A DNA stretch of 64,000 nucleotides, taken from positions 474,853 to 538,852 of the forward strand of contig JAJPKA010000018.1 in NCBI GenBank assembly GCA_021323945.1, written 5' to 3'. Each line of letters opens with the position of its first letter. Within the stretch, counting starts at the first letter, position 1. Shown here one piece after another: positions 1-64,000 of this stretch. The DNA is from Pseudomonadota bacterium (GTDB lineage: Bacteria; Desulfobacterota; Binatia; Binatales; Binataceae). A program made the translations under genes and the position numbers. The notes beneath the pieces are model-generated. The model had not been told where the DNA came from. It saw only the letters and a program-made list of their open reading frames with translations, and searched no databases.

Positions 1-2
1 CT

Positions 3-770
3 GCCCCTGACCGCAATCTCGAGTATGCTTTATACCAGACGCTGGTCGGTGCTTGGCCAATCGAGCGCGAACGCGTGGTCCGCTACGTCGAGAAAGCGAT
101 CCGCGAAGCCAAGCAACACACCTCGTGGACCACTCCCAATGCGCAGTACGAATCCGTGATACTTGAGTTTGTCAACAGGATCCTCGAGGATTCCGAGTTC
201 ATCGCAGAGCTTGAACATTTCGTTGCGCCTTTGATCGCGCCCAGTCGGGTCAATTCGCTGGCGCAGGTCTTGCTGAAGTTGACTGCGCCGGGTGTACCTG
301 ACATCTACCAGGGCAGCGAGCTATGGTATTTTGCGCTGGTCGATCCGGACAACCGCCAGCCGGTGGATTACGAGCGGCGTCGTGCCTTGTTGAGCGAACT
401 GCGAAATTGTTCATGCCAGCAGATTCTGCGCCGCGCCGACGAAGGAATGCCCAAGTTGTGGTTAATTCATCAAGCACTTGCTGTCCGCCGGCGCTGGCCA
501 CAGGCGTTCGGTCCAGAAGGCATCTTTACGCCGTTAGCCGCGCGTGGCGAGCGTCGCCAACATGCCGTTGCCTTCTGCCGAGGCGAAAGCGTAATCACAT
601 TAGTGCCGCGACTCGTAATCACACTCAACAATGACTGGCAAAACACCACTCTCGTGATCCCATCGGGTCACTGGCGCAACGCGTTTACGGGTGAACGATG
701 GCGGGGGGGCGAAATCGCCATCGCAGACCTGCTCTCGAATTTTCCCGTATGTCTGCTAACCGCCGAATAG
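3..770 (+). CDS. treY: Maltooligosyl trehalose synthase, C-terminal part (cut by window edge)
   Basis: TreY is a GH13 enzyme that isomerises the reducing-end alpha-1,4 bond of a maltodextrin to the alpha,alpha-1,1 bond of a maltooligosyl trehalose. The frame is open to the left edge, so only about the last 256 residues are present. Recognisable parts are the YQTLVGAW region near the edge and GVPDIYQGSELW followed by LVDPDNRQPVDYERR, the usual C-terminal signature of TreY. The catalytic barrel residues lie outside the window. The stop codon is immediately followed by the GTG/ATG region of treZ, so the two genes are almost certainly one operon and act in sequence. Confidence 0.93.
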   Translation, partial: APDRNLEYALYQTLVGAWPIERERVVRYVEKAIREAKQHTSWTTPNAQYESVILEFVNRILEDSEFIAELEHFVAPLIAPSRVNSLAQVLLKLTAPGVPDIYQGSELWYFALVDPDNRQPVDYERRRALLSELRNCSCQQILRRADEGMPKLWLIHQALAVRRRWPQAFGPEGIFTPLAARGERRQHAVAFCRGESVITLVPRLVITLNNDWQNTTLVIPSGHWRNAFTGERWRGGEIAIADLLSNFPVCLLTAE

Positions 771-791
771 GTGGTGTACACTCAGAGTAGA

Positions 792-2531
792 ATGAGAAAG
801 CTGCGAGTATGGGCTCCGAACGCCAAGCAGGTAGCAATCGAAATTGCCAATCGGCGGATTGCAATGCAAAGCGAGGGCGACAATGGATGGTGGTGGATCG
901 AGACTGAGCTCGCCACGCCGGGGGTCGACTACGCATTCGTCTTGAATGAGGGACGTCCTTTGCCTGATCCCCGCTCGGCCTGGCAACCGTATGGGGTCCA
1001 CGGCGTTTCGCGGCTCATCGAGCACGACTCGTTCCCCTGGAGTGACAAGGGTTGGAGTGCCCCACCGCTTTCTTCAGCAATTATCTACGAACTCCATGTA
1101 GGCACCTTTACTGCCGAAGGCACTTTCGAAGCTGCAATTGAGCGGTTACCGCACCTCGTTGAACTCGGAGTAACACATGTCGAATTGATGCCTGTCGCCG
1201 AATTTTCAGGCGATCGAGGATGGGGTTACGACGGGGTTGATCTGTACGCGCCTCATCACTCCTACGGCGGAGCCGAGGGGCTGAAACGGTTGGTTGATGC
1301 GTGTCACCAGCGCGGGCTCGCAGTCATACTTGATGTGGTCTACAACCATTTCGGACCCGCAGGCAATTACTTGGCAGATTTCGGGCCATACCAGACCAAT
1401 CACTACCGGACCCCATGGGGAGATGCCGTCAACTTCGACGGCCCTGACAGTTGCGAGGTCAGGCGATTCCTGTGTGACAACGCGCTTATGTGGCTGCGTG
1501 ACTATCATATTGATGGTCTTCGCTTGGACGCCATCCACGCAATTGTCGACATGTCGGCCATCCACTTTCTTGAACAACTGGCACAGGAGGTAACGCGCCT
1601 CGAGGCGAGCGTGGGCAGGCGTTTGGTACTGATCGCTGAGAGTAATCTGAACGACCCTCGTGTCGTCCGCTCAGTTGACGCCGGGGGCTTCGGCCTCGAC
1701 GCCCAATGGAATGACGATTTCCACCATGCTCTCCATTGCATTCTGACCGGCGAGCGAGTCGGCTATTACGCTGACTTCGGCAGCGTAGCGCAGCTGGCCA
1801 AAGCCCTCCGAAACGCCTATGTGTACGACGGATGTTATTCGCAATTTCGCCGACGATGTCATGGGCGCCCGCCATCGGGGCTCTCGGGTCATCGGTTTAT
1901 CGGTTATGCACAGACTCACGATCAGATCGGGAACCGGGCAAAGGGTGAACGGACGTCCATGCTGATGAACCTTGGTTCCCTGAAGATTGCAGCGGCGCTG
2001 GTGATGGCAGCGCCATTCGTGCCGATGTTGTTTCAGGGAGAGGAGTGGGGCGCATCAACCCCGTTCATGTATTTCAGCGGGCATCCGGACCAGGAATTGG
2101 GCCGCGCCGTGAGTGAGGGCCGCCGGAAGGAATTCGCCTCATTCGGCTGGCCTGCTGAGGAAGTACCCGATCCGCAGGCGATTGAGACTTTTGTTCGCTC
2201 AAAGCTCGACTGGACCGAGCTCTCGCGACAACCGCACGCTGAGTTGTTGCAATGGCATCGCGCACTGATAAGGTTGCGCAAAGCAAACGTCGAACTGACG
2301 GATGGTCGCCTAGATCGGGTAGAGGTGCGGTGGGATGAGCGCGCAAGGTGGCTCAGCATGAAGCGGGGAACGATTGTGCTATTTGCAAACCTAGCGGTTG
2401 AGCAACAGACTATACCGCTGGCTACAGCCAGGGATTACGACACTCTGCTGACTTCGCATTCCGAGACTCGCATAGCAACCGAGGGGCTACAGATGCCCGG
2501 TCAATCGGTCCTTATCGCTCGTGTGCGGTGA
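792..2531 (+). CDS. treZ: Malto-oligosyltrehalose trehalohydrolase
   Basis: TreZ hydrolyses maltooligosyl trehalose to release free trehalose, the second step after TreY. The N-terminal CBM48/E-set domain is visible (VWAPNAKQVAIEI) and is followed by a GH13 barrel. Catalytic residues can be placed: Asp246 in DGLRLDAIHAI, Glu283 in LIAESNLND and Asp377 in AQTHDQIGNR, numbered from the ATG at 792. The frame is open from GTG at 771, directly after the treY stop, so 771 is an alternative start. I chose 792 because the conserved domain begins just after it; there is no decisive ribosome binding site. The size of 579 residues is normal. The gene is coupled to treY. Confidence 0.95.
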   Translation: MRKLRVWAPNAKQVAIEIANRRIAMQSEGDNGWWWIETELATPGVDYAFVLNEGRPLPDPRSAWQPYGVHGVSRLIEHDSFPWSDKGWSAPPLSSAIIYELHVGTFTAEGTFEAAIERLPHLVELGVTHVELMPVAEFSGDRGWGYDGVDLYAPHHSYGGAEGLKRLVDACHQRGLAVILDVVYNHFGPAGNYLADFGPYQTNHYRTPWGDAVNFDGPDSCEVRRFLCDNALMWLRDYHIDGLRLDAIHAIVDMSAIHFLEQLAQEVTRLEASVGRRLVLIAESNLNDPRVVRSVDAGGFGLDAQWNDDFHHALHCILTGERVGYYADFGSVAQLAKALRNAYVYDGCYSQFRRRCHGRPPSGLSGHRFIGYAQTHDQIGNRAKGERTSMLMNLGSLKIAAALVMAAPFVPMLFQGEEWGASTPFMYFSGHPDQELGRAVSEGRRKEFASFGWPAEEVPDPQAIETFVRSKLDWTELSRQPHAELLQWHRALIRLRKANVELTDGRLDRVEVRWDERARWLSMKRGTIVLFANLAVEQQTIPLATARDYDTLLTSHSETRIATEGLQMPGQSVLIARVR

Positions 2532-3003
2532 ATTCAAATCCGCCGCGCGCCGGCCGGACCACCCAGTGTGCAGTCGCGCTTAGAGTTTCTCAAAAAGACG
2601 CTTATTCATCATACGCGCGAGAAAAGCTCTGATGTCGAGAGCGGTGAGGCGTTCATGAGGCTTGGATTCCGCGCGATCCTCACTATCATAAAAGTGGTTA
2701 AGGCACGGGAGGCTGTTAGCCGTCTTTTGCTATCGGCCGCTGCCACTGTAAAGGGGTAATCAAGCAATAATTCTACTGTCAAAAGCTGGTTAAGGCTCCG
2801 TGCTCCCTTCAGCGTCTTTGCTGCCCGAGAATGCTTGTTTCTCTTCATCCGGCCGGATCAGATAGCAATTGATGGATTAGTGGCTACCTCGAGTCGCTGT
2901 ACTGAGTAATAACGTAGTATATCAGTCGCGAAGTCTGTTAATATTATTGTAAGTAACGCGTTTAGAGCCTTCGAATGCATGCCAGGCGAAAGCGCTTTCT
3001 GCA
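2532..3003. other. Intergenic stretch, 472 bp, no supported gene
   Basis: Between treZ and the small SH3-like gene I see no convincing coding region. Two overlapping opposite-strand open frames (2568-2759 plus, 2609-2848 minus) have no recognisable domain and no good ribosome binding site. The last 120 bases are clearly AT-richer than the surroundings (for example the run of A/T around 2930-2955), which would suit a promoter for the next gene, but no well-spaced -35/-10 pair stands out. Confidence 0.5.
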
Positions 3004-3219
3004 ATGAGTACGGAGAAACACTGCCGGCTCAAGAGGCCAGTGCGAGATCGAGCTGGCCGAACTCACTTTGGTGAAACGGCGCTGATCCTGCGCGAGGTCC
3101 ATAACTTGGGCCGTTTGATGTATTTGGTTCGTTTCGACGACGGAAATACGACCTTCGTGTTCCCTGAGGAAATCGAACTTATTTCGGAACCGGACGGCGA
3201 CGGCCGACACGGCTTATGA
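3004..3219 (+). CDS. Small SH3/KOW-like protein, paralogue of the one at 51094-51342
   Basis: This is a 71-residue protein of unknown function. It has no signal peptide or membrane segment. By eye it matches the protein at 51094-51342 at about 33 of 54 core positions, without gaps. Shared blocks are LKRPVRDR, the LREV-NL segment, FDDG-TTF and FP-E. The pattern of short beta strands with a conserved FDDG turn and an FPxEI end resembles a small SH3/Tudor or KOW barrel, a fold often used to bind nucleic acid or protein; that is inference from pattern only. The start at ATG 3004 precedes the conserved core by six residues. The gene stands alone, with long gaps on both sides. The existence of a diverged paralogue with the same frame supports it being real. 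Confidence 0.75.
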   Translation: MSTEKHCRLKRPVRDRAGRTHFGETALILREVHNLGRLMYLVRFDDGNTTFVFPEEIELISEPDGDGRHGL

Positions 3220-3908
3220 GGACTCCAGACGTCCACATACTGTCCGCAGAGTCGACCAGACGCTATGCGCAAGCTCCCACTTGATCCCCGCTCTAGAGTT
3301 TCATGCAGGAAGTACAAGCTACATGCTCGAACAGTTATCCGGTCTTTAGTATGAGCGACAGTTGGCCTGCAGCCGGTTTGGGCGGAGGCTCCAAAAGCGA
3401 GCGCGCGTTCCGCATCGCGGTGTAGCAGTTGGCCGACGGCATTGTCCCTAGGAGAGGTCAAATAAGGGCGTTGGGCGCACACTTTTTATTTTACGCAACT
3501 GTGCACAAAGCTCCCGCCTCGTATGACCTCAGCCGCGCGCCCTTCGCTGGTCTTAGAGACGCTCCCGTCCCTTTGAGCTCCATCCTTTCGGATCAGTATC
3601 ATGTCTCGGACGTGGTAAAAGCGATCATGCTCGGCAGCACCAGGGGGAGCAGGGTTCAGCGCGAGCCAAGCTGCCCCTGCGTGACCTTGTATGCCAACGG
3701 ACAGGCAAAGTTACGAAGCCAATGAGCGCTCCCGAATCGGTGGGACGCGTGGCGATACATGTCCGCTCGGCGTTGCCTGGGCGACCAGCCGTTGTGAGCC
3801 TGGTCGATGGCGACCGCAGGAGTGAAAAGCACACTCAGGGTTTGCGCTGAACGCACGGACCGCAGTAAGGTTCGGGCAAAGACCAGGCGGTTCGAACGCG
3901 GAGGGATT
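3220..3908. other. Intergenic stretch, 689 bp, no supported gene
   Basis: I find no recognisable gene here. The longest plus-strand frame (3429-3725) encodes a low-information sequence without a domain. A frame running into the NTF2-like gene from 3807 is just the open frame upstream of its real ATG at 3909. I see no repeat, tRNA or clear terminator. The stretch could be decayed DNA, but nothing identifies its origin. Confidence 0.45.
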
Positions 3909-4301
3909 ATGAGCGTTGAAGCGAATAAAAAGATCGTTGCCAAATTCTTCGAAGACCTGAGCAGCGGCAACGCGGCGGCGGTTCTGGACGCGTTGTCAGA
4001 TTCCGCAACCTGGTGGGTAGCCGGCAACTTCCCGTTGTCGGGGACCAAGACGAAAGCGCAATTTGCCGAACTGATCGGCTCGCTCGGCAAGAATATCGAG
4101 GGAGGCCTGCGGGTGACACCGATCGGAGTGACCGCGGAAGGTGACCGGGTAGCCGTTGAAGCGGAATCTTACGCAAAAATGAAAAATGGCAAAACCTATC
4201 AGAACAAATATCATTTTCTCCTGATCGTGCGCGATGGCAAGATTCAGCAGGTGAAGGAATACCTGGACACGATGCATGCCAACGAGGTGCTGTGTAGCTG
4301 A
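3909..4301 (+). CDS. NTF2-like / SnoaL-like (ketosteroid isomerase-fold) protein
   Basis: This 130-residue protein has the cone-shaped NTF2-like fold pattern. It shows an N-terminal helix with KKIVAKFFEDLSSGN, then LSDSATWWV, a middle FAELIGSLGKN helix, and C-terminal strands YHFLLIVRDGKIQQVKEYLDT ending in HANEVL. Members of this family include ketosteroid isomerase and SnoaL cyclases, but many have no known substrate, so I call only the fold. The start is ATG 3909 with GGAGGG eight bases upstream; the frame stays open to 3807 but has no comparable site. It is followed after about 200 bp by the Ltp2-like enzyme, and steroid or fatty-acid catabolic clusters often carry such proteins. Its role here is inferred. 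Confidence 0.85.
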   Translation: MSVEANKKIVAKFFEDLSSGNAAAVLDALSDSATWWVAGNFPLSGTKTKAQFAELIGSLGKNIEGGLRVTPIGVTAEGDRVAVEAESYAKMKNGKTYQNKYHFLLIVRDGKIQQVKEYLDTMHANEVLCS

Positions 4302-4503
4302 AAGCGTTCGCGCGGCGGAGGTTGCGTGAGCCGCTGCCCGCGCAGGTGATCGTGGTTGCACGTGCCACTGGAGCCGCAAGCGTCATCGAGCCAATGGCCT
4401 TGCAGCCCTTGGTCGGTCGGCCTGTGATAAGAGCGCGGCAAACTTAACATCGATGATTTGAGTGCAGTAGTTTCATTGCGATCGGAACCGGGATAGGGCA
4501 GCG

Positions 4504-5733
4504 ATGGGAGCATTGACGGACAAGTATTGCATCGTCGGCGTAGGCGAAACCCCACATATGAGGCCCTCGAACCGTACGACTCTTTCGATGGCGTGCGAGG
4601 CCGTGAGCAAGGCGCTTGCGGATGCTGGGCTAAAGCCTTCCGATGTTGACGGCATGACCAGTTATCAGGCGGGAGATTCTACTACTTCGGCGGCGGTCGC
4701 GACCTCACTCGGCATGCGCCTCAATTACTCACTCGATATCCTCGGCGGTGGTTCGAGCACCGAGGCGCTGGTGGCACATGCAATCGGTCTGATCGAGGCT
4801 GGGTATGCCAAAACGATCGTCTGTTTCCGCTCGATGAATGGCCGCTCAGGCCGACGGATGGGCGGACAGGTCCCGGGTGGACCTATTCCTATCGCCAACG
4901 CGGAAGGCGACAACCAGTTCAACATGAGCTGGGGCTGGACTACACCGGCTCAACGCTTTGGCATGAGCGCGATGCGCTATCTGCGCGACACCGGGTGCAC
5001 TACCGACGCTTTCGGCGAAATTGCGATTGCGCACCGCTTACATGCGAGCCTGAATCCGAAGGCGATCCATCGCACGCCGATTACCATGGAAGATCACCAC
5101 CGGTCGCGATGGGTGGTGAAGCCCTTCAGGCTTTTGGACTGTTGCCAGGAGACCGACGTTGCGGCCGCAATCGTCATAACCTCGCGCGAGCAGGCGTATG
5201 ACCTGAGGCAGCCCCCGGTCTTCATCATGGGTGGTTATGCACGCACGATGACCGATAATCCGCAGTGGAATTATTCCCGGAGGGAGATTCACTACGTAGC
5301 GGGCAACTATGGGTGGAAACGGGCATTTGGAATGGCTGGAATCAGCCACAGCGATGTAGATTTCATCTCCTGTTACGACGCGTTTACCTTTACCACGCTA
5401 ATTCAGCTGGAAGCCAATGGCTTTTGCGGCCGCGGCGAAGCAGGGGAGTTCGTTAAGGGTGGCCGATTGCAGATCGACCACGAGCTGCCGAGCAATCTCT
5501 CGGGCGGCCATCTGTCGGAGGGATACACGCACGGCATTCAGATGGTCATTGAAAACGTCCGACAGCTTCGCCATCGCGCCGACGACGCGTGTCCACGGTG
5601 GGCAGAAGGTATTCATACGTACGATCGCAAGGCCGGATGCCGGCAACTGCGCAAAGCGCGAATTTGCTGTGGAATGGCCTGGGGCTACGAAAACATGGCG
5701 AGTTGCCTGATTTTGCGCGGAATTGCGGCGTAA
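4504..5733 (+). CDS. Thiolase-fold, Ltp2-like (SCP-x type) acyl-CoA aldolase/thiolase family protein
   Basis: This 409-residue thiolase-superfamily protein belongs to the lipid-transfer/SCP-x branch. Family marks are GVGETPHMRP near the start, the DILGGGSSTEALVAHAIG segment, YDAFTFTTLIQLEANGFCGRGEAGEFV, and SGGHLSEGYTHGIQMV near the end. The usual nucleophilic cysteine of true thiolases is not visible in the GGGSS segment, and the His-containing GHP motif is replaced by YTHG. This fits Ltp2-type retro-aldolases, which cleave a beta-hydroxyacyl-CoA and use tyrosines; Tyr245 and Tyr341 are candidates, pending alignment. The next gene, 26 bp downstream, is a DUF35 protein, the obligate partner of Ltp2-type enzymes. 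ATG 4504 has AGGG upstream. The exact substrate is unknown. Confidence 0.88.
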   Translation: MGALTDKYCIVGVGETPHMRPSNRTTLSMACEAVSKALADAGLKPSDVDGMTSYQAGDSTTSAAVATSLGMRLNYSLDILGGGSSTEALVAHAIGLIEAGYAKTIVCFRSMNGRSGRRMGGQVPGGPIPIANAEGDNQFNMSWGWTTPAQRFGMSAMRYLRDTGCTTDAFGEIAIAHRLHASLNPKAIHRTPITMEDHHRSRWVVKPFRLLDCCQETDVAAAIVITSREQAYDLRQPPVFIMGGYARTMTDNPQWNYSRREIHYVAGNYGWKRAFGMAGISHSDVDFISCYDAFTFTTLIQLEANGFCGRGEAGEFVKGGRLQIDHELPSNLSGGHLSEGYTHGIQMVIENVRQLRHRADDACPRWAEGIHTYDRKAGCRQLRKARICCGMAWGYENMASCLILRGIAA

Positions 5734-5759
5734 GTTTCAGAGGCTGAAGGGGCAGGGCG

Positions 5760-6233
5760 ATGCCAGGACCGATTGATTATACGAAACTGCGGATTATTCC
5801 CGATTTCGACACCCGCGAATGGTGGGAGGCCACCCGACAACACAAATACCTCGTTCGGCAATGCAACCGCTGCGGGCATAAGTGGTTCCCCCCAACTTTC
5901 CCAGCTTGCGGTAAATGCGCCTCGATGGACATTGGCTGGTTCGAGACGGCTGGCAAAGGTGTGCTGTATAGCTACGTAGTGGTAGTGCAGCCAATCATCG
6001 GCGCCTTCGTCAGCGCCGTTCCTTATGTCGTCGCTATTATTGAACTCGACGATTGCCGAGAGGAAGACGGCACGGTCACGCGGGTGGCCGGCGTTCTCAC
6101 CAATGATGAATCCGAAGTTGCGATCGGGCTGCCGTGCGAGGTGCTCTATGAGGCAACGAATGATCCCAAGATAGTCGTGCCGCGCTGGCGCATCTGCGGC
6201 TCCGCCCCGAACACTTGGAAGTTTGAGGAGTGA
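5760..6233 (+). CDS. DUF35 OB-fold/zinc-ribbon acyl-CoA-associated protein
   Basis: This 157-residue protein has the DUF35 arrangement. An N-terminal helix (TREWWEATRQHKYLVRQC) leads into a rubredoxin-like zinc ribbon with Cys35, Cys38, Cys50 and Cys53, and then an OB fold starting at WFETAGKGVLYSYVVV. DUF35 proteins form complexes with thiolase-fold enzymes and help bind or channel acyl-CoA. In actinobacterial cholesterol degradation the DUF35 part of ChsH2 binds Ltp2. Its position 26 bp after the Ltp2-like gene implies a two-subunit enzyme. The start is ATG 5760, preceded by GGGGCAGGG. A separate MaoC-like hydratase (the other half of ChsH1-H2) is not seen in the window. Confidence 0.93.
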   Translation: MPGPIDYTKLRIIPDFDTREWWEATRQHKYLVRQCNRCGHKWFPPTFPACGKCASMDIGWFETAGKGVLYSYVVVVQPIIGAFVSAVPYVVAIIELDDCREEDGTVTRVAGVLTNDESEVAIGLPCEVLYEATNDPKIVVPRWRICGSAPNTWKFEE

Positions 6234-6405
6234 CTCGACAACCACCTTGACAGGAAGCTTCATTCTCGAAGGACTTGGCCTTTTGTCACAAGCGTTCCTA
6301 ACAACTAACGAGTGTTCGATGACGTGAAGGTTACTCACCGATGTGGAGCCACGTCGCACGATAGGTTCGGTCCAAGCGGCTACAATTCGAGCGGGAGACG
6401 TTTGC

Positions 6406-7530
6406 GTGAAAAATCTTCCCGTTTCAGTTATGGGCAAGCGGCTAAGCTTGTTGCTTGGCCGCTCGGCTGGATCATTGGGCAAACGCTATAAATTTCAGCT
6501 GGTGTCTGTTTGGCCTACCGTGCCCGAGGCCGAATTAGCGCGACTCTCGACGGACGAGAAACGAGCCTACATCGGCACGCTAACTCCTCTGGTTCGTACC
6601 GGTCATCGTCTGCACCGAGAAAACCTCAGTCGGATCTACCAGCTCTTCGCTTTCATGCAGATGCCGCCCGCCGACCGATACGATTTATTGAGCAAGATCG
6701 CTGGCGGGCACCAAGACGCGAGGGGAGTTGTTTTTCAGCCCAGTAGTTGGGAGGTTAGGTCCTCACTGGTAGAGGAGGTTGACCGTTTAGCTAGCAATGC
6801 CCCATCGCGGACTGCATTTGAGTATGCAGCAAGCGTTCGCGTTCGCCTGGGTGTCAGGACTACAAACCGCCGGAAGCTCAGTTTCATCCTTGAGAAGCTC
6901 ACGGATATAGAAAATGCGGCAGCCGTCGTACTCGGTAAATCAGGCCATGTCGTGCGGCAAGCTGATCGAAGGCGCGAGCTGCTCAAAAAAAGTGTGGCGG
7001 CAATCGGCGTGCCTGCCGCGATTCTGTACCCGCTCGGGACGATCGGTTTATCCAGCGAAGGAGTTACCACCGGCCTATTGGCCCTGGGTGGCGGGTTTTT
7101 CCTGCCAGCCGGCGCCGCGATGTTCACGGGACTCGCGATTGCAGTGGCAATTGGTCTCACCAGCAAAAAGATACTCGACATGCTCATGCCGACCGTTGAT
7201 TCGGATCGCGCGTCAGTTAACGTTGAAGAGCTCGACAAGAGCGTTGCCGCAATCGAAGGTTTGCTGAATGAAGCTGTCAATAGGCCCGATGCCGCAGCCC
7301 GTGCGTACCTGCGACAGCGAATCGTCCAGATTATAGAGCGAATTACAGCCCTGACCGAGACTCAACGCTCCCGTATTCAGCGGGCGCTCAACCACGCCGA
7401 CAATCTGAGGGAATATTATCTTTCAAGCCTTGAAATTGATGGCAACGCCTTGCGAGAGTGTCACCCTGAGCTAGCGAGGGAATTGCGACTCTTGCGGGAG
7501 GCTTACAGGACTACTTCGTTGGTGACTTAG
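6406..7530 (+). CDS. Unknown protein with helical N-terminal domain and glycine-rich membrane hairpin
   Basis: I do not recognise a named family. The N-terminal third contains LSTDEKRAYIGTLTPLVRTG followed by NLSRIYQLFAFMQM, which recalls the helical TerB-like domain; this is a weak resemblance. A hydrophobic, glycine/alanine-rich stretch at about residues 195-250 (AAIGVPAAILYPLGTIGL, then FFLPAGAAMFTGLAIAVAIGL) could form two membrane helices or a pore-type hairpin. The C-terminal part is charged and helical and may be coiled coil. The frame is open from GTG 6343, but GTG 6406 has GGGAG eight bases upstream and is the better start, giving 374 residues. No functional partner is obvious; the P450 downstream is convergent. 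Confidence 0.7.
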   Translation: MKNLPVSVMGKRLSLLLGRSAGSLGKRYKFQLVSVWPTVPEAELARLSTDEKRAYIGTLTPLVRTGHRLHRENLSRIYQLFAFMQMPPADRYDLLSKIAGGHQDARGVVFQPSSWEVRSSLVEEVDRLASNAPSRTAFEYAASVRVRLGVRTTNRRKLSFILEKLTDIENAAAVVLGKSGHVVRQADRRRELLKKSVAAIGVPAAILYPLGTIGLSSEGVTTGLLALGGGFFLPAGAAMFTGLAIAVAIGLTSKKILDMLMPTVDSDRASVNVEELDKSVAAIEGLLNEAVNRPDAAARAYLRQRIVQIIERITALTETQRSRIQRALNHADNLREYYLSSLEIDGNALRECHPELARELRLLREAYRTTSLVT

Positions 7531-7805
7531 CCCCGTTCTGTCCAGGGTTGATGAGCAAGTAAGGCGGAAGCAATGTAGCGTGGTGGTCGCGGCTCTATCG
7601 ACGGCGTGGGTCGTAGTGCGAAGCAGCGCAGGCGCGAAGCGAGCGGAATGATGGGCGTGTTGCACCGCCAGTTACCAGAACGGCATGCCAGTTCGGTCAT
7701 ACGCTGCGCCTCATGGGTCCGCATTTCCGTCGCTGCCGCGGGGAAGTCGAGAGGCGACACGGCATTGCTGACCCTGGATCGCTCCCGATATTTCGGTTGA
7801 GTCTG

Positions 7806-9047
7806 TCAGGCCTTGCCGACGGAGTGTGAACGCAGTGAGGGGGTGAAGCGAACCGGCATGTGCTTGATTCCCGCAACGAAATTGGAACGCAATCGCTCAG
7901 GCTTGCCGGCCAGTTCCAAATCCGGCATCCGTTGCATGACCTGTTCGATCATCACGCGCATCTCGAGACGGGCCAGATGCGCGCCAAGGCAGAAATGCTC
8001 GCCGTGACCAAAAGCGAGGTGATCGTTCGGGCTGCGAGCGACATCGAAGCGGTCCGGCTCTGCAAAAACCTCTTCATCGCGATTGACGGAGATGTTCCAG
8101 ACTACCACCTTGTCGCCCTCCCGGATTTTCTCGCCCCGCAATTCAGTGTCCCGTCGCGCAGTGCGCAGGATATGAGTCACGGGAGTTGTCCAGCGCAGGA
8201 ATTCCTCGATCGCAGTCGGCATCAATGCGGGGTTGCTCGTAAGCTTGGCGCGTTCGAGGGGATGATTGATGAGCGCGAGCATTCCGCCGCTGATGGCGTT
8301 GCGGGTGGTCTCCTGACCGCCGATAATCAGCAGGAAGGCATTAAACAGAATCTCAAGATCGGTCAGCTTCACTCCATCGACTTCGCCCGCCGTGAAGGCG
8401 CTGATGAGATCCCTGCCTGGTGACTTTCGGCGTTGATCGATCAGCTTGGCGAAATACCCGAAGAATTCGGCCTGCGCGTTGCGCCCCGTTTCCATTGCGC
8501 TGCGACCCTGGTTGTACTCGGGATCCTGCGACCCAATCGCAGCATTGCCCAGTGAGTACATCAAATCGCGATACTCGGCGGGTATTCCCAGCATCTCGCA
8601 GATCGCCGCAGTTGGCACTTTCGCAGCAACGTCCACGACGAAATCGCATTCACCCCGTTCCACAACTGCATCGAGGATCTCGGCACAAATCTTTCGGATC
8701 TCGGGTTCATATGCGGACAGGGCGCGCGGCGTAAAGCGAGGGCTAATTACCTGTCGAATGCGGTTGTGGCGAGGCGGATCGGTCAGGATCATCATCATCC
8801 CGGAGCCGGCCTGCTCGGGCATCACGTTGTCGAAGGTCAAAGATATACCGAATTCGGAGCTGTAGGTGTGCGGATCATGATAGACCTGCAGTGCATCATG
8901 GTAACGGGTTATCGCCCAGAATCCTCGCCGCCCTTCACGGTGATGCCAATAGACGGGTGCTTCTCGCCGTAATAGCGCGAAGGCCCGGTGCGGATCGCCG
9001 TTTACGAACAAGTCCAAATCCTGGAGGTTGATATCGTCAAGTTTCAT
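7806..9047 (-). CDS. Cytochrome P450, CYP125/CYP142-like
   Basis: This 413-residue soluble bacterial P450 shows all the hallmarks: the I-helix GGQETTRNAISGG, the ExxR helix (EEFLRWTTPV), and the heme loop FGHGEHFCLGAHLARLE with Cys353 as thiolate ligand. The ending RLRSNFVAGIKHMPVRF is typical of the group containing mycobacterial CYP124, CYP125 and CYP142, which oxidise the terminal methyl of sterol or branched side chains. The similarity suggests a hydrophobic alkyl substrate but does not prove a steroid. The start is taken at ATG 9047, with AAAGGG upstream; an in-frame GTG lies two codons earlier. The ferredoxin gene just upstream on the same strand is its probable electron donor. Confidence 0.95.
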   Translation of the reverse strand: MKLDDINLQDLDLFVNGDPHRAFALLRREAPVYWHHREGRRGFWAITRYHDALQVYHDPHTYSSEFGISLTFDNVMPEQAGSGMMMILTDPPRHNRIRQVISPRFTPRALSAYEPEIRKICAEILDAVVERGECDFVVDVAAKVPTAAICEMLGIPAEYRDLMYSLGNAAIGSQDPEYNQGRSAMETGRNAQAEFFGYFAKLIDQRRKSPGRDLISAFTAGEVDGVKLTDLEILFNAFLLIIGGQETTRNAISGGMLALINHPLERAKLTSNPALMPTAIEEFLRWTTPVTHILRTARRDTELRGEKIREGDKVVVWNISVNRDEEVFAEPDRFDVARSPNDHLAFGHGEHFCLGAHLARLEMRVMIEQVMQRMPDLELAGKPERLRSNFVAGIKHMPVRFTPSLRSHSVGKA

Positions 9048-9085
9048 CCGCACCCTTTGACACTGATGGTTTCAGCGCCGTGAGA

Positions 9086-9298
9086 TCAGTCACTCTCTTG
9101 GATCGAAAGGGCTTGCTTGGGACAGACCCGTATCGCCTTCATTACGCGCTCGCGCGCAGACTCTGGGGGGTGCTCATTCAGGACGTAAAGTTTGTCGTCG
9201 TCGCGCACTTCAAAGATGTCCGGCGCGACCTGCATGCATCGCGCGTTGCTCTCGCATCGATTGTAATCAACAACTATCTTCGTAGGCGTTCTCCCCAA
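9086..9298 (-). CDS. 3Fe-4S-type ferredoxin, probable P450 redox partner
   Basis: This 70-residue acidic ferredoxin has three cysteines in the right places, Cys15, Cys21 and Cys59 (followed by Pro). The position that would carry the extra cysteine of a 4Fe-4S cluster is Asn18. The C-x2-N-x2-C...CP pattern is that of single-cluster ferredoxins that feed bacterial P450s. The apparent start is TTG 9298; there is no ATG near it, so the exact N-terminus is uncertain. It lies 38 bp upstream of the P450 on the same strand, which makes a donor-acceptor pair very likely. No ferredoxin reductase is encoded nearby. Confidence 0.93.
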   Translation of the reverse strand: MGRTPTKIVVDYNRCESNARCMQVAPDIFEVRDDDKLYVLNEHPPESARERVMKAIRVCPKQALSIQESD

Positions 9299-9824
9299 TG
9301 GACTGTAGCATCATCCTAGGCCAAAGCTGACCCGTCGCCAATGGTCAGACGTGCGATTATTAGCCGGCAACGCGCCGGTTAAGGGTAAGCGAATCGCGGT
9401 CGAGGTAGGTTTGAACGTAAGAACCGTGTATTCTCAGGAAGATGCCGCAAGCCGTGATGTCGGCGGGGCTCGCTCTTACCCCTGACCTGCTGCTGGCGGG
9501 AGTGCGCCCCGATCAGGGTCTCACGTGCTGTGACCGCGGACCCTCCGCAGGCGAGGTTGGGGAACCTGCGGCGGTGCAACTCGGCTTCGACGATCACGGC
9601 TTGGGCGAGATCTAGGTTCTGTGTTTTTGACTGTCACTTCGCCTCTGCGCGCCTGTTGGCGAGCTGTTTCGAAACCTCCGTGAATGCCGATTCTCGAATG
9701 CGCACCGCTGGAAGAGCTCGACCGGTTGCGTTTCTTGGGTTTCATCAAGCAAGTCAGGCTTCGTGCGAATTTTCGCATCCGGCGGACCGCCGCCAGGTCC
9801 GCCGGAGCGCAACGATCGGGCACC
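9299..9824. other. Intergenic stretch, 526 bp, no supported gene
   Basis: Several short frames cross this region on both strands, but none has a domain, a good start site or a consistent codon pattern. It holds the upstream region of the ferredoxin-P450 pair and the downstream region of the barrel gene, both of which are on the minus strand. I could not identify a clear intrinsic terminator or promoter. Confidence 0.45.
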
Positions 9825-11768
9825 CTATAGCAGGTTGAAGTTGTACTGGAACTGGGCGATCAGGTAGCTCTGCCCTTTGAACAACCCGATACCCGCTTCC
9901 TTGTCACCGCCGAGAAGTTCGATTGCCTGTAGTTTCAGGAAGTATTTTTTGGTCCATGGCGGATTTAGGACGAGTGACGGGAAGAGTGCGAACGTGTCCC
10001 CCTTCGGGTTCCAGATCATTGTCCAGGTCGGCGCGAAATCTGACCACCACCATGAAGTGCCGATGTTGAACAACACGCTGACGTCGTTCTTGAGCTGATG
10101 CTCGCTCAAGTCGTTACCGACATAGCAGAGCTTACAGTTGTCCATAATGGTCGTCTGGATCATTTCCAGATTCGCAGACAAGTTACCTGTGCTGGTCAGC
10201 CACGGCGCATAGGCCTGGTCCAGGTCGATGGCGAGCATGTACTTGACCACGTCGGTCCATCGCTGAGCGTTCATGTTTTGGAACTCGTTGCTCTCGAGCG
10301 AGACGTGATTTTGATAAAGCACTTCGCCGCGGAAGACGGCCGGGAAATATTCCGCGATCGAGGCGGGGGCGGGGATTGGGCGGTCGACCGTGACCGCGAC
10401 TTCCTGGATCGGGTAAAAGCTATAGTTCCAGAGGTTCGTATAAGGGGTCCACTTGAGAGTCCACGGCGCACCCCCGCTGACATTATCGTTGTAATACAGC
10501 ACGGTCCATTCGGTGGCTCCATACAACGTGTGGAAGCGAACACCCTCATTCCAATTTTCGGGCTGCATGCCTGGCACATGCCAGAATCCAGTGTCCGCAA
10601 TCGCGAGATCGCCAATAGGCGAGATCCGGTTGTTGTTTTTGTTCAGCCCAAGATGACAGGTTGGATGGAAATGGGTCAGAAAAGCAGCGTACGGGTTGAA
10701 CCCCGGGCGTACGGCTCCCGGCAAGCACACGAAAAAGAGACGTGAAGCCGGAGGATCGACCATCGCATGATAACCCGGCAGGATGCTTTGGGCGCCGCCC
10801 GTCGCATAAGGTCCAAGCGGGGCTAGCGGCGCGTCGGCCCCGAAAATGGGCTCGGTCGAGTACTGCACATCGAACCGCGCGCTTGGCCCGTGGCTGGCGG
10901 CTGGAAAGCAAGGCTGAACCCTTCCCGCAGTCACGGCTGTACGGTACTTGTGATACGGATCCTGGTACTGCTCCGGCCACCATTTGGGCTGAAATCCAGG
11001 CTGAACCACGAGCTCGAGAAAGTTCGAAGTGAACGGTCCGAATTCAGGCAGATTCAGGACCGGATGGATCATCCATTGTGGTTCGCGCGATTGTTCCAGG
11101 TTGGCGAAGCCGAAAGCCCAACATGTATCGGCGGGGTTAATTACATCTCCGACGCGGAAGGCCAACGACTGACCCCAAACCACAATCTGGTTGCCGATGA
11201 AGGTGGTAAGCGGTCCCGTCTTGTTCTCCCACCATGCGTCGCGCAGGGAATAGACGTTGTAGTAGCTGTTCATCATGTGGCCATAGCTCAGGCCCTTGCC
11301 AGCGCCATTTTTGTACTGTGGGTTGTTGGCGCTGTTGTACGAATACGGCGGTTCGTAGACGAACCACTCCCGCGCGAAGAAGGTGTTGTTTTCGTTCAAA
11401 CGGTAGTTTTCGTCGATTTGCAGCAGTGAGCGCGCAACCGCCAAGTTATTGCGGCTCGGCGTGTAGGCTCGCAAAGCCGTTGGGTTTTGCCACATTCCGA
11501 ACGTTTCACTGCCGAATCCTGAAATATGCAGGCCGCTGAGCCATGATTGCTCACCCCCTGCGGGCGGCGGCGACCCCGCGGCGGCCATCTGAGGCAAAGC
11601 GTTACTCGCGGAATTTGTGATGTTGAGTGCGTTGACAGGCTGACCAGAAATATCGCCAGCCCGGCTGGTGGCGACCGTCAAAATCAAACCCAACGACATG
11701 ACGGCCAGCGCGGTCCATCTTTTTCCGGCTCCCCCGAACTTAGCACGACACCAACCTTCGAACCGCAT
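9825..11768 (-). CDS. Predicted outer-membrane beta-barrel protein, DUF1302-like
   Basis: This 647-residue exported protein has a basic N-terminus and hydrophobic core (KRWTALAVMSLGLILTVA) ending near SRAGD, consistent with a signal peptide. A Pro/Gly-rich linker follows, then a long body rich in Trp, Tyr, Asn and alternating aromatic strands. It ends in IAQFQYNFNLL, a plausible barrel-closing strand although the final residue is Leu. Segments such as NQIVVWGQSLAFRVGDVINP resemble the DUF1302 family of large barrels found in hydrocarbon- and sterol-degrading Gram-negative bacteria. Transport of a hydrophobic substrate is inference. The start ATG 11768 is set by AAGGAGGA just upstream; the frame is open to 11864. 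Its P450/ferredoxin neighbours are on the same strand but 526 bp away. Confidence 0.8.
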   Translation of the reverse strand: MRFEGWCRAKFGGAGKRWTALAVMSLGLILTVATSRAGDISGQPVNALNITNSASNALPQMAAAGSPPPAGGEQSWLSGLHISGFGSETFGMWQNPTALRAYTPSRNNLAVARSLLQIDENYRLNENNTFFAREWFVYEPPYSYNSANNPQYKNGAGKGLSYGHMMNSYYNVYSLRDAWWENKTGPLTTFIGNQIVVWGQSLAFRVGDVINPADTCWAFGFANLEQSREPQWMIHPVLNLPEFGPFTSNFLELVVQPGFQPKWWPEQYQDPYHKYRTAVTAGRVQPCFPAASHGPSARFDVQYSTEPIFGADAPLAPLGPYATGGAQSILPGYHAMVDPPASRLFFVCLPGAVRPGFNPYAAFLTHFHPTCHLGLNKNNNRISPIGDLAIADTGFWHVPGMQPENWNEGVRFHTLYGATEWTVLYYNDNVSGGAPWTLKWTPYTNLWNYSFYPIQEVAVTVDRPIPAPASIAEYFPAVFRGEVLYQNHVSLESNEFQNMNAQRWTDVVKYMLAIDLDQAYAPWLTSTGNLSANLEMIQTTIMDNCKLCYVGNDLSEHQLKNDVSVLFNIGTSWWWSDFAPTWTMIWNPKGDTFALFPSLVLNPPWTKKYFLKLQAIELLGGDKEAGIGLFKGQSYLIAQFQYNFNLL

Positions 11769-11950
11769 AGCATCCTCCTTCGATCCCAAGCCTTGTCCGT
11801 CGTCCCCAGACAGACGGGCGTTGCTCTCCGGAGCGAAGCTCTTGTTTAGCTGTCCCCTCAGCAAACAAGAACTCTTGCGATTGTGCCGTTTATATACCGG
11901 ATTTCAGTTTCGTTCCCCCGTTCTCACCTCCCTCACCCGTACAGGCGTCG

Positions 11951-11979
11951 GCTATAGTACAGTCGGTAAATGAATGCAA
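11951..11979 (-). promoter_or_regulatory. Putative promoter of the outer-membrane barrel gene
   Basis: Read on the minus strand, TTGCAT (11974-11979) and TATAGC (11951-11956) are separated by 17 bp. They match the sigma-70 consensus at three and four of six positions, respectively. This is the best-spaced pair in the region, but it is a weak match and could be chance. Confidence 0.3.
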
Positions 11980-12133
11980 TAGCTCACTTGGACGGCCCGG
12001 ACAAACTAGCACTTTCGTCGCTGTCTCGCACTCGCCGATCTCACGAGTCGCAGCTATTGCCTGTCCTCCGGCTGCCGACGACCAAGAGGGAACATTTGTG
12101 CAACAAGATTTAGGAGCGCTGCCTCATAATGCC

Positions 12134-12160
12134 TTGAATCGAGAAGCTCAGCCGGATAAA
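12134..12160 (+). promoter_or_regulatory. Putative promoter of tRNA-Leu
   Basis: TTGAAT (12134-12139) is followed after 15 bp by GATAAA (12155-12160), about 18 bases before the mature tRNA 5' end. The same layout, TTGACT with 15 bp to GATAAG, precedes the tRNA-Thr cluster at 17030. That shared arrangement is the main reason for calling it. Confidence 0.4.
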
Positions 12161-12177
12161 CGTCTATTGAGCTAGCA

Positions 12178-12263
12178 GCGAGAGTGGCGGAATGGCAGAC
12201 GCGCAAGGCTCAGGACCTTGTGGGGGCAACCTCGTGGGGGTTCAAGTCCCCCCTCTCGCACCA
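12178..12263 (+). tRNA. tRNA-Leu (anticodon CAG)
   Basis: The acceptor stem GCGAGAG (12178-12184) pairs with CTCTCGC (12253-12259), followed by an encoded A and CCA. The anticodon stem CAAGG/CCTTG encloses the loop with CAG at 12211-12213, reading CUG. A long variable arm is present, as expected for class II leucine tRNA. The T-arm contains TTCAAGTCC. The molecule is 86 nt including CCA. Confidence 0.97.
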
Positions 12264-12413
12264 CCCGAATCTGCTCGGTGGGTAGGTCGGCACATGGCCC
12301 GGACGCACAGGTAAAACGACTGAATCGGTCGAGCGAGTGCGCACTGCTACTGGGTTCCTCGAAGCAGACGGTCAAAAGAGTGTGGCTATGCGCTTTCGCC
12401 CTCTGCCATTCGA

Positions 12414-13412
12414 CTAGCCACCAAGTTGATACATCGAGCGATCTTTGGTCGAACGGCCCTCCAAAAGATGATGGCCGGTAGGTTTGGCTTCGACGGCGTG
12501 AAGCAGGATGCGGCTGACCTGCCCAACCCCACCATCCGGATGGCCGGCGCGCAATGCGCTGCGCACGTCGAGCTCATCGTCATTCAGCAGGCAGAGGTGA
12601 AACTTGCCATCAGCCGTCAACCTCATTCGATTGCAGGTACTGCAGTAGGGTTCACTGACCGGACTAATAAAACCGATAACGCCACGAGCGTTTGCGAGAC
12701 GGTAGTTGCGCGCCTCGTCGGACGGGTTGTAGGGTTCAACCTCACGCATCGGACCCAGAGCGGCTTCGATACGACGGCGTGTTTCAATGTTTGAAACATA
12801 GCGCTTGATCGACAGCGTGGCGCATTCTCCTCCACCGAGCGGCATTAATTCTATAAAGCGTACATGCCAGTCGCGGTCGAGAGTTAGCCGCGCCAGATCA
12901 ACTACGTCTATTTCGTTGTAGCCGGCCGCGACCACCGAATTGAGTTTGATGGGAACGAGTCCGACTTCCTCAGCGGCAATGATCCCCTCCCAAATTCTTT
13001 CGAAGCTACCCCATCGCATCTGACGCGCGACGGTATCAGGATTGAGGCTATCGAGATGCACGTTGATCCGCTTTAAGCCAGCGTTCTTAAGCGGGCGCGC
13101 CAGTTTGGTTAGCAGCAGTGCATTGGTTGTTAGTGCCAGATCATGAACTCCAGGGAGAGCGGCGATCCGTTCCACGATCTCGAGCAAATCGGCACGCAAA
13201 GTCGGCTCGCCGCCGGTTAAGCGAAACTTGTTGAAGCCAACATTGAGTGCGGCGCGCACCACGCGCTCGATTTCCTCGGCCGTCAGCAGGTCCGGCTTGG
13301 GGAGGAACTGCAAGCCCTGTAGCGGCATGCAATAAACGCATCGGAGGTTGCAGTTATCTATGACTGAGATCCGGAGATAGTTGATTTCGCGATTGAAGGA
13401 ATCACGTGGCAT
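12414..13412 (-). CDS. moaA: GTP 3',8-cyclase (molybdenum cofactor biosynthesis)
   Basis: MoaA is a radical-SAM enzyme that starts molybdenum cofactor synthesis by rearranging GTP to the 3',8-cyclo compound. The N-terminal cluster motif is Cys21-x3-Cys25-x2-Cys28, followed by LTGGEPTLR for SAM. The second, GTP-binding cluster motif is CSTCNRMRLTADGKFHLC in the C-terminal third. The chain ends in GG, the conserved tail essential in this family. The length of 332 residues is normal. No moaC, moaE or other molybdenum genes are in the window, so this is an isolated copy. It may be read from lptF-lptG upstream on the same strand. A hairpin covering its ribosome binding site is listed separately. 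Confidence 0.97.
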   Translation of the reverse strand: MPRDSFNREINYLRISVIDNCNLRCVYCMPLQGLQFLPKPDLLTAEEIERVVRAALNVGFNKFRLTGGEPTLRADLLEIVERIAALPGVHDLALTTNALLLTKLARPLKNAGLKRINVHLDSLNPDTVARQMRWGSFERIWEGIIAAEEVGLVPIKLNSVVAAGYNEIDVVDLARLTLDRDWHVRFIELMPLGGGECATLSIKRYVSNIETRRRIEAALGPMREVEPYNPSDEARNYRLANARGVIGFISPVSEPYCSTCNRMRLTADGKFHLCLLNDDELDVRSALRAGHPDGGVGQVSRILLHAVEAKPTGHHLLEGRSTKDRSMYQLGG

Positions 13413-13419
13413 GGGAAAA

Positions 13420-13435
13420 CTCCCCCGCTGGGGAG
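13420..13435 (-). promoter_or_regulatory. Hairpin that sequesters the moaA ribosome binding site
   Basis: On the minus strand CTCCCC pairs with GGGGAG across a four-base loop. The 3' arm, together with the adjoining G, is the GGGGGAG Shine-Dalgarno sequence seven bases before the moaA ATG. A TTTT run follows the stem, so it could also act as a weak terminator. A regulatory role is inference. Confidence 0.45.
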
Positions 13436-13589
13436 GTAGGACATATTTTGAATTTTAGTAGTCTCGGATTTCTTCTTCTCTCCCAGTGTCGGTACCAGGC
13501 TCAAGCACGGAGCGGCCCTTCTGCCACATCCGAGGGTTGCAGCCCTTATCTTTAATCTACTGTCTCAAAGGCGCCCGGCACAACGCAGT

Positions 13590-14690
13590 CTACCGCTCTT
13601 CGCCGAGTAAAAAGATAGCGAGTGTCAGAACTGCAAAAATCATGTTCGGAGTCCATGCTCCGACCCATGGCGGGATGATACCGGAATGCCCGAGCGATGA
13701 GGTCAGGCCGAACGCGAGCCAATATCCAAAGCCGATTACGATCGCATGACCGAAACTGCGTCCTAGACTGAGATGTCTTGGCAAAGGGTCGAGGCTCAGA
13801 GCTATGCCCAGCGCAACCATGATGATGCACGACAGCGGCATCGCGTACTTGAGGTCCCGATCAACCAAGTACCCTCCGGGATCGAGCCCCTTGCGCTGCA
13901 GGTCACTGATGTAACGATCTAGTTCCCATAAGCTGAATTCTTCCGGATCGAGCCGAAGCAGGCTCAAATCTGATGGTTTCAGCGAAGCCTCCAAGATCCC
14001 ACCGCTGCCCCCGGAGACCGAGCCATTGCGGCCCACTCGATAGCTGGTCGAACTGCTTGCAACCCATTCGCGTCCGTTCCATCGCGCCGCTGCGGCGTAC
14101 ACGATATTTCGGACGGAGTAATCCGGAGCAAGGTGATAAAGCGTCACGCCGCGCAAAACGGCTGCATGCGGATCGTAATTGTCAGCCGAGAGAAAGCCGC
14201 TGCGAACCCGTACCCAGATGGACCGGTTGGCAAACACGCCCTTGAGCTGGCGCTTTTTCAATTCCACCTCGTACAGATATCGTGACGCACGTGTAGCGCT
14301 CGGTACCACCGTCTCGCTAAGCGCGAAATCGAATACCGAGATTAGGCTGGCCACCACCAGTACGGGCACAGTCATTTCCAGTCGGCTAATACCGAGTTGC
14401 TGACAGGCTAGCACCTCGCCCGAGCGGTTAAGCATCGCAAAGCCGAGCAAGACGCCGGCGAGACTTGCAACCGGCAAAAGCTGCGACACGATGAGCGGCA
14501 GCTTAAACATAAAATACTTCAGCCCAAGCATTCCGAAGCCGCCATATTTCAGGAGATCGTTGAACCGATCGAACATGTCGCCCAGGAGATAAGCGATGGT
14601 GAACGCAGCGAGGCTAACGGCGAAGGGACCAAAGAACTGAGCCGCCAGAAAACGGTTGATGGTGGGAGGAAATGCGCGGTGCAGTTTCAT
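13590..14690 (-). CDS. lptG: Lipopolysaccharide export permease LptG
   Basis: LptG is one of the two inner-membrane permease subunits of the LptB2FG ABC transporter that extracts lipopolysaccharide for delivery to the outer membrane. The 366-residue chain shows the family layout. Three N-terminal membrane helices come first (FAVSLAAFTIAYLLGDMFDRF, then VSQLLPVASLAGVLLGFAML), then a periplasmic jelly-roll domain of about 150 residues, then three C-terminal helices. The start is ATG 14690, with GGAGGG ten bases upstream; the frame stays open to 14786. It lies downstream of lptF on the same strand with a gap of about 105 bp. No lptB, lptA or lptC is in the window. Confidence 0.93.
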   Translation of the reverse strand: MKLHRAFPPTINRFLAAQFFGPFAVSLAAFTIAYLLGDMFDRFNDLLKYGGFGMLGLKYFMFKLPLIVSQLLPVASLAGVLLGFAMLNRSGEVLACQQLGISRLEMTVPVLVVASLISVFDFALSETVVPSATRASRYLYEVELKKRQLKGVFANRSIWVRVRSGFLSADNYDPHAAVLRGVTLYHLAPDYSVRNIVYAAAARWNGREWVASSSTSYRVGRNGSVSGGSGGILEASLKPSDLSLLRLDPEEFSLWELDRYISDLQRKGLDPGGYLVDRDLKYAMPLSCIIMVALGIALSLDPLPRHLSLGRSFGHAIVIGFGYWLAFGLTSSLGHSGIIPPWVGAWTPNMIFAVLTLAIFLLGEER

Positions 14691-14795
14691 GGCGTGACGC
14701 CCTCCGAGGCTCTTGCGCCGCGCCGCGGCGAAGACAGCCAGAACAGACCCGACGGGATATCGCTTCGAAACTCCTCCACACCACACGTCCCAGGT

Positions 14796-15977
14796 TTACG
14801 CATTGACCGTACGCCGACGTTCGAGTCTCTCGACCAGATCCCACACAAAATCTCCGGCTCCGCGCCCCTGGTCGCCACGGTCCGTGGCGCTACGCAGGAA
14901 TAGCCAGATCGCCAGGACTGCAAAGACCAGGTCCGGGATGCTCATAGCCAAAAAGGCGTTAACTTGGGCACGTTGGGCCAAAGCCTCTCCCGCTCGCATC
15001 AGCGAATAATAGAGAAAAAAAAGTGCGATGGCGACGCCGAAGCGCTCCGACTGACCGCCTCGTGCCGGTTTGAGGCCGAGCGGCACGCCGATCAAGGCGA
15101 ACAGCAGCGTGGTAAACGGTACCGTATACTTGCTAGCAAGTTCGGTCTCCGCTTCATAGTCTGGCTGCCCGGCTGAACGCGCGTTCAAAATCGTCTTCCG
15201 CAGCTGATGATAACTCATTTCATCCGGACTGCGTCGTCCCATATCGAGCGGATCTTCCGGTTGAATATTCAAGTCATAAGTACGAAAGCTCGTTACGTGA
15301 CTCGAGTTGCGGTCGCTTTCGACGCCAAAGAGGGAGCCGTCGAACAACCTGAGGGTAATGGATTTGCTGTCGTTGTTTGGAAGAATCACGCCCCGTTGGG
15401 CGATAATCGTGTTCTGTTGGCTAGGGTTGCGGGCGTCAGAGATCATTACGCCATGCAAACTGCCGTCGGACGGGGAAATAGTGTCAACGTATACAACGAG
15501 ACCGGCGAAATCGCGGTTGAAGACTTTTTCCTTCAAATCAGCAGTCCCCGTGGTGCGCGTCAGTTTGAAGATTCGCTCTTCGAGGTGACGGTTGGCCCAG
15601 GGCCTGACGGAAAAAGCCAGCCAAGTTGATAAAGCGTACACGGCCAGCGCGACACCGATAACAGGCATTGCCAGTCGATAGAGACTGATGCCGCAGGCCC
15701 GCGCCGCGATAAGTTCACGATCGCCCGACATGCGGCCAAAACCCATTAACACTCCGAGCAATACCGCCATCGGGAAAGTCAGTTCCAGGAATGCGGGCAT
15801 GATAAAGGCGATGAGGCTTGCTACCGCACCTAGGCTGACGCCATGGTTCACAACCATTTCGGTCAGCTTCAGTAGACGTCCCGTGACCAGGGCAAAGGTG
15901 AGCAGCAACACACCCAAGCCGAAGGGAGCTAGGATCTCACGAGCAACGTATGCATCGATTATCTTGGTGCGCAACAT
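14796..15977 (-). CDS. lptF: Lipopolysaccharide export permease LptF
   Basis: This is the second permease subunit of LptB2FG, paralogous to the neighbouring LptG. Recognisable features are the N-terminal helix region REILAPFGLGVLLLTFALVTG, then LIAFIMPAFLELTFPMAVLL followed by GFGRMSGDRELIAARACGIS. That conserved cytoplasmic loop is where the permease contacts LptB. A periplasmic domain and three C-terminal helices including TVPFTTLLFALIGVPLGL follow. The start is taken at ATG 15977, giving 393 residues; a TTG ten codons upstream is also in frame, and neither has a strong ribosome binding site. The gene is divergent from rlmB, with an AT-rich spacer that probably carries both promoters. Confidence 0.93.
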   Translation of the reverse strand: MLRTKIIDAYVAREILAPFGLGVLLLTFALVTGRLLKLTEMVVNHGVSLGAVASLIAFIMPAFLELTFPMAVLLGVLMGFGRMSGDRELIAARACGISLYRLAMPVIGVALAVYALSTWLAFSVRPWANRHLEERIFKLTRTTGTADLKEKVFNRDFAGLVVYVDTISPSDGSLHGVMISDARNPSQQNTIIAQRGVILPNNDSKSITLRLFDGSLFGVESDRNSSHVTSFRTYDLNIQPEDPLDMGRRSPDEMSYHQLRKTILNARSAGQPDYEAETELASKYTVPFTTLLFALIGVPLGLKPARGGQSERFGVAIALFFLYYSLMRAGEALAQRAQVNAFLAMSIPDLVFAVLAIWLFLRSATDRGDQGRGAGDFVWDLVERLERRRTVNA

Positions 15978-16104
15978 CGACGAAACGGTTTTATAGTTGG
16001 TGTTCAAAGGGCCTGCCGAGGAAACCGCGCTGACGCGAGCGGCTGAACTCAGCGGTTTTATTTTTATTTTCTATTTTTCCAACATACATATTATTCGACC
16101 GCCG

Positions 16105-16950
16105 ATGAAAAAACGTCGAGGCCCCCGGCCGTCTAAATCGCCACCGCATCTCTCACCACCAGTTTCAGCCAATGATGGGCTGGTGGGCCGTCAACCCTAT
16201 GACCCGTGGGATGGAACGGTCGGACTCGTCTTCGGCGTGCAGCCGGTGCGGGAGCTTCTCGCCGCAGCTCCCTCACGCGTTCATAAACTGTATGTCAGAG
16301 CGGGCACAGAAACGAGATTTAGCGAACAGATATGTGCGGTGCGGCAGAGTGGCGGCGAGGTCGTCGCCGTTGGGAGCGGTGAGCTGGCGCGCTTGGCCGG
16401 TCCCGAAGCCTACCATCAGGGTATCATAGCACAGCTTCGCGAATATTCTTACCTGAGCTTGGATGAATTGCTTGAGTCCGAGCCAGACCCTTTAGTTTTG
16501 CTCGACGGTTTGACCGACCCGCGCAATCTTGGAGCAGTTCTTAGAGTGGCTGAATGCGCTGGAGTGGCTGCTGTCATCTTAGCGAAAGATCGAACCGCTT
16601 CGCTAACGCCGACGGCTATCAAAGCTTCGGCCGGCGCGTGGATTCATTTGCGAATCGCCAGATGTGGTAACGTCGCACAGACATTGCGATACCTCAAAGC
16701 CAAAGGGTATTGGATTGCCGCAATGGACCCGGGCGGCACCGTGTCTATTTATGAACTGGATGTTGACCGACGACTGACCGTGGTCCTCGGCTCGGAAGGT
16801 AGAGGCATTCGCGACATCGTCCGCAAGGCCGCGGATTTCGTCGTAAGGATTCCTCTGTACGGTCGTGTGAGTTCGTTGAACGTTTCCGTGGCTGCTGCAT
16901 TAGCCTTATTCGAAATAGCCCGCCGACGGGCGAAATGCGCACCGGCATAA
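16105..16950 (+). CDS. rlmB: TrmH-family 23S rRNA 2'-O-methyltransferase, RlmB-like
   Basis: This SPOUT methyltransferase of 281 residues shows an N-terminal substrate-binding domain (VFGVQPVRELLAAAPSRVHK) and the three knot motifs of the SpoU/TrmH family. These are TDPRNLGAVLRVAECAG, VVLGSEGRGIRDIVRK and SLNVSVAAALALFE. RlmB methylates the ribose of a P-loop guanosine in 23S rRNA (Gm2251 in E. coli). The length and N-terminal domain favour RlmB over TrmL or TrmH. About 40 residues of basic, proline-rich tail precede the domain. The start is ATG 16105; the frame is open to 15997 through an AT-rich stretch that is more likely promoter. It sits directly before the tRNA cluster. Confidence 0.9.
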   Translation: MKKRRGPRPSKSPPHLSPPVSANDGLVGRQPYDPWDGTVGLVFGVQPVRELLAAAPSRVHKLYVRAGTETRFSEQICAVRQSGGEVVAVGSGELARLAGPEAYHQGIIAQLREYSYLSLDELLESEPDPLVLLDGLTDPRNLGAVLRVAECAGVAAVILAKDRTASLTPTAIKASAGAWIHLRIARCGNVAQTLRYLKAKGYWIAAMDPGGTVSIYELDVDRRLTVVLGSEGRGIRDIVRKAADFVVRIPLYGRVSSLNVSVAAALALFEIARRRAKCAPA

Positions 16951-17029
16951 ACAAGCGAGCTTTTTGGAGAATGAGCCTGGTTTATGCAAAAGCGATTGTT
17001 GTAAAAGTGCCGCCCACATGGATTTCCAC

Positions 17030-17056
17030 TTGACTTCACATTGTCTGGCAGATAAG
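17030..17056 (+). promoter_or_regulatory. Putative promoter of the tRNA-Thr/Tyr/Gly/Thr cluster
   Basis: TTGACT (17030-17035, five of six consensus) is followed after 15 bp by GATAAG (17051-17056), 22 bases before the first tRNA. An alternative reading is TTCACA (17035) with CACAAT (17059) spaced by 18 bp. The first reading is favoured because the tRNA-Leu gene has the same arrangement. Confidence 0.42.
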
Positions 17057-17078
17057 GCACAATGCTTCAGTTGTCAGG

Positions 17079-17150
<72 letters not shown>

Positions 17151-17181
17151 GAGGCGAGCGCATATTATCGCAGTGATCGAG

Positions 17182-17264
17182 GGAGAGGTTCCCGAGCGGC
17201 CAAAGGGAGCAGACTGTAAATCTGCCGGCGAACGCCTTCGGAGGTTCGAATCCTCCCCTCTCCA
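17182..17264 (+). tRNA. tRNA-Tyr (anticodon GTA)
   Basis: The acceptor stem GGAGAGG pairs with CCTCTCC (17257-17263), with discriminator A at 17264. The anticodon stem GCAGA/TCTGC holds GTA at 17216-17218. A long variable arm (class II) is present. CCA is not encoded. Confidence 0.97.
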
Positions 17265-17285
17265 CTAAGCTTGAGGTCCGGAAGA

Positions 17286-17362
17286 GCGGGAATAGCTCAG
17301 TTTGGTAGAGCGCGAGCCTTCCAAGCTCGGGGTCGCGGGTTCGAGTCCCGTTTCCCGCTCCA
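17286..17362 (+). tRNA. tRNA-Gly (anticodon TCC)
   Basis: The acceptor stem GCGGGAA pairs with TTCCCGC (17352-17358), with discriminator T and encoded CCA at 17360-17362. The anticodon loop carries TCC at 17320-17322 between GAGC and GCTC. The T-arm GGTTCGAGTCC is canonical. Confidence 0.97.
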
Positions 17363-17434
17363 ATTTCCTGCGCGGCACTCGGCTTCAATTTGCAGCGCCG
17401 CCGGGCACAGCGGTCATTAGATGAGAAGAAAAAC

Positions 17435-17507
<73 letters not shown>

Positions 17508-17547
17508 TTCCGAATCTGTCGCCAACCTCGGGGGTGAGACCAGCGCG

Positions 17548-17700
17548 ATGAGAGACCTTATTGGACTTCAATGCGACGGATGCAAACGGCGGAACTACGT
17601 AACCAGCAAAAATAAGAAACGGCAGACCGAGAAATTTGCGATCAAAAAGTTCTGTCCCAGCTGCAGGAGCCACACTGTGCACAAGGAGGTCAAGGTCTGA
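17548..17700 (+). CDS. rpmG: 50S ribosomal protein L33, zinc-binding form
   Basis: A 50-residue protein of the large subunit E-site region. It carries the two CxxC pairs of the zinc-binding form, CDGC near the N-terminus and CPSC near the C-terminus, with the typical basic core [17 protein letters not shown]. The start is ATG 17548 after a GGGGGTGAG stretch. It lies between tRNA-Thr(GGT) and tRNA-Trp, a common position just upstream of secE. The gap after it (17701-17868) holds nothing I can name. Confidence 0.96.
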
Positions 17701-17868
17701 AAGCCGGCTGAAGATGGGTTCGTCGAAAACTGCTGCCCTCTGGGTTTACTGGATCGGCGCAATCCAGGAGCCCCATTTCGAATCTTTCTGAGGCCAAGTT
17801 CTGAGGTCAAATCGGCGTCTAAACCGAATGAAATCTGTGGCTCAGCCAAGTTGAGCCCGGACGGGCAT

Positions 17869-17945
17869 GGGTCAGTAGCTCGAATGGCTAGAGCATCGGA
17901 CTCCAAATCCGAGGGTTGCAGGTTCGAATCCTGCCTGACCCGCCA
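17869..17945 (+). tRNA. tRNA-Trp (anticodon CCA)
   Basis: The acceptor stem GGGTCAG pairs with CTGACCC (17935-17941), with discriminator G and encoded CCA at 17943-17945. The anticodon stem TCGGA/TCCGA holds CCA at 17903-17905. It is 31 bp upstream of secE, the usual bacterial arrangement. Confidence 0.97.
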
Positions 17946-17976
17946 AAAGATGTGCCACTTGTAAGTCCTCGGCAAA

Positions 17977-18180
17977 ATGAATAACTTTAAAAGATACATC
18001 GAGCAAGGCACGAGTTTTGTCCAAGAGTCGTGGACAGAACTCTCAAAGGTCCACTTTCAGTCGCCCAAGGAAACAGTTCAGGCGACAGTAGTCGTGGTGG
18101 CACTGACGCTCGTCATGTCTATATGGCTCTGGATGGTCGATTTAGGCGCTACTTGGCTCGTACGGTCGTTATTACGCTGA
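17977..18180 (+). CDS. secE: Preprotein translocase subunit SecE
   Basis: This is the 67-residue essential small subunit of the SecYEG channel. It has the amphipathic cytoplasmic segment with the conserved W-E-L-x-K-V pattern (FVQESWTELSKVHF), the P-x-K-E-T hinge, and a single C-terminal membrane helix (VQATVVVVALTLVMSIWLW). The minimal one-helix form is the common bacterial type. It is followed by nusG after 64 bp. Its partner secY lies in the spc operon at 44570. Confidence 0.96.
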   Translation: MNNFKRYIEQGTSFVQESWTELSKVHFQSPKETVQATVVVVALTLVMSIWLWMVDLGATWLVRSLLR

Positions 18181-18244
18181 GCACGGAAGGGCGGAAAGGC
18201 GAAAGGGACGGAGGAAGTAAAACGTCTCTGTTAAAATAACTATT

Positions 18245-18847
18245 ATGATGGATATGGCCAGTACGGAGCCCAGAGGAGCGACCACCAAGAAGTGGTACGT
18301 GGTGCACACTTACTCCGGTTATGAGCAAAAGGCAAAAGCTGCGCTCGAAGAGCGAGTCCGTGCACTCAAAATGGATCACAAAATCGGCGAAATCGTCGTT
18401 CCGGTGGAGCGTGTACAGGAACTAGGCAAAGGGGGTCAACGTAAGGTTTCAAGCCGAAAATTCTTTCCCGGTTACATCTTCGTCAACATGCACCTGGACG
18501 ACGAAACCTGGCATGTAATCAAGAGTACGCCGAAAGTCACCGGGTTTGTCGGTCACGCCAATACACCGGTCAACGCTTCGCCACCCGCCTTAGAAAGTAT
18601 TCCTGAGGTGCCGGAGTCGGAGGTTACTGCGATACGGCAGCAGATGGAAGAAGGGGCGCTGCGGCCCAAGCCCAAGATGCTTTTCGAGGTCGGCGAGTCG
18701 GTGAAAGTGATTGACGGACCCTTCCAGGATTTCAATGGGACGGTTGAGGAAGTACGCCCGGAAAAGGGCAAAGTACGCGTCCTGATATCGATCTTCGGTC
18801 GAGCCACGCCGGTAGAATTGGATTTCGTTCAGGTCGAAAAGTCTTGA
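18245..18847 (+). CDS. nusG: Transcription termination/antitermination factor NusG
   Basis: NusG binds the RNA polymerase clamp through its NGN domain and links transcription with Rho or the ribosome through its KOW domain. The NGN domain begins at [16 protein letters not shown] and includes [14 protein letters not shown]; the KOW domain is [20 protein letters not shown]. The linker between them is longer than in E. coli, at roughly 35 residues rich in Pro and Glu. A 15-residue non-conserved N-terminal tail precedes the NGN domain. ATG 18245 and 18248 are adjacent; the first is reported. The gene is 93 bp upstream of rplK. Confidence 0.96.
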
Positions 18848-18873
18848 GTGTCACATCCGTTCGACGCAACGGA

Positions 18874-18913
18874 GCTGCGGTGCGCTGCCGGCGTCAGCGC
18901 TCTAAAGCGCAGC
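18874..18913 (+). promoter_or_regulatory. Nested hairpin in the nusG-rplK spacer, possible L1 leader site
   Basis: GCTGCG (18874-18879) can pair with CGCAGC (18908-18913), and inside it GCGCTG (18882-18887) with CAGCGC (18895-18900) over a seven-base loop. The result is a two-stem element with unequal internal loops, 27 bases before rplK. In other bacteria L1 represses rplK-rplA by binding such a leader. I cannot confirm the L1 recognition bases, so the role is inferred. Confidence 0.35.
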
Positions 18914-18940
18914 CCCTTCCGCGGTCGTAGTGCAAACTAG

Positions 18941-19366
18941 ATGGCCAAGAAAGTTACCGCTCAGGTTAAACTTCAAATTCCGGCGGGAGCTGCCAATCCT
19001 TCACCGCCAGTGGGTCCGGCGCTTGGGCAGCGCGGGGTCAACATCATGGAGTTCTGCAAGGCCTTTAATGCACAAACGCAGAACATGCAGGGATTGGTGG
19101 TTCCGGTAATTGTGACGGTCTATGCGGACCGTTCATTCACATTCGTAACCAAGAGCCCGCCCGCGTCGGTGTTATTGCTGAAGGCGGCCGGCGTGGAAAA
19201 AGGCTCACCCAATCCGAACAAGAATAAAGTCGGCAAGGTGACTCGCAAGCAGGTGGAAGAAATCGCCCGCACCAAGCTTAAAGATTTGACTGCAGCCAAC
19301 CTTGATGCTGCCGTGCGGACGATAGAAGGCACGGCGAGATCAATGGGTATCGATGTCGTTGAGTAG
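18941..19366 (+). CDS. rplK: 50S ribosomal protein L11
   Basis: L11 is a 141-residue protein of the GTPase-associated centre that binds the 1070 region of 23S rRNA. It matches the family throughout: [38 protein letters not shown], and a C-terminal RNA-binding domain with [14 protein letters not shown] and a final [10 protein letters not shown]. The length equals the usual 141-142. The gene is paired with rplA 63 bp downstream. Confidence 0.98.
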
Positions 19367-19429
19367 TCGGGACTCTGCGCTCGGATTGCGCCTCCGGATC
19401 CGGGGCATGTCACGACGACGAGAGTCGAA

Positions 19430-20137
19430 ATGGCAGGCAAGAAGTACGAGAACGCAGCTAAAAAAATCGATCGGCAGAAGAGGTATGCGCTTGACGAAGC
19501 GCTCGAATTGCTAAGCGCAAACAAGGTGGCAAATTTCGACGAGACCGTCGAAATGGCTGTCCGCTTGAACGTCGACCCCCGCCAAGCCGATCAGAATGTG
19601 CGCGGTACCGTGGTCCTACCCAACGGGACCGGCAAGATTCCGCGGGTGCTCGTGTTGGCGAAGGGCGAAAAGGAGAAAGAAGCGCGCGACGCCGGTGCTG
19701 ACTACGTGGGGGGAGAGGATCTGGTCAGGAAAATTCAGGAAGAGAACTGGCTGGACTTCGACCGGGTCATCGCGACTCCTGATATCATGGGGGCGGTAGG
19801 GCGAATCGGCAAGATCCTCGGGCCGCGGGGCCTCATGCCAAATCCCAGGGTTGGTACAGTTACATTTGACGTCTCCAAAGCGGTTCAGGAAGTCAAGGCC
19901 GGTAAGGTTGATTACCGTGTCGACAAAGCCGGAGTAGTGCACGCGCCGATTGGGAAAATGAGTTTTGGGCAGGAAAAACTGGCCGAGAACGCACGCGCCC
20001 TGCTAGCCTCGATCATCCGCGCCAAACCTGCGACTGCCAAGGGCAATTACATCAAGAGCGTTGCAATTTCGTCCACGATGGGTCCAGGGATCAAGGTCGA
20101 TACCGCGAGCACAACCAAGATCGCAGCTGCCGCCTAA
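19430..20137 (+). CDS. rplA: 50S ribosomal protein L1
   Basis: L1 is a 235-residue protein of the L1 stalk, which helps release deacylated tRNA, and is usually also the repressor of the rplK-rplA mRNA. Clear family segments are [40 protein letters not shown] and [20 protein letters not shown]. Length and start (ATG 19430) are standard. The short 31-bp gap to rplJ suggests continuous transcription. Confidence 0.98.
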
Positions 20138-20168
20138 CTGCATCACCCGCCTCTGGGAGCTTCATATT

Positions 20169-20705
20169 ATGAAGAAAGAAGAGAAGGCTGCGCTGGTGAC
20201 TGAACTCGCGGCAAGCCTGAACCGAGCAACGATCGCGATTGTCTCTGAATTTAAGGGGATTCGAGCCACTGAATCGGACGAGCTTCGCCGACGGTTCCGG
20301 GCAGCCAATGGTGAATTCAAGGTTGCAAAGAACACCTTGGTCCGGCGCGCGATAAAGGATACTAAGTTCGAAGCCCTTGAACCCAGCCTCGGCGGTTCAG
20401 TGGGGTTACTGCTCTGCTATGCCGACCCCGTCGAACTGGCCAAGACTGTAACCTCGATGCGGGAGTTGGGCGATCGTTTTAAGATTCGTGGCGGAGTGCT
20501 GGAAGGCAAACCGCTGACTGCAGCGGAAATCTCAGCGCTGGCCTCGCTCCCACCCCGGGAGGTCCTGCTGGCGCAGCTGCTCGGATTGCTGCGCGCCCCC
20601 GCTACCAGGCTGGTGCGGGTGCTCAACGAGCCCGGTTCCGCGCTCGCGCGTTTGCTCGATGCGGTTGGCAAAAAGACAAGCCAGGCAGCCGGAGGCAGTA
20701 ACTGA
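20169..20705 (+). CDS. rplJ: 50S ribosomal protein L10
   Basis: L10 forms the base of the flexible stalk and anchors the L7/L12 dimers. The 178-residue protein begins with KKEEKAALVTELAASLNRAT and shows the expected FRAANGEFKVAKNTLVRRAI and GGVLEGKPLTAAEISALASL segments. It ends in the L12-binding helix region (RLLDAVGKKTSQA). The start is ATG 20169, with GGGAG nine bases upstream; the frame is open earlier, overlapping rplA, but without support. Confidence 0.97.
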   Translation: MKKEEKAALVTELAASLNRATIAIVSEFKGIRATESDELRRRFRAANGEFKVAKNTLVRRAIKDTKFEALEPSLGGSVGLLLCYADPVELAKTVTSMRELGDRFKIRGGVLEGKPLTAAEISALASLPPREVLLAQLLGLLRAPATRLVRVLNEPGSALARLLDAVGKKTSQAAGGSN

Positions 20706-20814
20706 TAGAGCAGCGTTTGGCCGCTTAACCGAATTTCAGGAAAACTGCGTGGGTTTCCATACAGCGCGACTAGTTCTCGCGAAAGGTCATCGGGTCGAAG
20801 GAGATTAAAAGAAA

Positions 20815-21216
20815 ATGGCAGAAGCAGCAGCGCTAAGCCGCGATCAAGTGAAGGATTTCATCAAGAATGCAAGTCTTCTCGAAATCTCAGCACTCGTAAA
20901 GGAATTGGAGCAGGAATTGGGAGTTTCGGCGGCTGCACCGGTCGCGGTGGCCGCGGTTCCCGCCGCCAGTGGCGATGCTGCGGCTCCCACTGCCGAACCT
21001 GAGAAGGATGAGTTCAGCGTGGTGTTGACCGCGGCGGGCGACAAGAAGATCCAGGTTATTAAAGTTGTACGAGAGCTGACCGGATTAGGCTTGAAGGAAG
21101 CCAAGGACCTGGTCGACGGCGCTCCCAAACCGATCAAAGAGGGGATTACCAAAGCGGAGGCCGAGGATATTAAAAAGAAGCTGGAGGAGGTTGGAGGGTC
21201 GGTCGAGCTTAAATAA
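20815..21216 (+). CDS. rplL: 50S ribosomal protein L7/L12
   Basis: This 133-residue stalk protein recruits translation GTPases. The N-terminal dimerisation and L10-binding domain ([17 protein letters not shown]) is followed by an Ala/Pro-rich hinge. The C-terminal factor-binding domain contains [19 protein letters not shown] and [13 protein letters not shown]. The hinge is somewhat long. It is the last ribosomal gene before the 337-bp spacer leading to rpoB, where a strong hairpin lies. Confidence 0.98.
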
Positions 21217-21553
21217 CGAGGTCGATAACCGGTTTGACCCACCCCTCTTGTCTTGGTTGCTGAGTGTCGATGGCGGTCCCGCATGCCGCAGGTCGGCAGC
21301 CGTCCGTTCGTTGCCTCGGGAGAGTATGTTGTAACGGCCACGGCGCTGCAGGCGTCAATCGGACTGCAGGGGTATTGTGCCTACAGAGCCGGGGCTTGAA
21401 CGGGATTGACACTGAAAAAGAGTTGAAGATCGGCCGCACGCCCGCAAGGGTGGCCCTAAGCAATTCGACCAAGAGGCGCGCCGCACCGAGCGCGCCTCTT
21501 AGTCTGCAGCTCCATCCCAAGCGGGTCGGGTTTTAGTGCCGGACGAGGTAGAA
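21217..21553 (+). other. rplL-rpoB spacer, 337 bp
   Basis: No gene is supported here. The spacer contains a perfect 11-bp hairpin at 21471-21500 (listed separately) placed where other bacteria have a partial terminator and RNase III processing site between rplL and rpoB. The rest shows no convincing promoter. Confidence 0.55.
21471..21500 (+). promoter_or_regulatory. Strong hairpin before rpoB (attenuator or processing site)
   Basis: AAGAGGCGCGC (21471-21481) and GCGCGCCTCTT (21490-21500) form a perfect 11-bp stem with an eight-base loop. It is not followed by a T-run, so it is not a classical intrinsic terminator. The position, 53 bases before the rpoB ATG, fits an mRNA processing or attenuation element that lowers rpoBC expression relative to the ribosomal genes. 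Confidence 0.55.
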
Positions 21554-25663
<4,110 letters not shown>

Positions 25664-25833
25664 TGCGTGGCAGAAGGGCAGGCTCGCGTGATGCTGGTCA
25701 AGATGATGCGGACCGAGGAGCTGCCGAGGGACGTTGCAGCCGCGCCTGGAGCAGCTAGGATTGCGGCGCGCAAGGTGTTGACCGCAACGGGCAGACGAGC
25801 CCGCGCGACGGGCATACAAGGTCGGTGACAAAA

Positions 25834-28800
25834 ATGGAAGATCTGTTCGGGATTTTTGAAAAACCCAAAAACCCCCTCTCGTTCAACGCTATTCGGATTG
25901 CGATCGCATCGCCCGAGATGATTCGCTCGTGGTCGCACGGCGAGGTCAAAAAGCCCGAGACCATAAATTATCGCACGTTCAAGCCGGAACGGGACGGGTT
26001 GTTTTGCGCCAAGATTTTTGGCCCGACCAAGGACTATGAGTGCAACTGCGGAAAATACAAGCGGATGCGGCACCGCGGCGTCGTCTGTGAGAAATGCGGC
26101 GTCGAAGTAATTCAGTCCAAGGTCCGGCGTGAGCGAATGGGACATATCGACCTGGCGGCACCGGTTGCTCACATCTGGTTTTTGCGCTCGTTACCTTCGC
26201 GTATCGGCACACTGCTCGATATGACGCTGAAGGAACTTGAGAAAATCCTCTATTTCGAAAACTACGTCGTTACGGATCCTGGCGAAACCCCGCTTCAATA
26301 CAAAGAGTTGTTGACCGAGCGCAAGTATCGAGAGGCACGCGAACAGTACGGGGAAAGCTTTCGTGCGGAAATGGGTGCCGAGGCGATTCGCACCCTGCTG
26401 TCGCAACTCGAGTTGGACAAGCTGGCCGACGAGCTGCGGGCTGAGATGAAGTCGACCTCGAGTGAAGCGCGCCGGAAAAAGGTCGCCAAGCGGTTGAAGG
26501 TGGTTAACGCGTTCCGGGAGTCGGGGAACAAACCCGAGTGGATGATTCTGACGATCCTGCCGGTGATACCACCGGATCTGCGGCCGCTCGTGCCGCTGGA
26601 CGGCGGCCGCTTCGCGACCTCCGATTTGAACGATCTTTATCGTCGTGTGATCAATCGCAACAATCGCCTCAAGCGCCTAATCGAGCTCAACGCACCAGAC
26701 ATTATCGTACGCAACGAAAAGCGCATGCTCCAGGAGGCGGTTGACGCGTTGTTCGATAATGGACGGCGCGGCCGCGCCATCACTGGCCCGGCAAAGCGCC
26801 CGCTCAAATCCCTCTCCGACATGCTCAAGGGCAAATCGGGGCGCTTCCGGCAGAATCTGCTGGGTAAGCGGGTTGATTACTCCGGGCGCTCGGTCATCGT
26901 GGTCGGTCCGGAGCTGCGGCTGCATCAATGCGGGCTGCCGAAGAAAATGGCGCTGGAGCTCTTCAAGCCCTTCATCTACAGCAAACTCGAAGAGAAGGGC
27001 TACGTCACTACGATCAAGAGCGCCAAGAAGATGGTGGAAAAGGAGGGCAAGGATGTCTGGGATATTCTCGATGAAGTGATCCGAGAACATCCGGTCCTGC
27101 TCAATCGTGCGCCAACCCTCCATCGGCTAGGCATCCAGGCGTTCGAACCGGTCCTGATTGAGGGCAAGGCGATCCAATTGCACCCCCTGGTGTGCGTTGC
27201 CTATAACGCAGACTTCGATGGCGACCAGATGGCAGTGCACGTGCCGCTATCAGTCGAGGCCCAGGTAGAGTCGCGTGCGCTGATGATGTCAACCAACAAC
27301 ATCCTCTCCCCCGCCAGCGGAAAACCCATCATTGTCCCGACACAGGACATGGTGCTTGGGCTTTATTACATGACGCGCGATCGGCCATTGGCCAAGGGGG
27401 AAGGCAAGTTCTTCTCATCTCCGGCGGAAGTTCGAGTTGCATATGACCACGGCGAGGTGGACCTGCATGCGCGGATAACCGTTCGCATGCCGAAAGCCAG
27501 CGAGCGGCCCCCAGTCGACGAAGATGAAGACGGAACGCAGCCGTCGCGCGCATTCGATGGTCGAACTGGCAACGGGAACGTGGCCACTGAACGCGTCGAG
27601 ACCACGGTCGGGCGTGTGCTGTTGTATGAAATTGTTCCTCCCAACGTTCCTTTCTCCGAAGTCAATCGCACGATGAAGAAAAAGGAACTGGGGAACCTGA
27701 TTGACATCGTATATCGTCGCGCAGGTAACAAGGCGACCGTTATTTTCGCCGACCGTTTGAAGGACGTGGGCTTCGAGTTCGCAACCCGAGCCGGAATCTC
27801 GATCTCGATTCGCGACATGACGATTCCGCCGCAAAAGGCTCAATTGTTGGAACAGGCCCAGAAGCAGGTCTCTGAGATTCAGAAACAGTACAACAACGGC
27901 GTCATTACCGACGGCGAACGGTATAACAAGGTCGTCGATATCTGGGCCGAAGTACAGGACGAAATCGGCGGTGCGGTGTTGAAGGGGCTGTCCACCCAAG
28001 TTTACGGGCACGACAAGGACGGCAAGGAAGTGGTTGGGCCGTCATTCAATCCAATCTTCATTATGGCTGATTCGGGTGCGCGCGGTTCCGAACAACAGAT
28101 CCGCCAGCTGGCGGGACTGCGCGGGCTGATGGCGAAGCCCTCGGGCGAGATTATCGAGACGCCGATAACCGCCAATTTTCGCGAGGGGTTGACGGTGCTT
28201 CAATACTTCATCTCGACTCACGGCGCGCGCAAAGGTCTCGCCGATACTGCCCTCAAGACCGCCAACTCCGGTTACCTCACCCGCCGCTTGGTCGACGTCG
28301 CGCAGGACTCGATCATCACCGAGGAAGATTGCGGCACCCTCGATGGCATCGAGATGACGCCACTGGTGGAAGGCGGCGAGATCATCGAGGGTCTCGGTGA
28401 TCGGGTGCTCGGACGTGTCGCCTTGGAGGACATTCGCGACCCATTCACCAACGAGATCCTGGTCCACGCCAATGAGATGATTGACGAGGATAAGGTCGCG
28501 GCTATCGAAGACGCAGGCGTCGAAATGGTCAAGATTCGTTCAGTGTTGACCTGCCAGTCACGCCAGGGTGTCTGCGTAAAGTGCTACGGGCGCGACCTCG
28601 GGCGTGGCCACTTGGTCAATATGGGCGAGGCGATTGGCATTATGGCCGCACAGTCAATTGGCGAGCCCGGAACACAATTGACGATGCGGACTTTTCACAT
28701 CGGCGGTACGGCCAGCCGACGAGCCGAGCAGACGACGCTCGAAGCCCGTAACGAAGGCATCGTCCGGCTGCATGGAGTGAACACGGTACGCAGCCGCGAC

Positions 28801-30069
28801 GGTAGTCTGGTCGTAATGTCGCGGCGCGGCGAGGTTGTAATCGCGGTGCCTGCGGGACAGGCGGAACGTGAGCGCGAACGATATCCGCTCGTCTATGGCG
28901 CCAAATTGCGCAAGAACGATGGTGACACGGTCAAAGCCGGCGAACTTATCGCGGAGTGGGATCCATTTACCACTCCGATCATCACGGAAGTGGCAGGCAC
29001 CGTTAAGTACGGCGATATCATCGAAGGTAAGACGATGGAGGAGAAGCCGGATGAACGCACGGGTGCGCGCTACAACGTGATTATCGAGTCAAAGGACCTG
29101 GATGTTCGGCCGCGCATATCGATCAAGGATGAGACTGGCAAAACCGCTAAAGTTCCTTACAGCGACAACTACGCGCGGTACTTCCTCCCAGTGGGAGCCT
29201 ACATTACTGTCGCCGAGGGGACTCACGTCGAAGCGGGCGATATCCTAGCCAAAATTCCGCGTGAACAGACCCGCACCAAAGACATCACCGGAGGGTTACC
29301 ACGCGTCGCGGAGTTGTTCGAGGCGCGCAAGCCTAAGGAATTTGCGGTTATTTCCGAGATCGACGGCCAGGTGTCGTTCGGTAAAGACACCAAAGGCAAA
29401 CGGAAGATTGAAGTCACACCCGAGATCGGTGAAAAGCGTGAGTACCTGATCCCCAAGGGAAAGCATCTTGCCGTTCATGAAGGTGACATGGTGAAGGCGG
29501 GCGAGCCGTTGATGGAAGGTTCCTCAAATCCCCACGACATCCTGACCATCCTCGGTGAGAAGGCGCTCGCCAAGTACCTGGTGGACGAAATCCAGGAAAT
29601 CTACCGTTTGCAAGGCGTTCGGATCAACGACAAACACATCGAAGTAATCGTTCGCCAGATGTTGCGGCGGGTGCGAATCAAGGAGGTCGGCGATACCGGC
29701 TTTTTGGTGGGCGACCAAACCGAAAAATGGCGTTTCGACGAAGAAAATGCCCGAGTTTTGATGAAAGGCGGCGAGCCCGCCATTGCCGAACCGCTTCTGC
29801 TCGGGATCACCAAGGCTTCGCTGTCGACCGAAAGCTTCATTTCGGCGGCTTCATTCCAGGAGACCACGCGGGTCTTAACCGAAGCTGCGATCAATGGCAA
29901 AGTCGACCGCCTGATCGGTTTAAAGGAAAATGTGATAATGGGTCGCTTGATCCCTGCGGGCAGTGGTCTGCCAAAATATAATCGAATTGAGCTGAAGTTG
30001 GAGGGCGGACCGGCGGAGGTGGAGGAGGCGAAGGAGGAGCAGACCGAGGCGATTGCTCAAAGTGACTGA
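25834..30069 (+). CDS. rpoC: DNA-directed RNA polymerase subunit beta'
   Basis: The largest polymerase subunit, 1411 residues. The N-terminal zinc ribbon ([19 protein letters not shown]) is present. The Mg-binding NADFDGDQM motif has its aspartates at 460, 462 and 464. The second zinc site is [20 protein letters not shown]. The trigger-loop/bridge region [19 protein letters not shown] is also intact. A moderately variable acidic insertion (about residues 545-575, with [14 protein letters not shown]) lies in the middle. The start is ATG 25834; GTG 25825 is a possible alternative. Transcription appears to end at the terminator 86 bp downstream. Confidence 0.99.
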
Positions 30070-30155
30070 TATTTGCTGCTGGTATGGATAGATCGTAAGA
30101 CTCAGACCCGAGCGCGATTGACAAGCCTACGGTTTATCCGGAAAATCTATGATTC

Positions 30156-30189
30156 CCCCCAAGAGCGGAGCGCTCTTGGGGGTTTGTTT
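30156..30189 (+). terminator. Rho-independent terminator after rpoC
   Basis: CCCCCAAGAGCG (30156-30167) pairs perfectly with CGCTCTTGGGGG (30171-30182) across a GAG triloop, and TTTGTTT follows directly. This is the clearest intrinsic terminator in the window and separates the rpoBC unit from rpsL. Confidence 0.96.
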
Positions 30190-30316
30190 GGGTTAAGCAC
30201 AGTCGGACGGTGGTTGCGGCGTTTACAACAAGACTAGACTAGTGCGTGCTTGTGCAGATCTGGAACTGAGGTCCATCCCTCGCCATCGCAGAGCCTGCGC
30301 GCATCGAGAAACTCAA

Positions 30317-30688
30317 GTGCCTACTATAAATCAACTAATCCGTAACGCGCGGATAAAGAAACGATACAAGATCAGTGCACCTGCTCTGCAAGGTTCGCCG
30401 CAGAAGCGCGGCGTCTGCACTCAAGTCAAGACCACCACGCCTAAGAAGCCCAACTCGGCGCTGCGCAAGGTTGCGCGTGTGCGGCTATCCAACGGTTACG
30501 AAGTGAATACCTATATTCCAGGGGTGGGTCACAATCTCCAGGAACACTCCGTGGTCTTGATTCGTGGCGGGCGGGTGAAAGACCTACCCGGTGTACGCTA
30601 TCACGTCATCCGGGGGACGCTGGACTCAATCGGGGTGCAAGAAAGGCGTAAAGGGCGCTCCAAATACGGGTCGAAAAAGCCCAAATAA
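30317..30688 (+). CDS. rpsL: 30S ribosomal protein S12
   Basis: S12 is a decoding-centre protein of 123 residues. It starts with [17 protein letters not shown] after GTG 30317; the longer open frame from 30242 adds non-conserved sequence. Decoding loops are wild type: [10 protein letters not shown] at 42-51 and [14 protein letters not shown] further on, the residues changed in streptomycin-resistant mutants elsewhere. A new promoter is expected in the 127 bp after the terminator, but none is obvious. Confidence 0.97.
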
Positions 30689-30763
30689 GAATTGCCCGCG
30701 TGGCTGAGCAGCACGATCCATCTCGGTAGCCGGTAACGGATTCGAGAAAAGAGCTGGACTAGT

Positions 30764-31234
30764 ATGTCACGGAAAGGACAAGCTCGCGTTCGGGAAATAG
30801 TTCCTGATCCGAAGTTTCACGACCGAACGGTTGCCAAGTTCGTTAACGTAGTAATGGAGCGGGGCAAGAAATCCCTCGCCGAACGTATTCTTTATGGCGC
30901 CTTCGACCTGGTTGCCGAAAGGACAAAGGAAGACGGCTTAACCGTCTTTAAGCGAGCACTTGACAACGTTCGTCCTTCGGTGGAAGTGCGCTCACGCCGA
31001 GTCGGCGGTGCTAACTATCAGGTACCGGTTGAGGTGCGGCCTGTGCGGCGCTCATCGCTGGCGATGCGATGGCTAGTGACAGCGGCACGTGCGCGCAGTG
31101 AGAAATCAATGATCGAGCGGCTGGCCAGTGAGATAATAGAGGCGGCTAACAATCGCGGCGGAGCGGTGAAGAAACGCGAAGACACGCATCGGATGGCCGA
31201 GGCCAATCGCGCCTTCGCCCATTATCGCTGGTAG
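30764..31234 (+). CDS. rpsG: 30S ribosomal protein S7
   Basis: This 156-residue primary binding protein of the 30S head shows the family pattern: [23 protein letters not shown] in two conserved blocks, [19 protein letters not shown], and [20 protein letters not shown] at the end. Length and start are standard. It sits in the usual str-operon order, with fusA 27 bp downstream. In other bacteria S7 can repress this operon through the rpsL-rpsG spacer; the 75-bp spacer here is not obviously structured. Confidence 0.98.
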
Positions 31235-31261
31235 GCTGAGCTGACAGGATTTGAGATTGCA

Positions 31262-33355
31262 ATGGCGCGTCAGACTCCCATAGAACGGGTGCGCAATATC
31301 GGCATCATGGCTCACATCGATGCCGGCAAGACCACTACTACGGAGCGCATCCTGTACTACACGGGAATCAACTACAAGATTGGCGAGGTACACGAAGGTA
31401 CCGCGACCATGGACTGGATGGTGCAGGAGCAGGAACGCGGTATTACCATCACCTCGGCCGCGACAACCTGTTTCTGGCAGGATCACCGCATTAACATCAT
31501 CGATACCCCCGGACATGTCGACTTCACGATCGAGGTCGAGCGCAGTCTACGCGTCCTGGATGGCGCGGTGGCGCTGTTCTGTGCCGTGGGTGGAGTGGAA
31601 CCGCAGTCGGAGACGGTATGGCGTCAGGCCGACAAGTATCGGGTGCCGCGCATCGCCTTCATCAACAAGATGGACCGGGTTGGAGCGGATTATCAGCGGG
31701 TGGTAGGCGAAATCCGCGACAAGCTTAAAGCCAAACCGCTGCTGCTGCAGATTCCTATTGGTACTGAAGATAAGTTCACCGGAGTGGTCGATCTGATTGA
31801 ACAAAAGGCGATTGTCTGGGAGGAGGACCGCCTGGGCGCCAGTTTCCGGTTCGAACCGATTCCCGAATATCTGCGTTCCGAAGCAGCCGCCGCGCGTGAT
31901 GACTTGATCGAAAAATTGGCCGACCACGACGAACGGATCCTGGAATTGTACCTCGAAGGTAAGTCGCCGGAGCCGAGCTTGATCCGAGCCGCGCTTCGCC
32001 AGGCTACGCTTAAGCTTGAAGCTGTTCCGGTTCTGGTGGGCTCGGCGTTCCGCAATAAGGGTGTGCAGCCAATGCTGGACGCGGTAGTCAGCTATTTGCC
32101 TTCGCCCCTCGACCTGCCGCCGGTCATCGGGAAAAACGGAGAGAAAGTCGAGGAACGATGGCCGAGAGATGATGAACCGCTGGCAGCGCTCGCCTTTAAG
32201 ATCATGACCGACCCGTACGTCGGGACGCTCACCTTCCTGAGGATCTATTCCGGGCGACTGGAGAGCGGGAGCTCGGTGCTTAATTCCACCCGAGGCAAGC
32301 GGGAGCGCATCGGCCGCCTGGTTAAAATGCACGCCAACAAACGCGAGGAAATCTCCGAGGTCTTCGCCGGAGATATTTGCGCAGTCGGCCTGCGTGACAC
32401 CACTACGGGTGACACCTTATGTGACCCTGCGCACCCCATAATCCTCGAGTCGATCGAATTTCCTGATCCGGTAATTCAAATTGCGATTGAGCCCAAAACC
32501 AAAGCCGATCAAGAGCAACTCGGCGAGGCACTGCAGAAACTCGCGAAAGAGGATCCCTCTTTCCGAGTCAGCGTCAATCGCGAAACCGGTCAGACGCTAA
32601 TTGCTGGGATGGGTGAGCTCCATCTCGAAATCGTGGTCGACCGGTTGCTGCGCGAGTTCAAGGTCGATGCCAACGTCGGCAAACCTCAGGTGGCCTATCG
32701 CGAGACCATCCGGCGCGCCGCTGAGGCCGAAGGGCGCTTTGTACGGCAGTCAGGCGGACATGGTCAATTCGCGGTGGTTGATTTGCGGATTGAACCGCTG
32801 CCCAAAGGGAGCGGCTTCGAGTTCGCCGACGAGACCAAAGGTGGGGTTATCCCCCGGAATTTCATTCCCGCGGTCGAAGAAGGTGTCAAGGAGGCGATGG
32901 AGACCGGGGTGCTCGCCGGCTATCCAATGGTCGATATACGGGCGGTATTGTTCGATGGCAAATACCACGAAGTCGACTCGTCCGAACTCGCCTTCAAAAT
33001 TGCCGGCTCGATGGCTTTCAAGGAGGCGGCAGAGAAGGCTCAGCCAGTGTTGCTGGAACCGGTAATGGATGTCGAAGTAGTCACCCCGCAGGAGTTCATG
33101 GGCGATGTTATCGGTGATTTGAATTCGCGCCGTGGCAAGATTCTCGAAATGGAGAGTCGTACCGGAGCGCAGGTAATCACGGCACGGGTGCCGCTAGCGA
33201 CTATGTTCGGCTACGCGACGCGGCTGCGTTCCTTAACCCAGGGACGGGCGACGTATACGATGCAATTCGCCGTTTACGAGCCGGTCCCGCCACAGATTCA
33301 CGACGAGCTTACCGCACGCAGTGGCGGCTACAGCGAAGCGCCGGCGCGCGCATAA
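31262..33355 (+). CDS. fusA: Elongation factor G
   Basis: This translocase GTPase is 697 residues long. The G1 loop [14 protein letters not shown] starts at about residue 17; [12 protein letters not shown] (switch I end), [20 protein letters not shown] and [10 protein letters not shown] follow. Domains II-V are complete through the C-terminal [20 protein letters not shown]. It sits between rpsG and tuf with 27-bp gaps on each side, the str-operon order. Nothing suggests the second-copy EF-G2 type. Confidence 0.98.
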
Positions 33356-33382
33356 AAGGAGAGAAAGCCGGGAGGTCAAATC

Positions 33383-34582
33383 ATGGGCAAGGCCAAGTTT
33401 GAGCGGACCAAACCTCATCTCAATGTCGGTACTATTGGACATATCGACCACGGCAAGACGACGCTGACCGCGGCTATCACCAAGGTGCTGTCGTCACGCA
33501 AACTTGCCCAATTCACCGCGTTCGATCAGATCGACAAGGCGCCCGAAGAACGCGAACGCGGCATCACGATCGCAATCGCACATGTTGAATACGAGACGCT
33601 CAAGCGTCATTACGCGCATGTCGATTGTCCCGGCCACGCCGATTACATCAAGAACATGATCACCGGCGCAGCGCAGATGGATGGGGCCATACTCGTGGTT
33701 GGGGCCAATGATGGTCCGATGCCCCAGACACGTGAACATATACTGCTGGCGCGTCAGGTCGGTGTGCCTTCGATCGTTGTCTTCATGAACAAGGTCGACA
33801 TGGTAGACGACCCCGAATTGCTGGATCTGGTCGAATTGGAGGTTCGCGACCTGCTGAAGCGCTATGAGTTCCCAGGTGATGACATTCCGGTCGTTCGCGG
33901 CAGCGCTCTCAAGGCGTTGGAATGTGGTTGCGGTAAAGACGATTGTCCGAACTGCAAGCCGATTCTTGAACTGATGGAGGCAGTCGACAGTTACGTCCCG
34001 CAGCCGGCCCGAGAGATCGACAAACCCTTCCTGATGCCAGTCGAAGACGTTTTCTCGATCTCAGGACGTGGCACGGTTGTGACCGGAAGAGTGGAGCGAG
34101 GCAAGGTCAAAATCGGCGATGAAGTCGAGATCGTCGGCTTTCGCGAGACTACCAAAACCGTCGTTACCGGGGTGGAGATGTTCCGCAAGATCCTCGACGA
34201 GGGCCAGGCCGGCGACAACATCGGCGTGCTTTTGCGCGGGATCAAACGCGAGGAATTGGAGCGTGGGCAGGTGCTGGCCCAGCCAGGCTCGATCACGCCC
34301 CACACCAAATTTGAAGGCTCGATCTACGTTCTGACCAAAGAGGAGGGTGGACGTCACACCCCCTTCTTCAATGGCTATCGACCACAATTTTATTTTCGCA
34401 CGACCGATGTCACCGGCGTCATCACTCTCGCGGAAGGGACGGAAATGGTAATGCCCGGCGACAACATCAACGCGACCGGCGAGCTGATAACCCCGGTAGC
34501 CATGGAGCAGGGATTGCGGTTCGCTATACGTGAGGGCGGCCGTACCGTTGGCGCTGGCGTTGTTTCCAAGATCTTGAAGTGA
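33383..34582 (+). CDS. tuf: Elongation factor Tu with cysteine-rich insertion
   Basis: This GTPase delivers aminoacyl-tRNA to the ribosome. [11 protein letters not shown], the RGITI switch, [21 protein letters not shown] and NKVDMVDD are all present, as are domains II and III. At residues 181-191 there is an insertion with Cys181, Cys183, Cys188 and Cys191 (C-x-C-x4-C-x2-C) near the end of the G domain, which looks like a small metal-binding knuckle. E. coli EF-Tu lacks it; similar insertions exist in some other phyla as I recall. It is the only tuf copy in the window. GGGAGGTC lies upstream of the ATG. Confidence 0.98.
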
Positions 34583-34680
34583 GCCACTGGGTCGCTGACT
34601 GGGAAGGTTGCCGGGCTGCCAGATAGAAGACAGATGTCGCCGTCGGCTTAACCCTGTAGCGAGATTGAAATCATGAGTCA

Positions 34681-35013
34681 GTGAGTAAAGCCGTGGCTGA
34701 GAGGATGAACGACAAGATCCGGATACGCCTAAAAGCGTATGACCACCGCCTGCTCGATCAATCTGTGCGTGAGATCGTCGATACGATCAGGCGCACGGGG
34801 GGTCGAGTCGCTGGGCCGATCCCATTGCCAACGCGTATCGAACGATTTACGGTCAACCGCTCGCCCCACGTCGACAAAAAATCTAGAGAGCATTTCGAGA
34901 TTCGAACGCACAAACGATTGCTGGATGTGCTCGAACCCACCCAGCAGACCATCGATGCTTTGGGCAAGCTCGACTTGGCAGCGGGGGTCGATGTGGAGAT
35001 CAAACTCGAGTAG
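34681..35013 (+). CDS. rpsJ: 30S ribosomal protein S10
   Basis: This head protein opens the S10 operon and elsewhere also serves as NusE in antitermination. The core ([19 protein letters not shown], then [20 protein letters not shown] and [12 protein letters not shown]) is complete. The start is uncertain: GTG 34681 gives 110 residues, while ATG 34705 matches the usual family N-terminus but directly abuts a GAGAGG sequence with no spacer. I report the longer form for that reason. Confidence 0.95.
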
Positions 35014-35076
35014 CAATTTCATGACGCGGACAGACAGCAGGCTGCTCAGCCGCATTCCGCGTGGGATTGGAAGAAA

Positions 35077-35742
35077 GTGCTGACCGGACTGATTGGCAGG
35101 AAAATCGGCATGACGCAGACTCTGGACGCCAGCGGGCGTATCCAGGCAGTGACCGTTCTTGAACTTGGTCCCTGCGCCGTGAGCCAGATAAAGACGCGTC
35201 CCATCGATGGTTACGATGCGATTCAAATAACCTGGGGCCGCAAGAAGCATTCGCGCACTTCGTCGGCCGAGCTAGGCCATTTCAAAAAAGCCGAAGTTGC
35301 GGCGGGAATCGCCACGCGGGAGTTTCAACCCCGAGGTGATGTTCAACTCAAGCTGGGCCAGATTATCAGAGTGCACGAGGTGTTTGCGGCCGGCGACCTC
35401 GTCGACGTGACTGGAATTAGCAAGGGCCGCGGTTTCGCGGGGGTAATCAAGCGTCATCACTTCGGAGGTTTCCCCAACTCGCGCGGTACACACGAGTACT
35501 TTCGTCATGGTGGATCAATCGGCAATCGTTCGTTTCCTGGGCGCGTCCGCAAAGGCCTCCGAATGGCTGGCCAGATGGGCAATGAGCGCGTGACGATACT
35601 TAATCAGAAGATCTTGGAAGTGCTACCGGATGAAAATCTCGTTCTGGTGGCGGGGGCGGTGCCCGGAGCAAACCACGGAATCGTCGTCGTGCGACACGCG
35701 GTGAAACAACAACGTGAGCTGGAGCTGGCCGTCAATGGATGA
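35077..35742 (+). CDS. rplC: 50S ribosomal protein L3
   Basis: L3 is an early-assembly protein whose extension reaches the peptidyl-transferase centre. The 221-residue chain has LIGRKIGMTQTLDASGRIQA at the start and GFAGVIKRHHFGG with GTHEYFRHGGSIG for the conserved loop. The start codon is GTG 35077. Its end overlaps the start of rplD by eight bases, implying translational coupling. Confidence 0.97.
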   Translation: MLTGLIGRKIGMTQTLDASGRIQAVTVLELGPCAVSQIKTRPIDGYDAIQITWGRKKHSRTSSAELGHFKKAEVAAGIATREFQPRGDVQLKLGQIIRVHEVFAAGDLVDVTGISKGRGFAGVIKRHHFGGFPNSRGTHEYFRHGGSIGNRSFPGRVRKGLRMAGQMGNERVTILNQKILEVLPDENLVLVAGAVPGANHGIVVVRHAVKQQRELELAVNG

Positions 35743-36412
35743 GCAGCAGGGCATGATCAGAGTGCCTCGGTTTTCGGCTGCGCGGGAACGGGCCGGCGAA
35801 ATCGAATTGTCGGCCTCGGTCTTTGGCCGTAGCGGCAACGATTCCCTCCTTTACGAGGCGGTTCGGATGCAGCTGGCGAATCGACGGGCCGGAACCGCTG
35901 CAACGAAAACCCGAGGATTGATCTCCGGCGGCGGGCGCAAGCCATGGCGGCAGAAGGGGACGGGGCGGGCGCGAGCAGGCTCAACTCGCTCTCCGTTGTG
36001 GCGTCACGGTGGGACGATTTTTGGGCCTCAGCCACGCGATTATTCCTACAAGATGCCCAAAAAGGCGTGGCGGCGGGCGCTGACCTTGGCGCTTTCTGAC
36101 CGCGCCCGGAACGGTAAACTGATCGTCGTCGAATCGTTGGAGTTGGCGGAGCCTAAGACCAAGCTCGCCAAGGCGGCGCTTGAGGCGCTGGGCCTGCGAC
36201 ATGCCTTGATCGTGGTCGGCGAGGCGGATGGAACCTTCTGCCGAGCGGCGCGAAATCTAGCCGCGCACAAAGTGCTGCCGCTGGCCGGCTTGAACGTCTA
36301 CGACATCCTTAAGTACGACGAGTTGCTGATGACCGAGAGTACGGCCAGAGCGGTCGAGGCGAGGATTCTGGGTCATTCGGTCGATCTCGCAGCCAACGGG
36401 TCTGAAGTATGA
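35735..36412 (+). CDS. rplD: 50S ribosomal protein L4
   Basis: L4 lines the exit tunnel and in E. coli represses the S10 operon. Family segments are the tunnel loop region TKTRGLISGGGRKPWRQKGT with RARAGSTRSPLWRHGGTIFG, and the C-terminal NVYDILKYDELLMTESTA. ATG 35735, overlapping the rplC stop, is reported; ATG 35753, preceded by GCAGGG, would remove six non-conserved residues. The stop overlaps rplW in an ATGA. Confidence 0.96.
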   Translation: MDEQQGMIRVPRFSAARERAGEIELSASVFGRSGNDSLLYEAVRMQLANRRAGTAATKTRGLISGGGRKPWRQKGTGRARAGSTRSPLWRHGGTIFGPQPRDYSYKMPKKAWRRALTLALSDRARNGKLIVVESLELAEPKTKLAKAALEALGLRHALIVVGEADGTFCRAARNLAAHKVLPLAGLNVYDILKYDELLMTESTARAVEARILGHSVDLAANGSEV

Positions 36413-36696
36413 GCGCGGAAAGTCTGGTCATCGCGCCACTGGTCACAGAAAAGGGCACGATCGTTGGCGAGAAAAACAATCAGGTCGTGTTCCGCGTGCG
36501 GCCAACGGCAAATAAGAATCAAATTCGCCACGTGATTGAAGACCTGTTCAAGGTCAAAGTGGTAAAGATTCGCACGGCTAACTTTCTTGGCAAAGAGCGC
36601 CGGCGAGGCCGAACCATAGGCCGACGCCCTAACTGGAAGAAGGCATATATAACCCTCAAGGAGGGTGACCGTATCGAAATCTTCGAGGGCTTGTAA
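36409..36696 (+). CDS. rplW: 50S ribosomal protein L23
   Basis: L23 sits at the tunnel exit and docks trigger factor and SRP. The 95-residue protein has IAPLVTEKGTIVGEKNNQVV, the conserved ANKNQIRHVIEDLFKVKV segment and a typical RNA-binding loop RRRGRTIGRRPNWKKAY. The ATG overlaps the rplD stop by four bases. Confidence 0.97.
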   Translation: MSAESLVIAPLVTEKGTIVGEKNNQVVFRVRPTANKNQIRHVIEDLFKVKVVKIRTANFLGKERRRGRTIGRRPNWKKAYITLKEGDRIEIFEGL

Positions 36697-36815
36697 CTCC
36701 GTGCTGAACGTAACTACGACCAGAACAGGCGTTAAGCTGTCGGTCACGTTCGTCCGGACGCTTGACAAATTGTCGGCCAGTTCGAGCGGCCCTGATTATT
36801 GCTGAGCATAGCAAA

Positions 36816-37649
36816 ATGGCGGTTATTCAGCTCAATCCTCGTACTCCCGGTCAACGGTTCATGCAGGTCGCCGACTTCAAGGTGTTGTCTCGCAAACCGC
36901 CGGAAAAGCGTCTGCTTGCGCCGATTCGCAGCTCGGGTGGCCGCAACAACACTGGCCACATGACTAGCCGACACCGCGGCGGAGGCCACAAGCGGCGACT
37001 GCGCATCATAGATTTCAAACGTAATCGCGACGGGATTCCAGCGGTGGTAGCGGCAATTGAATACGATCCCAATCGCTCCGCCAATATCGCACTCCTGAAC
37101 TACGCCGACGGAGATAAACGCTATATTCTCGCCCCAGAAGGACTGAAAGTCGGCGATACTGTTCAGTGCGGTGCTCAAGCTGATATCAAGCCCGGTAATG
37201 CGCTCCAGCTCAAAGACATCCCGGTTGGCACCATCGTTCATGCGGTCGAACTACGGCCGGGTAAGGGTGCTCAACTGGCCCGTGGGGCGGGCGCCCAAGC
37301 TCAGCTCATGGCTAAGGAGGGCAAGCTCGCCTTACTTAAACTGCCCTCGGGAGAACAAAGGATGGTGCTTGCGGAATGCCGGGCAACTGTTGGTCAAGTC
37401 GGTAATGTCGATCATGAGAACATCTCCATCGGCAAAGCGGGCCGTAGCCGCTGGTTGGGCAAGCGTCCCCACGTGCGCGGAGTTGCAATGAATCCAGTTG
37501 ATCATCCACACGGAGGAGGCGAGGGTCGATCCAAAGGCAATCATCCACAGTCTCCGTGGGGGATGCCAACCAAGGGCTACAAGACTCGCGGCAAAAAACC
37601 CTCAGACCGCTATATTGTTACGCGGCGGCCGCGAGGCAAGCAGAGTTAA
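36816..37649 (+). CDS. rplB: 50S ribosomal protein L2
   Basis: L2 is a core protein near the peptidyl-transferase centre needed for subunit association. The 277-residue protein includes [20 protein letters not shown]-type glycine and histidine loops (beginning [16 protein letters not shown]). It also has the C-terminal [20 protein letters not shown] motif, which carries the conserved histidine. ATG 36816 is the start; the frame is open to 36762 without conservation. The rplW-rplB gap of 119 bp is long for this operon. Confidence 0.98.
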
Positions 37650-37740
37650 GGTAAATGACCGGTGGTGGGATTTGTGAACGACCAAGGTGCATCGGGCCGC
37701 AATTGAAAGCGGCAACGCGTCATTATTGGTAAAAAAGAAA

Positions 37741-38061
37741 ATGGCGAGGTCATTGAAGAAAGGTCCGTTCGTCGACAGTCATCTGCAAAAGAAAGTCGAA
37801 GCGGCCAAACGTGCCGGAGACAAGCGCATAATTCGAACGTGGTCGCGGCGGTCGATGATCGTTCCGGAGATGGTCGGGCTCACTTTCGCAGTGCACAACG
37901 GGCAGAAGTTCATTCCGGTTTATTGCACCGAAAACATGGTGGGTCACAAACTTGGAGAGTTCTCACCGACCCGCACTTTCCACGGCCATGCAGGCGACCG
38001 CAAGGGCGAGGTTCGGGCAGCGGCGCCGGCCCCACCAAGCAGCGGGGCGCGCGCGTCGTAA
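37741..38061 (+). CDS. rpsS: 30S ribosomal protein S19 with short C-terminal tail
   Basis: S19 is a head protein next to S13. [18 protein letters not shown] and [18 protein letters not shown] are canonical. The 106-residue chain runs about 15 residues beyond the usual end, with an Ala/Pro/Ser-rich tail ([15 protein letters not shown]). The start is ATG 37741. A 10-bp inverted repeat lies just downstream, before rplV. Confidence 0.96.
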
Positions 38062-38081
38062 ACGGGCTGGAATTTGAGTTT

Positions 38082-38129
38082 CCCGCTTCAGAGCTGCGGT
38101 TGCGCTCTATTCTAGGGCGCTGAAGCGGG
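38082..38129 (+). repeat. Inverted repeat in the rpsS-rplV spacer
   Basis: CCCGCTTCAG (38082-38091) and CTGAAGCGGG (38120-38129) are perfect inverse complements, with a 28-base interior that can pair further only in part. No T-run follows. It occupies most of the 101-bp gap inside the S10 operon, so it is probably an RNA element for stability, processing or partial attenuation; that role is inferred. Confidence 0.6.
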
Positions 38130-38162
38130 TGATGCGGCTCGCAGGTAACGAGGAATTAGAGG

Positions 38163-38501
38163 ATGGAAGCGGTTGCACGTACTCGGTTCGTGAGGATTTC
38201 ACCTCGCAAACTGAGGTTGGTATGTAACCTGGTTGCCGGGAAAAAGGTCGATCAGGCGTTGTCCATCTTACAGTTTACGCCCAAAAAAGGCGCCAAAATT
38301 CTCTCGAAAACCTTGATGGCTGCGGTGGCGAACGCGCGCGACCAACAGAACGTGGACGAGGATCGATTGTTTATTAAGCGGGTCACGGCCGACACTGGGC
38401 CGACTTGGAAGCGGTCGCTGCAACGTGCGCACATGCACGCAACCCCGATCCTTAAACGTACTAGTCATCTAACCGTAGTAGTTGACGAAAGTGCCACTTG
38501 A
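38163..38501 (+). CDS. rplV: 50S ribosomal protein L22
   Basis: L22 lines the exit tunnel with its long hairpin. The 112-residue protein has RFVRISPRKLRLVCNLVAGK at the start, ANARDQQNVDEDRLFIKRV in the middle, and the tunnel hairpin TWKRSLQRAHMHATPILKRT. Start and length are normal. It is followed by rpsC after 97 bp. Confidence 0.97.
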   Translation: MEAVARTRFVRISPRKLRLVCNLVAGKKVDQALSILQFTPKKGAKILSKTLMAAVANARDQQNVDEDRLFIKRVTADTGPTWKRSLQRAHMHATPILKRTSHLTVVVDESAT

Positions 38502-38598
38502 ATCGGCAGAGACCAGCTCGGAGCTTCTTGTGACTTCACTAGCAAAGCAGGTCAATGGAGGCTGAGGATTGGCCCACCAGACTTATCGGTAAATAAAA

Positions 38599-39273
38599 AT
38601 GGGGCAGAAAACACATCCGCGCGGGTTACGCCTCGGCATTATCGAGGGGTGGGACTCAAAATGGTTCGCGACGCACGACTACGCGACATTGCTGCACGAA
38701 GATCTCAAGCTTCGTGACTTCATCAAGAAGCGGCTTTATCACGCAGGTATCTCTCGGGTCGAAATTGAGCGGATGGCTAACAAGGCTAAGATTAACATCC
38801 ATACCGCCCGCCCGGGAATAGTTATCGGTAAAAAGGGAGCTGAGATCGACCGGCTGAAAGCTGATATCCAAAAACTGATGAAAGGCAAGGAAGCCTTTAT
38901 CAATATCCATGAAGTACGCCGGCCGGATCTTGATCCGCAGTTGGTTGCCGAAAATATCGCTCTGCAGCTAGAACGGCGAGTCGCCTTTCGCCGCGCGATG
39001 AAAGAGGCTGTGCTGCGGGCTATGCGAATGGGTGCGCAGGGGGTCAGGGTGCAGGTCGCGGGTCGTCTGGGTGGAGCAGAAATCGCGCGGACCGAGTGGT
39101 ATCGAGAGGGACGGGTGCCGCTGCAGACCCTACGAGCCGACGTCGCATATGGCTTTGCCGAAGCAAAGACCACCTATGGCGTTATTGGAGTCAAAGTATG
39201 GATTTTTCGCGGCGAGATTCTGACGCGTCAGGAAGAGTCGGCCAAGCGCTCGGGCCTGCAGATGCAGGCGTGA
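38599..39273 (+). CDS. rpsC: 30S ribosomal protein S3
   Basis: S3 lies at the mRNA entry. The 224-residue protein has [20 protein letters not shown], a type-II KH domain with [20 protein letters not shown], and a C-terminal domain with [20 protein letters not shown] and [20 protein letters not shown]. Length is typical. It is followed by rplP after 25 bp. Confidence 0.98.
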
Positions 39274-39298
39274 TCTTTCGTCGCGTGGAGTTAAGCCA

Positions 39299-39724
39299 AT
39301 GCTCGCACCAAAAAGGGTTAAACATCGCAAAATTCAAAAAGGCCGAATAAGGGGTGCAGAGTCGCGCGGTCTGGAATTGGCCTTCGGCGATTTCGGACTC
39401 AAAAGCCTCGAGACCTCACGTATCGACACGCGTGCACTAGAGGCCGCCCGGATCGCCTTAACCCGTCATATCAAACGTGGCGGGCGGGTATGGATCAGGG
39501 TTTTTCCCGACAAACCGTTTACCAAGAAGCCGGCGGAAACTCGGATGGGTAAGGGCAAGGGGAACCCCGAGGGTTGGACTGCGGTGGTACGACCGGGTCG
39601 TATTCTGTTCGAGATGGAGGGTGTCGATCGCGCAACCGCGCTGGAAGCCATGAGGCTCGCTTCACACAAGCTACCTGTAAAGACAACGGTTGTTGAACGG
39701 GAGGCTGAAGCAGTTGGAGCTTGA
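39299..39724 (+). CDS. rplP: 50S ribosomal protein L16
   Basis: L16 positions A-site tRNA. The 141-residue protein starts [20 protein letters not shown] and contains [20 protein letters not shown] followed by [20 protein letters not shown], where the hydroxylated arginine of E. coli would lie. Its 3' end overlaps the start of rpmC by 11 bases. Confidence 0.98.
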
Positions 39725-39905
39725 CGAGCTGAAACAAATGAGCGTCGCTGACTTGCGCGTCAAAGAGCGCGAGACGCGCGAGGAGATCTTTCGTCTGCGG
39801 ATCAAGCTGCGGACCAACCAGCTCGATAATCCCGCTAATTATCGCAAAGCAAAGCGCGAGTTAGCGCGAATTTTGACCCTGATCGCTGCTCAGCGGACGA
39901 GGTGA
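39714..39905 (+). CDS. rpmC: 50S ribosomal protein L29
   Basis: L29 is a 63-residue two-helix protein at the tunnel exit. I place the start at TTG 39714. GGGAGG lies nine bases upstream, and the resulting N-terminus ([14 protein letters not shown]) aligns directly with the family pattern M-xxxELRxLSxxEL. The in-frame ATG 39738 would cut off the first helix. The core [20 protein letters not shown] is typical. The start overlaps rplP, so translation is likely coupled. Confidence 0.93.
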
Positions 39906-39910
39906 TTGCG

Positions 39911-40165
39911 ATGCGCGAGCGAACCAAACGACGCGAGGGGACGGTAGTATCCGCCAAGATGGCGAAGACGGTCGTGGTTCAAGTGGATCGCTTGGTCGAG
40001 CACCCGCTGTATGGGAAACGGCTCAGACGTATAAACCATTTCATGGCTCATGATGAGAAGGGCCAGTGCCGCGAAGGAGATCGGGTGCTCATTATCGAAT
40101 CCCGGCCCCTGTCGCGGCACAAGCGGTGGCGCGTTAGTCGGGTCCTTAGAAAAGCTGCCCAATAG
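39911..40165 (+). CDS. rpsQ: 30S ribosomal protein S17
   Basis: S17 is an early 16S-binding OB-fold protein. The 84-residue chain has the family segments [39 protein letters not shown] and [23 protein letters not shown] 39911 is reported; GTG 39902, overlapping the rpmC stop, is an equally possible start adding three residues. Confidence 0.96.
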
Positions 40166-40176
40166 GATTTGCTCCC

Positions 40177-40545
40177 ATGGTACAGATGCGGACGATACTC
40201 GGAGTGGCGGATAATTCCGGGGCGCGCAAGGTTCAATGCATTAAAGTGCTGGGCGGTTCGCGCCGTCGCTATGCGACTATCGGCGACGTCATCGTGGTGG
40301 CCGTTAAGGAGGCCATCCCGAACGCCAAAGTCAAAAAGGGCGACGTTTCCCACGCCGTAATCGTCAGAACAAACAAGGAAGTAAGTCGGCAAGACGGCAG
40401 TTACATCCGCTTTGATGACAATTCGGCGGTGCTGCTCGATAATCAGCACGAACCAATCGGCACCCGGATTTTTGGTCCGGTCGCCCGTGAGCTCCGCGCC
40501 AAGCGGTTTCTAAAGATCATTTCGTTGGCGCCAGAGGTGCTATGA
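40177..40545 (+). CDS. rplN: 50S ribosomal protein L14
   Basis: L14 contributes to intersubunit bridges. The 122-residue protein has [40 protein letters not shown] and the C-terminal [20 protein letters not shown]. It is among the most conserved proteins here, and length and start are standard. The stop overlaps rplX by four bases. Confidence 0.98.
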
Positions 40546-40889
40546 TGCGAGGCGCGAGCGGACTGCCAAAGGTCAAGATTCACAAAAACGACACCGTGAT
40601 GGTGATCACGGGGCGCGACCGCGGCAAAACCGGCAAGGTCCTGCGAGTGATGCCTGCGGAGGGTCGCCTGGTGGTGGAGCGTCTCAACATGGTCAAGCGG
40701 CACACGAAACCGCGAGGCGCAGCCAGTCCGGGCGGCATCGTCGAAAAGGAGGCGCCCATCCACATTTCCAACGTGATGGTAATGTGCGACCGTTGTAATG
40801 CGCCAGTGCGCATCGGAATCAAATTGAACGCCGATGGTAGCAAGTCGCGGATCTGTCGGCGGTGTGGCGACGTGTTGGGGAGTGACTAG
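40542..40889 (+). CDS. rplX: 50S ribosomal protein L24, cysteine-containing form
   Basis: L24 initiates 50S assembly. The 115-residue protein has a KOW motif ([20 protein letters not shown]) and [20 protein letters not shown]. The C-terminus carries two CxxC pairs, CDRC and CRRC, which could bind zinc. ATG 40542 overlaps the rplN stop; ATG 40545 directly follows. The gene ends one base before the start of rplE. Confidence 0.97.
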
Positions 40890-40890
40890 G

Positions 40891-41628
40891 ATGCCCGACG
40901 AGCAAAAGACCACAAAGCAGACCCGCGCCAAGAAATCGCAAACCGCACAGTCACCTGTGGCATCTGGCAGCGAAAAAGGTGCACGCCCAAAAAGAAGCCC
41001 TGATACTGGACCGACTCCCGAGACCGCAACCGAGGCAGCGGAACCGGAGCCGAAGATCCCGGCACGATTGCGGATTCGCTACGAACAAGAGATTGTCCCG
41101 GCGCTCATGCGCGAGCTCAAGATCGAAAATCGTATGCGGGTGCCCAGACTCGAGAAGATCGTCATTAATATGGGCTTGGGCGAAGCGCGGGACAACATCA
41201 AGCTGCTCGATTCCGCGGTCGAAGAGTTGCGGCAGATAACCGGCCAGAAGCCGGTGATCACGCGCGCGCGCAAAGCTATCTCAAATTTCAAATTGCGTCA
41301 GGGCATGCCCATCGGCGTGATGGTCACGCTGCGGCGTGATCGCATGTACGAGTTTCTCGACCGAACCGTGAACATCGCCCTCCCACGGGTGCGTGACTTT
41401 CGCGGTATAAGTGACAAAGCTTTTGATGGTCGGGGCAACTATTCGCTCGGGATTCGCGAGCATACGATTTTCCCCGAGCTCAACCTCGATCGAGTCGAGC
41501 GGGTTAAGGGTATGACAATTTCGATTATCACAACCGCTCGAAGCGATTTCGAAGGTTATTCACTGCTGAAAGCACTCGGGTTACCGTTTCGCGGTAGCGG
41601 CGCGGAACTCGCCGCGCGTGCAGCGTAG
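40891..41628 (+). CDS. rplE: 50S ribosomal protein L5 with long N-terminal extension
   Basis: L5 binds 5S rRNA and contacts the P-site tRNA. The conserved core starts near residue 59 ([19 protein letters not shown]) and includes [31 protein letters not shown] and [20 protein letters not shown]. Before it is a Lys/Thr/Pro/Glu-rich segment of almost 60 residues that looks disordered. ATG 40891 follows GGGGAGTGACTAGG directly after the rplX stop. An in-frame TTG at 41068 would give a normal-length protein but has no ribosome binding site, so the extension is likely real. Confidence 0.95.
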
Positions 41629-41730
41629 AGTAGGTTGTAACAAGATTTGGCTTCGTTTTGGGCTTTATCGAACACGGCTTAGATTGGTCTACATTGTAGC
41701 GGCTGCTGGCCGTAGAGCTGGGTATCTCGA

Positions 41731-41916
41731 ATGGCGAAGACCTGTCTTAGAGTCAAGGCGACGCGACCGCAGCGATTCAAGGTGCGTCGTTATAACCGCT
41801 GCCCCTTGTGCGGGCGTTCGCGGGCTTTTTTTCGACGCTTCAGAATGTGTCGGCTGTGTTTAAGAAAGAACGCCTTGCGCGGCGCGTTGCCCGGCGTGGT
41901 AAAAGCGAGTTGGTAG
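41731..41916 (+). CDS. rpsN: 30S ribosomal protein S14, zinc-binding (type Z)
   Basis: A 61-residue protein of the 30S head. The CPLC and CRLC pairs ([20 protein letters not shown]) give the zinc-binding short form, and the C-terminus [17 protein letters not shown] is typical. The start is ATG 41731. A 102-bp gap separates it from rplE, and rpsH follows six bases later. Confidence 0.96.
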
Positions 41917-41922
41917 GACACG

Positions 41923-42321
41923 ATGTCGCAGACTGACCCAATCGCGGAATTGCTAACACGCCTGCGCAATGCAGTGCGAGCTCGATACAATCAGGTGGAT
42001 ATTCCCTATTCCCGCCTGCGCGAGGCGATCTGCCGCGTATTGCTGGCTGAGGGGTTCCTGGCAAGCGTCGAGATTAACGGTGAGGGTTATAAAAGGAGAC
42101 TCGTGCTTGGGTTGCGCTATTCCGCGACTCGTGAGCCAGTTATAAGAGGGATTCAGCGGGTGAGCCGACCCAGCATCAGACGTTACGCCGGCGCCAAGAC
42201 AATGCCACGTCTGTCTGGGGGAATTGGGGTTCACGTGGTCACTACGCCGCTGGGCGTTATGACTGACCGCGAAGCAAGGCATCGTAATGTCGGCGGCGAG
42301 GTACTGCTAAAAGTTTGGTAG
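41923..42321 (+). CDS. rpsH: 30S ribosomal protein S8
   Basis: S8 organises the 16S central domain and in E. coli represses the spc operon. The 132-residue protein starts SQTDPIAELLTRLRNAVRAR and ends with RLSGGIGVHVVTTPLGVMTD and a variant of the HRNVGGEVL tail. Length is normal. Confidence 0.96.
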   Translation: MSQTDPIAELLTRLRNAVRARYNQVDIPYSRLREAICRVLLAEGFLASVEINGEGYKRRLVLGLRYSATREPVIRGIQRVSRPSIRRYAGAKTMPRLSGGIGVHVVTTPLGVMTDREARHRNVGGEVLLKVW

Positions 42322-42331
42322 AAAATCTTTG

Positions 42332-42886
42332 ATGTCACGAGTAGGAAGAACTCCAGTAATACTAGAAAAGGGCGTGAAAGCGGCTTTGACCGACGGCGTC
42401 CTAACAATGGAGGGACCGAAGGGCAAACTGCAAACGCGGATCGCACCTGGCTACACCGTGGAGATAGGGACCGACCGCATTGAAGTAAAGCGGCCAGGTG
42501 ACTCGCCCGAGCAAAAAGCGCTGCACGGGTTGACGCGCAAGCTGATTGCCAACATGGCCGAAGGTGTGAGCAAGGGCTTTACGCGCGTATTGGAGATAAA
42601 TGGGGTGGGATATCGGGCAGAAGTGAAAGGTAATAATATCAACCTGGCACTTGGTTATTCTCATCCCATCGTTTATCAGTTGCCCCCGGGCGTAACGGCC
42701 AGGGTCGATCGCCAGGTGCTGATTACGCTGGAAAGCGCCGATCGGCAGCTATTGGGCTCCGTCGCGGCTGAAATACGCAGCCTCAGACCGCCCGAACCGT
42801 ACAAAGGCAAGGGGATTAAATACGCGACAGAGGTTATTCGGCGCAAGGCCGGCAAAGCAGCGGCTGGTTCAAGCGGCGGTCGATAG
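42332..42886 (+). CDS. rplF: 50S ribosomal protein L6
   Basis: L6 lies near the factor-binding centre. The 184-residue protein shows [18 protein letters not shown] at the start, [20 protein letters not shown] in the middle, and the C-terminal signature [23 protein letters not shown] 42332 is chosen; TTG 42329 directly before it is also in frame. Confidence 0.98.
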
Positions 42887-42906
42887 TCCAACGAGGACAG
42901 CAAAAA

Positions 42907-43275
42907 ATGGGTCTCGGACGAGCAGAAAAACGTCGCACACGCCAAGCCCGTGTCCGCCGCAAAATCCGCGGGAGCGCAGAGCGGCCGCGCCTCTCGGTCT
43001 ACCGATCACTGCATCACATTTATGCTCAGGTGATTTCCGACGACACGGGCCGTACACTGGTGGCTGCCTCGACCATGTCGCCCGGCATCAGAGAGCAACT
43101 TGCAAGCAAAAGCAGGAGCAACGTGGCCGCAGCCAAGCTAGTAGGTAAGGCCGTTGCTGAGCGTTGCCGCGAAGCCGGAATCAGCGAGGTAGTCTTTGAT
43201 CGCAATGGGTTCCTCTATCACGGGAAAGTGAGAGCTGTAGCGGAAGCGGCGCGTGAAGCCGGACTCAAATTTTAG
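42907..43275 (+). CDS. rplR: 50S ribosomal protein L18
   Basis: L18 is a 122-residue 5S rRNA-binding protein. [20 protein letters not shown] followed by [20 protein letters not shown], and [20 protein letters not shown], are canonical. The start is ATG 42907 with GAGGACAG upstream. An 8-bp inverted repeat (TGAGTCTT/AAGACTCA, 43286-43325) is present in the 86-bp gap before rpsE. Confidence 0.98.
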
Positions 43276-43361
43276 TTGTGATGAATGAGTCTTCCTGGCG
43301 GGACCAATATATCCACAAAGACTCAGTAGGCTCTTAGCTTGAACGTCGACTAGGAACTATC

Positions 43362-43877
43362 GTGGCACAGCGAATTGATCCTCAGGGCTTGGATATCAAG
43401 GAGAAGGTCGTTCACATCAACCGCGTGGCCAAGGTGGTCAAGGGGGGCCGACGGTTTAGCTTCAGCGCATTGGTGGTTGCAGGCGATCAGAACGGATTGG
43501 TAGGGTTTGGCTTGGGCAAGGCCAATGAAGTCGTTGAAGCAATTCGCAAGGGCGGCGAACGGGCCAAGAAGAGCTTGATTCGAGTTCGCCTCAGAGACGG
43601 CACGATCCCGCATGAGATCGTAGGTCATTTTGGTGCAGGCAAGGTTATTCTGAAGCCCGCGGCTGAAGGCACAGGTGTCATCGCCGCCGGCGGGGTCCGT
43701 GCGGTGGTCGAGTTAGCGGGTATTCGGAATGTGCTGACCAAACGGCTGGGCTCTTCGAATCCTCACAATCTGGTGAAAGCGACTCTTGAAGCATTGGCCG
43801 AGCTGCGCGACCGCGAGGACGTGGCGAAAATGCGTGGCACGTCCACGAACGAGGCCCCAGCTCCTGCCGCTGGGTGA
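43362..43877 (+). CDS. rpsE: 30S ribosomal protein S5
   Basis: S5 contributes to decoding fidelity at the mRNA entry. The 171-residue protein has the dsRNA-binding-like domain ([19 protein letters not shown], then [20 protein letters not shown]) and [20 protein letters not shown]. The start codon is GTG 43362. The stop is eight bases before rpmD. Confidence 0.97.
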
Positions 43878-43885
43878 GGATTAGA

Positions 43886-44068
43886 ATGCCGGAGACGATA
43901 CATGTTAGGCTCGTTCGCAGCCCCATCGGGACCAAAGAGCGCGTGCGTCAGACTCTTAAGGGCTTGGGGCTGGGCAAGGTCGGCAGTAGGAGCAAGCTAC
44001 CGAAGACACCTCAGGTGATGGGAATGCTGCGCCGGGTCGCGCATTTGGTCGCGGAGATCAGGGAGTAA
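43886..44068 (+). CDS. rpmD: 50S ribosomal protein L30
   Basis: A 60-residue L30 with the family pattern IHVRLVRSPIGTKERVRQTL followed by GLGLGKVGSRSKLPKTPQV. ATG 43886, with GAGGATTAGA upstream, is preferred to GTG 43874, which overlaps the rpsE stop. Confidence 0.96.
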   Translation: MPETIHVRLVRSPIGTKERVRQTLKGLGLGKVGSRSKLPKTPQVMGMLRRVAHLVAEIRE

Positions 44069-44100
44069 ATTGCTTTATTGGCTGAGATGCCTGAGGATGC

Positions 44101-44577
44101 ATGAAGCTAAACGAGCTTAGACCAGCTGCTGGAGCGGTTAGACCAAGAAAGCGCGTCGGGCGCGGGATCGGTTCGGGTCATGGCAAGACGGCCGGACGCG
44201 GACATAAGGGGCGTGGGTCGCGTTCGGGCGGCAATACCCCACCCGGATATGAGGGTGGACAGATGCCGCTCCAACGTCGCTTGCCCAAGCGGGGATTCCG
44301 ACGCCTGCAAAGGAATAGCGCGCGGCGCGAAGAATACCAACCGGTAAATCTCCGCCAATTAACGGTCTTTGGCGAAGGCGCAACAGTTGATCCGACATTA
44401 ATGGCTAAGCGGGGATTGGTCCGAGCCGGCTACAAAGTCAAAGTGCTGGCGGACGGTGAGCTGAGGCTCAGGCTGGCAGTTCGTGCCCATGCCTTTTCAA
44501 AAAATGCCCGCGAAAAGATCACCGCCGCCGGCGGCAGCGTCGAATTAATCGAGGAACCAGCGAAACTGGATGCTTGA
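44101..44577 (+). CDS. rplO: 50S ribosomal protein L15
   Basis: L15 is a late-assembly protein. The 158-residue chain has a glycine- and basic-rich N-terminus (KRVGRGIGSGHGKTAGRGHK, then GGNTPPGYEGGQMPLQRRLP) and the C-terminal domain AHAFSKNAREKITAAGGSVE. It overlaps secY by eight bases. Confidence 0.98.
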   Translation: MKLNELRPAAGAVRPRKRVGRGIGSGHGKTAGRGHKGRGSRSGGNTPPGYEGGQMPLQRRLPKRGFRRLQRNSARREEYQPVNLRQLTVFGEGATVDPTLMAKRGLVRAGYKVKVLADGELRLRLAVRAHAFSKNAREKITAAGGSVELIEEPAKLDA

Positions 44578-45886
44578 AGGATTTGCCAACGCCTCGCGCA
44601 TTCCAGAGCTGCGTCGTCGACTCTTTTTTACGGCGGCGATGCTGGCCGTTTATCGGATCGGAGTCGCAGTTCCAACGCCCGGGATTGATGGACAAGCGCT
44701 AGCTGACCTGCTCTCACACATTTCCGGCACCTTATTCGGCTGGATTAATCTGTTTTCGGGCGGAGGGCTGGAAAGGTTCTCCGTATTCGCACTGGGGATT
44801 ATGCCCTACATCTCCGTCGCGATTATTCTCGATCTGTTGAAAATCGGCTGGCCTTATCTGGATGAGCTCTACAAGGAGGGGGAAGCGGGGAGACGTAAAA
44901 TTTCGCAGTACACGCGTTACGGAACTGTGGGGCTGGCGATAGTCCAGGGCGCAATGATCGCGGTGGGTTTGGAAAATTACGGTGCGCAAAGTGGGGGAGG
45001 AAGTGCGACGCCGCTGGTCTATCATCCTGGACCGGGTTTCATCGTCATGACGGTCATAACGGTGACCGCCGGTACGATTTTTGTCATGTGGATTGGCGAG
45101 CAGATAACTGAACGCGGCGTGGGCAACGGAATTTCACTGATAATCATGGCCGGAATTGTTGCCCGACTGCCAAGCGCACTTAGCAGTACCGCTCAGTTTG
45201 TCAAAAATGGCGAAATGAGCATTTTTGTGCTGATTTTGATTCTTGCCTTAGCCGTTTTAGTTACCGGCGGGATCGTCTACGTTGAAACTGGTCAACGGCG
45301 TATTCCTATCCAGTACGCAAGGCGCGTTGTGGGTCGTCGGATTTACGGCGGGCAATCAAGCCATCTTCCATTGAAGATCAATACGTCAGGCGTGATTCCG
45401 CCAATTTTCGCATCCTCGATCCTGGTCTTTCCTGCTACGGTGGCCACCTTTGTTCCGGCCCTGAAGCAGTGGTCGGGATATCTGACTCCCGGCGGACTAG
45501 TATATAATATTGTTTACGTAGGGTTGATTATTTTCTTTTGTTATTTTTATACAGCGGTTACGTTCAATCCGGTCGACGTCGCTGATAATCTGAAAAAATA
45601 CGGTGGCTTTATCCCGGGTATTCGTCCCGGCCGGTATACGGCTGACTATATCGATAGAGTTTTGTCGCGGATCACTCTGGGGGGCGCGATCTACGTGAGT
45701 GCAGTTTGTGTTCTGCCGACCATTCTGATCCAGCGCTTTAACGTTCCCTTTTACTTCGGCGGCACTGCACTCTTAATCGTAGTTGGGGTAGCGCTGGATA
45801 CGATGGCGCAAATCCAGACTCACTTGATAGCTCGCAACTACGAAGGATTCATGCGCCGAGGCCGCATTCGCCGGCCAGGAGGATAG
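44570..45886 (+). CDS. secY: Preprotein translocase subunit SecY
   Basis: This is the main channel subunit of SecYEG, 438 residues with ten predicted membrane helices. Family marks are RIGVAVPTPGIDGQAL near the first helix, RFSVFALGIMPYISVAIILD, EQITERGVGNGISLIIMAGI, the cytoplasmic loop QRRIPIQYARRVVGR and the C-terminal tail NYEGFMRRGRIRRPG. ATG start overlaps rplO. SecE is encoded at 17977. Confidence 0.98.
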   Translation: MLEGFANASRIPELRRRLFFTAAMLAVYRIGVAVPTPGIDGQALADLLSHISGTLFGWINLFSGGGLERFSVFALGIMPYISVAIILDLLKIGWPYLDELYKEGEAGRRKISQYTRYGTVGLAIVQGAMIAVGLENYGAQSGGGSATPLVYHPGPGFIVMTVITVTAGTIFVMWIGEQITERGVGNGISLIIMAGIVARLPSALSSTAQFVKNGEMSIFVLILILALAVLVTGGIVYVETGQRRIPIQYARRVVGRRIYGGQSSHLPLKINTSGVIPPIFASSILVFPATVATFVPALKQWSGYLTPGGLVYNIVYVGLIIFFCYFYTAVTFNPVDVADNLKKYGGFIPGIRPGRYTADYIDRVLSRITLGGAIYVSAVCVLPTILIQRFNVPFYFGGTALLIVVGVALDTMAQIQTHLIARNYEGFMRRGRIRRPGG

Positions 45887-45890
45887 CGGG

Positions 45891-46538
45891 ATGCGGTTGG
45901 TGCTGTTAGGTCCACCAGGCGCGGGCAAGGGTACTCAGGCGAGAGCGCTGCAGCGCATACTGCGAGTCCCCCAAATTGCCAGCGGCGACCTGCTGCGCGC
46001 AGCGGTGCGCGATCAGACGACGCTGGGGCAAGAGGCCAAGGCTTACATGGACCGAGGAGCACTGGTCCCCGACCACCTGGTCCTTGGCATGATTGAGGAG
46101 CGGCTGAGACAGCCTGATGCGAGAGACGGATTTATTCTCGACGGATTTCCTCGCACCGTGGCCCAAGCTGAGGAGCTCGAAAAAATCCTGAGTCGAGGGA
46201 ACGGTAAACTGGACAAGGTTGTTGTGATCACCGTTGCGGACGAGGAGATCATCAAGCGCATTTCCGGCAGGCGAACCTGCCGTTCGTGCGGCGCCATGTA
46301 TCACGTGATTTACGAACCGCCCCGCGCGGCGGAAGTTTGTGACCGTTGCGGTGGTGAACTATATCAGCGCGAAGATGATGCTGAGCGGACCGTGCGCGAG
46401 CGGCTTCGGGTGTATGAGTCAGCGACGAGGCCGCTGCTCGACTATTATGGACGCAAGGGAATTGTGGCAGCAATCAACGGAATAGGGCGGCCAGAGGAGA
46501 TCGAACGTCGGATTCTAACGGAACTGGGTGTGAAGTAA
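45891..46538 (+). CDS. adk: Adenylate kinase, zinc-lid type
   Basis: Adenylate kinase equilibrates ATP, ADP and AMP. The 215-residue protein has the P-loop LLGPPGAGKGTQA at the start, the AMP-site DGFPRTVAQAEEL, and a long LID with CRSC and CDRC (a structural zinc site). It sits between secY and map, the standard place in the spc operon. Confidence 0.98.
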   Translation: MRLVLLGPPGAGKGTQARALQRILRVPQIASGDLLRAAVRDQTTLGQEAKAYMDRGALVPDHLVLGMIEERLRQPDARDGFILDGFPRTVAQAEELEKILSRGNGKLDKVVVITVADEEIIKRISGRRTCRSCGAMYHVIYEPPRAAEVCDRCGGELYQREDDAERTVRERLRVYESATRPLLDYYGRKGIVAAINGIGRPEEIERRILTELGVK

Positions 46539-46555
46539 TTGCCTCGAGGCTACCA

Positions 46556-47332
46556 GTGATAACGCTCAAAAGGCCTCATGAGATTGCCTTGATGCGCCAA
46601 GCCAATCGCATCGTAGCGGAAATCCTGGACCAGCTGATCGCCGCCGCCAAACCGGGCGTGAGCAGTCTCGAGCTCGATCGCTTGGCCGAAGAGCTGACTC
46701 TGATGAAGGGGGCGAGACCCGCCTTCAAGGGTTACAAACCTCACGCCGTGGAATACCGTCACAGCTTGTGTGTATCAATTAACAACGAGATTGTGCATGG
46801 TATCCCATCTGCCAAACGGCGCCTGAAAGAAGGGGATATAGTAGGGCTCGATTTTGGCGTCTGTTATGAGGGTTACTTTGGTGATGCCGCACGTACCATC
46901 GGGATCGGCACGGTCTCAGAAAGCGCGCGTAGACTGATGAGAGTCACCCGTGATGCCTTATACGCCGGAATCGAGCAGGCGCGCGTTGGCAATCGCATCA
47001 GCGACATAGCGCGAGCGATTCAAACCACGGCGGAAAGTGCTGGCTATTCGGTAGTTACTGACTTTGCCGGCCATGGAATCGGCCGCAAGTTACACGAAGA
47101 ACCTCAAGTGCCCAATTATTTCCGGCCAGGTATGCCTAATCCGCGGCTGCAGGAAGGGATGGTATTAGCTATAGAACCGATGGTTAATGAGGGCGTGGCG
47201 GATTTGGAGATTCTGGCTGACGGTTGGACCGCAGTGACGGCTGACGGTAAGCTGTCGGCCCATTTCGAACACTCTATCGCAATTACCAACGCCGGCCCGG
47301 AGATTTTGAGCGAGTCGAACAAAGATGTCTAA
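46556..47332 (+). CDS. map: Methionine aminopeptidase type I
   Basis: This enzyme removes the initiator methionine. The 258-residue protein carries the metal-binding residues: Asp in [20 protein letters not shown] (two), His in [15 protein letters not shown], Glu in [10 protein letters not shown] and Glu in [13 protein letters not shown]. The start is GTG 46556. The last eight bases overlap infA. Confidence 0.98.
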
Positions 47333-47543
47333 GGGAGATGCAATCGAAGTCAGCGGGACCGTGCTGGAGGCGCTCCCAAACGCGATGTTCAGGGTGTCGC
47401 TGGACAACGGTCACCGCGTGCTCGCACACATTTCCGGCAAGATGCGCATGCATTACATCAAAATTCTGCCCGGCGACAAGGTTACGGTCGAACTGTCGCC
47501 GTATGATCTGAGTCGGGGGCGCATCACCTATCGCATGCGTTAA
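47325..47543 (+). CDS. infA: Translation initiation factor IF-1
   Basis: IF-1 is a 72-residue S1-fold protein that occupies the 30S A site. The sequence [20 protein letters not shown] followed by [19 protein letters not shown] and [13 protein letters not shown] is standard. It overlaps the map stop and is 14 bp before rpmJ. Confidence 0.98.
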
Positions 47544-47557
47544 ACACGGAGAGTCCA

Positions 47558-47671
47558 ATGAAGGTTCGTGCTTCGGTGAAACGAATCTGCAAAAACTGCA
47601 AGGTCGTACGGCGCGAAGGTGTGGTTCGTATCCTGTGTTCGAACCCCCGCCACAAACAGCGCCAAGGTTAA
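47558..47671 (+). CDS. rpmJ: 50S ribosomal protein L36, zinc-binding form
   Basis: This is the smallest ribosomal protein, 37 residues. It begins [20 protein letters not shown] and ends [11 protein letters not shown], with the C-x2-C...C...H zinc site of the ancestral form. The start is ATG 47558 after GGAGAG. It precedes rpsM by 14 bp. Confidence 0.97.
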
Positions 47672-47685
47672 CTGGAGGAAGATCG

Positions 47686-48069
47686 ATGGCTCGCATCGCA
47701 GGCGTCGAACTCCCACACAACAAGCGGATGGAAATAGCGCTGACCAGTATTTATGGAATCGGCCGCTCAACCGCCCGCAAGGTGCTGCAGGAGGCCGGGG
47801 TTGACTTCGGACGCAACAGTGACGAACTCACCGGCGATGAACAGGTTCGTATTCGGCAGATTCTCGACCGTGATTACAAGGTCGAGGGCGACCTCCGGCG
47901 CGAAGTCCAGCAATCAATCAAACGCTTAATGGATCTGGGTTGCTATCGCGGTCTGCGCCATCGGAGAGGCTTACCGGTGCGCGGTCAGCGGACCCATACC
48001 AACGCCCGAACCCGCAAGGGCCCACGCAAGGTGGTGGCAGGAAAGAAGGCGCCACCGCCGAAAGGCTAA
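47686..48069 (+). CDS. rpsM: 30S ribosomal protein S13
   Basis: S13 contacts the 50S in bridge B1. The 127-residue chain has [37 protein letters not shown] and the C-terminal [20 protein letters not shown] with a basic tail. The start is ATG 47686, preceded by GGAGGAAG. It heads the alpha operon; a tandem duplication follows in the gap before rpsK. Confidence 0.98.
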
Positions 48070-48116
48070 CCGCGTGGATCCGACAGCGGGGCAATTCGCC
48101 GACAGGCGGCATAGCT

Positions 48117-48158
48117 CCGCGACGCAGAAGCTGTTGCCGCGACGCAGAAGCTGTTGCC
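48117..48158 (+). repeat. Perfect 20-bp tandem duplication between rpsM and rpsK
   Basis: The 20-base unit CCGCGACGCAGAAGCTGTTG occurs twice in direct succession (48117-48136 and 48137-48156) and continues two bases (CC) into a third copy. It lies in the 115-bp rpsM-rpsK spacer and outside coding sequence. It looks like a recent slippage duplication. Confidence 0.95.
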
Positions 48159-48184
48159 CCGTCTCCATAATGACTTGAGGATAC

Positions 48185-48682
48185 ATGGCTGACGATAATC
48201 GAGAGCAGAGCCCGACTCCCTCGGGAGGATCGAATCCATCAACAGCAGGTGCGAGTGGCTCAACACCTACTACAGGTACCACGGCCGCAGGCGCTACGGC
48301 TGCGGCGGCACCACGCCGACGCCGAACGCGCAGAAATGTCCCGGAGGGCGTTGCCCATATACATGCGACATTCAACAACACCATTGTCACTATAACAGAC
48401 CCCCAAGGGGCAGTGGTGGCATGGTCGAGCGCAGGCTCGGTCGGGTTCAAGGGTTCGCGCAAGGGCACGCCCTTCGCGGCTCAGATGGCTGCGGAGGCTG
48501 CGGCTCGAAAGGTGGCCGATTTCGGAATGCGAACGGTCATGGTCTTCGTGAAAGGCCCTGGGGCGGGCCGGGAGTCGGCCGTGCGCGCGCTGCAGGCGGC
48601 TGGATTGAACGTATCCTCGATCCGGGATGTAACACCCATTCCGCACAACGGTTGCCGCCCTCCGAAGCGGCGTCGAGTCTGA
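48185..48682 (+). CDS. rpsK: 30S ribosomal protein S11 with low-complexity N-terminal extension
   Basis: S11 is a platform protein near the E site. The core from about residue 43 ([20 protein letters not shown]) through [20 protein letters not shown] to the end [18 protein letters not shown] is canonical. The first 42 residues are Ser/Thr/Gly/Ala-rich with no homology I recognise; this is about 36 residues more than in E. coli. No ATG, GTG or TTG codon lies in frame between the reported ATG and the conserved core, so the extension cannot be a start-site artefact. Confidence 0.95.
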
Positions 48683-48745
48683 GTGGTTGATGGCCTGAGC
48701 CGACCGATCCTTCGTTATCTGAAATGAGCTCTGCCCAGACGAAAG

Positions 48746-48764
48746 CGCTTACCGCGGGTAAGCG
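48746..48764 (+). promoter_or_regulatory. 8-bp hairpin in the rpsK-rpsD spacer
   Basis: CGCTTACC (48746-48753) pairs with GGTAAGCG (48757-48764) around a GCG triloop. It sits in the 182-bp spacer, the longest in the alpha operon, about 100 bases before rpsD. No T-run follows. It may be an RNA element controlling S4 synthesis; this is inference. Confidence 0.4.
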
Positions 48765-48864
48765 GCTGAACAATTGCAGGGGATGCGGGAGTCGAGAGGT
48801 ATAGCGGTCAACCTCGAGGAGAAAGTAGCGTTTGGAATTAGGTCAACGATCTGGTTAGCAAAGC

Positions 48865-49491
48865 ATGGCTAGAAATCTTGGTCCCGTATGCCGGCTGTGT
48901 CGGCGCGAAGGTTTAAAGCTCTTCTTGAAAGGCGAGCGATGCTATACTGACAAGTGTGCGATTGAGCGGCGCAACTATCCGCCGGGGGCACACGGGCAGT
49001 CTCGGACTCGATTTTCTGAATTCTCGATTCGACTGCGCGAGAAGCAGAAGGTAAAACGGATCTATGGGCTGCTCGAAAAGCAGTTCGCGCGGTATTTCGA
49101 ATTGGCCGAGCGGATGCCCGGAATTACCGGCGAAAACCTGCTGGTGCTATTGGAGCGACGACTTGATACGGTAGTGCTGCGCCTGGGATTTGCGACTTCA
49201 CCTGCGCAGGCGCGCCAGCTTGTGCGCCACGGGCACGTCCAGGTAGACGGCAAGACCGTGACCATTCCTTCATTTTTACTCGACGTCAACCAGACGGTGA
49301 GTATCAATGAAAAAAGCCGGCAAAAGAAAGTAGTGCTTGACGCGATCGAGCTGGCTCAGCGGCGTGGAGTGCCATCTTGGATCTCGCTGGACCGCGAACA
49401 ATTCCGCGGCTCGCTGAAAGCACTACCGGCACGCGCCGATCTGACCATGCCGATTAGCGAGAAGTTAATCGTGGAGCATTATTCACGATAG
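48865..49491 (+). CDS. rpsD: 30S ribosomal protein S4, zinc-binding form
   Basis: S4 is an assembly initiator and in E. coli also a translational repressor of the alpha operon. The 208-residue protein has an N-terminal zinc knuckle with Cys in VCRLC and later [11 protein letters not shown], then [15 protein letters not shown] and an S4 domain ([39 protein letters not shown]). The start is ATG 48865. Confidence 0.98.
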
Positions 49492-49536
49492 GGCTTGCTC
49501 AAGACGACCAAATTTTCGGTAGCAAAATAAAAAACT

Positions 49537-50592
49537 ATGCACAATGATTGGCGTGACCTGATCAAACCCAAGGCAGTTGAGTTTGACGACAAAGAGCTCA
49601 CTCCTACATACGGCCGTTTCTTCGCGGAACCGTTGGAGCGGGGCTACGGAATTACGATCGGTAATGCGTTGCGCCGTATACTTCTCTCGTCTTTGCCTGG
49701 TTTCGCCATCACTGCGGTGCGAATCCGCGCAATCGATCCAACTTCCGGAAAATCGAAGGAAGTTTTACACGAATTCTCAACGATTCCGGGCGTTAAAGAG
49801 GATGTCACTGATATTGTCCTCAATCTCAAAGAGGTGCGTTTGCGCTTGCATGAGGGCGACCAGCTGACTGCAACTCTGCATGCAAAGGGCGAAGGAGTCG
49901 TAACCGCACGGGACATTACCGGAGGTCCTAACCTGGAGATCCTGACCCCGGACCAACACATCGCGACGCTTGACAAGGGTGCCGAGTTCGACATGGAGCT
50001 TGTCGTTAAACGAGGACGGGGTTATGTGCCAGGAGAACGCAACGACGAAGACGAGCCGATTGGCACAATTCGCTTAGATGCGGTGTACGCGCCGATACGC
50101 AAGGTTAATTTCGTCGTCACCAATGCGCGCGTCGGCCAACGGACGGATTACGACCGGCTGGCTATTGAAATCTGGACCGATGGCTCTATCTCACCGCGCG
50201 ACGCGCTGACCTACGCGGCGCGGGTGATGCGTGATCAAATGTCGATTTTTGCCGGGCTTGAGGAACAAGTCGAAGAACCCGAGGTTGGCGAGCGGCCGGA
50301 GAGTCGACCAACCTTCAACGAGTACCTGTATCGGCCGGTGGAGGGATTGCCAATTTCCGTACGCGCGTTCAACGGGCTTCAAAACGCCGATATCAAATAC
50401 ATCGGCGAGCTCGTGCAGCGAACCGAGCAGGATATGTTGAAAATCAAAAATTTCGGTCGCAAGTCCCTCAACGAGATCAAGGAAGTCCTCACCGATATGG
50501 GACTTTCCCTAGGAATGCGGCTCGAGAACCTGCCATCGCGCGGCGAACTCGATCGGATGTGGGAGGAGCAGGAGCGGCGCGAGTCAGCATAG
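49537..50592 (+). CDS. rpoA: DNA-directed RNA polymerase subunit alpha
   Basis: The alpha subunit, 351 residues. The N-terminal dimerisation domain contains [20 protein letters not shown] and [17 protein letters not shown]. The C-terminal domain, which contacts UP elements and activators, is [20 protein letters not shown] through [20 protein letters not shown]. The chain is slightly longer than in E. coli. rplQ follows after 20 bp. Confidence 0.99.
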
Positions 50593-50612
50593 GCTCCTGG
50601 GGTATTATCTCA

Positions 50613-51053
50613 ATGCGTCACCTTAATCAAGGTCGAAAACTTAACCGCACTTCGGCGCATCGCAAGGCGCTTCTACGAAACCTGGTGCTGGCCCTGGTCA
50701 AACACGAACGTATTAAGACAACCGATGCCAAAGCTAAGGAATTGCGCCGATGCGCCGAACGGATGGTGACGCTGGGGAAGCGGGGCGATCTGGCGGCCCG
50801 CAGGCAGGCTTTCGCCTTGATGCAATCCCGAGAGGCTGTCAAACGGCTGTTTGATGAGATCGCGCCGCGATTCAAAGAGCGTAACGGGGGCTATACGCGA
50901 ATTGTCAAGTTCGGGTTCCGTCGAGGCGACGCGGCGCCCTTATCGATCGTCGAGTTCAGCGATCATTCCGAGCGGTCAACGCCGCAGAAGCCTCGGAAAA
51001 AGGCGCCACGCCCTCGCAACAATGAGCGGCAGTCAGCAGCCGCCGCCGGTTGA
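50613..51053 (+). CDS. rplQ: 50S ribosomal protein L17
   Basis: L17 ends the alpha operon. The 146-residue protein starts [20 protein letters not shown] and contains [20 protein letters not shown]; about 20 basic, Ala/Asn-rich residues extend the C-terminus. ATG 50613 is used; the frame is open back to 50559, overlapping rpoA. It is convergent with the small gene at 51094, with a 40-bp gap. Confidence 0.97.
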
Positions 51054-51093
51054 GGCCTCGTTTTTCATTCAGCGTTGGTTCTGGCTACCAGAA

Positions 51094-51342
51094 CTACCCG
51101 GCCTTCGGCGTCGGTATGTCCAAGTCACCCTGCACGATGGTGACTTCATTGGGGAAGAGGAACGTGGTGCTGCCGTCATCGAATTCAACCAAAAACATGC
51201 GACGGTCTAAATTGATCACCTCGCGCAGCACGCGAAGCCTCTCATTGAAGTGACTTACTCCATCGCGATCACGTACTGGTCGCTTAAGGATACAATAGCG
51301 GCCGGCCACAGACTCGGTCGCGTCAACATGCATATTCTCCAT
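51094..51342 (-). CDS. Small SH3/KOW-like protein, paralogue of the one at 3004-3219
   Basis: This is an 82-residue protein of unknown function with no membrane segment. It shares the core LKRPVRDR, FNERLRVLREVINLDRRMFL, FDDGSTTFLFPNE with the protein at 3004-3219, about 33 of 54 positions by eye and no gaps. Conservation of the hydrophobic pattern and of FDDG argues for a folded SH3/KOW-like barrel. The ATG at 51342 has GGAGG ten bases upstream; ATG 51333 is a second option. A weak promoter-like pair (TTGCTA, 17 bp, CAATAA) lies further upstream. It faces the end of the ribosomal cluster. Confidence 0.78.
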   Translation of the reverse strand: MENMHVDATESVAGRYCILKRPVRDRDGVSHFNERLRVLREVINLDRRMFLVEFDDGSTTFLFPNEVTIVQGDLDIPTPKAG

Positions 51343-51565
51343 TCTAAGTGCGCCTCCTGCCCCTCCTGCGCCAGCTTATTGCCACCAATTCTATTTTCTA
51401 GCAAAAATCAGACCCGCCCGGGATTGTCGCCTAGAGTAGCTGACGGAGGTTAATAGGCGCGGATAAAATTTCCAGAATTTGGCTCTTCGCCCAGTTGTCG
51501 GGCGCAACTATCAAATCTTTGCTAATCGCTTTTGCGGCTTTTTGACGGTGAGGGCAACTTACTAA

Positions 51566-53332
51566 ATGACGACGATCTATCCACCTATCATGGGTCGAGA
51601 GGCGATGGTATGCACCGAACACTATCTATCAGCCTCTGCCGGCGCGCGAATGTTTGCGCGTGGCGGGAATGCAATTGACGCTGCCGTAGCTGCTACCTTG
51701 GTAGAAGGTGTTGTCAACCCTCATATGCATACCATCGGCGGTGAGGCACCGATGCTGATTTACTTGGCGAGTGGCAGACGCGTTGTCGCCGTCAACGGCA
51801 ATACGGTAGCGCCGGCTCGAGCCACTCTTGCCCATTATCGAAGCCTGGGTCTTGATCTGATCCCGGGTGAGGGGCTCCTGGCGGCGGGGGTGCCAGCGGC
51901 TTTCGACGCCTTGACCGCAGTCTTGGGACAATTTGGGACGCTAAGTTTGGCGGAAGTTGCAGAACCCGCTTTGAGACTTTGTGAAGACGGCTTTCCAATG
52001 CACGCCGGTCTGAGCGGAGATGGAGACACGCCAGAAGATCTGGCCGGACTGATCGGAAGAGCTTCAATTCGCAGCAACGAACGCAAATTTCGATCAGAGT
52101 GGCCGACCACAGGCGCGATCTACTTGCCTGAGAACCGACTGCCGCGTCCTGGAGACCTCATCAAGAACCCAGCCTTGGCAGGTTTCTTTCGTCGGTTGCT
52201 CGACGCCGAGGCCGGCGCGCGTAAGAGCGGTCGAGAGGCAGCGATCAAGGCGGCTAGAGATCGCTTTTATCGTGGCGACATCGCCCAAGAGATTGTCAAA
52301 TGGTCAAAAGCGAACGGCGGGCTCCTGGAGGAGCACGATTTGGCCCAGTTCATGACAAAGTTCGAGGAGCCGGTGACCGTCGATTACCGCGGAATTGCGG
52401 TACACAAATGTCAACCGTGGTCTCAGGGTCCTGTTTTCCTTCAACAGCTCCGTATTCTGGAAGGTTTCGACTTGAAGAAGATGGGGCATAACTCCGCCCA
52501 GTATATTCATCACGTGGTCGAGGCCGCAAAACTGGCTTTCGCTGATCGCGAAGCATATTACGCGGATCCGCAATTCGAGCAGGTGCCATTAGAGGGCTTG
52601 TTGTCCCGAAGATACGCCGATTTGCGCCGCCGCTTGATTGATCCAAGCGTCGCGTCCATGGAGCAACGTCCTGGCGACCCTGTCGGGTTGCGAGCGTTAG
52701 CAACTCATCGCCCCCAAGCTGGGCGCTGGGATAGCGGTACCATACACGTCACGACGGCCGATCGGGACGGCAATATGGTCGCTTGCACTGCCAGTGGTGG
52801 ATGGATACCTAGTTCTCCGGTAATTGATACGCTCGGTTTCCCGCTTGGCACGCGCGTCCAGACCTTCTACCTCGACGAACGACATCCAAACGTGTTGAAA
52901 CCGGGCAAGCACCCACGGACTACGCTGACGCCTTCGCTAGCGACACGAGATGGGCAACCATTTATGTCCTTCGGTACGCCAGGTGGCGATCAACAAGACC
53001 AGTGGACATTGCAGTTCTTTCTGAACGTGGTCGACTTCGGAATGGGAGTGCAGGAGGCAATCGAAGCACCCAGATTCTCCAGCGCACATTTCCCTTCCAG
53101 CTTTTTTCCGCACGGTTCGATGCCAGGTGTCGTGCGAGTTGAAGATCGTGTCGATAGGAGCGTTATCGACGAACTAGCCAACCGCGGACATCGAGTCGTC
53201 GTAAGGCCCGGATGGTGCGAAGGGCATGTGCTCGCGATTCGATTCGAGCCCGCTAAGCGGCTTCTCGAAGGTGGTGCGGACCCACGAGGTCAGTTGGCGG
53301 TCGTGATGGCGGCACAAGCGATAGGCTGGTAG
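51566..53332 (+). CDS. Gamma-glutamyltransferase-family Ntn hydrolase, cytoplasmic type
   Basis: This 588-residue member of the gamma-glutamyltransferase/cephalosporin acylase family matures by self-cleavage before a catalytic threonine. GNAIDAAVAATLVEGVVNPH and GGEAPMLIYLASGRRV mark the large subunit. The processing site is SGTIHVTTADRDGNMVACT, with Thr392 as the predicted nucleophile, and HPRTTLTPSLATRDGQPFM follows. There is no signal peptide, unlike the periplasmic glutathione-degrading enzyme, so the substrate may be an intracellular gamma-glutamyl or acyl compound. It is followed by a cyclase-family hydrolase after 19 bp, a probable operon. Confidence 0.92.
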   Translation: MTTIYPPIMGREAMVCTEHYLSASAGARMFARGGNAIDAAVAATLVEGVVNPHMHTIGGEAPMLIYLASGRRVVAVNGNTVAPARATLAHYRSLGLDLIPGEGLLAAGVPAAFDALTAVLGQFGTLSLAEVAEPALRLCEDGFPMHAGLSGDGDTPEDLAGLIGRASIRSNERKFRSEWPTTGAIYLPENRLPRPGDLIKNPALAGFFRRLLDAEAGARKSGREAAIKAARDRFYRGDIAQEIVKWSKANGGLLEEHDLAQFMTKFEEPVTVDYRGIAVHKCQPWSQGPVFLQQLRILEGFDLKKMGHNSAQYIHHVVEAAKLAFADREAYYADPQFEQVPLEGLLSRRYADLRRRLIDPSVASMEQRPGDPVGLRALATHRPQAGRWDSGTIHVTTADRDGNMVACTASGGWIPSSPVIDTLGFPLGTRVQTFYLDERHPNVLKPGKHPRTTLTPSLATRDGQPFMSFGTPGGDQQDQWTLQFFLNVVDFGMGVQEAIEAPRFSSAHFPSSFFPHGSMPGVVRVEDRVDRSVIDELANRGHRVVVRPGWCEGHVLAIRFEPAKRLLEGGADPRGQLAVVMAAQAIGW

Positions 53333-53351
53333 TCCCGGAGCCGAGCGAGCT

Positions 53352-54158
53352 ATGACGTTAATTGTCACAACCATTATGGTCTGGATCAGCGCCGTTGTGG
53401 CGGTCCCAGCCTATGGCGCAACAAGTTACTCAGCTAACGTCATGCTTAACCCTGCTAAATTAATTGACCTGACCTACACGTTCGATAACTCAACTATTTA
53501 TTGGCCCACCGAGCATCCCTTCGTTCATCAATTTGAGCACTATGGCATGACTGCGGACGGCTATTTCTACTCATCGGCGAAGTTCGCTGCGCCGGAACAT
53601 GGCGGCACTCATATGGACGCGCCAATTCATTTCAGTAAATCGGGGCTTACGGTTGATCAGATGCCTCTCACCTCGGTTATCGGCCCTGCCGTGGTTATCG
53701 ATTTTTCAGCTCGCGCCGCGAAGAATCCGGATGCAATGTTGAGCCTTGAGGACGTTAAGAAATGGGAGGCGGAGCACGGAAGCCTACCCCAAGGGGCAAT
53801 CGTCGTCGCACGCTCAGGGTGGGGCCGGTACTGGCCGGATAAAAAACGCTACCTCGGTACTGATAAATTCGGCGACGTCGCGCACTTGCGATTTCCCGGT
53901 TTCTCGGTTGAGGCTGTCAGATATCTGCTCGCCACCGGCAAGGTCGCCGCCATCGCCATTGATACACCCAGTATGGACCCGGGCAATTCGAAAAACTTTC
54001 CGGTGCATCGCCTCTGGCTGGGGACCAACAAACCCGGTTTCGAGAATGTTGCTCACGCCGAAAAATTGCCGGAATCGGGCGCCACAATCTTCTGCATCCC
54101 AATGAAAATAGGAGAGGGTACTGGGGCACCTACCCGAATCTTTGGGCTGTTGCCGTAG
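53352..54158 (+). CDS. Exported cyclase-family (kynurenine-formamidase-like) metal hydrolase
   Basis: This 268-residue protein has an N-terminal hydrophobic segment with AVVAVPAYGA, a likely signal peptide. The metal-binding motif is HGGTHMDAPIHF, with His83, His87 and Asp89, the HxGTHxDxPxH signature of the cyclase family (Pfam PF04199-type). Family members hydrolyse N-formylkynurenine, isatin or cyclic amides; the substrate cannot be told from sequence. VARSGWGRYWPDKKRYLG and AAIAIDTPSMDPGNSKNFPV are also family-like. It follows the gamma-glutamyltransferase-family gene closely, and is convergent with the CaiB/BaiF gene. Confidence 0.9.
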   Translation: MTLIVTTIMVWISAVVAVPAYGATSYSANVMLNPAKLIDLTYTFDNSTIYWPTEHPFVHQFEHYGMTADGYFYSSAKFAAPEHGGTHMDAPIHFSKSGLTVDQMPLTSVIGPAVVIDFSARAAKNPDAMLSLEDVKKWEAEHGSLPQGAIVVARSGWGRYWPDKKRYLGTDKFGDVAHLRFPGFSVEAVRYLLATGKVAAIAIDTPSMDPGNSKNFPVHRLWLGTNKPGFENVAHAEKLPESGATIFCIPMKIGEGTGAPTRIFGLLP

Positions 54159-54203
54159 AACCTGAAATTCCCCACAGGGTCAAACTCAGCTTTTCAAGGA
54201 GAT

Positions 54204-55394
54204 CTAATTTATTATCTTCTCCTTTCGAAGCGCTTGCAGGTCCTCGCTAGAGTAGCCGGCATTCCGAAGCACGATATCGGTGTGTTCACCCAAACGAGGC
54301 GGCATAATCCGCTTGGCTGATTTTTGACCGTTGATACTGACCGGAATCTCAACCAGCTTCATCTCAGGAATGCGGAAACCGGGAAGGACAGGTGGGAACA
54401 TCCCGAGCGCATTCACATGTTCATCGGCGAACACCTGATCGATCGTGTTGATTCGGCTGGCCGGCACCTCCGCCTCGCGCAGTAGGTCGATTAGCTCGTC
54501 GGTCGAGTAGCGCTGCGTTACCGACTCCAACAATTCGTGCAGCTCGTCGCGCCGCGCGACCCGGTCGGGATTTGACGCGAACCGGGGATCGACACTAAGC
54601 GAAGCACAGCCGAGTACGTTGCAAAGTCTGCTAAAGAGCCGGTCGTTGCCGGCCGCAATCAATACCCAACTATCGTCTCGCGTGCGAAATGCCTCGTATG
54701 GCGCCGCGGCGGGAGACGCGGAGCCTGCTGGCCCCGGGACCTGGCCGGTCGCTTGATAGTTCATGATCAGAAGCGTTGTCCAGGTAACTCCGGTTTCAAG
54801 TAGACTGGTAGTTACTTTCGCTCCCTTGCCGGTCCGGTTGCGCTCGAGTAACGCAGCAAGAATTCCAGTAAATAGCCACAGCCCGGAGCCCATATCGATT
54901 ATGGGCACGACCACACGTGCAGGCGGCGACCCTGGGTGTCCATTAACACTGATTATCCCCGAGTAGGCCTGTCCGAGCGGGTCGTACCCAGGAAGATTGC
55001 GCAACGGGCCTTTCTCACCAAAGCCACTGATGCAAGCGTAGATCAGGCGCGGATTTTCGTCGCGCAGCTGCTCATAGCTGAAACCGTGAGACTCGGCGCT
55101 GCCCGGTTTCATGGAATGCACGAATACGTCGGCCTCCCGCGCCAGCCGACGCACGATTTCGCGTCCGCGTGAATGGGATATGTCTACACAGACGCTCTGC
55201 TTGTTGCGGTTATACGAAAGGTAAGGCGCAGCTTCGCCATGCCATAGGGGTGCGAAGCGACGAACATCATCGCCGCCGTCCGGGCGTTCGATTTTGATAA
55301 CACTAGCACCGAAATCGCCCAACAACTGCGTGCAATAAGGACCCGCAACATTCTGCGTGAGATCAACGACGGTAATCTCGTCCAACGTCATCAT
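54204..55394 (-). CDS. CaiB/BaiF family CoA-transferase
   Basis: A 396-residue type III CoA-transferase that moves CoA between acids through an aspartyl intermediate. It starts LDEITVVDLTQNVAGPYCTQ and shows DFGASVIKIERPDGGDDVR and NRNKQSVCVDISHSRG. The GYDPLGQAYSGIISVNG segment is followed by VVVPIIDMGSG, where the catalytic Asp is expected. Two ATG codons are adjacent at the start. The substrate is unknown. It is the last gene of a minus-strand run after the peroxiredoxin. Confidence 0.93.
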   Translation of the reverse strand: MMTLDEITVVDLTQNVAGPYCTQLLGDFGASVIKIERPDGGDDVRRFAPLWHGEAAPYLSYNRNKQSVCVDISHSRGREIVRRLAREADVFVHSMKPGSAESHGFSYEQLRDENPRLIYACISGFGEKGPLRNLPGYDPLGQAYSGIISVNGHPGSPPARVVVPIIDMGSGLWLFTGILAALLERNRTGKGAKVTTSLLETGVTWTTLLIMNYQATGQVPGPAGSASPAAAPYEAFRTRDDSWVLIAAGNDRLFSRLCNVLGCASLSVDPRFASNPDRVARRDELHELLESVTQRYSTDELIDLLREAEVPASRINTIDQVFADEHVNALGMFPPVLPGFRIPEMKLVEIPVSINGQKSAKRIMPPRLGEHTDIVLRNAGYSSEDLQALRKEKIIN

Positions 55395-55534
55395 GTTGGT
55401 TCTTCAATCGAAACCAGTTGCCTCTCCCGTCGCAGCGAGGCAGCCGGTCGCGCCTGGTTAAGCTGCCGCTAAAACAGCGCTGGCGAACTTTGCCGGGGGT
55501 GTTTGCGTCGCGATGCGTTCCACCGTTTCTATTC

Positions 55535-56002
55535 TCATGAAAGCTGCCGCAGACAGGTCTTGATTGCCTCAAAGTTCGGGAGGTTTCGAGCGTCTGCCAG
55601 AACCTCGGCATAACGTACCACCCCCTGTTTATCGATCAGGAAAGCAGAGCGTTTACACACTCCTTTGAAACCCATTAGCTCATCATAAAGCGCTCCGTAT
55701 TGGCGCGCCGTCTCCTTGTTGTAGTCAGACAACAGCGGGAACTGATATCCCTGCTCTTTGGCCCACGCGTCGAGCGCAAAGGGGCTGTCAGTAGAAATTC
55801 CAAAGACTTTACAGTTAAGCGCCTCGTATTCCTTTAGCGAATCACGCATACCGCAAAGTTCTTTGGTGCATACGCCAGTGAATGCCAAGGGCACGAACAG
55901 CAACAACACGTTATTGCCGCGCAGGTCTGAAAGTTTGACGTCCTGCATTTTGTTCGATTTCAGGGTGAAGTCCGGTGCCGGTGTTCCAACTTCTACCGCC
56001 AT
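55535..56002 (-). CDS. AhpE/Bcp-type peroxiredoxin
   Basis: A 155-residue thiol peroxidase reducing peroxides. The peroxidatic motif is PLAFTGVCTKELC, with Cys45 as the peroxidatic cysteine and Cys50 as a possible resolving one. GVCKRSAFLIDKQGVVRYAE is the C-terminal family segment. The start ATG 56002 has GAGGAG eight bases upstream. It is in line with the SMP-30 gene upstream (170-bp gap) and the CoA-transferase downstream. Confidence 0.95.
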   Translation of the reverse strand: MAVEVGTPAPDFTLKSNKMQDVKLSDLRGNNVLLLFVPLAFTGVCTKELCGMRDSLKEYEALNCKVFGISTDSPFALDAWAKEQGYQFPLLSDYNKETARQYGALYDELMGFKGVCKRSAFLIDKQGVVRYAEVLADARNLPNFEAIKTCLRQLS

Positions 56003-56171
56003 TTGCTAGCTCCTCTTTTTTGCTTGGAATTCTCCGCGCCTTTAGACGTCGTCTGGACCGACGGCAGGTGCATTTTTGGGGCTTTTTTCACGCGAGCTCA
56101 GAGGCAATCGCGCAGAGACGCTTAATTTCGCGCACAAAGGCTTCTTCTCGATTACGGGCTTGGGGCAGATT

Positions 56172-57023
56172 TCATCGAAAACGGGACTTAGGCACGGCCA
56201 GACCGGGAATATCCGCCCGCATTCGAAAAACGGTGCCCTTTTTCTCCTTATCCTCAGAATTGTCTGCCGTAACAATATAGAGGTCCTCCAGGCCAGGACC
56301 GCCAAAGGTCAAACTGGTGACCATCGTCGCTGGGACCTTAATCCGTTTGTCGAGCGTACCATCGGGTTTAATTCGCATTATCTCTCCAGCCTCAGGCACT
56401 GCGACAACAACACCACCAGCTGCATCTACTGCGAGGCCATCAGGGATACCCTGCGGAAGCTTAAAGAAAATCCGGCGGTCCTTGACGCTTCTATCAGGCA
56501 GGACATCGTATACCCAAACTGCCCGCGTACCAGAATCTGAATGGTACAACAGCTTGCGATCGGGACTGAAGCCCAAGCCGTTGGTGACCTCGATTCCGTC
56601 CCACAACTTTGTGACCTTACCATCGGGATCTACACGGAAAAGGCTGCCAGGAATCGGCTTGCGATTTGAGAATGGATCGAACTCGAGAGTTCCGCAGTAG
56701 ATCGAGCCTTCGATATCAGGCTGAATATCATTGATGCCCTTAAGTGGCTTTCCTTCCCACTGCGAGAAAAGCTCGCGACTGGTCCGCGTCGCTTCGTCGA
56801 AATAAATCAGGTTGCGACCGCTGCAGACGATTCCCCCAGTTTCATTGATTGCTATCCCGCCAACACCGCGTCGCTTCGGGATCAAGGTTTCGATGCGGCC
56901 GTCGGGAGAGCGACGATAAACGCCTCCATTGGTTACGTCACTAAAATAAAGTCGATTCTGATCGTCAACCCGGGGTCCTTCGATCAGACCGAAGCCGCTG
57001 GCCAGTGTCTCTAGCTCCGCCAT
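56172..57023 (-). CDS. SMP-30/gluconolactonase-family lactonase
   Basis: This six-bladed propeller of 283 residues hydrolyses sugar or other lactones with a divalent metal. The first-blade motif is FGLIEGPRVDDQNRLYFSD, with Glu15 as the predicted metal ligand. GGIAINETGGIVCSGRNLIY and TNGLGFSPDRKLLYHSDSG carry the typical Asn/Asp ligands. It lies 18 bp after the alcohol dehydrogenase; dehydrogenase plus lactonase is the usual pair for oxidation of a sugar, polyol or similar alcohol to its acid. Confidence 0.94.
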   Translation of the reverse strand: MAELETLASGFGLIEGPRVDDQNRLYFSDVTNGGVYRRSPDGRIETLIPKRRGVGGIAINETGGIVCSGRNLIYFDEATRTSRELFSQWEGKPLKGINDIQPDIEGSIYCGTLEFDPFSNRKPIPGSLFRVDPDGKVTKLWDGIEVTNGLGFSPDRKLLYHSDSGTRAVWVYDVLPDRSVKDRRIFFKLPQGIPDGLAVDAAGGVVVAVPEAGEIMRIKPDGTLDKRIKVPATMVTSLTFGGPGLEDLYIVTADNSEDKEKKGTVFRMRADIPGLAVPKSRFR

Positions 57024-57041
57024 GGTGATTTACTCCAAGTC

Positions 57042-58058
57042 TCAGTCCGGGAATTCCACCAGAACCTTGGCGTGGTCGCCCGGCTGCCGCAGCATCTGAA
57101 ACATCGCAGGAACTTGTTCGACCCCAATGATATCGGTAACCATCGGTCGAGGCTCTATGGTGCGGCTGTTGAGCGCCTCAATCGTTTCATGGAAATCGGC
57201 GCGATCGTAACCCAGGACGAAATTGACACTTACTTCGCGCAGAATACATTGCATCGGGTTAATCTCATCCGTTTCCATGCAGACTCCTACTACCACCACC
57301 TGCCCACGAGGCTCCAGCATCGAAATGGCGTCTCGCAGCGTGCCTTTCACGCCAATACATTCAAAAATTAGAGCAGGGTTTTGCCCAGTTAACTCGCGAA
57401 TCTTCTCCGCTGGATTGTGCACTCGCGGGTTGACTACGATATCGGCTCCGAGCTTCTGAGCCAGACGGCCGCGCCCGTCGGCGAGTTCTGAAACTACCAC
57501 CCGAGCGCCTTTGGCTTTTGCCCAAATTAAGGTAGCGAGGCCGATTGGACCGGCACCCATAACCAGAACTGTCATGCCTGGCTCGAGGCGGGAGCGCTTG
57601 ATGGCGTGCAAACCGACCGACAGAGGCTCCACCAATGCCCCCTCGCGCGAGCTGACCTGGTCGGGCAAAGGAAACAAGCTCGACGCGGGACAACTAACAA
57701 ATTCGGCATATGCGCCTGGCAACTGTCCGAGACCCAGGCCTTGAAGCTTGTGGCAATGAATCTCTAGGCCGGCCTTACAGCGTTCGCATTCGCCGCAAAA
57801 GCGAAAGGGCAGAGCAGCGACCCGCTGACCAATTTTAAAACCGCTCACGCCGGGGCCAAGTTCGTAGACGGAGCCACAGAATTCATGGCCCATAATGGAG
57901 CCGGGAGTCATTCCCAAACCATACTGGCAGGCATGGAGATCGGAGCCGCAGATTCCACAATCGTGGACTTTCAAAAGCACCTGGCCCGTGTCCGCCTTCG
58001 GCTCAGGCACATCAATCACTTCCATTTCGTTCTGACGCTTGAATGCGGCTGCCTTCAT
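57042..58058 (-). CDS. Zinc-dependent alcohol/polyol dehydrogenase (MDR family)
   Basis: A 338-residue NAD(P)-dependent dehydrogenase related to sorbitol, threonine and butanediol dehydrogenases. The catalytic zinc site is Cys37 (DCGICGSD) with His58 and Glu59 (GHE). The structural zinc is bound by Cys88, Cys91, Cys94 and Cys102. A Rossmann motif VLVMGAGPIGLATL follows. Cofactor and substrate are not decided by sequence. It precedes the SMP-30 lactonase and follows the glyoxalase gene on the same strand. Confidence 0.94.
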   Translation of the reverse strand: MKAAAFKRQNEMEVIDVPEPKADTGQVLLKVHDCGICGSDLHACQYGLGMTPGSIMGHEFCGSVYELGPGVSGFKIGQRVAALPFRFCGECERCKAGLEIHCHKLQGLGLGQLPGAYAEFVSCPASSLFPLPDQVSSREGALVEPLSVGLHAIKRSRLEPGMTVLVMGAGPIGLATLIWAKAKGARVVVSELADGRGRLAQKLGADIVVNPRVHNPAEKIRELTGQNPALIFECIGVKGTLRDAISMLEPRGQVVVVGVCMETDEINPMQCILREVSVNFVLGYDRADFHETIEALNSRTIEPRPMVTDIIGVEQVPAMFQMLRQPGDHAKVLVEFPD

Positions 58059-58136
58059 TTCTAGTACCTGATTTTGGTCCTGCGGGCGGAGTCCGTTTTA
58101 CGCACTACTTTGCTGCGCTCCTGGACTGAGCCTTGT

Positions 58137-58529
58137 CTAGGACCGTTCCTCGGTCTGGATTAGTTCGATCTTGTAGCCATTAGGGTCTTCGATGAAAGCG
58201 ATTTCCGGCCCGCCGAATTTCATGGGGCCAGGTTCACGAACCACCTTAACACCTTTGGCTTTTAGTTCCTGGCAAGTTTTATAGATATCAGCGGTACCGA
58301 TTGCCAGATGACCGAAAGCATCTCCCATTTCATACTGCGACCTTCCCCAGTTGTGAGTCAGTTCGATTACGGTACTGTCGCGCTCATCGCCGTACCCGAC
58401 AAACGCCAGCGTGAATTCACCATTCGGGTAGTCGTGCTTGCGCATCAGCTTCATCCCCAGGGCGTCGCAGTAAAACTTCAAGCTCTCCTCGAGGTTATTG
58501 ACCCGAATCATAGTGTGCAGAAGTCGCAT
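58137..58529 (-). CDS. gloA: Lactoylglutathione lyase (glyoxalase I)
   Basis: This enzyme converts the methylglyoxal-glutathione hemithioacetal to lactoylglutathione. The 130-residue chain has metal ligands in the expected order: His5 (LLHTMIRV), Glu in STVIELTHNWG, His in AFGHLAIG, and Glu in DPNGYKIELIQ. KFYCDALGMKLMRKHDYPNG is typical. ATG 58529 has AGGAGA eight bases upstream; the frame is open to 58571. It is divergent from the acyl-CoA dehydrogenase. Confidence 0.95.
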   Translation of the reverse strand: MRLLHTMIRVNNLEESLKFYCDALGMKLMRKHDYPNGEFTLAFVGYGDERDSTVIELTHNWGRSQYEMGDAFGHLAIGTADIYKTCQELKAKGVKVVREPGPMKFGGPEIAFIEDPNGYKIELIQTEERS

Positions 58530-58728
58530 GCTCGATTCTCCTGACATGAAGACTTGTTTTCGACTGACCAAGCCGCTTTGCCGGCCACGGCCAAACGGTC
58601 TTTACTATGGTGCCCAATTTCCCGTGATGCTCGCAGCTTGTCAATGATGCCCGGGGCCGGTATTCGTGAGGACAGGATAAAATTAGGTGGCGCCGGACAA
58701 GTACCGGCCGCCAGCGAGGCAAACAGCA

Positions 58729-59913
58729 ATGGACTTTGGCTATAGCGAGGAGGATGAAGCATTTCGCCGCGAGTTTCGAACCTGGCTTGAACAAAACGCC
58801 CCGCGCGACCGGACACCCGTCGAGGGCATGTGGGAGGAAAGCGAACAGGACTGGCAGCGCAAGCTGGCGTGGTGGCGAAAACTGGCTTCGGGCGGATGGA
58901 CCTGCGTTGATTGGCCCAAAGAATATGGCGGTCGCGGTCTGAGCCTGCTGCAGACGATCATCTATCATCAGGAACTTCAACGAGTGAATTGCCCTCTTCC
59001 GTTCATCGGATCGGGACCAAATTTGCTCGGACCGACGTTGATGCACTGGGGTACCGCCGAACAAAAGGCACGCTTCCTCCCAAAAATCGTCAGTGGCGAA
59101 GAGATCTGGTGCCAGGGTTATTCGGAGCCTAACGCCGGTTCCGACTTAGCCTCGTTACAGACTCGCGCGATCGAGGAAGGCGATTATTTTCGCATCACCG
59201 GGCAGAAAATCTGGACCTCTCAGGCCCAGTACGCTGACTGGGCGTTTGTGTTGTGCCGCACCGATCCTGAAGCCCCTAAACATCGCGGCATCAGCTACAT
59301 CCTGGTTGACATGAAAACGCCCGGGATCACGGTGCGGCCTCTGGTGCAGATGAACGGCGCGAGAGGTTTCAATGAAGTGTTCTTCGATGACGTAAAGGTG
59401 CCGCGCCGCAACCTGGTTGGAGAAAAAAACCAGGGTTGGCAGGTGGCCATTACCACTCTGATGTACGAACGTAATATTGGAGGCGGCGGCAGTCCGCTGC
59501 TCGGACTAATTGATGAGCTCGCACGGCTCGCGCGCCGGGTGCAGCGCAATGGCAGGCCCGCCTGGGAGGACAGCGACGTACGCCAGAAAATAGCTGAGTT
59601 CAAATGTGAGGGCGAAGCTTTACGCTACACTAATCTGCGTCAGTTAACTCGTAGGCTAAAGGGTCTTGCGCCCGGACCCGAGGGTTCAATCATGAAGCTC
59701 TGCGCGAGCGAGCTGAACCTGCGAATCCAGTCGTTCGCAATGGAGCTGCTCGGACCATATAGTCAGTTGGAGTATCGTTCACCATTGGCGCCGGACGAAG
59801 GCCGGTGGTCTTTTCGGATGTTAGGTGCTCGCGCGGGCACGATCGCGGCCGGCAGTAATCAAATTCAGCACAATATTATTGGCGAGCGAGTACTCGGATT
59901 GCCGAAAGGTTAG
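58729..59913 (+). CDS. Acyl-CoA dehydrogenase
   Basis: This FAD enzyme oxidises acyl-CoA to enoyl-CoA. The 394-residue chain has the N-terminal domain (FGYSEEDEAFRREFRTWLEQ), the signature WCQGYSEPNAGSDLASLQTR in the beta domain, and a C-terminal domain ending AGSNQIQHNIIGERVLGLPK. The glutamate of the common IYEGT motif is replaced (IAAGS), as in several FadE subfamilies where the base lies elsewhere or in a partner subunit. The start ATG 58729 follows GCGAGGC. A second, broken acyl-CoA dehydrogenase start lies 24 bp downstream. Confidence 0.94.
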   Translation: MDFGYSEEDEAFRREFRTWLEQNAPRDRTPVEGMWEESEQDWQRKLAWWRKLASGGWTCVDWPKEYGGRGLSLLQTIIYHQELQRVNCPLPFIGSGPNLLGPTLMHWGTAEQKARFLPKIVSGEEIWCQGYSEPNAGSDLASLQTRAIEEGDYFRITGQKIWTSQAQYADWAFVLCRTDPEAPKHRGISYILVDMKTPGITVRPLVQMNGARGFNEVFFDDVKVPRRNLVGEKNQGWQVAITTLMYERNIGGGGSPLLGLIDELARLARRVQRNGRPAWEDSDVRQKIAEFKCEGEALRYTNLRQLTRRLKGLAPGPEGSIMKLCASELNLRIQSFAMELLGPYSQLEYRSPLAPDEGRWSFRMLGARAGTIAAGSNQIQHNIIGERVLGLPKG

Positions 59914-59937
59914 TATGACGATGCTCAGGAAACTCTG

Positions 59938-60103
59938 ATGGATTTAAACTATAGCAAGGAGGCCGAAGCTTTCCGCCGGAAGTTCCGTCACTGGGCCGAA
60001 GCCAATCTTCCTCCACAACCATCGTCCGAGAGACGCTACGAGTTCATGCGACAGGCTTGTCTTGCGCCATCCGATTTCGCCTCCCGGGCTTCAAGGGGTA
60101 ACG
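59938..60103 (+). pseudogene. 5' remnant of a second acyl-CoA dehydrogenase
   Basis: From ATG 59938 the first ~27 residues (DLNYSKEAEAFRRKFRHWAE, then ANLPP) match the N-terminus of the intact acyl-CoA dehydrogenase upstream: both start with a YS-E-EAFRR-FR-W pattern. After that the frame runs into unrelated sequence and continues only to 60177, inside the next gene. So the gene has lost nearly all of its coding sequence by a deletion that fuses it to the upstream region of the phosphotransferase gene. Tandem acyl-CoA dehydrogenase pairs that make a two-subunit enzyme are common, and this was probably one. Confidence 0.7.
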
Positions 60104-61705
60104 ATGAACCATTCATCGCTGCCAGAAGTAATCCGTGCAATGTTGAAGCCGGAGTTTTATCCTCATCCGGTCAGTGATGTTACACTAAAGCAAACCCACA
60201 CATCCTACGTACTATTAGCCGGAGAGTTTGCCTACAAAGTGCGTAAGGCGGTGCGCTTCCCCTTCATCGACTGTTCCACCGTCTCTCGCAGAATGATTCT
60301 TTGCCGCCAGGAAGTCGAATTAAATCGGCGTTTGTCTCCCGATATCTATTTGGGTGTTGTTGCAATCGACCGCATCGCTGAAGGGTTTGTACTTGGTCAA
60401 AACGGCGACAATCACACTGGCGCGGTCGAGTTTGCAGTCAAAATGCGGCGTTTACCGGAGAATCAACGGCTCGATCTTAGGATTCTGCACGGTACAGCCG
60501 CGGTCGCCGAGATTGAACAAATCGCCAATATCATCCGAAAATTTCACGTGCACGCGCCGCGCACCAATGCTTGGGCCTATGGAGCTGCCGCCAGCATATG
60601 GCAACTGACGATTGACAACCTTATTGAGGTTGAGCGACTCTCGCGTCGACAGTCGATATTCGCGAAGATCGCTCAAGTCGAGGCTTACAATCGCCACTTT
60701 ATTGCCTCACACTGGGACTTGTTCAATCGCCGGGCCCGTGATGGGCATGTTCGTGAAGGACACGGCGATCTGCGTGCGGATGCTATCTATCTGACGGCGG
60801 ATGGCATCAGGATTGTCGACTGCCTGGAGTTTGATGAGCGGCTACGGTACGTTGATCTGGCGAATGAAGTTGCCTTCCTCGCAATGGATATCGACCGCCT
60901 CGGTCGACCCGATTTGTCGCACAAGCTGATCGCGCACTTCATGGATGACCCCGATCTCCCAGTTTTGGTTTCCTTCTACAAAAGCTACCGCGCGACGGTA
61001 CGGGCGAAAGTTGAATTACTGAGGGCTCAGCAAAACGATTATGACGCGGCAGGCAGGCAAGCTTCGATGAGCAGCGCTGAGCGGCTGCTCGACTTGGCGC
61101 TCAAGTATGCCGCCCCGCCACGCTCGCTGCTGATTGTGTGCGGCCTTTCCGGTTCCGGCAAGTCAACTCTGGCCCGTGCGCTGAGCGAACGGCTGGGGGG
61201 CCTTACGATTTTGAACTCCGACGTAGTACGAAAACGGCTCGCTGGCATTACCGCGACCACCTCTGCGGCGGCCGATTTTAATCGCGGAATCTACTCGCCG
61301 GAGTTTACCGCTCGCGTTTATGATTCGCTTGCAGAAGAGGCCAATCGCTTATTGAAAGCTGGGCAGGGGCTCATTCTCGATGCAACCTTCGGGAGCCGCA
61401 ATCAACGTCATAAGTTGATAGATAAGATGAAGGGAACAGGCATCGAACCGTTATTTGTCGAATGCCAAGCGGCGCCAGCGGTGATTATCGAGCGGCTGAG
61501 GCAGCGAGAGCAGCAACCGACTCGAATCTCTGATGCAAACGTCGCCGTGTACCAAGCTCAGCTAGAGCAGTTCGAAACCCTCGACGAAATTCTGCCCGCG
61601 TGGCACGAGGTCGTCGATACTGACCGCGACTTGAACGAGACCGCCAACCAAATCGAGCGCAGAATCTACAAACGTCAATATTCTACGTTCCGACCTGGGC
61701 GATGA
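60104..61705 (+). CDS. Two-domain protein: aminoglycoside phosphotransferase-like kinase plus P-loop kinase
   Basis: A 533-residue fusion known from many bacteria. The N-terminal half is APH/kinase-like, with YKVRKAVRFPFIDCSTVSRR as its nucleotide-side region, the catalytic loop EGHGDLRADAIYL and the metal-binding IVDCLEFDE. The C-terminal third is a P-loop domain with Walker A GLSGSGKS at about residues 347-354, resembling zeta-toxin or gluconate-kinase-type enzymes (LNSDVVRKRLAG). The substrate is unknown. ATG 60104 follows AGGGG. The start lies at the deletion end of the acyl-CoA dehydrogenase remnant. Confidence 0.88.
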   Translation: MNHSSLPEVIRAMLKPEFYPHPVSDVTLKQTHTSYVLLAGEFAYKVRKAVRFPFIDCSTVSRRMILCRQEVELNRRLSPDIYLGVVAIDRIAEGFVLGQNGDNHTGAVEFAVKMRRLPENQRLDLRILHGTAAVAEIEQIANIIRKFHVHAPRTNAWAYGAAASIWQLTIDNLIEVERLSRRQSIFAKIAQVEAYNRHFIASHWDLFNRRARDGHVREGHGDLRADAIYLTADGIRIVDCLEFDERLRYVDLANEVAFLAMDIDRLGRPDLSHKLIAHFMDDPDLPVLVSFYKSYRATVRAKVELLRAQQNDYDAAGRQASMSSAERLLDLALKYAAPPRSLLIVCGLSGSGKSTLARALSERLGGLTILNSDVVRKRLAGITATTSAAADFNRGIYSPEFTARVYDSLAEEANRLLKAGQGLILDATFGSRNQRHKLIDKMKGTGIEPLFVECQAAPAVIIERLRQREQQPTRISDANVAVYQAQLEQFETLDEILPAWHEVVDTDRDLNETANQIERRIYKRQYSTFRPGR

Positions 61706-61738
61706 TGCTCGCCTGCTGTTCGTAGGGACCGAGCGACG

Positions 61739-62083
<345 letters not shown>

Positions 62084-62089
62084 AGACAA

Positions 62090-62098
62090 AGTATATCA
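62090..62098 (-). promoter_or_regulatory. Extended -10 promoter element of rnpB
   Basis: On the minus strand TGATATACT contains the extended TGn followed by TATACT (five of six consensus). Transcription would start about seven bases downstream, exactly where the P1 helix puts the 5' end of the RNA (62083). No good -35 is seen, as is usual for extended -10 promoters. Confidence 0.6.
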
Positions 62099-62166
62099 AA
62101 TTGTGGTTATCTTCTCTCCGGGATGGCGAGTTCGTCGGCGGAAAGCTTGCCTGCCCAGAGGTATCC

Positions 62167-63033
62167 TCACAGTTCAAGAATTTTTCTAGCTTCTGCCGGG
62201 CTCGCCACTTCATGGCCCATGGCGCGGATTGTCGCAGCTGCCCGCTCGACGATTTGCGGATTGCTTAATTGACCATCCTGGGCATACTGCCAATCTTCCA
62301 GCCCGACGCGCACGTGACCACCGAGGCTCACGATAATTGGCACCAAAGGCAGGTTGTCTCCACCCAACGTCGCGGCGAACCAGTTTGCGCGGACGCCTTT
62401 TATCATGTCGAGATAGGCTTCCAGGCTCTTGAGCGTGGGCGGCATTCCGAAGGGCAATTCAGGCCCGCCCAGATAAAATTTCAACAACAAGGGTTCGGTG
62501 AGGAGACCTTGGTCGAGAAACACCAGGACCGCGCGTAGAAAGCTTGGATCAAAGATCTGAAGCGTCGGCCGCAGGCCCAGCTCGCGCGATTTGGTCAGGA
62601 AATAACGGATTGTAGCGTAGGAATTACAGTAAACGAAATCCTCGTTGTAAACCTTTTTTGAAACCGGGTCGTAGCTAACCAGGTTCACGGAACCCATGTC
62701 GCCGGCGCCGAGGTCGGGTTTGGTGGCAGGATCCTTCGACAATTCGACAAAGTGACTAAAGCGCTTCGCAGGATCATCACCAAAGGGAAATGTCGGCCAA
62801 AGTAATGCGTCGCATCGGCGGCGTGTTTGCCGATAAACCTCCGAGTAGTAGGCAACGTCCTGTACCCATTTGCCAGTGTCCGGCTCCCGCACGTGAAAAT
62901 GGATTAGGGCGGCGCCAGCCTCGCACGTCGCGATGGCGTCGGCGGCGATTTCGTCGGGACTGTAAGGAATGTGTGGGTTGAGCTTTCGCATCGCATTTCC
63001 GTTGATTGCCGCTTCGATCATTACTTTGGCCAT
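62167..63033 (-). CDS. Beta-keto acid cleavage enzyme (BKACE/DUF849 family)
   Basis: This zinc TIM-barrel enzyme condenses a beta-keto acid with acetyl-CoA, giving acetoacetate and a new acyl-CoA. The 288-residue chain has IEAAINGNAMRKLNPHIPYS, the zinc ligands His45 and His47 in LIHFHVREPDTG, and SLGGHVRVGLEDW with the catalytic-side His and Glu. The family includes the 3-keto-5-aminohexanoate cleavage enzyme of lysine fermentation, but substrates vary. The nicotinamidase gene upstream on the same strand may be in the same operon. Confidence 0.94.
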   Translation of the reverse strand: MAKVMIEAAINGNAMRKLNPHIPYSPDEIAADAIATCEAGAALIHFHVREPDTGKWVQDVAYYSEVYRQTRRRCDALLWPTFPFGDDPAKRFSHFVELSKDPATKPDLGAGDMGSVNLVSYDPVSKKVYNEDFVYCNSYATIRYFLTKSRELGLRPTLQIFDPSFLRAVLVFLDQGLLTEPLLLKFYLGGPELPFGMPPTLKSLEAYLDMIKGVRANWFAATLGGDNLPLVPIIVSLGGHVRVGLEDWQYAQDGQLSNPQIVERAAATIRAMGHEVASPAEARKILEL

Positions 63034-63116
63034 GTCGACCTCCTATTTAGGTTGGACGCATCGAAGAACCGAACGCCAGCTAGTCCAGCCAATTATCTCA
63101 ATGTGTGCGCCGAAGT

Positions 63117-63692
63117 TCAGTCGGGTTCGATTCGCGCCCCCGCCTCGTGCATCTGCTGACGCGCTCTCTTGCCACCCTCTGCGGAGACCGGCTTGGTTCC
63201 ATTCGCGATAAGGACGACCTCAAAGCCGCACCGCCGCGCATCAAGCACGCTCGCGAGCACACAGACATCCTCAGCCAGCCCGCCGATCCAAAGCCGAACG
63301 ATCCCTTTTGATCGAAGTTCGTGCTCGAGACCGGTTTCATGAAAAATCGAATTCTGATCCAAGTCAAAGCGCACGCCCTTTGTAATCTTGATCACCGATT
63401 CAGGCAGCTGAAGCTCGGGGTGAAATTGCGCTCCCTCGGTGTCCTGAATACAGTGCGGCGGCCACGGCCCACCTCGCTGCTTAAAGCTGATGTGATCACG
63501 GGGATGCCAGTCGCGCGACGCATATACTGGCAGCCCCTTGGTAAGTGCCGCGCGAATATAGCGATTGAGCACTGGCACCACTTCCTGCCCCGCGGCGATA
63601 GGTAGCGCGCCCCCCGGGCAGAAGTCATTTTGGACATCGACAATAGTCAAGGCATCACCTGGTTGGAAGGCGTCTTCGATCTGGCTTGACAT
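63117..63692 (-). CDS. Nicotinamidase / isochorismatase-family amidohydrolase, PncA-like
   Basis: This cysteine hydrolase of 191 residues has the nicotinamidase layout: VDVQNDFCPGGALPI with the catalytic Asp, SRDWHPRDHISF and a nearby His-containing loop for the metal, the catalytic Lys in IKITKGV, and AEDVCVLASVLDA with the nucleophilic cysteine. PncA deamidates nicotinamide for NAD salvage, and the metal-binding D-H-H pattern supports that role. ATG 63692 has GAGGT eight bases upstream, overlapping the stop of the preceding small gene; GTG 63698 is also in frame. Confidence 0.92.
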   Translation of the reverse strand: MSSQIEDAFQPGDALTIVDVQNDFCPGGALPIAAGQEVVPVLNRYIRAALTKGLPVYASRDWHPRDHISFKQRGGPWPPHCIQDTEGAQFHPELQLPESVIKITKGVRFDLDQNSIFHETGLEHELRSKGIVRLWIGGLAEDVCVLASVLDARRCGFEVVLIANGTKPVSAEGGKRARQQMHEAGARIEPD

Positions 63693-63698
63693 TGTCAC

Positions 63699-63902
63699 TT
63701 ACCTCGGTCGGAAAGTGTAAATTCCGTTAAAGTTTGGCGGCCGCCATCCATCCTCGGCGCACATTACGCACACCGGAAAGTAGCGGAGACGACCATTCTC
63801 TTGGCCGGCCAGCGCCACCATCAGTTCGGTTGACTGTGTTTTGTTGCATGCAACACAGGTCGCCACTAGCGCTTTGTTATCTTTGGCTTTTTCACTGGGC
63901 AT
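63699..63902 (-). CDS. Small zinc-ribbon-like protein of unknown function
   Basis: A 67-residue protein with two CxxC pairs (TCVACNKTQSTELM and VCVMCAEDGW) arranged like a treble-clef or zinc ribbon. It ends in FNGIYTFRPR. I do not recognise a named family. The stop codon TAA overlaps the ribosome binding region of the nicotinamidase gene, so the two are translationally linked. No strong Shine-Dalgarno site is seen before the ATG at 63902. Confidence 0.7.
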   Translation of the reverse strand: MPSEKAKDNKALVATCVACNKTQSTELMVALAGQENGRLRYFPVCVMCAEDGWRPPNFNGIYTFRPR

Positions 63903-64000
63903 CTGAGGCTAATGTCGTTGACGCATTCGAGTAAGAATCTTGTATCAATAGTGACTCCTCACTATCGTGCCAATAGCGATGCCGATCCCGAGCACCAACA

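Follow-up and report, generated by a model that had tools for sequence, protein, structure and literature searches.

The window, a stretch of 64,000 nucleotides from the genome of a soil bacterium of the Binataceae (class Binatia), carries two small genes, here termed copy A (W1) and copy B (W2), together with the neighbours and upstream elements listed in Table 1. A first-pass annotation had described the two as diverged copies of one unnamed protein, and both open reading frames were found at the positions and on the strands that it had given.

Table 1. Positions of the small genes, their neighbours and the candidate elements in the window
Feature	Position	Strand	Remarks
Copy A (W1)	3004..3219	+	71-aa predicted SH3-like small protein; stand-alone; downstream of an alpha-amylase-family gene
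Copy B (W2)	51094..51342	-	82-aa predicted SH3-like small protein; ortholog of the family's gamma-glutamyltransferase-linked copy
rplQ (ribosomal L17) ORF	50559..51053	+	convergent neighbour of copy B; named from protein letters
Second weak GG-N10-GC, copy B upstream	51369..51384	-	score 12, below 12.5; may be chance
Weak sigma-54-type element, copy B upstream	51400..51415	-	GG-N10-GC with TTGCT; score 11/14.5
Gamma-glutamyltranspeptidase (PF01019)	51566..53332	+	divergent from copy B

In the BLASTP alignment, 33 of 57 positions were identical (58%) and 43 of 57 similar between copy A and copy B, without gaps (E 2e-24), close to the 33 of 54 ungapped identities previously counted by eye. When the whole genome (3.74 Mb, 22 contigs) was searched with tblastn, two family copies were recovered, and a profile search returned the same two. 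Between them, dN was 0.31 and dS 3.3 over 54 codons, the latter being near saturation. In near pairs of family relatives, dN/dS was far below 1, as in L070/L073 (dN 0, dS 0.36). Since dN was far below dS in the near pairs, and given the dN/dS of the window pair, the genes are under selection and not chance reading frames. With net charges of -1 and -3 and pI values of 6.4 and 5.3, the two window proteins fall in the neutral to acidic range, and the mean net charge of the family was -1.4.

Distribution of the family and its predicted fold

As judged by a profile of 31 relatives, the family was present in all 35 Binataceae genomes and, elsewhere in the class Binatia, in 8 of 22 genomes. A wider draw of the class, with the best 40 candidates scored per genome, gave matches in 71 of 148 genomes, each with one to eight copies against exactly two in the window's genome; the Binataceae genome G356 had no match in this draw. 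Outside the class none was found among 297 genomes of the phylum, scanned at reduced sensitivity with the best 20 candidates scored per genome, and the sole matches were in six Binataceae genomes. Among the genomes scanned, the family was confined to the class Binatia, as expected for the lineage-specific small protein suggested earlier. At least two family matches occurred in 13 of the 35 Binataceae genomes, the second match being weak in two of these. In a sequence tree of 67 columns, in which 20 of the 50 inner branches were open, copy A grouped with a single copy from each of G002 and G020 (support 94/88).

Assignment to a known family was rejected, since searches of Pfam, NCBIfam, PHROGs, PADLOC and PDB sequences returned sub-threshold matches only (best E 0.002, to Tudor_2, by one member). 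The earlier statement that no family could be recognised was borne out by the curated Pfam and NCBIfam models, every match to which lay below cut-off. A mobile or phage origin was likewise rejected, as no relative was found in plasmids, phages or viral contigs with one query per search. This is a small protein family without a name, and nearly all genomes checked from the Binataceae, a bacterial family without cultured members, contain it.

The AlphaFold2 model, built from 35 sequences, had a confident core at residues 11-70, where pLDDT averaged 85-93 by block, and low confidence at both ends. Strands were placed at residues 16-19, 35-44, 47-53, 59-62 and 67-70, with a short helical turn preceding the last one, and a single-sequence model gave nearly the same strands. 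Invariant in the 31-row alignment were a cysteine of the first strand, a Gly, the turn N-x-x-R and, close to the end, a Phe. Foldseek ranked PetP first (E 0.013, TM 0.53), and its solved neighbours were PetP, Tudor and SH3 domains, all with E values above 0.001. The VIA neighbours were the FTR variable chain, PetP, PsaE, NdhS, SPT5 KOW5 and ribosomal chains at Z 6.5-7.9; all family matches fall below Z 8, where a match may reflect only a common arrangement. A five-strand SH3-like barrel is supported as the predicted fold by AlphaFold2, Foldseek and VIA, so the SH3-like fold once guessed from pattern holds as a prediction. The predicted SH3-like fold does not by itself indicate a function.

PetP (Tsr0524-like, PF11061/NF050003), a regulatory subunit of cytochrome b6f, resembles the family in size and, going by the predicted model, in its SH3-type fold, and shows a weak sequence echo with it in the last two strands. 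However, the PetP models were not passed: one of 31 family members matched at E 0.09, and the PF11061/NF050003 cut-off was exceeded in none of the 38 genomes searched, while one control genome passed. To our knowledge, PetP is neither multicopy nor sigma-54-driven, unlike what is found or predicted for the Binatia family. The FTR variable chain, PsaE and NdhS, which are SH3-type accessory proteins of electron transport, resemble the family in size and predicted fold within the same VIA range, but gave no sequence match to it in PDB searches, and no such complex is tied to the family genes. According to PMC9342900, an SH3-type fold is common to PetP, FTR alpha, NdhS and PsaE, all of which modulate thylakoid electron transfer. 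In PMC8262859, Binatota are described as having complexes I, II, IV and alternate complex III and no reaction centre, and the term SH3 is absent from its main text; since Binatota encode alternate complex III, the cytochrome b6f target of PetP is not expected in them. By analogy, PetP, FTR, NdhS and PsaE may be the closest parallel in possible working, not in membership.

The family also has a short stretch around V-x-F-D-D-G-x-T in common with DUF1918 (PF08940) and Tudor (PF18104, PF18115, PF18359). Against DUF1918, copy A reached 16.9 bits with a gathering cut-off of 24, and none of the 38 genomes scored above it; all family matches to the three Tudor models were below the gathering scores. 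No KOW model appeared among the Pfam matches listed, and SPT5 KOW5 was a fold neighbour at VIA Z 7.1. These weak Tudor and DUF1918 matches, together with SPT5 KOW5 and eukaryotic ribosome chains among the VIA matches (Z 6.6-7.1), would fit a barrel of KOW/Tudor type with nucleic acid or the machinery of transcription and translation as its binding partner, in line with the proposal of the first-pass annotation. We consider this unlikely, as all sequence matches stay under curated cut-offs, the rplQ neighbourhood described below is confined to one genus, and the neutral-acidic charge speaks against a general nucleic-acid binder without excluding one.

Gene neighbourhoods of the family copies

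The first-pass annotation had considered a module that binds the ribosome or RNA polymerase, and copy B lies beside rplQ. The rplQ counterpart in the genus mate G001 was confirmed by Pfam. A family copy by rplQ was found only in G000 and G001, and the pair with gamma-glutamyltransferase beside rplQ was likewise limited to these members of the window's genus; the link to the ribosomal cluster was therefore rejected. The usual partner in Binataceae is a divergent gamma-glutamyltransferase gene, which adjoins 30 of 48 copies, one per genome in 30 of 35 genomes. The comparison of neighbours in related genomes, proposed with the first-pass annotation, thus gave a recurrent transferase setting, whereas the ribosomal setting was that of one genus.

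In many genera, the block around the linked copies also holds Nudix, DsbA-like, universal stress, Fur-family and sigma-factor genes. Other Binataceae copies adjoin archease and MlaC, peptide deformylase and a chlorite dismutase-like gene, or Ku, LigD and a DksA-type gene, and the remaining ones DUF2267, an exonuclease and others. The arrangement of copy A after an alpha-amylase-family gene was not seen elsewhere among the Binataceae neighbourhoods compared, and outside Binataceae the neighbours vary again. No gene context ties any family copy to electron transport. Since the neighbours vary and are unrelated, the gene is a stand-alone unit and the ribosomal cluster a chance neighbour, its apparent tie being a local rearrangement. 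That the two copies flank the ribosomal cluster is true of their coordinates but has no biological content, as they lie in two unrelated contexts.

The recurrent divergent adjacency also raises the reading that the small protein is a functional partner of gamma-glutamyltransferase, sharing its intergenic region and regulating glutathione or glutamyl-peptide turnover. The window transferase starts at the mature domain and has no obvious signal peptide by eye; it may thus be cytoplasmic, and both proteins could share that compartment. However, 18 of the 48 Binataceae copies lie elsewhere or without a transferase, the gene order is kept in G012 with no transferase detected, and no transferase was present at the three class loci searched outside Binataceae. 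We therefore hold such a partnership to be improbable.

Elements upstream of the family genes

Sigma-54 promoters, which depend on RpoN and an enhancer-binding ATPase for transcription, have a consensus with GG and GC 10 bases apart within TGGCACG-N4-TTGCW, and a recurring GG-N10-GC element of this type was seen in the family upstream regions. Candidate sites were scored with our own weights on this consensus (maximum 14.5, threshold 12.5); in an earlier scan, which had broader windows and a somewhat different weighting, 12 was reached by 4.9% of random windows. The second promoter set was fetched later, when score and threshold were already fixed. A fixed rule set the start codons, taking an upstream ATG close to the domain where there was one and otherwise GTG or TTG, and some of these starts may be in error; in the scored counts, from the 71-copy set onward, L054, L059 and L062 start with GTG. 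Two partial matches among the matches listed (G414:C161:11225 and G027:C71:82518) were left out of the promoter sets, and the 31 linked ('GGT') rows include L075, in which the gene order is present and the transferase absent.

Promoter-like elements were enriched before the family genes. Of the 71 copies in the first set, 34 had a site scoring at least 12.5, as did 18 of 53 in the second. The total of 52 of 124 compares with 0-4 when nine alternative spacings were used, with 2 of 124 for the reverse strand and with 9 of 254 upstream of control genes. Fifty of the 52 sites fall 30-110 bases before the start codon, with TGGCACGTGGGTTGCT (L210), TGGCATATCGGTTGCT (L166) and TGGTACGCGTGTTGCT (L157) as examples. 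Since copies from the same genus share ancestry and do not count as independent, sites were also counted per genus, and at least one was present in 27 of 37 genera and in all eight taxonomic families. The sigma-54 DNA-binding domain PF04552 was detected in 57 of 57 genomes, the window's included. We infer that sigma-54 RNA polymerase would bind at these candidate elements and that the genes would be induced from them.

The other 72 of 124 copies had no site scoring at least 12.5, and one f2 subfamily had essentially none. Both window copies were under this threshold. The two best candidates of copy B are listed in Table 1; the lower-scoring one sits where relatives carry theirs, and the corresponding site of the genus mate G001 scores 12.5. 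Copy A had no site (best 9 within 150 bases and 10.5 anywhere in the intergenic region) and may be expressed differently. No shared dyad that could be an enhancer-binding palindrome was found in the family upstream regions. As a separate observation, L068, L076, L079, L035, L038 and L047 keep GGCAC in the -24 half and have TGA, TGT or TGG in place of TGC in the -12 half; in these paralogs the sigma-54 sites are perhaps changed or in decay.

A frequent reading of the -12 part among linked copies is TTGCTATAAT, possibly the extended -10 of a sigma-70 promoter, and the hexamer after the site matched TATAAT at five or six places in 10 of 52 cases. The elements could accordingly be ordinary sigma-70 promoters with an extended -10 that merely resemble sigma-54 sites; we think this has little probability, since the GG-N10-GC spacing is exact, the following hexamer matched TATAAT at three or fewer of six places in 33 of 52 cases, TATAAT is absent from the best sites of paralogs and other families, which read TGGCAC-N5-TTGC, and the G001 ortholog keeps GG-N10-GC with no TATAAT.

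A further element was found before the linked copies. The strict pattern GAA-N18/19-C[GA]TCTAA was present in 16 of 31 linked copies compared to 1 of 224 controls, and three f2-family copies carry it as well. GAA with a 16-17 base spacer and a last part [CA][GA]TCTAA was present in 16 of the 20 linked copies that have the box, and CGTCTAA on either strand was upstream of 18 of 31 linked copies compared to about 1.4% of 218 controls. We presume this GAA/TCTAA element to be an ECF-type promoter. In L032-L080, CGTCTAA was observed about 75-120 bases upstream, mostly just before the -24/-12-like element.

Proposed role and minor upstream motifs

Small size, a lone barrel, charge, duplication, changing neighbours and alternative-sigma promoters together fit an inducible accessory or regulatory protein. 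We tentatively read copies A and B, with a confidence a little short of even, as paralogs in a class-wide Binatia family of stand-alone SH3-like barrel proteins of about 70 residues, which would be induced by alternative sigma factors and dock on a larger partner. Many copies would be switched on by an alternative sigma factor, through putative sigma-54 -24/-12 promoters in all eight families sampled, and the gamma-glutamyltransferase-linked lineage would have an additional ECF-type promoter. The family is preserved by selection and duplicated freely, and its products would be cytoplasmic, inducible accessory proteins. By analogy with PetP, the FTR variable chain, PsaE and NdhS in phototrophs, the barrel may dock on a membrane complex or an enzyme whose activity it would modulate.

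The proteins are of a known kind, although their family has no name, and what is new is a regulatory signature that can be tested: the upstream sequences predict a genetic switch of stress or nutrient type before many of the genes. Should the sigma-54 reading be true, the small genes mark a conserved Binatia regulon whose trigger could be read from expression data, with nitrogen, carbon or envelope state as possible triggers. No paper joining Binatota with sigma-54 or its promoters was found in open-licence PMC full text. A bolder extension, to which we give the smallest chance of the readings considered here, is that Binatia have a dedicated repertoire of inducible SH3-type accessory subunits, rich in paralogs and with every copy under sigma-54, ECF or perhaps, in f2, sigma-28, which would swap onto respiratory or redox complexes and redirect electron flow as a non-phototrophic counterpart of PetP, NdhS, PsaE and FTR.

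Two minor motifs were also observed. Among the 18 copies of the IRSQ-motif subfamily of f2 (L216-L233), eight have a GCCGATA-type element some 55-80 bases ahead of the start, compared to 0 of 106 others, and this element resembles a sigma-28 -10. A flagellar link of the element was rejected, since a flagellin match was obtained in 33 of 148 genomes and its carriers G416, G413, G415, G048 and G411 are not among them. A DnaA-box-like TTWTNCACA was present in 7 of 31 linked copies compared to 2 of 218 controls, and examples were seen by eye between gamma-glutamyltransferase and the small gene in L053, L055, L066 and L074.
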